A DNA stretch of 25,297 nucleotides from a virus. The position numbers were made by a program, and so were the translations under genes. The stretch is from positions 1 to 25,297 of IMG/VR virus record IMGVR_UViG_3300012926_000016. The stretch is one strand, 5' to 3'. The notes under the pieces are model-generated. The model did not search any database. It worked only from the letters and a program-made list of their open reading frames with translations, and was not told where the DNA came from. This document shows, in pieces, positions 1-25,297 of this stretch (positions within the stretch are counted from its first letter, which is position 1; each line of letters opens with the position of its first letter).

Positions 1-1
1 A

Positions 2-184
2 GAAGATATTCGCCGGACTCTGCGCGATTTAAGCATTGATGAATTCATAGTGTTGCATGAGAAAGCGACCAGTCTGGTTGCGAAACAAATGAAAATTGTT
101 GATGCTGTAATCTACGGATTAGCTTCTCGCCGAGCCGCTGCATTGGCAAAAGAAATGGAAGATAAACTAAATGCGAATGACTGA
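2..184 (+). CDS. C-terminal fragment of a small helical phage protein (partial)
   Basis: The first 60 codons of the window, read from base 2, are open up to a TGA at 182-184. The start lies outside the window. The visible part is charged and predicted helical (IDEFIVLHEKATSLVAKQ, then RRAAALAKEMEDKL), with no cysteines or membrane segment. Its last 14 bases overlap the start of the downstream nuclease gene, so the two are probably translationally coupled and belong to one early operon. Small helical proteins often precede nuclease genes of this type in phages, but I recognise no specific family and assign no function. Confidence 0.6.
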   Translation, partial: EDIRRTLRDLSIDEFIVLHEKATSLVAKQMKIVDAVIYGLASRRAAALAKEMEDKLNAND

Positions 185-1313
185 ACCACCAGACGAACGA
201 GAAGGGTTACCAAGTGCATCGAACTGGCGGCGCTATGAGCTTTGCGCGGGTTCCTGGCAGCTCGAGGGCGAGGCTAAGCAGCTTGGCCAGTCGGCGCATG
301 AGACCAGTCCAGCAGCTAGGCGTGGCGAGCTTATCCATAGCTATCTTGCGGGCGAGGTCGATGAGGACGGCACCGAGATCAAGCTCGATGATTCCGAGCA
401 ACAGACCGCCGATTTTCTCCAGGAGCGTGCAACCGACCAGGTGCACCGGATCTTTGGCGATGAGGCGACTTTAGAATTGGCCGAGAAACGGTTATGGCTC
501 ACCGTCAACGGCCAGAGGCTGGCCAGCGGCCGGTTTGATCGCTGTGTTTATACGCCGAGTGTCGCGTTGGTGCAGGATTTCAAGACCGGTTGGGCGGAGC
601 CTGATCCGGCCGAGCAGAATAGCCAAATGAAGGTCTTGGCGGTGCTGGTGGCGTTGCACTTACCTCGCACCATGCGCAAGGTGGTCATCCAGGTCATTAG
701 CGGGCCGTTCGGGGTGAGCGAGGCAATCTATGACTACCCGGCGCTGGCCAAGGCCTACGATGACGTCCTGGCGACGCTGCGGGCGCTCCAGGACCCGATG
801 GCACCGCTCTCTCCAAGCCCGGAGGCATGCCGGTATTGTCCGGCGATCAATGTGTGCCAAGCGGTCAAGAGTCTTGCCCCAGCGATGAGGGAAGTTGAGG
901 CATTGCCTGACGGTGAGCTCGGTGCCGAATTACTTGATTCCGTGGAAATACTTCAGAAACGGCTGGATTCAATCCGAGAGCATTACGCTAGGCGATTGAC
1001 GGCTGATCCGGCTTACGATTTGCCGGGTTACGCAATGGTGCCCGGCGCAATTCGCCGAGAAATTAAATCAGAGCATTGGGAGGCGGTTCGTCAGCGCTTG
1101 GCCGAGTGGCTGGACCTGTCAGAGATCGAGGCGGCCTCCAATTATCGGCTGATGGATCTGGAGCGCGCGCTGGGCAAGAAGCTCAAGATTCGTGGGAAAG
1201 AACTTAAGGAACGGATGAATGCGATCTTGCAGGGGCTCGTGGAAGAGAAGCCGAATGCAGCCTCGCTCAAAAGAATTTCAAAACCGAAACTGGTCACGCT
1301 CGAGTTGCCGTGA
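171..1313 (+). CDS. PD-(D/E)XK nuclease with Cys cluster (DUF2800/Cas4-like)
   Basis: This 380-residue protein looks like a phage recombination exonuclease of the PD-(D/E)XK superfamily. The N-terminus has the SASNWRRYELCAGS segment (residues 15-28), typical of DUF2800-type nucleases. Next come RRGELIHSYL (50-59), a probable catalytic Asp in SGRFDR (D123), the core DFK (D136, K138) and a following helix with Gln (Q149, Q152). C25 together with C220, C223 and C229 (CRYCPAINVC) makes the one-plus-three cysteine arrangement that binds a 4Fe-4S cluster in AddB/Cas4-like nucleases. The C-terminal 100 residues are helical. In family members such enzymes resect DNA ends for a partner annealing or ssDNA-binding protein. 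The nearest candidate partner here is the gene at 2290. The start codon overlaps the upstream gene by 14 nt. The nuclease fold is fairly certain; end-resection is inferred. Confidence 0.8.
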   Translation: MRMTEPPDEREGLPSASNWRRYELCAGSWQLEGEAKQLGQSAHETSPAARRGELIHSYLAGEVDEDGTEIKLDDSEQQTADFLQERATDQVHRIFGDEATLELAEKRLWLTVNGQRLASGRFDRCVYTPSVALVQDFKTGWAEPDPAEQNSQMKVLAVLVALHLPRTMRKVVIQVISGPFGVSEAIYDYPALAKAYDDVLATLRALQDPMAPLSPSPEACRYCPAINVCQAVKSLAPAMREVEALPDGELGAELLDSVEILQKRLDSIREHYARRLTADPAYDLPGYAMVPGAIRREIKSEHWEAVRQRLAEWLDLSEIEAASNYRLMDLERALGKKLKIRGKELKERMNAILQGLVEEKPNAASLKRISKPKLVTLELP

Positions 1314-2222
1314 GGCGTGGCACTGAGTGATAGGCATGGCAGGCAAGACAGGATGGCAGGGACAGATGGGGTATGGCGAAGAGGCGAGGCAGGTATGACT
1401 AGGAGCGGAGGGGACGGGAGCGTTATGACCTGGCACGGCCTGTTTTGAACAGGTAAGGCAGGCAAGTCCAGGCGCGGCAAGTAAAGATAAGGCGGGGCGC
1501 TGGCGTGGTGAGACTTGGGTTGATGTGGCAAAGACTGGTGCGCTATGGCAGACAAGGTGAGTCTGGGTAAGTCCCGGCACGGTTCGGATTGGTGTGACGA
1601 GGAGCGGCAGGCACGGTCAGGACGCAATGGGAAGGGCGTGTTGCGGATGCGATGGGTCAGGCAAGGCAGGGAGGGGTGTTCTGGTGGGATAAGATTACGT
1701 TTGGTGCGGTTCGGTGCGACCTACTTAGGACAGGCAGGCAGGGTATGGACGGACCTGAAGCGTTCTTGGGCGGGACATGAGCTGGCTTGTCCAGGCACGG
1801 CCGGGAAGCGATAAGGCAAGGCAGGCCAGCTTAGGTTTGGCGAGCTCTGGCGTGGTGAGCTTTGATCTGGTGAGATCGGGTCAGGCAAGGCAGGGCGGCT
1901 CGGAGCGGCTCGGACAGATGCGGCATGGTCTGGCAAGGTCGGTATGGTTGGACCAGGCAGAACGCGGCTCGATGGGGCTGGGCAGGACGGTGCGGCGGGG
2001 ATTGGCGGGACCTATCCTGGCGAGGAGTGGTCAGGACCGGACAGGCACGGCAGGCATGTTAAGGCGCGACCAGGACCGGCACGGGCAGGCTCGGACAAGC
2101 AGTGGTTTGATCGGGTGAGGCCAGGCAAGGATAAGGACGGGCAAGGCAGGCAGGTTAAGGCGAGACTAGGAAGGACTGGGTATGTCCAGATGTGGCATGG
2201 ACCGAACAGGTAAGGTATGGCG
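1314..2222 (+). repeat. Array 1 of degenerate NNNGG pentamers
   Basis: About 900 bases without a convincing gene. The + strand is built of GG dinucleotides mostly 5 nt apart, as in tcaGGcaaGGcagGG or catGGtctGGcaaGG, with phase slips of 1 nt here and there. Common words are GGCAGG, GGCAAGG, ATGGC and GCTCGG. The bias is strong: G-rich, T-poor, with C mostly after GG. Open frames on both strands give low-complexity peptides and start at arbitrary points, so I treat them as by-products. Similar arrays, usually annotated as spurious proteins rich in ARQGE/MARQG-like pentapeptides, are familiar next to phage recombination genes. The array ends just before the hairpin at 2235. Function unknown. 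Runs of GG with 3-nt spacers could form two-tier G-quadruplexes. Confidence 0.75.
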
Positions 2223-2234
2223 GCAGATAGAAAA

Positions 2235-2267
2235 AACCGCTCGGAAAATCAGAATCTCCGAGCGGTT
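2235..2267 (-). terminator. Hairpin with T-run on the minus strand
   Basis: A perfect 10-bp inverted repeat, AACCGCTCGG (2235-2244) and CCGAGCGGTT (2258-2267), encloses a 13-nt loop. Read on the minus strand the stem is followed by six T, the classical intrinsic terminator form. On the + strand it is followed by ATTTAAAAC, which would be weaker. It lies between NNNGG array 1 and the start of the RAMP-like gene, so it may shield that gene, or stop antisense transcripts coming from it. Confidence 0.6.
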
Positions 2268-2289
2268 ATTTAAAACAAAAAACAAAGCA

Positions 2290-3108
2290 ATGAAACCAAA
2301 AGCGAAACAAGAAAAACAGGTAATTGATATTGTAAAAATTGCAATGGGGCGGCTTAATTTTTGTGTTCTAGGCACAAGCCCGCTTGTGATCAACCGGCTT
2401 GCCGAAAAAGCGCGGCAAGAGTTGCTTTTCCCGGCTCGAAAAAAGAATTCAGCCGAAAGAGCGGTTACCTTAAAGCACAATCCACCGGAAGAGTATCGGT
2501 CTTCTATTTATCAAACCTTGGATGACGCAGCACCGACGCGAATTATTTTTCCGGGTAGTGCGTTTGCCAGCGTGATCGCTGATACCGCAGTCGATATCCC
2601 TGGATCGAGCAGGGCGCAAATGGAGCGGCTTACTCGGGTAGCTGATCTCAACGTCGCGATTTTTGGTGTACCGCGGCTTTATATGGCGGTTGTGAGAACG
2701 CTTGGGATGAATAAAACGCCTGATATTCGTACTCGGGCGCTACTTCCGGAATGGGCGTGCCAAGTCCAGGTTACCTATGTCAAAGGGTTAGTTACGGAAC
2801 GTTCCGTGACGAATCTTTTTGCAGCCGGCGGTACGATCGGCGGCATTGGTGACGGGCGCGGTAAAATGGGGTTTGGCCAATTCCGGTTGGTTCAAGCGAC
2901 CGACAAGGATTTCCAGCGCATCATCAGAACACAGGGCCGAAAAGCTCAAGATGAGGCGATCGAAAATCCGGTGCCATACGATCATGAAACTGAGGATTTG
3001 TACAGCTGGTTCCAGGAGGAACTGGTTATTCGGGAAAAATTAGGAGAGGACGAATCGGCTCCTTTGGTCCGCAGCGGCAACAATGAACCGGTGGAGGAAT
3101 TAGTTTGA
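2290..3108 (+). CDS. RAMP/Cas7-like protein of the phage recombination module (candidate)
   Basis: A 272-residue protein of no family I can name with certainty. The ATG at 2290 is preferred over an in-frame one at 2182, because the longer version would run through NNNGG array 1 and the hairpin at 2235-2267. Three features recall the RAMP (Cas5/Cas6/Cas7) superfamily in the right order: an N-terminal strand ending in LGTSPLVIN (27-35, like the usual TPL segment), IIFPGSAFASVI (85-96, like IPGSSLKGAL), and a glycine-rich loop GGIGDGRGKMGFGQF (184-198, like hGxxRxxGFGxh). The C-terminus (200-272) is charged and helical. It follows a recombination-type nuclease and overlaps the next gene by 4 nt, the position where an ssDNA-annealing or ssDNA-binding protein is usually found. 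A nucleic-acid-binding role is inferred, not shown. Confidence 0.7.
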   Translation: MKPKAKQEKQVIDIVKIAMGRLNFCVLGTSPLVINRLAEKARQELLFPARKKNSAERAVTLKHNPPEEYRSSIYQTLDDAAPTRIIFPGSAFASVIADTAVDIPGSSRAQMERLTRVADLNVAIFGVPRLYMAVVRTLGMNKTPDIRTRALLPEWACQVQVTYVKGLVTERSVTNLFAAGGTIGGIGDGRGKMGFGQFRLVQATDKDFQRIIRTQGRKAQDEAIENPVPYDHETEDLYSWFQEELVIREKLGEDESAPLVRSGNNEPVEELV

Positions 3109-3590
3109 TTACGCAAACGGAAAAACAGGAAGCGATTGGTGCAATTGCCCAAGCTAACGATGGCATAGTAACACCTGATGCGGTTGTCGAGGCGGCCAAA
3201 AATCCGAAACATATTTTGCACGAATGTTTCGATTGGGACGACACAAGTGCTGCATTTAAATATCGGCTGGATACGGCGCGGCACTTAATTGCTTCGATCG
3301 AGGTCCTGGTTGAATATGAGGATCGCACTGTTACGGCGATCTCTTACGTCCACGACGTGCGCCAGGGCAGGCGAGGGCAAGGCTACGTAGGTGTTAATAG
3401 CTTAGTGAAACGGCGTGAAGATGCGCAGCAGACGCTATTAGTTGAGATTGAGAGGATCACGGCCAGTGTTTCCAGGGCTCGCTCAATTGCGTTGGGATTA
3501 GCTTTGGAAACCTATTTTGAAGCGATTTTAACTAATGCGCTTACAGCGAAAATGAGAATCAAGGCAAAACAGGTAAAGAAAGTTGCGTAA
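3105..3590 (+). CDS. Conserved phage protein of unknown function (FDWDD type)
   Basis: The 161-residue product starts at a TTG that overlaps the stop of the RAMP-like gene (TTGA). A strong Shine-Dalgarno GGAGG at 3093-3097 lies 7 nt upstream, which settles this start. The protein opens with a helical region (TPDAVVEAAKNP, 23-34), then HECFDWDDTSAAFKYRL (39-55) followed by ARHLIAS, a basic, glycine-rich stretch (QGRRGQGYVG) and a long C-terminal helix ending in lysines. The WDD plus AR-LI pattern is familiar from uncharacterised phage proteins near recombination genes. Tight coupling to the RAMP-like gene suggests they act together. No catalytic motif is visible. Confidence 0.75.
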   Translation: MITQTEKQEAIGAIAQANDGIVTPDAVVEAAKNPKHILHECFDWDDTSAAFKYRLDTARHLIASIEVLVEYEDRTVTAISYVHDVRQGRRGQGYVGVNSLVKRREDAQQTLLVEIERITASVSRARSIALGLALETYFEAILTNALTAKMRIKAKQVKKVA

Positions 3591-3980
3591 GGGCGGGCCA
3601 AGACACGACCGGTTGAGGCAGGCAGGGCAGGACCTGCACCGGACCGCTGTGGTTAGTTTAGTCCCGATGCGACCTGGGAATGGTATGGCAGGCTCGTTAA
3701 GGATCGATTGGTTTGGGTGTGGATAGGCAGCGCTGCGGCTGGGCGAAGTTGGCTCGGTTCGGTCGGCTTGGGCCCGGCGTGGCAGGTATGGTATGACCGG
3801 TACCGGTCCGGTTCGTCCTGGCAGGGTACGATTTGGAAAAGCATGGCAGGCCCGACATGGCAGGAAGCGGCGAGATCCGGCGGGACGCGGTACGACGAGG
3901 CAGGCAGGGCGGGGCGTAGTTTGGTAAGATGCGGTACGATCCGGCCAGGATGGCTAAGACATGACATGGCAGGCAAATAG
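3591..3980 (+). repeat. Array 2 of degenerate NNNGG pentamers
   Basis: About 390 gene-free bases with the same character as the array at 1314-2222: GG every fifth base, words such as GGCAGGCAGGGCAGG, ATGGCAGG, GGTTCGG and GGTATGG, and a G-rich + strand. It starts directly after the stop of the FDWDD-type gene and ends at a hairpin (3986-4012), as array 1 also ends next to a hairpin. Open frames inside it are low-complexity and lack ribosome binding sites, so none is called. Confidence 0.75.
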
Positions 3981-3985
3981 AGGTG

Positions 3986-4015
3986 CGCCAGGAGTTAGAA
4001 TAGCTTCTGGCGTTT
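3986..4015 (+). terminator. Hairpin, probable weak intrinsic terminator
   Basis: CGCCAGGAG (3986-3994) pairs with CTTCTGGCG (4004-4012) around a 9-nt loop, with one G-U pair, and is followed by TTT. It closes array 2 and precedes the next group of small genes, so it probably separates two transcription units. The short T-run makes its strength uncertain. Confidence 0.5.
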
Positions 4016-4027
4016 CCTAATAAATTT

Positions 4028-4141
4028 ATGACTGATAAACAGAATGAACCCGAACAACTAATCGAGCTGATCGCCGCGCAAACCAGTAGCCTGCTCCGGG
4101 ATCACTGGGCCGACATAACCGAATCACCACTCTGGAATTAA
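4028..4141 (+). pseudogene. Truncated copy of the gene at 4388 (37-codon reading frame)
   Basis: An ATG at 4028 opens a 37-residue frame. EQLIELIAAQTSSLLRDHW is almost identical to the N-terminal part of the protein encoded at 4388-4672 (EQLIELIAAQTSNLLRDHW). The DNA matches at 4051-4114 and 4408-4471 with a constant offset of 357 bases and few differences, so this is a direct duplication. After DHWADI the reading frame departs from the longer copy and stops within nine codons. It may be a decayed remnant of tandem duplication, or a small gene sharing only an N-terminal helix. Confidence 0.6.
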
Positions 4142-4145
4142 AGAA

Positions 4146-4418
4146 ATGACTACCCCCACCGAATCCGGAGCGGCTCCAGAGTCGCTGGACCAAGACCGCA
4201 TCGAACGCCTGGCTGGCGAAATCCTAATGGCGATTCGCAAGAACTACGTCCAAGGCCCCATTAGCCGGGACCGGGTTTATGAGGCGCTCAACGCGCTGGC
4301 CTTCAGCGCCGCTTGGATTATCCGTGGCGCGGGCGATCCCGAAGCGTTGGAGTTCTTTTCAAAAGCACTCAACATGAATCTAACCGAATGCAAAACCCCA
4401 CCGAAACCGAACAACTAA
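4146..4418 (+). CDS. Conserved small phage protein, unknown function
   Basis: A 90-residue protein with ATG five bases after the preceding frame. It begins with a Thr/Pro/Ser-rich tail and then forms a helical core (RIERLAGEILMAIRKNY, 20-36; RVYEALNALAFSAAWIIRG, 43-61), followed by DPEALEFFSKALN. This EALNALA...AA..I.GAGDPEA..FF..AL pattern resembles uncharacterised phage early proteins. There is no cysteine pair, Walker motif or membrane segment. It overlaps the following gene by 31 nt in another frame, which suggests cotranscription. No function is assigned. Confidence 0.6.
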   Translation: MTTPTESGAAPESLDQDRIERLAGEILMAIRKNYVQGPISRDRVYEALNALAFSAAWIIRGAGDPEALEFFSKALNMNLTECKTPPKPNN

Positions 4419-4672
4419 TCGAGCTGATCGCCGCGCAAACCAGTAACCTCTTGCGGGATCACTGGAGGGATATTGATTCCTATCGCGATGGCGATGACGA
4501 AATCAAACTGGCGTTTAGCCATACGCTTTCCTATGAAGGCAGTCAGCGGACCGTTAAAACAACAATCTCTTTCAGCCACCGGATCAAGGACGAGGTCGAG
4601 AAATCAATTAATACCGCGCAGGCGGACTTGCCGCTCAAGGTGACGATGGAGAAACGAGGGGCACCCAAGTGA
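4388..4672 (+). CDS. Small phage protein, full-length copy of the duplicated gene
   Basis: The 94-residue product starts at ATG 4388 inside the end of the previous gene. A more upstream in-frame ATG at 4313 would overlap that gene by more than 100 nt and loses the similarity to the duplicate, so it is not chosen. The N-terminal helix is shared with the truncated copy at 4028. The rest (DGDDEIKLAFSHTL, then TVKTTISFSHRIKDEVEKSI) alternates hydrophobic and polar residues like a beta hairpin plus helix. The stop overlaps the next start (GTGA). I do not recognise the family. DNA-binding or an accessory role is possible but not supported. Confidence 0.6.
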   Translation: MQNPTETEQLIELIAAQTSNLLRDHWRDIDSYRDGDDEIKLAFSHTLSYEGSQRTVKTTISFSHRIKDEVEKSINTAQADLPLKVTMEKRGAPK

Positions 4673-4812
4673 AAGAGAATTTCCGGCCGACCGATAAACC
4701 CAAGAAACGCAAACACACAAGCTACGAGCCGACGAGTCAGGCAGCTTTGCGCGCAGCGATTCGTAAAGCCCATAGCCGGATCGTCGGGGATACACCGCTA
4801 CGACAGAAATGA
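4669..4812 (+). CDS. Small basic protein (47 aa)
   Basis: A GTG at 4669 overlaps the stop of the preceding gene, with GAGGG at 4656-4660 eight bases upstream, a good ribosome binding site. The product is very basic (KPKKRKH near residue 10, RAAIRKAHSR near 29-38) with no hydrophobic stretch. The charge suggests binding to nucleic acid, but nothing more specific can be read. It overlaps the next start by four bases (ATGA). Confidence 0.5.
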   Translation: MKENFRPTDKPKKRKHTSYEPTSQAALRAAIRKAHSRIVGDTPLRQK

Positions 4813-4937
4813 CAATTAGTATTCAACGTTCGCCCTACGGGAGCGGCAGATATTATCTCGATCGCAACGACAGAATACGCCGGATAATCAGGGTTAAAAT
4901 CCGGTTCTCCCAAAGGTATTTAATGATAATTTTTTGA
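4809..4937 (+). CDS. Possible small basic protein (42 aa)
   Basis: ATG 4809 overlaps the previous stop and the frame runs to a TGA at 4935-4937, which itself overlaps a TTG start of the VRR-NUC gene. The product is rich in Arg and aromatic residues (YGSGRYYLDRNDRIRR) and ends in a hydrophobic tail (YLMIIF). No ribosome binding site is visible. The unbroken chain of overlaps supports it; the odd composition speaks against it. Confidence 0.35.
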   Translation: MTISIQRSPYGSGRYYLDRNDRIRRIIRVKIRFSQRYLMIIF

Positions 4938-5419
4938 ACGCCATGGGAATCGATCCGGCCAGTTTCACGAACGATCAACGCAAACTCATGAGGCCCGCGG
5001 ATCGTCAGGTCCTGGCGGCATCGATCGGGCATCCGAACGCGGCTCTAACTAGCGAAGAAGCGTTAGGCAAATATCTGGTCCGGCTCGAGCGCACCGAGCA
5101 AAAGACACTGGTCAGTTGGCTTATGCTGCAGGAGGAAGCCGGGATTCTTGTCTATGACTGGAGCCGGACCGATCGCAAGACGACGAATAGAAAAGGTCTC
5201 TGTGATTTCAGAATCTACCGGGAAGGCCGCGCCCTGCTGGGCGAGATGAAAATGGACGGCGCCAAGCTGTCGCCGGACCAAATCGAGATGCGGGAAAAAT
5301 TCGTGCGGTGCGGCTTCGAGGTGCAACTCTGGAGCTCGGCTGAGGTCGGTATCCGGGCAATCAAAAATTGGCTTTGGACCTATTGGCGGCTGTGGAATGA
5401 GGGGGAACCGGCCGAATGA
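4934..5419 (+). CDS. VRR-NUC domain nuclease
   Basis: A 161-residue stand-alone VRR-NUC nuclease (PD-(D/E)XK superfamily). The core runs from LCDFRIYREGRALLGEMKMDG (residues 89-109) to GAKLSPDQIEMREKFVRCGFEVQLWSS. D91, E104 and K106 make the D-(E)XK site, preceded by E55 in the first helix, and Q116 is the usual trailing glutamine. Family members resolve or nick branched DNA and, in phages, probably work in recombination or replication. A TTG at 4934 overlaps the preceding stop; ATG at 4943 is an alternative start and neither has a clear ribosome binding site. The C-terminus overlaps the next start (ATGA). Confidence 0.85.
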   Translation: MNAMGIDPASFTNDQRKLMRPADRQVLAASIGHPNAALTSEEALGKYLVRLERTEQKTLVSWLMLQEEAGILVYDWSRTDRKTTNRKGLCDFRIYREGRALLGEMKMDGAKLSPDQIEMREKFVRCGFEVQLWSSAEVGIRAIKNWLWTYWRLWNEGEPAE

Positions 5420-5736
5420 CACCACAGGAACAGGAAGATCAAAAAGTTCGCGCTGATTTAAAGGCGCTGGGCCGGCATGTCGATCATCAGTTGCCTTACG
5501 GTTGGGGTTTTGTCGTCTTGGCATTCCCGTTCGGCGCCGGCGGCCGGATGAATTACATTTCAAACGCTGACCGCCTCGATGTCGTGCGTGCAATGTACGA
5601 GTTTATCGAGGCAACCAAAGGGAAATGGGCAGAGCATATGCCAGAAGTTGGCGCGGCGGCTGAGGATGAACAGCTGGCTCGGGCCAGGCAACGGATCGCC
5701 GAACTGGAACGAATTATAGAAAAATCGACCGACTAA
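5416..5736 (+). CDS. Conserved phage protein, unknown function (GWGFVVLAFPFG type)
   Basis: This 106-residue protein carries LPYGWGFVVLAFPFGAGG (26-43) followed by NYISNADRLDVVRAMYEFI (46-64), a block familiar from uncharacterised proteins of many phages. A C-terminal coiled coil follows (EDEQLARARQRIAELERIIEK, about 83-103). The hydrophobic stretch is short and ends in glycines and aromatic residues, so it is more likely a buried strand-turn than a membrane span. The ATG overlaps the stop of the nuclease gene and the next gene starts one base after its stop, so it sits firmly in the early operon. Function unknown. Confidence 0.75.
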   Translation: MTPQEQEDQKVRADLKALGRHVDHQLPYGWGFVVLAFPFGAGGRMNYISNADRLDVVRAMYEFIEATKGKWAEHMPEVGAAAEDEQLARARQRIAELERIIEKSTD

Positions 5737-5916
5737 ATGACTTCGGAACAGAGCGAGTGTACTGAGCTGCTCAAGTTAGGTGAAGACGGCGTCTGGTTCT
5801 GCCCAAAATGCGGGCTTAAGCTTTTGTTGCCTTTAAAACCACCTTGGCTTAGCCGCCGTGATGCGGTACAAGACTGCGCGGATCGCAGCGGACCCTACGC
5901 TAACCCCATAGATTGA
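5737..5916 (+). CDS. Zinc-ribbon-like miniprotein (59 aa)
   Basis: ATG 5737 directly follows the stop of the preceding gene and the frame runs to 5916. The product contains GVWFCPKCGLKLLL (C22, C25), a zinc-knuckle half-site, with further cysteines at C8 and C47 that could complete a four-Cys site. No enzyme motif is present. Small zinc-binding proteins of this size in phage early regions usually bind nucleic acid or a host protein, which remains inference here. Confidence 0.6.
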   Translation: MTSEQSECTELLKLGEDGVWFCPKCGLKLLLPLKPPWLSRRDAVQDCADRSGPYANPID

Positions 5917-5922
5917 GCATCA

Positions 5923-6426
5923 ATGAACGAACCCGTTCATCTTCGTGGCGGCATCCAATGGGCTGACACCTTTGCCGATGCTAGGCGCATAGCCAAGCGC
6001 CTCCACCCGAGCCGCAAATATCAACCCTTGAAAATGCTGCAGCGGCATGAGCTGACGCCGGGAACCTTTTGGGAGCAATGGCAGAATGATCTTTACGACG
6101 TCACGGTGCGCCGTTACCTGGAGGGGAATCCGTTCGAATCCGGGCCTTGGATCCAACTGGGCATTTGCTCTGAGGATGGGAGCGCGCGCCATGATTGGCG
6201 AGACTTTCAAGCAATCAAAAATCAAGTATGCGGGGAAGATTGGGAAGGAATCGAGCTTTATCCAGCCGAGGAGCGGTTGATTGACCCGTCCAATTATTTC
6301 ATTGTTTATTGTTATCCTAAGGTGCCGATCGGCATCTTTGCCCCTCGCACGGTTCGGGGACCGGACACTTGCTTAGCACCGCAACGCGGGTGGCATCCCG
6401 ATGATCGACCCAAGGATGCGTTGTGA
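5923..6426 (+). CDS. DUF7694-like phage protein
   Basis: The 167-residue protein contains DWRDFQAIKNQVCG (91-104) and then GIELYPAEERLIDPSNYFIVYCY (108-130). This is the hallmark of a small domain (named DUF7694 as far as I recall) widespread in phages, usually seen as HDWRDLQRIKNELVG...ELYPAEDRLVDTSNQYHLWV. The N-terminal 80 residues are basic and helical and the last 35 are Pro/Arg-rich. The domain has no known activity. The gene starts seven bases after the preceding one and its stop overlaps a GTG start. Confidence 0.7.
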   Translation: MNEPVHLRGGIQWADTFADARRIAKRLHPSRKYQPLKMLQRHELTPGTFWEQWQNDLYDVTVRRYLEGNPFESGPWIQLGICSEDGSARHDWRDFQAIKNQVCGEDWEGIELYPAEERLIDPSNYFIVYCYPKVPIGIFAPRTVRGPDTCLAPQRGWHPDDRPKDAL

Positions 6427-6602
6427 AAGATGTCGTCTTGGTCATCCTGTGCGCGCTTTCCATCGTCATGGCTGGTCTGTTGCTCTATTTGGGCTGGCTC
6501 TTGTACGTGAGCTACCAACTGGTCAAGGCGACCCGCCGATTACTGCGGCCGCCGGAAGTAGCGCGGGATGGGGAGGGGCGAAGAATACGGGAACGACTAT
6601 GA
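6423..6602 (+). CDS. Small single-span membrane protein (59 aa)
   Basis: A GTG at 6423 overlaps the preceding stop (GTGA). The product begins with one clear membrane helix (VVLVILCALSIVMAGLLLYL, residues 3-22, continuing to about 34) and then a very basic tail (KATRRLLRPP), giving an outside-N, inside-C topology by the positive-inside rule. A longer frame through the same DNA in another phase (from 6401) is rejected because its first 66 codons only shadow this gene. It overlaps the next gene by four bases. Its role is unknown; an early inner-membrane factor is plausible. Confidence 0.6.
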   Translation: MKDVVLVILCALSIVMAGLLLYLGWLLYVSYQLVKATRRLLRPPEVARDGEGRRIRERL

Positions 6603-6892
6603 AGAATCATCTATTTCAAATTTTTGAGCGCCAGATTGCCCAAGAGAAATCGAAGATAAAGGAATTGAAAGAGGCTTTCGATATTGCGGCTCTTAAACTT
6701 CTAGAAGCCGAGCAGCGCGAACGTGATGTTAAAGCCCTTTTAATCCGCGCAGCCGATGCGCTGGAGGATGCGCCTATAGAGCACGCAAAAGGGTGCCCGG
6801 TTTCCGGTATATGCGTTTGTGAGCCTGGGAAAGAACGTGTTTCGATCGTCGACGATCTGCGCACCCACTCACTGGCCATGAGGCGCAGGTGA
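6599..6892 (+). CDS. Coiled-coil protein with C-terminal Cys motif (97 aa)
   Basis: The ATG at 6599 overlaps the stop of the membrane protein gene, giving a 97-residue product. Residues 8-55 form a charged heptad-like helix (QIAQEKSKIKELKEAFDIAA...). The tail has HAKGCPVSGICVCEP (62-76), with C66, C72, C74 and His62 as a possible metal site. The upstream extension to 6401 is not used. I do not recognise a family. A coiled coil plus a small Cys site would fit a phage adaptor protein. Confidence 0.6.
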   Translation: MKNHLFQIFERQIAQEKSKIKELKEAFDIAALKLLEAEQRERDVKALLIRAADALEDAPIEHAKGCPVSGICVCEPGKERVSIVDDLRTHSLAMRRR

Positions 6893-6966
6893 AAAAGCCC
6901 GAGCTGCCGATCCGTTCGCTGGCTGGTCGAAGCCGGCTCAAGCTTGTTATGATTCGGTCGTATTAG
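6889..6966 (+). CDS. Possible 25-aa basic peptide
   Basis: A GTG at 6889 overlaps the previous stop and runs to TAG at 6964-6966, six bases before the next start region. The peptide is basic and has no visible motif. Only the overlap supports it, so it may simply be spacer. Confidence 0.2.
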   Translation: MKKPELPIRSLAGRSRLKLVMIRSY

Positions 6967-6975
6967 AGGAGTATG

Positions 6976-7431
6976 ATGAAACTCTCTTTTTTACTGGCCC
7001 TCGGTGCCTGCGCGCTCGCGGGGAACGCCCAAGCCGATAATCCCCAAGTGGTTGTTCATACGACCTATGCAGAACAAGACGCGCGCGATCAGGCTGCTTG
7101 GGAGCGCGCTCATGCTTTGGAACTTAAATACTTCCCAACTTTAGCCGAAAAAGCTTTGGTCCCGCATGACCCGAAGGTCAGAGCTTTGTATAACGATTGG
7201 TTAAAGCGCAATCGGCGAAACAACGAAGAGACAAAGCGCATTCTGGCGGTTGATCAACTGAGCGAGGGCGATCAGTTGGCGCAGGTCAACAACCTCTACG
7301 ATGATGAGGCGATGATCCGGCTATACCTGCACGACTCGGGCTACACCGATATTTCAGACGCCCAAATCAGCGACGTGCGCACCTACATGCACGCCCACGG
7401 CATCCGCCACGTTTCGCAGCTCGGCCAATGA
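6976..7431 (+). CDS. Secreted or periplasmic protein with signal peptide
   Basis: The product (151 residues from ATG 6976) starts with a textbook Sec signal peptide: MKLSFLLALGACALAGNAQA, then DNPQ, with signal peptidase I cleavage expected after AQA. An ATG at 6973 is also in frame, but GAGGAG at 6966-6971 is only one base from it and four from 6976, so 6976 is slightly favoured. The mature part is charged and helical, without cysteines or recognisable catalytic residues; DAQISDVRTYMHAHGIRHVSQLG ends it. Signal-peptide proteins in an early phage operon can act in superinfection exclusion or envelope modification, but no family is recognised. Confidence 0.7.
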   Translation: MKLSFLLALGACALAGNAQADNPQVVVHTTYAEQDARDQAAWERAHALELKYFPTLAEKALVPHDPKVRALYNDWLKRNRRNNEETKRILAVDQLSEGDQLAQVNNLYDDEAMIRLYLHDSGYTDISDAQISDVRTYMHAHGIRHVSQLGQ

Positions 7432-7505
7432 TTCACACCCTCTCCATGCTGATCTTGGCCCTCGGTTCGACTGAGCTCACCGTCGCGGCCAACCAAAAAC
7501 GTTGA
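7428..7505 (+). CDS. Possible 25-aa hydrophobic peptide
   Basis: ATG 7428 overlaps the stop of the secreted protein gene. The peptide is mostly hydrophobic (LSMLILALG) with a short polar end, like a bare signal peptide or a tiny membrane peptide. Part of it is encoded by a sequence resembling the dispersed TTCGAC-AGCTCAG repeat (7466-7479). Low confidence. Confidence 0.3.
   Translation: MIHTLSMLILALGSTELTVAANQKR
7466..7479 (+). repeat. Possible divergent copy of the TTCGAC-AGCTCAG repeat
   Basis: TTCGACTGAGCTCA at 7466-7479 resembles the other copies in this window, but the conserved final G is missing. It may be chance. Confidence 0.35.
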
Positions 7506-7579
7506 AAGTTAGCAATGAGCGAGACGCGCGCTTACGTTCGCCCCGGTTAGTTTGGTTTCAGCTCATGTTTCATCATTGA

Positions 7580-7617
7580 CGGGGCCGATTCTTCGAGAGT
7601 CGGCTCCGTTTTGCTTT
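7580..7617 (+). terminator. Intrinsic terminator of the early operon
   Basis: GCCGATTCT pairs with AGAGTCGGC around TCG (about 7584-7604, one G-U pair), flanked by further G/C bases, and is followed by TTTTGCTTT. It lies about 75 bases after the last early frame and is the first good + strand terminator after the gene run that starts at 4146. Confidence 0.8.
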
Positions 7618-7631
7618 AGGGCAAAAAAAGA

Positions 7632-7655
7632 ACCCCTCACCACTCAGTGAGGGGT
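7632..7655 (-). terminator. Minus-strand-oriented terminator hairpin
   Basis: ACCCCTCAC (7632-7640) and GTGAGGGGT (7647-7655) form a perfect 9-bp stem with a six-base loop. The A-run on the left (7623-7629) becomes a T-run after the stem on the minus strand, so it would stop leftward transcription. No minus-strand gene is visible to its right, so it may end a non-coding antisense transcript or work as a two-way barrier with the terminator at 7580. Confidence 0.65.
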
Positions 7656-7740
7656 CGACAAGTCTTAACCAACGATTTCGGCAATCGTGGCTCAAGTATG
7701 GCACGAGCACAAGCCAAATCCGCCAACGGCGTTCGTGTGG

Positions 7741-7811
7741 CTCGATTCTGGCGCGTTTGATTCTCCGGTAAGGTCATTGTAGCGCGCACTCGATTCCGTG
7801 CGTTTAAATTC
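7741..7811 (+). repeat. Pair of imperfect direct repeats, possible operator
   Basis: Two related 23-base segments, 7741-7763 and 7789-7811, share CTCGATTC, then GCGTTT, then ATTC, with start points 48 bases apart. They lie in the gene-free region between the early operon and the replication genes, where a regulator could bind. The similarity is imperfect and may be fortuitous. Confidence 0.3.
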
Positions 7812-7919
7812 GCATTGTTGATAAACGGCTCGGCCAGAAAAAAGGCGTTAAAAATCTCGACCCCGGTTCGTAGCGAGTGCTAAGTTTCCGGTCCCGTTTC
7901 GCGCGTACTCTAAAAGCGC

Positions 7920-7949
7920 AAAGGCCCGGGGGTTACATCCCGAGCCTTT
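7920..7949. other. Stable hairpin in the gene-free region
   Basis: AAAGGCCCGGG (7920-7930) pairs with CCCGAGCCTTT (7939-7949), 11 bp with one G-U pair and an eight-base loop. The + strand has no T-run after it. It could be a terminator remnant or part of an RNA leader. Confidence 0.45.
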
Positions 7950-8093
7950 GGTGCTGATGGAGCGAGCGAAACGCATTCACCGTCTCTCGATAACAAATGA
8001 ATGCGAAGCAATTAAGCCTCCGAGTTCTATCATTGGCCGCCCCCAGAGTCAACTTTTCCTGCGCCAGGTTGGCACTCCATCGTAACCGGAGGA

Positions 8094-8108
8094 CTTCGAC
8101 GAGCTCAG
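8094..8108 (+). repeat. Dispersed TTCGAC-AGCTCAG repeat, copy 1
   Basis: CTTCGACGAGCTCAG, continuing into a near-palindrome with GTCGAG on the right. It lies between a strong ribosome binding site (GGAGG, 8088-8092) and the ATG at 8119, as if inserted there, leaving 26 bases between the two. Confidence 0.65.
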
Positions 8109-8118
8109 TCGAGTCGCG

Positions 8119-8703
8119 ATGGCCATGAACGATGAAGCCGCGCCGCCAACCTTTATCTTTGCGCCCGAGATCGAGCAGGCCTTAGTAGCGCTCTGTTTCC
8201 AGGTGCCTCACCGCGTTGCCACCGTTTACCGCGAGCTGGATCCGGCCGTGCATATCACCGATCCAAAGCTCCGCTTTATCCTGGAGGCGATCGACCTGGC
8301 CTACCGTGAGCTGGGGCTAAGCGATTTTGCCAGCGTAATCCAGATTTTACGCGAACTCGGCCACTTTAAAGCTTGCGGCGGATTACTCGGCGTAAACGCC
8401 GTTTTCGAAGAGTGCCGCTACGGACTCAGCAGCCCGGAGGCTGAGGAGGAGATCTTTGCCCATTACATCGGAATGCTCAAAATTTATGCCGCCAATCGTA
8501 ACGAGGATCCGCCGCGGCCAGTCTATCATTTTACCGGCGGCAAATTTCAGCTCTTCAATAACAAGCTCAAACGCACCGACCGGGATCCTGACGTCGTCGG
8601 TTCAGGTCGAATTGCCGGCCGCAATTATCTGCTCAAGGCTTGGACTACGTTGAACGAGAACGGCGAGGAATTTTTACAATGTCAGCTCTACCCCAAAGCG
8701 TGA
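8119..8703 (+). CDS. DnaB N-domain-like replication protein with DUF736-like tail
   Basis: This 194-residue protein looks like the N-terminal domain of a DnaB-type helicase made as a separate chain: EIEQALVALCFQVP (18-31), LRFILEAIDLAYREL (51-65) and VIQILRELGHFKACGGL (about 74-90) follow the DnaB_N helical pattern. The tail (about 139-194) has NNKLKRTDRDPDVVGSGRIA followed by GRNYLLKAWTTLNENGEEFLQ. This resembles the short beta-rich DUF736-type domain with its N-K...DPD..G...G..Y...AW pattern. It probably helps load or regulate the ATPase encoded next, 13 bases downstream. The start is uncertain because the good GGAGG lies 26 bases upstream, beyond a repeat copy. The domain calls are by eye. 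Confidence 0.65.
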   Translation: MAMNDEAAPPTFIFAPEIEQALVALCFQVPHRVATVYRELDPAVHITDPKLRFILEAIDLAYRELGLSDFASVIQILRELGHFKACGGLLGVNAVFEECRYGLSSPEAEEEIFAHYIGMLKIYAANRNEDPPRPVYHFTGGKFQLFNNKLKRTDRDPDVVGSGRIAGRNYLLKAWTTLNENGEEFLQCQLYPKA

Positions 8704-8716
8704 AAGGATTCCGAAT

Positions 8717-9817
8717 ATGGCTATTGGTCCATTCGCCGGCCAGAATGGTGCTGAGGATAACCCGCCGCTATGCGGCAAATCTTTACTCGATTATGCTCAA
8801 GGCACTATCGATAAAACTCAAATCGTCCTCGGCGACCGTTACCTGGAACGCAAAACCGGGATGTTCCTGGTGGCACCTAGTGGTATCGGCAAATCGACCG
8901 GAGTCATCCAAATGGGCGCGCTGTGGGCCTGCGGTCTGCCTGCTTTCCGGATTCGGCCAGCGCAAGACCTCGGCATTATTATTTTTCAAAGCGAAGATTC
9001 CGATAACGATTTGATCGAAATGTGCCAGGTAATCACTCATCTAAATCTTCCACGGGTCCGGTGCGATCTAATCCATCGCAATTGCTGGGTGGAAACTGTC
9101 AAAGGTAAACTCGGTGCCGCAGCCGTTAATCGGTTTCGCCAGGTTATCCTCGCCCGCAAAGCCGCCGGCCAAAAGGTTGACCTAATTATCATCAATCCGT
9201 ATACCGCTTACCTCCTTGGCGATGTCCAAGCACCTGAACCTAATAATGCGTTCCTGCGCGGCTCCCTCGAACCGTTGCTCTCAGAATTCCAGCTCGCTGT
9301 CCTGGTTGTCCATCATACCCCGAAAATGAACAACCAGAATACCGAGCACTGGGAATTCTGGGATTGGATGTATTCGGGTGCCGGTTCCGCAGCGATCACC
9401 AACTGGGCGCGCGCTTTTATCGCCATTGAACCCGTTCGTAAAAGTGACCTTTTCCGCTTTATTGCCGCTAAACGCGGTGACCGCATCGCTGAATGGGAAA
9501 AACATCAGCTCTTTTGCGTCCATGATTCAAGGCCAGGGGTCCTGCTCTGGAACGAGGTTGATGAGCCGGCGGTTCAAGCCGCTCGCGCTAAAGGCCGGCG
9601 TTCGCTTTGTTTCGATGAACTCCTTAAATTGGTTCCGGCTGTCGGTGCCGTTCCTAAACATACCCTCCAGGAACAGGTTATGAACGCTGGCTTCAATCGT
9701 GCGAGTTTCCGGGCTGTCCTTGATGATGCTCTGGTCAATGAACGCCTTTATCCTTGGAATTTACCTAACCCTCCAGCCCGTTCCATTACCGCGATTGCCC
9801 GGTATGTCCAATCTTGA
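8717..9817 (+). CDS. RepA-like RecA-fold ATPase / replicative helicase
   Basis: The 366-residue protein has a RecA-type ATPase core: Walker A APSGIGKST (53-61), a strand LGIIIFQSEDS (85-95), Walker B KVDLIIINP (153-161) and a sensor-like LAVLVVHHTPK (193-203), then YSGAGSAAITNWARAFIAIE (219-238). This order matches hexameric RepA/AAA_25-type helicases used by plasmids and phages for replication. Residues 285-366 look like a winged-helix tail (LCFDELLKLVPAVGAVPKHTLQEQVMNAG). An AAAGGA-type ribosome binding site lies about 8 bases before the ATG. The DnaB-N-like gene precedes it and an iteron-like cluster begins five bases after its stop, so it is probably the replication initiator or helicase acting there. 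Confidence 0.85.
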   Translation: MAIGPFAGQNGAEDNPPLCGKSLLDYAQGTIDKTQIVLGDRYLERKTGMFLVAPSGIGKSTGVIQMGALWACGLPAFRIRPAQDLGIIIFQSEDSDNDLIEMCQVITHLNLPRVRCDLIHRNCWVETVKGKLGAAAVNRFRQVILARKAAGQKVDLIIINPYTAYLLGDVQAPEPNNAFLRGSLEPLLSEFQLAVLVVHHTPKMNNQNTEHWEFWDWMYSGAGSAAITNWARAFIAIEPVRKSDLFRFIAAKRGDRIAEWEKHQLFCVHDSRPGVLLWNEVDEPAVQAARAKGRRSLCFDELLKLVPAVGAVPKHTLQEQVMNAGFNRASFRAVLDDALVNERLYPWNLPNPPARSITAIARYVQS

Positions 9818-9822
9818 TGTCC

Positions 9823-10001
9823 GGCCAACTTCTCTATTTTTTACTCTGAACTCTCTGTTTGAGAAGTTCGCCGCCAGATTACCGCCCTACGGGCGGTCTT
9901 GTAATCTACGGCTAACTTCTCGGAACAGAAACAGAAGTTCGCCAAAATTTATGGCCAACTTCTCAGCCAACTTCGGCCAACTTCTTGGCGGCCAACTCCT
10001 A
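9823..10001. repeat. Iteron-like cluster (GGCCAACTTCTC), candidate replication origin
   Basis: Eight copies of a 11-12-base motif with consensus GGCCAACTTCTC lie within 180 bases. Direct copies are at 9823, 9910, 9953, 9965, 9975 and 9990; inverted copies (GAGAAGTTCGCC type) are at 9861 and 9933. A 12-bp hairpin sits between the first copies. The cluster directly follows the replicative ATPase gene and contains no convincing gene. This is the usual architecture of an iteron-type origin. The origin function is inferred. Confidence 0.65.
9876..9907. other. Cruciform-like hairpin within the iteron cluster
   Basis: ACCGCCC (9881-9887) and GGGCGGT (9891-9897) form a perfect 7-bp stem with loop TAC. 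AGATT (9876-9880) and AATCT (9903-9907) extend it by five pairs past a five-base bulge. It is bracketed by iteron copies at 9861 (inverted) and 9910 (direct), consistent with an origin unwinding or recognition structure. No T-run follows, so it is not a plain terminator. Confidence 0.6.
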
Positions 10002-10025
10002 AGTAACCACCGTTCCACGTAGAAC

Positions 10026-10121
10026 ATGCCCCTCTTAAATCTCGCCCTTTGCCTGCTTGCCGGTGCCTTTTGCTGGGCTCTTGTCACCTTCATCCTGTTG
10101 CACATTTTTGGCGTCCTTTAG
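10026..10121 (+). CDS. Possible 31-aa single-span membrane protein
   Basis: ATG 10026 opens a 31-residue frame that is one long hydrophobic helix (LALCLLAGAFCWALVTFILL) with almost no polar ends. It lies between the candidate origin and the terminase genes. No good ribosome binding site is seen. Its composition supports it as a tiny membrane protein, but it could be chance. Confidence 0.35.
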   Translation: MPLLNLALCLLAGAFCWALVTFILLHIFGVL

Positions 10122-10206
10122 AAAAATTGCGTTGCCACTCAGTGCCATGAGTCATACTGTCGCTAGCCAAAGCTAAAATGGCGCGTCAAAGAGAGAGCGT
10201 ATCTTC

Positions 10207-10221
10207 CTGAGCTTGTCGAAG
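10207..10221 (-). repeat. Dispersed TTCGAC-AGCTCAG repeat, copy 2
   Basis: CTGAGCTTGTCGAAG on the + strand is an exact match to CTTCGACAAGCTCAG on the minus strand. It lies in the short gene-free stretch before the small terminase gene. Confidence 0.7.
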
Positions 10222-10274
10222 GAGTGAACGGGCTCCCGAGGCCTAAAAACCTCCGCGCCACCCTTTTTTTCGCC

Positions 10275-10724
10275 ATGGCACGACCAAAAGCTCCTATTGA
10301 CGCTAAACGGGTTGAGGAGCTCGCTGCCTTAGGGTACACCGCCGAAGATATCGCCGCCGCGGTTACCCCTCCAGGCAAGCCATCAATCAGCCATCGAACC
10401 GTCGAAAAACGTTTCAACCCTTTTTTAAAAAAGGGTCGTTTAAAATTGGCCGGCGTTCTCAAGCGGGAGTTGATTAATCAGGCGGTCGCCGGCAATACCA
10501 CAGCGCTGATTTTTGCGCTCAAGATTCACTGCGCTTACAGAGAGCAGCCTGACACCGTGATCAACGTTTCAGCGACTGCCGCCGGCGGCTCGATTCAGTT
10601 CAGCGCTGAAGACCGGAAACGGCTCGAGGATCTAGCCGCCGATATCCGGCAACGCGTCTTTAAGCGTTCAATCCCAACCCCCGAACTCGCCCCTAGTGGA
10701 AACGGCGACGTCACTCAGAATTGA
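10275..10724 (+). CDS. terS: Terminase small subunit (DNA recognition)
   Basis: A 149-residue protein starting at ATG 10275 (MARPKAP). An in-frame GTG at 10224 would add an odd N-terminus and lies inside the junction with a repeat copy, so it is not used. Residues about 12-29 (RVEELAALGYTAEDIAAAV) form a helix-turn-helix. The central LKRELINQAVAGNTTALIFALKIHCAYRE resembles the oligomerisation region of small terminase subunits, which bind pac/cos DNA and hand it to the large subunit. It overlaps the TerL start by 29 bases in another frame. The call rests on position and pattern. Confidence 0.75.
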   Translation: MARPKAPIDAKRVEELAALGYTAEDIAAAVTPPGKPSISHRTVEKRFNPFLKKGRLKLAGVLKRELINQAVAGNTTALIFALKIHCAYREQPDTVINVSATAAGGSIQFSAEDRKRLEDLAADIRQRVFKRSIPTPELAPSGNGDVTQN

Positions 10725-12120
10725 CCCGCTCTACCAATATCCAAAAGGCGTTATACCCCCCTGGATGTTCGCTAACCTTGTTCTGGGCATTACGAGCATT
10801 TACCCTTGGCAAGGCGAAGCCATGGAAGCCGTCGGCCAAGGGCTCCCGACCGCGCTCTTAGCCGCTAACGCCAGCGGCAAAACCAAGCGCGTCATCGCAC
10901 CGCTCCTGCTCTGGTTGCTCTTCAGTTTTCCCAAGGCAGTCGGCAAAATGACCAGCGGCTCCTGGCAACAGATCCAGGAACAGCTGCTCCCGGCCCTAAA
11001 TGAGTTTAAGCCGCGTTTGGCTGGCCTCGGCTGGAACTGGCTCGACGGCTGGATCGAGTCGCCTGAAGGCGGGTTTATCAGCGTTTTCTCGACCGACCAA
11101 CCGGGTCGCGCGGAAGGCTTTCACGGCACGCCGGAGGCACCGCTCATGTACATCATCGACGAGGCGAAGAGTGTCGATGATGGTATCTTTGCGGCGGCTG
11201 ATCGTTGCACCGCGCAGTATCGTTTGATTGCTTCCTCACCAGCCGGACCTACCGGCAGGCTTTACGATTGTTTTAATCGGTTAGCCAAATTTTATTACGG
11301 TATCCGGATCAGCAGTTTCGAATGCCCGCATATCCCCGATAAAACGCGGCAGCGCGACCTGGAAATGTGGGGTGAGAGTGATCCGTGGTATCGCAGCCGG
11401 CACTTAGCGGAGTTCAGCGATGATGAGACCTTCCCGAAAATTGTTAAGCCGCAGTGGATCCGGGCTTGCTGGACTGAGCCGCCTTTGCACCAACCAAGCC
11501 AGTGCCGCGCTTTTTGTGATTTCGCAGCAGGGGGCGCGGAGAATGTTATTGCAGTGGCCGACGGTAACAAAGTCTATATCGGCGCGGCTTGGCGTGAGAC
11601 TGATACGGTCCAGGCAGCGCGTGCCTTCCGGCGCGAGTTTAAACGTCTGGGTTTAGACCAGGGCCAGGTCTACGGCGACGACGGCGGTCTGGGCACGGTG
11701 ATGATTGACCAGATCGCGGAATTAGGTTTCCAGGTTATCCGGGTTCGAAATGAATCAGAGGCCAGCGATCCGGAACATTTTGCTAACCTAGGGTCAGAGA
11801 TGTGGTATCAGGCGGCGCGCCTAATTGAAAAGCGCGAAGTCATTCTGCCCGAGGATAAGACGTTCTTTGATCAGGCCACAGGCAGGCGGCGCGATTATGA
11901 TAGCAAAGGCCGGCTGATTGCCGAGCCCAAGAAGAAGATGGCCGCCCGCGGCGTGGAATCACCGGACCGTGCTGATGCCGTGTTTGGTGCGCTATATAAT
12001 CCCTACCAGGGCGCCGTGACGGCCGAACAGCTCAAACGCATCTATCTGCCCAGCGGCGGGTTTCAGCACGATGGTTTGGATTTCACCGAGCGCGAACCGC
12101 AGGAGGGCTTTTTCGGATGA
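10696..12120 (+). CDS. terL: Terminase large subunit (packaging ATPase/nuclease)
   Basis: The 474-residue motor that pumps DNA into the prohead and cuts it. ATPase part: Walker A AANASGKTKR (56-65), Walker B LMYIIDEAK (151-159, D156/E157), coupling motif ASSPAGPTG (180-188). Nuclease part (RNase H fold): D276 in FCDFAAGGAENV, D329/D330 in YGDDGGLG and D428 in ESPDRADAVFGAL. The start is a GTG at 10696 inside the small subunit gene, with no in-frame ATG before residue 24. Length and motif order are those of a complete enzyme. The last four bases overlap the next gene (ATGA). Confidence 0.93.
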   Translation: METATSLRIDPLYQYPKGVIPPWMFANLVLGITSIYPWQGEAMEAVGQGLPTALLAANASGKTKRVIAPLLLWLLFSFPKAVGKMTSGSWQQIQEQLLPALNEFKPRLAGLGWNWLDGWIESPEGGFISVFSTDQPGRAEGFHGTPEAPLMYIIDEAKSVDDGIFAAADRCTAQYRLIASSPAGPTGRLYDCFNRLAKFYYGIRISSFECPHIPDKTRQRDLEMWGESDPWYRSRHLAEFSDDETFPKIVKPQWIRACWTEPPLHQPSQCRAFCDFAAGGAENVIAVADGNKVYIGAAWRETDTVQAARAFRREFKRLGLDQGQVYGDDGGLGTVMIDQIAELGFQVIRVRNESEASDPEHFANLGSEMWYQAARLIEKREVILPEDKTFFDQATGRRRDYDSKGRLIAEPKKKMAARGVESPDRADAVFGALYNPYQGAVTAEQLKRIYLPSGGFQHDGLDFTEREPQEGFFG

Positions 12121-12686
12121 TTTCAGTTCTTTTTGCCGCTCGCGATTCGGTCTATAAAACTTTGCCTGACCTAGACGTTTGGGACCAAGAGCGCGACGCA
12201 TTGAACTGGCCTGGAGGCAACCCTGGGATCTTTCACCCGCCGTGCCGGCTGTGGTCAAAATGGATGAAGCATTTTTCGAAGGCGCCTGTTTCTGAAAAGG
12301 ATTTAGCCAGATTTGCGGTTGCTCAGGTTCGCAAATGGGGAGGAGTGCTCGAACATCCAGCATGCTCAGGACTTTGGGCAGACCAAAATCTTCCTAATCC
12401 TGGATCAAGAGACAGCTACGGATTATCGATTGCGCTGGAGCAATTCTGGTTTGGACATAGCGCCCATAAGGCGACATGGCTTTATATTTGTGGGGCTAAG
12501 GAGATTCCTCTGATTCCTTTTTGTATGGGTCAGCCGGATTGTCATTACAGTGCCGTGCGAAACATCAGGCATCCTGATATGCAGCGCTTAAGCCATCGGC
12601 AACGTCAAGGCACTCCGATTCAATTTGCTAAATGGTTAATTGAAACAGCAACATTTTGCGAACCGGGTGAGGGCTTTTCAGGATGA
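12117..12686 (+). CDS. Conserved phage protein with HPPCRLW and EHPA motifs
   Basis: A 189-residue protein typical of the region around phage terminase and methylase genes. Clear blocks are GIFHPPCRLWSKW (37-49), RKWGGVLEHPACSGLWADQ (72-90) and HKATWLYICG (117-126). PPC and the later E-H-P recall the PPC (motif IV) and ENV (motif VI) elements of cytosine-5 methyltransferases, and VLFAARDS...DVWDQERDA could be a shrunken SAM-binding start. A full SAM motif (FxGxG) is missing, so activity is doubtful and the resemblance may be convergent. It overlaps genes on both sides by four bases. Confidence 0.65.
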   Translation: MISVLFAARDSVYKTLPDLDVWDQERDALNWPGGNPGIFHPPCRLWSKWMKHFSKAPVSEKDLARFAVAQVRKWGGVLEHPACSGLWADQNLPNPGSRDSYGLSIALEQFWFGHSAHKATWLYICGAKEIPLIPFCMGQPDCHYSAVRNIRHPDMQRLSHRQRQGTPIQFAKWLIETATFCEPGEGFSG

Positions 12687-12925
12687 GCACCGTCATATCA
12701 ACAATCAGTATTCGTATGTTAAAAACTGTGGTGCCAGACTTCCCTTTTGCAGTTAATGCCCGGACTAGGCTTTTGGCCAATACCCTATATGGCGCTACTA
12801 GTAACAGTCTGGGGGCGGTTTGCGGGATATGTGATAATGGAGAATTGCTCGGCGTTAAACCTGGAGAGTTTGAGTTTGTAGAAGCACCAGAGTGGTTGCT
12901 TTCAATCCATAAACTGAAGCAATGA
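12683..12925 (+). CDS. Small conserved phage protein, unknown function
   Basis: This 80-residue protein starts at an ATG overlapping the preceding stop. The central part (ARTRLLANTLYGATSNSLGAVCGICDNGELLGVKPGEFEFVEAP in three adjacent blocks) looks like a compact alpha/beta domain with two cysteines (CGIC) that are too few for a zinc site. It shares an operon with methylase-related genes and overlaps the next start, so a role in DNA modification is possible but not shown. Confidence 0.6.
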   Translation: MSTVISTISIRMLKTVVPDFPFAVNARTRLLANTLYGATSNSLGAVCGICDNGELLGVKPGEFEFVEAPEWLLSIHKLKQ

Positions 12926-13275
12926 GCCGCCTCCAAATATTGACCGGCGATTGCCGCGATATTCTGCCGACGCTGGAGCCGGAGAGCGTACAGACCATGG
13001 GCGTTTCGGCAATACGCAACAAGCGCTCCGTCTGGACGGTCGCCACCCAACCCTACGGCGATGCTCATTTCGCAACGTTCCCCGAGGACCTGATCAAGCC
13101 GTGCATCTTGGCCGGCAGCCGTGTCGGCGACACCGTGCTCGATCCATTTGCCGGTAGTGGCACAACCGGCAAGGTGGCGCTCGAGTTCGGCCGTAAAGCG
13201 ATCCTGATCGAGCTGAATCCGGCTTACATCGAACTAGCCGAGGATCGGACCTTTGTTACCCCAGGGTTTCTATGA
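12922..13275 (+). CDS. Internally deleted N4/N6 DNA methyltransferase
   Basis: The 117-residue product joins the two ends of a phage beta-class DNA methylase. Residues 1-24 (RLQILTGDCRDILPTLEPES) are the usual N-terminus. Residues from about 32 (RNKRSVWTVATQPYGDAHFATF...) include the SAM-binding motif I, VLDPFAGSGTTGKVALEFGR, followed by AILIELNPAYIELA. The middle, which should carry the catalytic (D/S)PPY motif IV and over 100 residues, is absent, yet the frame stays open. Such a protein could bind SAM but cannot be a normal methylase, so it is a decayed or repurposed gene. It overlaps both neighbours by four bases. Confidence 0.8.
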   Translation: MSRLQILTGDCRDILPTLEPESVQTMGVSAIRNKRSVWTVATQPYGDAHFATFPEDLIKPCILAGSRVGDTVLDPFAGSGTTGKVALEFGRKAILIELNPAYIELAEDRTFVTPGFL

Positions 13276-13385
13276 GCGGCCACCTCGATCAGCATCCGAT
13301 TTGGTTCGGCTGTTTTTTATTGGTGGCCTGGATAAGCACTCTATTGCTCGTTCTTTACTTATTGGAGCGTTTTATTTGGAATTGA
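13272..13385 (+). CDS. Small single-span membrane protein (37 aa)
   Basis: ATG 13272 overlaps the preceding stop and the frame ends three bases before the sulfatase start. The product is an N-terminal polar segment and one membrane helix (WFGCFLLVAWISTLLLVLYL, 11-30), closed by ERFIWN. Similar tiny membrane proteins occur beside other genes in this window. Its position next to a secreted sulfatase may be meaningful, but no function can be read. Confidence 0.5.
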   Translation: MSGHLDQHPIWFGCFLLVAWISTLLLVLYLLERFIWN

Positions 13386-13388
13386 ATT

Positions 13389-15395
13389 ATGATTAAACAC
13401 GTCATTATTTGGCTCTTTCTGGTGGCCGGTTTGGCTGCGACTAAAGCCTTTGATTCTCATGGTTGGGTGACTACGCCTCCGGATAATTCGGTTTGTTCGG
13501 CCACCTGCAATATGGGCAATGGAAAAGCCTGCGGCACGCACGGGTGCGGAAATCCGAACTGTGGATGCAGCGGGACAGCGTTGCGGCAGGTGATCTATAA
13601 CCCGAGCGATGCGTCTTCGAGTCCAACTGCGCCTGAGGTGAGCGAGCCCGAAGGGCCGACGGTCCCCAGCGAAACACCGGAGGAGGGTGATGGCAGCAAA
13701 CATCTTGGGCCGGCGGCGATCATCGGCCACTTGGTTATCAATGGGATTCAAAAACGTAACCAGCCTCCGAACTTCCTCGTGATCTTTGTCGATGACCTGG
13801 GCTGGGACAATATGTCTTGTTATCATCGCGGGTTAATGGGCAGCAAGACCCCGAACTGCGATCGCATAGCTAAAGAGGGTGCATTGTTCACTGATTTTTA
13901 TGGACAAAACTCATGTACGGCAGGCCGTTCGGCGTTTATTACCGGGATTAGTCCATTCCGGACCGGGTTGCTGAAGGTAGGATTGCCGGGAGCCAAAGAG
14001 GGTATCCAGGCTGGTGATCCAGAATTACCGGAGCTACTCAAGCCGCTCGGTTACGTTTCAGCCCAGTACGGCAAGAACCATCTTGGCGATCGGAATGAAT
14101 TTTTGCCCACTGTTCACGGGTTTGATGAGTTCTTTGGGTTCCTCTATCACTTGAATGCAATGGATGAGCCTTACGAGACTGATTATCCGAAAGATCCGGC
14201 CTTTTACGCCAAGTACGGTCCGCGTGAGGTGTTGGATTGCAAAGCCAGCCGCACTACCGATCGCACTGAAGATCCGCGTTGGGGTGTGATTGGTAATCAG
14301 AAGATTACCAATGGAGGACCGTTAGCACCAAGTCCTGAAACACCGGTGCCTTCGTTCTTAAAAAAGGGCAATTATTTCCAGACGACTTACGAGGAGACGC
14401 TACTCGAGCGGAGCGAGGATTTCATGAAGCGGCAGGTCCGGCGCGGCAATCCGTTTTTCCTATGGCACAACATGGCCCGGATGCATATCTGGACTCACCT
14501 AGATGACAAGTGGAAGGGAAAATCCGGTTACGGCCTATACGCCGATGGCATGCTCGAGGTCGACTACATTGTGGGTGAGTTGCTTAAGACGCTCGATGAG
14601 CTCAAGATCACTGATAATACGGTAGTCATCCTGACGAGCGACAATGGCGCGGAAATGATGAGCTGGTCTGATGCTGGCAATACACCGTTTCATAGCGAAA
14701 AAGGTACTACATGGGAAGGTGGGTTCAGGGTACCGATGATTGTTCGCTGGCCGGGAGTGATTCCTGCCGGCAAGACGATCAACGACTTTTTTAGCATGGA
14801 AGACTGGGTGCCGACGCTGTGCGATGCGGCAGGTAACTCAAAAATCACTGAGCAACTTTTGAAAGGTAAAAAGTTCGGTGACAAGACTTATAAGGCGCAC
14901 TTAGATGGTTACGATCTGGTACCGTACTTCGCGGCGCTAGACAATCGCCGGCCTGGCAAGCAAGTCCCGAGTCCGCGTCACGAGATGTTTTACTTTAGTG
15001 ATAACGGCGTGATGTGTGCGCTCAGGGATGACGATTACAAGATTAACTTCAAGATCTATGAAGGCAACTTGATGACCGGGGTGGTGATTCAGCAGAATGC
15101 GCCGACGATTATCAATCTGCGCGATGATCCTTACGAAAAATATCCGCACGAAGCTTGGGATTACACGCACTGGTTTGTTGAGCATGTCTGGTCGATGTAT
15201 CCGGCTGGGCCTATTATTGGTAAATTCATGGCGACATTTCAGGAATATCCGCCGAGCCAGGCGCCCGGGGAATGGAGCGCCGAACCGCAGCCGACTGGTG
15301 CAGAAACGCTTGGGAGCCGGTATTACAAGCGCGGGATGGAATCTATGCAAGAAGATTTAAATACGGTTTCACAAGGTGAAGTACCGAGTGATTAG
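13389..15395 (+). CDS. Secreted type I sulfatase (formylglycine type)
   Basis: A 668-residue sulfatase of the alkaline-phosphatase superfamily that would hydrolyse sulfate esters outside the cytoplasm. Residues 1-20 are a Sec signal peptide (cleavage after ATKA). C36, C40, C48, C53, C58 and C60 form a Cys-rich segment, followed by a Pro/Glu-rich linker. The catalytic domain begins near 127. FVDDLGW gives metal ligands D135/D136. NSCTAGRSAF holds C176-x-A-x-R180, the motif whose Cys becomes formylglycine. YGKNHLG contributes K229/H231, and TSDNGAE gives D418/N419. FHSEKGTTWEGGFRVP supplies K438 and the EGG turn. All key residues are present, so it looks active if the host has a maturase. It lies between terminase and lysis genes, an unusual place, and no maturase or sulfate-uptake gene is nearby. 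Substrate unknown. Confidence 0.9.
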   Translation: MIKHVIIWLFLVAGLAATKAFDSHGWVTTPPDNSVCSATCNMGNGKACGTHGCGNPNCGCSGTALRQVIYNPSDASSSPTAPEVSEPEGPTVPSETPEEGDGSKHLGPAAIIGHLVINGIQKRNQPPNFLVIFVDDLGWDNMSCYHRGLMGSKTPNCDRIAKEGALFTDFYGQNSCTAGRSAFITGISPFRTGLLKVGLPGAKEGIQAGDPELPELLKPLGYVSAQYGKNHLGDRNEFLPTVHGFDEFFGFLYHLNAMDEPYETDYPKDPAFYAKYGPREVLDCKASRTTDRTEDPRWGVIGNQKITNGGPLAPSPETPVPSFLKKGNYFQTTYEETLLERSEDFMKRQVRRGNPFFLWHNMARMHIWTHLDDKWKGKSGYGLYADGMLEVDYIVGELLKTLDELKITDNTVVILTSDNGAEMMSWSDAGNTPFHSEKGTTWEGGFRVPMIVRWPGVIPAGKTINDFFSMEDWVPTLCDAAGNSKITEQLLKGKKFGDKTYKAHLDGYDLVPYFAALDNRRPGKQVPSPRHEMFYFSDNGVMCALRDDDYKINFKIYEGNLMTGVVIQQNAPTIINLRDDPYEKYPHEAWDYTHWFVEHVWSMYPAGPIIGKFMATFQEYPPSQAPGEWSAEPQPTGAETLGSRYYKRGMESMQEDLNTVSQGEVPSD

Positions 15396-15459
15396 GGGAG
15401 CTTAGCATGTTTCGACCTACATCGACTAAAAATAACAAAACTAAAGAAAGATATAAACT

Positions 15460-15966
15460 ATGCCTTTCGCGACGATTCAAATCAGCTACACCGCCTGGAT
15501 TAATCAGGTTGAAGGAATGCCGGGTGCGCCGGATCAAAGTTTACCGGAATCTGGGCGACCAGGACACCAGCCTGCTCGCCCTGGACGCCCGACCGATCCG
15601 GGATATGGAGTTGAAGCGCCTGACGGCACTCCGAATCCGCCGATCTATTGGCCTGGTCAACCCGATCAAGGATTGCCTCCAGCGATCGCGTGGCCGATTG
15701 CGCCGCCGCGGCCAGCGCCGGGTGAGCCGGCGCATCCGATCGTGCCGCCAGAGCAACGGCCGGGGCGTCCAGGGCAGCCGATCGCGCGTCCGCCGGAATT
15801 GAGCCGGCCAGTGCGGCCAGATCAACCGATTGCGCCACCCGGCGAGGTGACACCGGAGCAACCGATCTACATTCCTGCTCACCCGGAGCAGGGTTTGCCG
15901 CCGATGGTGGGCTTCCCGTTGCCGCCATGTCCGCCGGCGGGCGAGGTTCAACCGTTGAAACGTTAA
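15460..15966 (+). CDS. Proline-rich protein with internal repeats
   Basis: A 168-residue, strongly Pro/Gly-rich protein. After a short ordered start (FATIQISYTAWINQVEG) come two related blocks, PPIYWPGQPDQGLPPAIAWP (60-79) and QPIYIPAHPEQGLPPMVGFP (133-152), separated by further PGRPxQPI and APPGE-like units. Such extended proline proteins are known from phages next to lysis or structural genes and have no known function. Low sequence complexity makes the other frames open too, but this one has a clean ATG with a purine-rich leader and ends just before the holin-like gene. Confidence 0.7.
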   Translation: MPFATIQISYTAWINQVEGMPGAPDQSLPESGRPGHQPARPGRPTDPGYGVEAPDGTPNPPIYWPGQPDQGLPPAIAWPIAPPRPAPGEPAHPIVPPEQRPGRPGQPIARPPELSRPVRPDQPIAPPGEVTPEQPIYIPAHPEQGLPPMVGFPLPPCPPAGEVQPLKR

Positions 15967-15967
15967 C

Positions 15968-16249
15968 GTGCCTGATTCGGCAACCATCATGAAATGGGCG
16001 GGCGCTCTCGGGGGCGCTCTCCTGATCGTTTTGCAAAGTGTTAACGTGGAGCAGACCAGCGTAGTAGCAACCGAAGCAGAGCGAGTTGAACAGGAACAAA
16101 GCAAAGAATTGCAAGCGATTCAAGCGATGCAAAATGAGTTGCATGTACTGCTTGATACCGTGCGCAATAATCAAAAATGGGGCCAGGAAGGGCTGGGTCG
16201 CATTCAGGAAAAACTGGGAATTCCAGTACCAGCTCCAACTCCGCAATGA
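15968..16249 (+). CDS. Putative holin or small membrane lysis protein
   Basis: This 93-residue protein starts at GTG 15968, two bases after the proline-rich gene. Residues about 9-24 (KWAGALGGALLIVLQS) form one membrane helix, followed by a long coiled coil (ERVEQEQSKELQAIQAMQNELHVLL in two stretches) and a Pro-rich tail (PVPAPTPQ). It overlaps the endolysin gene by four bases. A single-span protein with coiled-coil tail directly before an endolysin is best read as holin or spanin-like lysis partner. A late structural role cannot be excluded. Confidence 0.6.
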   Translation: MPDSATIMKWAGALGGALLIVLQSVNVEQTSVVATEAERVEQEQSKELQAIQAMQNELHVLLDTVRNNQKWGQEGLGRIQEKLGIPVPAPTPQ

Positions 16250-16956
16250 CAATCCCGGCTCCATTTGATCCGAAGTATGTTTCGTTTATTCGGCGAATCC
16301 TGTCGGTGGCCGAGACCGGTAAACCGGTCTGGGACCCGGCGGCGGTTTATGTGTACAGCGATGACAACCGGTTTAATCCGGCGCGTAAACAGATCACTTT
16401 GAGCATCGGGTTTACCGAAGGTGGCTCGAATCTAAAGAAGCTTCTGCAGCGTTACGTTGAGCTAGGCGGTGTGTTCGGGGCCCAGTTTGCTCCCTACATT
16501 GCTACCATGGGTTCGGGTCCGAGTCTCCACAGTGACTCAAAGTTTATGGGGCTCCTGAAACAGGCCGGGAAAGAAGACCCGATGATGATGAAGACCCAGG
16601 AAGAGATGTTCGATAAGCTCTACTTGGGGCCGGCTTTTGGCTGGGCGGCAAAGTACGGGTTTGGCCTGCCGCTCTCTTATCTGGTTATTGCCGATTCGTT
16701 TCTGCATTCCGGCTCGATGCTCGATTTCCTGATGAATCGGTTCCCGGAAAAGAAACCGGCTGCTGGCGGTGATTCCAAAGTCTGGATCACCGCATATACC
16801 AAAACCCGCAAAGACTGGTTAACCAGCCATTCCAACTCGCTCCTGCGCAACACCGTATACCGGTGCAATTGTTACCTGATCCAAATCGATAAAAATAACT
16901 GGGACCTGGAGGAAACGCCGGTCGTTATGCACGGCACCCCGGTTAACTACGCCTGA
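16246..16956 (+). CDS. Chitosanase-like (GH46) endolysin
   Basis: The 236-residue product starts at ATG 16246; a longer in-frame version from 16177 would lie inside the holin-like gene. Its pattern is that of the GH46-like phage hydrolases: VAETGKP (21-27, acid E23), a pair of Asp at 39-40, then QITLSIGFTEGGSNLKKLLQ (49-68) and, near the C-terminus, TRKDWLTSHSNSLLRNTVYR. E23 and D39/D40 have the spacing of the Glu/Asp pair of classical chitosanases (Glu22/Asp40). In phages such proteins are taken to cut cell-wall glycan at lysis. No signal peptide is present, so export would need the holin encoded just upstream. Confidence 0.8.
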   Translation: MTIPAPFDPKYVSFIRRILSVAETGKPVWDPAAVYVYSDDNRFNPARKQITLSIGFTEGGSNLKKLLQRYVELGGVFGAQFAPYIATMGSGPSLHSDSKFMGLLKQAGKEDPMMMKTQEEMFDKLYLGPAFGWAAKYGFGLPLSYLVIADSFLHSGSMLDFLMNRFPEKKPAAGGDSKVWITAYTKTRKDWLTSHSNSLLRNTVYRCNCYLIQIDKNNWDLEETPVVMHGTPVNYA

Positions 16957-16961
16957 GACTT

Positions 16962-17597
16962 ATGCCAGTTGATCCTGCTCTCCAACCAGCTCCAACCGAT
17001 TTCGACATTACCAGCCTGCAAAAGATTAACGCGCTCAATTTTGGGCTGGCTCAGGCGCCCGATCCCTCTTGGGCACCTAGTCTGAGCGATAGCCAACACG
17101 CGAGTTTACAAAAGATTAATGCTCTGGCGTACGCCCAGGCTGGCGGTGTACCTGCGGCCGGCGGGATCGGGATGGCGTACGGCTATTTTGGCGCTACGCC
17201 AGTCGTTGCCGATGGAAATCACCACTTAATCAGCACAATTGATGGTGCTGGCGGTGTTTATGGAAATGCGGCTTTATTCACTGCTGTACCCAATGGGATC
17301 GAGATCGCTACACCAGCGATTGTCTCAATTATGCTCTGGGCTAAAGAGGATTCTCCGGTAATAAATGAAAAACTTTTAGCAGTTCAGTTGGATAAGCAAC
17401 AAGGTGCGATAGATCCGAGCAAGCTTTTAGTTAGGGTACCGACCGGTTTTATCTGGCAAGTGGCCTGCGCGGTTTACAACGGGATTCTGTTGGGTGGCGA
17501 CATTGTCCGGGGTGTGGCCATGGCCCCAGTTGCTTCTGGTGACTTTAATATAATTGACGGTTACGCCACGGTGCTAGCGGTGCCGGTAAGTATTTAA
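16962..17597 (+). CDS. Putative virion or decoration protein with repeated SLQKINAL motif
   Basis: A 211-residue protein between the lysis genes and the portal gene. Near the N-terminus a short unit occurs twice (SLQKINALNFGLAQAP, 18-33, and SLQKINALAYAQAGGVP, 48-64). The rest is Gly/Ala/Val-rich and predicted mostly beta, with no catalytic residues, ending NIIDGYATVLAVPVSI. That composition is typical of capsid fibre or tail-associated proteins. It begins five bases after the endolysin gene and ends four before the portal gene. I do not recognise a family. Virion location is inferred from context. Confidence 0.5.
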   Translation: MPVDPALQPAPTDFDITSLQKINALNFGLAQAPDPSWAPSLSDSQHASLQKINALAYAQAGGVPAAGGIGMAYGYFGATPVVADGNHHLISTIDGAGGVYGNAALFTAVPNGIEIATPAIVSIMLWAKEDSPVINEKLLAVQLDKQQGAIDPSKLLVRVPTGFIWQVACAVYNGILLGGDIVRGVAMAPVASGDFNIIDGYATVLAVPVSI

Positions 17598-17601
17598 TTG
17601 A

Positions 17602-19605
17602 ATGGCTGCTAATCCTAACGCCGTCGATACCACCAAGCCCGAAGCGCTCGTTCCGGACACGGCGACTACGCCCGTCACCGAACCGCTGATTCAGGTCGAA
17701 GTTCAGGATCGGCTGTTGAGGGAATTGAAGCGGCGTCTGTTCCCGAATGACGTCGAGGGCATCCTCTATTCGGCCATCGTTGGCGACCTCTACTGGCAGG
17801 ATCAGCTCTGGAGTTTAATGGTGGATACTTGGCCGCGGCTACAGACCAACTTGGGCAAACTGAAGCAGTCGGTCTCGGGCATGGAGTTTGCCGTTACGCC
17901 GTATGCCGAAGCTGACAATGAACCGACTCCGAGTGCGCTCGAGAAAGCCGATTTCGTTAAGACGGCGCTCTTCGGCATGCACGGCGATGTTGCCTTCCAG
18001 CAGCATGATTTTAAAGAGACGCTTGAGGATATTATCGACTCGATTGTGGCCGGGTTCACCGTGCTGGAGGTTTACTGGGAACAGCGCGATGGCGGGATCA
18101 TGCCGCAGTGTACCCGGTGGCTGCCGGCCAGATACTATCGGTATCCGTACGTGCTCGACGACGTCGACCGGTTGATGCTTAACCCCAGCGGAATGCTGGG
18201 CGGTACGCAACTGGTTGATTTTCCCCCGTACAAGTTTCTGGTCTGCATCAAGCAAAGCCACGCCAACCATCCGGTGTTTACGGCACCGATGCGTACGCTG
18301 ACCGCCTGGTGGATCGCCTCCCGCTTCGGCCTTGAATGGTTCATGACGTACGCGCAGCTCTTCGGGATTCCGAACCGGATAGCGTACTATCAGCCAGGTG
18401 ACGACATCGTGTACCAGAAACTGGTTCAGATGATGCGCCAGAGCGCGGCGGCAACCTGGGGCGTTTATCCCAAAGGCACCGAGGTCAGTATAACGAGCGC
18501 AGCCGGGGGTACGAGCGGCCACCTGCCGCAGGAACGCCTGATCGAAGAGGCTGATAAGGTCTGTGACATCATGCTCTTGGGCCAGACACTTACAACCGAG
18601 GTCCGCGAAAGCGGCGGCAACCGTGCGCTGGGCACGGTCCACCGCAAGGTGATGGACGAAGTAATGGAGGCCGCGGCCAAGTACGCGGCTAAGATCATCA
18701 CGACCCAGATCATTCCTGGGATCGTTATTTACAATTTCGGCGAGGCGACCGAGCTGCCGACTTTGGTGCCAGTAGTCAATTCTCCGATCGATTTGTTCAA
18801 CTTGGCTCAGGCCTACAATATCCTCTTTAATCAGATGAAAATTCCTGTCCTGAACAAGGAACTCTATGCCCGGATCGAGTTTACGCCGCCGGAGGATGAC
18901 GACGATGTTTACGAGCCACCCGCGGCACCGCAGCCGCCTACTAACCCGTTCGGGTTACCGCATCCACAACCGGAAGGCGTCAGACCAGAACCGGCCGGAG
19001 CGCCTTTCGACCGAGCTCAGGGTAAACCTAATGGCAGCAAGGAACCAAGGGCTAAACCTAATATCGTGGAGCGGGTGGGCGCTGCTGGGCTTGGGGACGC
19101 TGATTGTTGTGACCCTCTTTTTGATGGTGATGGCGAGGGTGCGGATGGAGTCGCTGTTCCGGCTCGCAAGGTGAGTTTTGCCTTAAACTACGGCGAGGAA
19201 CCGGAACCTGGCGAGGTCTTAAGGTTTTTGGAGAAGGCCAGCTCTGAGCTTGTCGAACGAGTCGAGGCGCGTGAACACGGTGTAACGACGGTGCTTGAGC
19301 CGAAGCAGCTGGACCGGTCGGCGGCCGAGGCGGCCATGTCGCATGACACCGCCCAATATTTCCGGGAAAACGCGGTGACTATCAAGGGCGTGAAGTGGAA
19401 ATCCATCATCGACGATCGGACCACGCCTGAGTGTGCGGCGCTCAATGGCAAGCGGTGGACCTACCCGGATTTGAAGCCGATTGGCCACGATTTAGCATTC
19501 CCCGACTTTCCGCCGATCAAGTACAATTGCCGTTCGAGCGTGATGCCGGTCTTGAAGACGTGGCCGCAGATCCAACAGTGGCTCAAAGGGATCTTTAAGC
19601 GATGA
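17602..19605 (+). CDS. DUF935 portal protein (Mu gp29-like) fused to MuF-like head protein
   Basis: A 667-residue two-part protein. Residues about 30-430 match the Mu gp29/DUF935 portal family: EGILYSAIVGDLYWQDQLWS, DIIDSIVAGFTVLEVYWEQRDG and LLGQTLTTEVRESGGNRALG are typical. The portal forms the DNA entry ring. Residues about 525-667 resemble the end of Mu gpF minor head proteins, with IIDDRTTPECAALNGKRW and PPIKYNCRSSVMP. The two are joined by a Pro/Gly-rich linker (430-525) with FDRAQGKP, a peptide typical of reading through the dispersed TTCGAC repeat. In Mu these are separate genes. The MuF half lacks much of its usual N-terminal part. The embedded frame at 19031 lies in this linker. Confidence 0.88.
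   Translation: MAANPNAVDTTKPEALVPDTATTPVTEPLIQVEVQDRLLRELKRRLFPNDVEGILYSAIVGDLYWQDQLWSLMVDTWPRLQTNLGKLKQSVSGMEFAVTPYAEADNEPTPSALEKADFVKTALFGMHGDVAFQQHDFKETLEDIIDSIVAGFTVLEVYWEQRDGGIMPQCTRWLPARYYRYPYVLDDVDRLMLNPSGMLGGTQLVDFPPYKFLVCIKQSHANHPVFTAPMRTLTAWWIASRFGLEWFMTYAQLFGIPNRIAYYQPGDDIVYQKLVQMMRQSAAATWGVYPKGTEVSITSAAGGTSGHLPQERLIEEADKVCDIMLLGQTLTTEVRESGGNRALGTVHRKVMDEVMEAAAKYAAKIITTQIIPGIVIYNFGEATELPTLVPVVNSPIDLFNLAQAYNILFNQMKIPVLNKELYARIEFTPPEDDDDVYEPPAAPQPPTNPFGLPHPQPEGVRPEPAGAPFDRAQGKPNGSKEPRAKPNIVERVGAAGLGDADCCDPLFDGDGEGADGVAVPARKVSFALNYGEEPEPGEVLRFLEKASSELVERVEAREHGVTTVLEPKQLDRSAAEAAMSHDTAQYFRENAVTIKGVKWKSIIDDRTTPECAALNGKRWTYPDLKPIGHDLAFPDFPPIKYNCRSSVMPVLKTWPQIQQWLKGIFKR
19006..19020 (+). 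repeat. Dispersed TTCGAC-AGCTCAG repeat, copy 3 (in portal-MuF linker)
   Basis: TTCGACCGAGCTCAG, in frame with the portal gene, where it encodes FDRAQ. The same peptide is common in proteins of repeat-rich genomes, so this is likely an insertion of the element rather than ancestral sequence. Confidence 0.65.
19031..19174 (+). CDS. Possible overprinted 47-aa membrane protein in the portal linker
   Basis: A second frame inside the portal-MuF gene opens at ATG 19031 and stops at 19174. The peptide has one clear membrane helix (WALLGLGTLIVVTLFLMVMA) and a basic end (RVRMESLFRLAR), a plausible single-span protein. The overlying main frame at this point is a low-complexity linker, so an overprinted or former separate gene is possible. 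No ribosome binding site is evident. Confidence 0.25.
   Translation: MAARNQGLNLISWSGWALLGLGTLIVVTLFLMVMARVRMESLFRLAR
19244..19257 (-). repeat. Dispersed TTCGAC-AGCTCAG repeat, copy 4 (at start of MuF part)
   Basis: CTGAGCTTGTCGAA on the + strand, the reverse complement of TTCGACAAGCTCAG. It encodes SELVE in the portal-MuF gene and lies about 220 bases from copy 3 in opposite orientation, so the pair brackets the linker. Confidence 0.65.
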
Positions 19606-19742
19606 ACGATCTTAACCGAGTAGCCGCCGATGAGGCGATGGGTCCGTTAATTCCGAACTCATCATTAGATCGAGGTATCCCAAAGTTGGCCCGTGGGATT
19701 GAAGACATCGCCTCGGGTTGCTCGGTTAACTTTTTTCAATAA
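19602..19742 (+). CDS. Small protein of unknown function (46 aa)
   Basis: ATG 19602 overlaps the stop of the portal-MuF gene. The product (MNDLNRVAADEAMGPLIPNS, then ARGIEDIASGCSVNFFQ) is mildly amphipathic and has no motif I can place. Its position between portal and protease genes and the four-base overlap support it being translated. Confidence 0.45.
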   Translation: MNDLNRVAADEAMGPLIPNSSLDRGIPKLARGIEDIASGCSVNFFQ

Positions 19743-19751
19743 ATCCTCCAA

Positions 19752-19892
19752 ATGAATAATCTTACGAAAGAGCAATTCGACGAATTAGTGGAAAAGCTGT
19801 TCTTCGATTATTCGGTAATCCAGGATAGATTTATCGATTTAACTACGGGGCAGGTGGTTAGAAGCGAAGACATTTACGGCAAACTGGAATGA
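19752..19892 (+). CDS. Small acidic protein of unknown function (46 aa)
   Basis: ATG 19752 starts nine bases after the preceding stop. The product is acidic (TKEQFDELVEKLFFDYSV, then RSEDIYGKLE) and looks like a short helix plus hairpin. The stop overlaps the next start. I recognise no family. Confidence 0.5.
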   Translation: MNNLTKEQFDELVEKLFFDYSVIQDRFIDLTTGQVVRSEDIYGKLE

Positions 19893-20122
19893 TGACGCGC
19901 GCCGAAAAGCTTTTTAATATCCGGGCCCAGGTCCAGAAGGGGTTGAGCTTTATTGACCATGGCGACGGTCCTGGGACTGACATGGCCCTAGCTGACGCAT
20001 TAATCGCGCTAGTGACCTATTGCGAAGAAGAGATGCCCGAGAAGCCTGAAGTCATTCATGGGCCCGATCCTGAGGCAGTCGATGCGATGCTGCACAAACA
20101 AAGAATCAAGGTGAAAAAATGA
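19889..20122 (+). CDS. Small acidic head-region protein (77 aa)
   Basis: Two tandem ATGs (19889, 19892) start this frame, overlapping the preceding stop. The product is acidic with two helices (AEKLFNIRAQVQKGLSFI, then ALADALIALVTYCEEEMPEKP) and a basic C-terminal end (HKQRIKVKK). It is coupled (ATGA) to the protease gene. No family is recognised. A protease or scaffold cofactor is possible by position only. Confidence 0.55.
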   Translation: MMTRAEKLFNIRAQVQKGLSFIDHGDGPGTDMALADALIALVTYCEEEMPEKPEVIHGPDPEAVDAMLHKQRIKVKK

Positions 20123-21414
20123 AGATTATACAGGCGATCGAGAAACGCGAGGATGTGAGCCCGAAAGAAGGTCAGTCCAAATACGGCGACGTAAAGTATG
20201 CCGACCCAGTCAATAAGAAGTATCCGCTTGATTCGGAAAGCCACGTGCGGGCGGCTTGGTCCTATATCAACATGCCGAAGAACGCCGGCAAGTATTCGAG
20301 TGAAGATGTCAAAACGATGAAAGGCCGGATCAAGGCAGCTGGCAAGAAGTACGGCATTGATTTTTCGGACGACGGCGACAAGACCGAAAGCGCGCTGGTG
20401 AGCGCCGCGTCAATCGACTTGGAGGGCGAAACGCCGGCTGAGATTATTTACATGCCTGGGCCGGGTGACTGGCACATCAATCCGGTCGTGAACGGCAAAA
20501 GCACAAAGGTTGCGGTCAAAGTTAATGAGGAAGTAGCAGCCACCTTGCAACACGATCTTGCACAACGGTTAGCCGATCCGATCCGCCCCTATGCTGGGTT
20601 CGATCATCGTCCCGGTGCAGCGTCCTTTATTCCGAAAGAGTTCAAATGGGACGCGGAACGCGGCGTAATCCTCGAGGTTGATTGGACAAAGCCCGGTGAG
20701 GACGCCGTCAAAGGCCGCGGCCACTCTTATTTTTCGCCGACGTTCTTACTCAGTGACAAGGGTGAAGTGGCAGGTCTGCCGAACACTGGTGAAATTGGTT
20801 CTTTGACCAATAATCCCGCCTTTCGGCTTAGTGGTATGAAAATCGCAGCGTCGGCGGACGACGATACAGAAGGAGAATACATGACAAAGTTAGCAGATAA
20901 ATTAGTTGAGCTTGAGGTGATCACCGCCGAGCAAGCGGTGGACGCGGATGAGGAATTGCTTGTGCGCGCGGTTACCGGGCTGCACGAGGCGCTGGCAACA
21001 GTGCAAGCGGCTAACGCGCGGCTCTTAAGCGAGAACACGGCGCTGGCGGCTAAGGCGATCGAGGTGCAGAAGGCTGAAGCGACCTCAATCGTTCAAGCGG
21101 CAATCGCCGAGGGCAAGATTGGGGCCAAGGATCAGTTAACGATTGATTTCTATACGGCGCAATTAATCGCCCAGCCCGAAACGGCCAAGAAGGTGTTGGC
21201 GTCGATGCCGGCTAGCCCGCTGCTCAAAAAAGTGATCGACGTTAAGGTGAGCGACACGAAGCGCGTGGCGCAAGGCCAGAGTGAGGCCGACCTCGTACAG
21301 GCCCAGCACTTGGCGATTCATGAAATCCAGGAGGCGCATCCGAATTTGAGTTATACGGATGCGTTCAATAAAGCGCGCCGGGACAAGCCGCAGATCTTCC
21401 CAGTAGAAGCATGA
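20119..21414 (+). CDS. Mu gpI-like prohead protease with DUF6582-like N-domain and scaffold C-domain
   Basis: A 431-residue assembly protease of the Mu I type. Residues 1-82 (EKREDVSPKEGQSKYGDV..., ...KYPLDSESHVRAAWSYINMP) look like a DUF6582-like domain, an extra module. The protease part (about 90-240) has AGFDHRPG (His163), GRGHSYFSPTFLL (Ser206) and SLTNNPAF, the signature region of Mu I-type proteases. The rest (250-431) is a charged, Ala-rich coiled coil expected to scaffold the shell and then be cleaved. An internal start at 20881 would make the scaffold alone. The gene lies between portal and decoration/capsid genes, as in Mu. Confidence 0.88.
   Translation: MKIIQAIEKREDVSPKEGQSKYGDVKYADPVNKKYPLDSESHVRAAWSYINMPKNAGKYSSEDVKTMKGRIKAAGKKYGIDFSDDGDKTESALVSAASIDLEGETPAEIIYMPGPGDWHINPVVNGKSTKVAVKVNEEVAATLQHDLAQRLADPIRPYAGFDHRPGAASFIPKEFKWDAERGVILEVDWTKPGEDAVKGRGHSYFSPTFLLSDKGEVAGLPNTGEIGSLTNNPAFRLSGMKIAASADDDTEGEYMTKLADKLVELEVITAEQAVDADEELLVRAVTGLHEALATVQAANARLLSENTALAAKAIEVQKAEATSIVQAAIAEGKIGAKDQLTIDFYTAQLIAQPETAKKVLASMPASPLLKKVIDVKVSDTKRVAQGQSEADLVQAQHLAIHEIQEAHPNLSYTDAFNKARRDKPQIFPVEA
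20881..21414 (+). CDS. Internal in-frame start: stand-alone scaffold protein
   Basis: ATG 20881 lies in frame within the protease gene (residue 255) and has a strong Shine-Dalgarno, GAAGGAG at 20869-20875, five bases upstream. Translation there gives a 177-residue coiled-coil protein (MTKLADKLVELEVITAEQAV...). Mu makes its scaffold Z the same way from inside gene I, and lambda makes Nu3 from inside gene C. The site is far better than chance for the interior of a gene. Confidence 0.75.
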   Translation: MTKLADKLVELEVITAEQAVDADEELLVRAVTGLHEALATVQAANARLLSENTALAAKAIEVQKAEATSIVQAAIAEGKIGAKDQLTIDFYTAQLIAQPETAKKVLASMPASPLLKKVIDVKVSDTKRVAQGQSEADLVQAQHLAIHEIQEAHPNLSYTDAFNKARRDKPQIFPVEA

Positions 21415-21415
21415 A

Positions 21416-21488
21416 CTGCAAAGGCCAGAACAGTTGGCCAGCGCGAAAGCGGACGTCGCGCAAGGCCGAGCCGTGAGCGCCTTTGCAG
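21416..21488 (+). ncRNA. Structured intergenic RNA element before the decoration and capsid genes
   Basis: A perfect 10-bp outer stem, CTGCAAAGGC (21416-21425) with GCCTTTGCAG (21479-21488), encloses a 53-base interior containing a second 6-bp hairpin, GCGCGA (21441-21446) with TCGCGC (21456-21461). The element starts at the protease stop codon and ends 45 bases before the decoration gene. It may stabilise or process the mRNA upstream of the most highly expressed genes. A 21-codon frame from 21411 covers it but looks accidental. No known RNA family is recognised. Confidence 0.5.
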
Positions 21489-21533
21489 ATCGGAGAAAAC
21501 AGATAACACAAGAGAAATTAAAAGGTAAATGAA

Positions 21534-21932
21534 ATGAGTACAGTTGGAACTCTCGTCCGCGACCCGGGGATCGTCTGGTTGCCCATCGCCTCGAGCGCTG
21601 TGGCGATTCTGCGTGGCCAGTTGGTCACGATTGACGGCACAACCCATACTGCCAAGGTGGCGGGGGTGGTTGGTGACCGTGTTGTCGGTGTCGCCTTAAG
21701 CGATGCTGATCCCGATCTGCTGAGCGTGGCAGTCGGATGCAAAGGCGGCTACACCATAAGCATGGTGCCAAAATCCGGGGATACGTTCTTTATCGGAACG
21801 ATCGTCAATCAAGACCAAACGACCTTTAGCCAGGTGACGGTGACCGTCACAGCGGGAAAAGAAGTCGGCTGGGTGGTCAATCCGCAAAAGGATTCACTGG
21901 GCAATCTCGAGATCGCGTTCTTCTTATTCTAA
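21534..21932 (+). CDS. Capsid decoration protein (DUF2190/gpD-like)
   Basis: This 132-residue beta-rich protein lies just before the capsid gene, the usual place for head decoration proteins. RGQLVTIDGTTHTAKVAG (27-44) followed by DRVVGVALSDADPDLLSVAV and later KSGDTFFIGTIVN has the barrel-like pattern of DUF2190 cementing proteins: GqlV...GVAL..A...V.V. No catalytic residues are seen. AAAGG about ten bases before the ATG serves as ribosome binding site. The protein probably stabilises the expanded shell. Confidence 0.75.
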   Translation: MSTVGTLVRDPGIVWLPIASSAVAILRGQLVTIDGTTHTAKVAGVVGDRVVGVALSDADPDLLSVAVGCKGGYTISMVPKSGDTFFIGTIVNQDQTTFSQVTVTVTAGKEVGWVVNPQKDSLGNLEIAFFLF

Positions 21933-21965
21933 GAGGTTAGCACTAAGTAATAAGGAAAAATTGTT

Positions 21966-22862
21966 ATGACAAAAGATCATATTCAACTGTTAACCTTCAG
22001 CCAAGGTGTGGTGGCCGATTACGAGAAGAAAAATCAGATCGGCTCTTTTTTGGCCCCGGAAGTAGTGGTGGGCGGCGGGATCTATCATTACAAAGATTAT
22101 GGGCTCGGCAACGCTTTTACGGCGATCGACATGCGCCGGGTCATCGGTGGACCCTCGAAGATGTTGCACCTAAGTGTTAACGATCTGCAGGACATCAACT
22201 CGGAGTACAGTCTGGCGACGTTCATTGACGACCAGGAACGGGAGAACAACCCGGCGAACATCACGGTCTTGGAACAGCGCAAGATCACGGACCTCGTGAA
22301 CACCGCGATGAACAACAACCTGTACCTGGTGTTGGCGCAGGCGCGCACATTGACAGCGAATGTGGCGTTGCCTGGAATTGCGACGCCTGGCGTCTGGTCG
22401 ACAACGACGGTTGATCCGGTGAATGAGATTAATACTGCCTGCAAATATATTGGCGATAATTTCGGGGTAGTGCCAAACCGAATCTATTTCGATAGCGGTG
22501 CCTGGCTCAAATACCAGAACAACCCGAATGTGCGTGGCCGATTCCAGGGCGTATTAGTTCAGGCAGTGACACCGGAAAATACGGTTCAGCTGTGGAATGT
22601 GCCGATGGCGGCGAAAGTCAACCAGGGTGCAATGTATGAGGGCGGCACCGGACTCAATGATGCGATCATCTTCTTTGGTCAGGATAGTCCGAGCCAGTAT
22701 GACACGAGCTTCATGAAGACCTTTGTGAATGTGGCTGGGAGGTTTACCCGGGTGCGGAGCTGGCGCGACGAAGATACCAGTTCGGATAAATATAAGGCGT
22801 CCTGGTTCCAGAAGATCAAGCTGACCGGGCAGGCGACAGCGTACCGGTTTACGGTCAGTTAA
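21966..22862 (+). CDS. Major capsid protein
   Basis: The 298-residue product has the position, size and composition of a major capsid protein with the HK97 fold. It has a long-loop and spine-helix region rich in Asn/Asp (LSVNDLQDINSEYSLATFID, then NITVLEQRKITDLVNTAMNNN), a P-domain-like core (NEINTACKYIGDNFGVVPNRIYFDS) and a final block IKLTGQATAYRFTVS. It has no enzymatic motif. AAGGAAAAA before ATG 21966 provides a ribosome binding site. Decoration protein and connector genes flank it. Processing by the upstream protease is not evident from the N-terminus, which lacks a long pro-region. Confidence 0.85.
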   Translation: MTKDHIQLLTFSQGVVADYEKKNQIGSFLAPEVVVGGGIYHYKDYGLGNAFTAIDMRRVIGGPSKMLHLSVNDLQDINSEYSLATFIDDQERENNPANITVLEQRKITDLVNTAMNNNLYLVLAQARTLTANVALPGIATPGVWSTTTVDPVNEINTACKYIGDNFGVVPNRIYFDSGAWLKYQNNPNVRGRFQGVLVQAVTPENTVQLWNVPMAAKVNQGAMYEGGTGLNDAIIFFGQDSPSQYDTSFMKTFVNVAGRFTRVRSWRDEDTSSDKYKASWFQKIKLTGQATAYRFTVS

Positions 22863-22874
22863 GGAGCTGAAGCT

Positions 22875-23042
22875 ATGGCAGATCCTGAAGTTGAAGTGCA
22901 GGCGGCTCCCGTCACATTGACCAGGAGAGAGATTATCGATTGGCCGCGCCATGATTGCCGCACCAAAGGGGATGCGGCAATTCCGGACTGGATACTTCAG
23001 ACATGGTCAAAGCACGACATCATTAGGGTGTACGGATTATAG
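22875..23042 (+). CDS. Small head-region protein (55 aa)
   Basis: ATG 22875 has a good ribosome binding site, AAGGAG at 22861-22866, eight bases upstream, directly after the capsid stop. The product contains [20 protein letters not shown] and [20 protein letters not shown], a compact alpha/beta pattern with one cysteine. It is not a family I can name. A head-completion or connector-associated role is suggested by position. Confidence 0.65.
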
Positions 23043-23058
23043 AAAGGAGGGTAACGCT

Positions 23059-23208
23059 ATTCCATTAAAGTCAGGTAAGAGCAAGGCCACGATTGCGGGC
23101 AATATTCGTGAGATGGTTAAATCGGGCCACCCAGTTAAGCAAGCCGCGGCGGCAGCGTATAGCAAGGCGCGGGAAAGCGGGGCCAGGATACAAAAGAAAA
23201 AGCCGTGA
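23059..23208 (+). CDS. Small conserved protein with apparent ATT start codon
   Basis: From 23059 the frame reads [20 protein letters not shown], then [19 protein letters not shown] and a lysine-rich tail. This matches a familiar small phage/bacterial family that normally starts MPLKSG. The codon at that point is ATT. AGGAGG (23045-23050) lies eight bases before it, the correct distance, so initiation at ATT (or a mutated ATG) is the best reading. An ATG at 22951 is in frame but lies within the previous gene. The product is 49 residues and basic; its job is unknown. GTGA overlap couples it to the next gene. Confidence 0.65.
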
Positions 23209-23660
23209 TCTACGATCCTACAACAGAGCAGGCGTCTCTCATTGCTGAAGCCAAGAGACTCAATCCTGGGGTTCACTGGGAGACGCTGTTTAGCTTTTTA
23301 CGGACCCATTACCGGCTCTATTTCCAAGCCGATGACCATGATGTGTTTGTTGTCGAGTATAATATGGGGATTGCTGCGGCTAGCGCGCCGTTGCCTTCAT
23401 GTAGCTTATTGGCTTTGTCTCCGAGTACAATTGCCAATGGGAGCGCTGCTTTTAATATTCAAGTGATCGGGCAAAGTTTCTTTAACGGCGCCCAAATCGT
23501 ATTTGACGGAAACGTGATCAATCCGACGACCTTTATTGACGCTAATTCGTTGGTCGGCTCGGTAAAATCAAATTGGATTGCCGCGGCTCGCACCGTGCAG
23601 GTGTCGGTTCGTAACGCGGATGGGCAATCCAGTGGCGCATTGTCATTTACGATAACGTAG
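23205..23660 (+). CDS. Head-tail region protein with Ig-like (IPT/TIG) domain
   Basis: A GTG at 23205 overlaps the preceding stop. The 151-residue product has a short N-terminal part ([34 protein letters not shown]) and then, from about 66, an Ig-like beta sandwich: [60 protein letters not shown]. The ...P..i..gs.....v.G..F..g..v.f......t.....s.. ..V.V.N.DG..S...F.. pattern is that of IPT/TIG domains. In phages Ig-like domains decorate capsids and tails and may bind carbohydrates on cells. The fusion to this N-terminal segment is unfamiliar to me. Confidence 0.7.
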
Positions 23661-23670
23661 GAGGTGCAAA

Positions 23671-24123
23671 TTGGCCTGGGTACCGATCAACTCCGATGAG
23701 GTCATAAACAGTCTTACGAGCCAGGAACAGTCGATGATGACTGATCCGAGCTCAGCGAGCGACATGGCGGCGATTGTTTACAACGTAACGCAGCTGGTGT
23801 GCGGCAAGGTGAGGGGCTGGCAGCCTAACCAGGCGTCCATGGGGCCGGTCGGCACGATCCCCGATGAGCTGATGGCGGCGGCGATCGCGATCTGTCGGTA
23901 CAAGTTCCTGACGCACTTGCCCGGTACTCAGCTCATGACGAAATGGCGAGAAGCCGAGAACACTGAGGCTTACGCGCTCTTAAACGATGTGGCGAGTGGC
24001 AAGTTTATCATTCTGGCGGTGGACGGCAGCGTGCCACAGAAACAGGCCGACACGGACGGTGAACCATATTTCCCGCCGTACCCGGTCTGGCTACCGCCGC
24101 AACGGCCCTGGGGGTATTGGTGA
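23671..24123 (+). CDS. Head-tail connector, Mu gp36-like (DUF1320)
   Basis: A TTG at 23671 with AGGAGG just before it (23659-23664) starts this 150-residue protein. It resembles the DUF1320/Mu gp36 family. The block DMAAIVYNVTQLVCGKVRGW (31-50) followed by IPDELMAAAIAICRYKFLTHLPGTQ and KWREAENTEAYALLNDVASGKF is characteristic: a four-helix bundle that adapts the portal ring to the tail. The C-terminus is Pro/Trp-rich (PPYPVWLPPQRPWGYW). The next gene starts directly after its stop. Confidence 0.78.
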   Translation: MAWVPINSDEVINSLTSQEQSMMTDPSSASDMAAIVYNVTQLVCGKVRGWQPNQASMGPVGTIPDELMAAAIAICRYKFLTHLPGTQLMTKWREAENTEAYALLNDVASGKFIILAVDGSVPQKQADTDGEPYFPPYPVWLPPQRPWGYW

Positions 24124-24696
24124 ATGAACGTTCAAGTCACAGTCCGGGAGAGCCAGACCTTCGCCGCGCGAATGGCGCAACTAAGTTCGTTGGGTACTAG
24201 CGTTATGCTGTTGGCTGGTCGCGATGTAGCCGACTGGCTCCGGCGCTATCATGTGCGGTTCCGGCAGAAGTGGCAGGGCCCGCGCTACATGGCCGGACCG
24301 CGGTCGAATCTATTCTGGCAACAGGTCGTTGCCGGCTGGCAGGATCCGGTGGTATCGGGAAAGAAGGTCACCATTACCAACACGTTCGGCTTACTCAAGT
24401 GGAAAACGACCGGCGGCACGATTACGCCTAAACGCGCGCGGATGTTGACGATACCGCTAGTGCCAGATGCCAAGGGGTTGACTGTGGCCGAGTACGAGGC
24501 CGAGGAAGGTACGCCGCTGTTCCGGGCCGGGAACGCGCTATGCCGGCGGATCGGTAAACGGCTCGAGGCGATTTATGCGCTCAAGGAATCGGTCACGCAG
24601 GCACCCTGGCCTGATGCCATGCCTCCCGATGACCAGATTAAGAAAGTGTTCACCGATTCGGTCAGAGAGCAGATCCGCAATATTGCAAAGACATGA
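24124..24696 (+). CDS. Tail completion / head-tail joining protein
   Basis: A 190-residue basic protein after the connector gene. The first part (AARMAQLSSLGTSVMLLAGR, then DWLRRYHVRFRQKWQGPRYM) and the following strand GKKVTITNTFGLLKWKTTGG resemble phage virion-morphogenesis/tail-completion proteins that close the tail end next to the head. RMLTIPLVPDAKGL and a C-terminal helical stretch (DSVREQIRNIAKT) follow. It overlaps the next start by four bases. The function comes from gene order plus a loose pattern. Confidence 0.65.
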   Translation: MNVQVTVRESQTFAARMAQLSSLGTSVMLLAGRDVADWLRRYHVRFRQKWQGPRYMAGPRSNLFWQQVVAGWQDPVVSGKKVTITNTFGLLKWKTTGGTITPKRARMLTIPLVPDAKGLTVAEYEAEEGTPLFRAGNALCRRIGKRLEAIYALKESVTQAPWPDAMPPDDQIKKVFTDSVREQIRNIAKT

Positions 24697-25187
24697 ACGC
24701 CGTTTCAATGCTCGAGCAATTGCAGAGTGTCGCGGTCGCGGCGCTCGCAGCTACCCCCATGTTTAACGGTGCGATGTCGGCTAACACGCAGCCGGTGCCG
24801 ATTGTGACTGAGCTTAAGGGCGATATCCAGACCCAGGTTGAAACCGCGATCGGGCAGGTTGGGATTTGTGCTCTGGTGATGACACCGTTCTTCGAATTCT
24901 TTAACGAGTTGATTCCGAGCTTGAGTGGGTGGGCGCAGATGGAAGTGACGGTTTTTGAAAACGTGCCGGTCAATCAGGGCAACGGCGGGACTAAGATTCG
25001 AGCGATTGGGTTAACGGAAAATGTGGTCTGCGTCCTGCACCATTTACCGACTGGCCTGCCGACCGATCCCGGTGATGAGGACGTGCCGAAGTTCATCGGG
25101 ATCAAGAAACCGTTCGTGCTGAGCGGTGTTGGGCCGCTGCTCTCCTACACGATTTCGTTTCAGGCCCATGTAAAATTAATCGGATGA
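24693..25187 (+). CDS. Tail terminator-like protein
   Basis: The 164-residue protein starts at an ATG that overlaps the previous stop. It has an N-terminal helix (SMLEQLQSVAVAALAATPMF), then beta strands (VPIVTELKGDIQTQVETAI, ICALVMTPFFEFF, AQMEVTVFENVPVNQGNGGT) and ends with LLSYTISFQAHVKLIG. Order and size fit tail terminators (gpU type), which cap the tail tube before head joining. No motif is decisive. Confidence 0.6.
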   Translation: MNAVSMLEQLQSVAVAALAATPMFNGAMSANTQPVPIVTELKGDIQTQVETAIGQVGICALVMTPFFEFFNELIPSLSGWAQMEVTVFENVPVNQGNGGTKIRAIGLTENVVCVLHHLPTGLPTDPGDEDVPKFIGIKKPFVLSGVGPLLSYTISFQAHVKLIG

Positions 25188-25209
25188 AAACAGGAGAAAG
25201 AACAAAACT

Positions 25210-25297
25210 ATGGCAGGTTATGTAAAAATATTCCCGGCAGCGAGTACATACATTTTCGGGAGCACAGATGAAACGGGCATGTCGACCGAAAGCTACG
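25210..25297 (+). CDS. Start of a tail gene (partial)
   Basis: ATG 25210, with AGGAGA about 13-18 bases upstream, opens a frame that runs past the window end. The visible 29 codons (MAGYVKIFPAASTYIFGSTD, then ETGMSTESY) give a beta-rich start. By gene order it may be the tail tube or sheath-region protein, but the fragment is too short to tell. Confidence 0.55.
   Translation, partial: MAGYVKIFPAASTYIFGSTDETGMSTESY

Follow-up and report, generated by a model that had tools for sequence, protein, structure and literature searches.

The presence of a RAMP/Cas7-like gene in a phage genome raises the question of what such a protein does outside a CRISPR system. The gene, named vipr below, lies in the window, which is the whole stretch of 25,297 nucleotides analysed here (IMG/VR virus record IMGVR_UViG_3300012926_000016). 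In an earlier note on this DNA it was proposed that its product stands in for the annealing protein of phage recombination. Our analysis points to another answer, namely that the locus is very probably a VIPR (Viral Interference Programmable Repeat) system of a tailed phage. VIPR was first described in a 2026 preprint, in which it was proposed as a CRISPR forerunner, and it consists of a RAMP homologue (Vipr), an accessory gene (vap) and vrRNAs of alternating GGY/NN (PMC13142463). The NN pairs of the vrRNA read DNA with a one-base skip, which is normally the codon wobble position, and the VIPR complex represses competing phages (PMC13142463). The features of the locus are collected in Table 1.

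Table 1. Positions of the vipr and vap-like genes, the flanking arrays and hairpins, and the neighbouring exonuclease gene in the window.
Feature	Position	Strand	Basis
PD-(D/E)XK recombination exonuclease, outside the VIPR cassette	171..1313	+	PF12705, PF10926, phrog_69
Upstream vrRNA-type array	1316..2225 (about)	+	Lag-5 periodicity, HMM parse
Perfect inverted-repeat hairpin at the end of the upstream array	2235..2267	.	RNA fold
vipr, RAMP/Cas7-like protein, 272 aa	2290..3108	+	AlphaFold2, Foldseek, family profile, phrog_4652
vap-like accessory protein, 161 aa, phrog_15946	3105..3590	+	Pairing with vipr
Downstream vrRNA-type array	3590..3980 (about)	+	Lag-5 periodicity, HMM parse
Hairpin GCGCCAGGAG...CTTCTGGCG at the end of the downstream array	3984..4012	+	RNA fold

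The vipr ORF has an ATG start, and its stop codon is counted in the coordinates. Its product carries the three motifs that had been matched by eye in the earlier note, in the same order: LGTSPLVIN, then IIFPGSAFASVI, then the loop IGDGRGKMGFGQF. The product was aligned with 98 dereplicated homologues of 24-60% identity, drawn from IMG/VR, five Gordonia phage records and six genome loci. G28 in the first motif and G185, G187, R190 and G196 in the loop were invariant in this alignment, as were D145, R147 and W155, between the first motif and the loop. Given this conservation across homologues, the alignment indicates that the three motifs are more than a chance resemblance.

The AlphaFold2 model made with the 98 homologues had a RAMP fold (pLDDT 91.5, pTM 0.84). 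It has an RRM-type core, and its G-loop lies between helix 170-183 and strand 198-201. The Foldseek matches to the PDB listed at E<=0.001 were Csm3/Cas7-type CRISPR RAMPs, with a best E of 1.4e-5. The family profile built from the same homologues matched 36pp_D, the 'SUSP1 Vipr protein', in the G-loop region (E 2.3e-7), a similarity that spans only about 49 residues. In PHROGs the product matched phrog_4652, a family annotated as function unknown (E 9e-12); searches with the single sequence gave zero matches in Pfam, PADLOC and PDB chains. Genome contigs yielded zero loci in a first scan and six loci with the deeper alignment. The lack of an RRM core, or a match to RecT or Erf, had been named in advance as grounds against the fold assignment. 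Structure prediction gave an RRM core, and no RecT, Erf or Rad52 family or fold was matched by the vipr product in Pfam, PHROGs or the PDB. The predicted structure therefore confirms this part of the earlier note, a RAMP/Cas7-like protein outside CRISPR, in a phage.

vipr is the first gene of an obligate pair, the second being the vap-like gene, which has a TTG start and overlaps the vipr stop codon. The RAMP gene and its downstream partner each served as a seed, and together they recovered 162 loci, some of which overlap on one contig. Of the 162 loci, 160 had both genes on the same strand, and the second gene was downstream of vipr within 1.5 kb in 156 of the 160 paired loci. The surroundings of the pair are variable, with an exonuclease gene in the window, integrase and repressor genes in the Gordonia phage UmaThurman and in locus L004, tail genes in ODay, and portal and capsid genes in locus L005 (the neighbours in L004 and L005 were identified by reading their translations). 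The AlphaFold2 model of the vap-like protein had a pLDDT of 94.6 and no confident fold match in the PDB, and in Pfam no family was common to more than a few members of the vap-like family.

The pair is bordered on each side by a non-coding tract in which GG appears at 5-nt intervals on the coding strand. In the upstream tract of the window, GG autocorrelation was 2.4x at lag 5 and 0.16x at lag 7. A periodicity scan detected a same-strand array touching the pair in 152 of the 162 loci and one array on the opposite strand, and it detected zero arrays in 13 unrelated IMG/VR loci. A five-state HMM trained on 179 arrays emitted G (0.92), G (0.79), C/T (0.87) and then N, N. In the window, the upstream array starts directly after the stop codon of the exonuclease gene and contains degenerate G[G/A]YNN units, forming about a dozen guide-length segments that are set apart by 4-nt slip units, mostly GGCA. 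The downstream array has the same grammar and about 7 segments. Array lengths and positions differ between loci. Since the constant partners of vipr are a vap-type gene and GGY/NN arrays, the locus was assigned to VIPR.

Two statements of the earlier note have to be qualified in the light of these arrays. The nuclease that it placed beside the gene was identified correctly (PF12705 at E 3e-11; phrog_69 at E 4e-26) but is not directly adjacent, because the two genes are 976 nt apart, with the array filling most of that distance. Its statement that no CRISPR array or other cas gene is visible held in the tests run: no CRISPR repeats were found in the window, no Cas family was matched by the vipr and vap proteins in Pfam, PHROGs or PADLOC, and the sole Cas-like match in the window was a weak one of the exonuclease to Cas4 (E 0.0024). 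The guide-type GGY/NN arrays on both sides had, however, gone unnoticed. They were also missed by Tandem Repeats Finder run on the window, because two of every five positions vary.

Each array end has one hairpin. The folding energy was -22.1 kcal/mol (z -3.5) for the RNA of 2200-2290 and -23.4 kcal/mol (z -3.2) for that of 3960-4040. A terminator-like match on the minus strand was found by the scan at the upstream hairpin, which could be a terminator or a 3' structural element. No repeated vrRNA tail was found in the window, and a search of its first 12 kb and of 10 other loci gave no hammerhead or other Rfam RNA. Seven VIPR types are described, including those with staggered overlapping and hammerhead-interspersed arrays, and the invariant structured 3' vrRNA tail was shown for type II, the SUSP1 clade (PMC13142463). 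As the tail was shown for this type and architectures vary by type, its absence bears on the type and not on VIPR membership.

How the guides are delimited is suggested by slips in the register. Inside the window arrays the register slips one base at GGCA/GGC (the slash marks the slip), the direct repeats found in the window, all of them short, mostly have this GGCAGGC slip at their centre, and most of the long segments have 8-18 units. Across all arrays, GGCA accounted for 862 of 1,695 4-base units, and the distance from one GGCA to the next had a non-random peak at 10-13 units. From this sequence pattern, the GGCA/GGC slip probably marks guide boundaries. In two of the genome loci (L278 and L279) the slip reads GGCG/GTC in place of GGCA/GGC. 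A more tentative proposal, which we consider rather doubtful, is that the arrays are continuous, with neither spacer nor tail, and that the one-base slip (in either form) both shifts the register and bounds each guide. If true, a bare register shift would be a mode of delimiting guide RNAs that is absent from the main text of PMC13142463. The phase-slipped continuous arrays may correspond to what the preprint terms 'staggered arrays', in which vrRNAs overlap.

The one-base-skip code was examined without the preprint data, on the premise that each NN pair corresponds to the first and second base of a codon. For 9,714 units, the KL divergence of NN from codon positions 1-2 of phage genes was 0.053 bits, compared with 0.13-0.39 for the other five frames, and the frame of codon positions 1-2 was the best in 500/500 bootstraps. 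When the frames were mixed freely, the same units were assigned 77% to sense 1-2, 23% to antisense 1-2 and 0% to every other frame. For the 228 units of the window itself, the sense 1-2 frame was the best by 11.6 bits, and the free mixture gave 73% sense 1-2 and 27% sense 2-3 in what is too small a sample on its own. Across this branch, the codon signature confirms the one-base-skip code in an independent and reference-free way.

Searches for targets were carried out with the same skip. Guides read with the one-base skip gave 54 near matches in 2.8 Mb of nonredundant phage DNA, compared with about 29 for shuffled guides, and single matches were individually near chance. Matches spanning at least 11 units numbered 12 with the one-base skip and 1-4 with skips of 0, 2, 3 and 4; three of the 12 are one guide on homologous vipr genes, and the count leaves out matches to loci fetched with a window seed. 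In four loci, namely L280 (a prophage of Paraburkholderia adhaesiva), L076, L276 and L010, there are guides that spell conserved stretches of vipr in frame; for example, the guide-encoded V-V-R-[IM]-A-[DE]-P-[NK]-[SR]-T-P-[DE]-[IM] corresponds to the vipr family motif VVRSADMNRTPDV. Out of 3,000 shuffles, those as good numbered 0 for L280, 0 for L076, 1 for L276 and 2 for L010, counts which are uncorrected for the choice of these four as the best or most striking of about 790 runs. Such anti-vipr guides support conflict of phage against phage.

Paraburkholderia adhaesiva has two VIPR loci on separate contigs (L280 and L282), and a guide of L280 (7422-7491) resembles the vipr gene of L282 at 21/26 read bases, in frame. 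This anti-vipr guide of the Paraburkholderia locus L280 reached at best 5 mismatches in 26 on the second vipr of the same genome and 4 on the vipr of other phages, and no match with <=3 mismatches was found in 399 genomes of that family. An array guide of L147 matches a 372-aa ORF on its own contig (G045) over 13 units with few mismatches (with L262), which could possibly be a self-match or protection against relatives.

For the window itself, exact one-base-skip patterns of three guides gave zero matches in the viral contigs collection. An 8-unit seed from a fourth guide gave 13 matches, none of which reached into the flanking units; the count is close to chance expectation for a collection holding an estimated 50 Gb or so. 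Comparison of the window guides with Vipr and Vap gene profiles gave chance level.

These results bear on the possibility of a degenerate or domesticated VIPR locus, in which the protein is intact, the arrays are decaying and the function has been lost. This could explain why zero targets were found and why the window units, many of which read GAC, GTT or GGA, are more degenerate in the HMM parse than those of other loci. We regard it as improbable, however, as both genes are intact and conserved, the 11.6-bit preference for the codon frame persists in the window units, and a second contig (L002), 99.6% identical to the window, shows only two changes within the arrays.

Much less credible is an explanation of the arrays as a low-complexity or G-quadruplex-prone site for replication, packaging or recombination, perhaps bound by the RAMP protein, with NN holding no guide information. 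GG every 5 nt does resemble the pattern of a two-tetrad G-quadruplex, the length and position of the arrays vary, and the guides of the window have no confirmed target. Such a site does not account for the signature of codon positions 1-2 in NN, with zero weight in four other frames, for guides that spell vipr motifs in frame, or for regular slip units 10-13 units apart; moreover, expression and programmability have been reported for the related arrays of SUSP1 (PMC13142463).

Recruitment of a Cas7-like fold as a Red-type single-strand annealing protein acting with the adjacent exonuclease, as put forward in the earlier note, is equally hard to credit and was rejected on the evidence of neighbourhood and family: the upstream gene does encode a PD-(D/E)XK exonuclease, RecT, Erf and Sak matches were absent among the window proteins scanned, and the L280 prophage has what appears to be a YqaJ-like exonuclease downstream of its array, but relatives of the window exonuclease occur in only 8 of the 162 loci (several being overlapping copies of one phage), UmaThurman carries its own RecE and RecT elsewhere in addition to the pair, the constant companions of vipr are the vap gene and the arrays, and the protein has a Cas7/Csm3-like fold with a profile match to Vipr. 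The adjacent exonuclease is incidental to VIPR.

Assignment to VIPR also agrees with the described properties of the system. The locus has the RRM core with a G-loop, a sequence relation to Vipr, vipr with one vap gene, and long intergenic flanks in which GGY is conserved and NN is hypervariable. VIPR guides have 9-16 units, a range that includes the 10-13 unit peak of slip distances, and the one-base skip at the wobble position on both strands was found at the level of the family.

The fold, gene pairing, arrays and their strand, phase-slip spacing and codon-position signature were observed in the present analysis; by analogy with the SUSP1 experiments of the preprint, RNA processing, assembly of the RNP, DNA binding, repression and the function of vap may be added as follows. 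Vipr, a single-domain RAMP, would polymerise along short RNAs released from the arrays on either side, with one protomer for each 5-nt GGY/NN unit. GGY would be held by the protein, while the two N bases would pair with one strand of the target DNA. Each unit would therefore read two target bases and skip one, so that about 10-13 units would cover about 30-40 bp, and the skipped base would be the codon wobble position in coding targets. Guides would lie head to tail in long arrays, with a one-base phase slip, and not structured tails, as the apparent boundary. A gene bound in this way in a competing phage or prophage would then be repressed, the vipr genes of such rivals being among the targets, and the vap-type partner would be expected to strengthen this repression.

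The window adds a well-populated VIPR branch in uncultivated phages, with hundreds of IMG/VR contigs. Standard annotation misses such systems, as the protein falls in no Pfam family and the tandem-repeat finder is blind to the arrays.

Other features were seen in the remainder of the window. A 63-bp duplication (4046-4108 and 4403-4465, 92% identical) is apparently the same gene start present twice. A Mu-type portal (PF06074) and a Mu F-like head protein (PF04233) are fused in one ORF at 17602-19605, in the same phage as a small-terminase-like gene at 10224-10724. A DNA methyltransferase fragment of 117 aa (12922-13275; phrog_67, phrog_3008) is probably truncated. Between this fragment and the structural genes, a 668-aa sulfatase (13389-15395; PF00884, E 1e-53) looks like an auxiliary metabolic gene.

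When compared with known systems, annealers of the RecT/Erf/Rad52 type share only the neighbouring exonuclease with this locus and differ from it in fold, partners and family. The backbone RAMPs of type III CRISPR, Csm3/Cas7, are alike in having an RRM core and a G-loop; unlike these systems, the window has no cas operon, its arrays have a period of 5 (GGY/NN) and are not repeat-spacer arrays, and the TM-scores to Csm3/Cas7 are only 0.29-0.42 by query length. Among other VIPR types, the preprint describes hammerhead-interspersed arrays (PMC13142463), whereas no hammerhead was found in the first 12 kb of the window. The closest known system is the type II VIPR of the Escherichia phage SUSP1 (PMC13142463; PDB 36pp; KT454805 28031-29061). 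The Vipr of the window is larger, with 272 aa and a C-terminal helical extension compared with 195 aa in SUSP1, and no relation between the two accessory proteins was detectable. The window arrays are continuous over 0.4-0.9 kb with GGCA/GGC slips, whereas SUSP1 has discrete vrRNAs of about 100 nt with repeated tails; the units of the window are also more degenerate than those of SUSP1. In both systems, which are phage-borne, a small RAMP gene has an accessory gene behind it on the same strand, a CRISPR array and cas genes are lacking, and non-coding tandem-repeat arrays of GGY/NN lie upstream and downstream. The VIPR of the window is therefore a further member of this recently described system.
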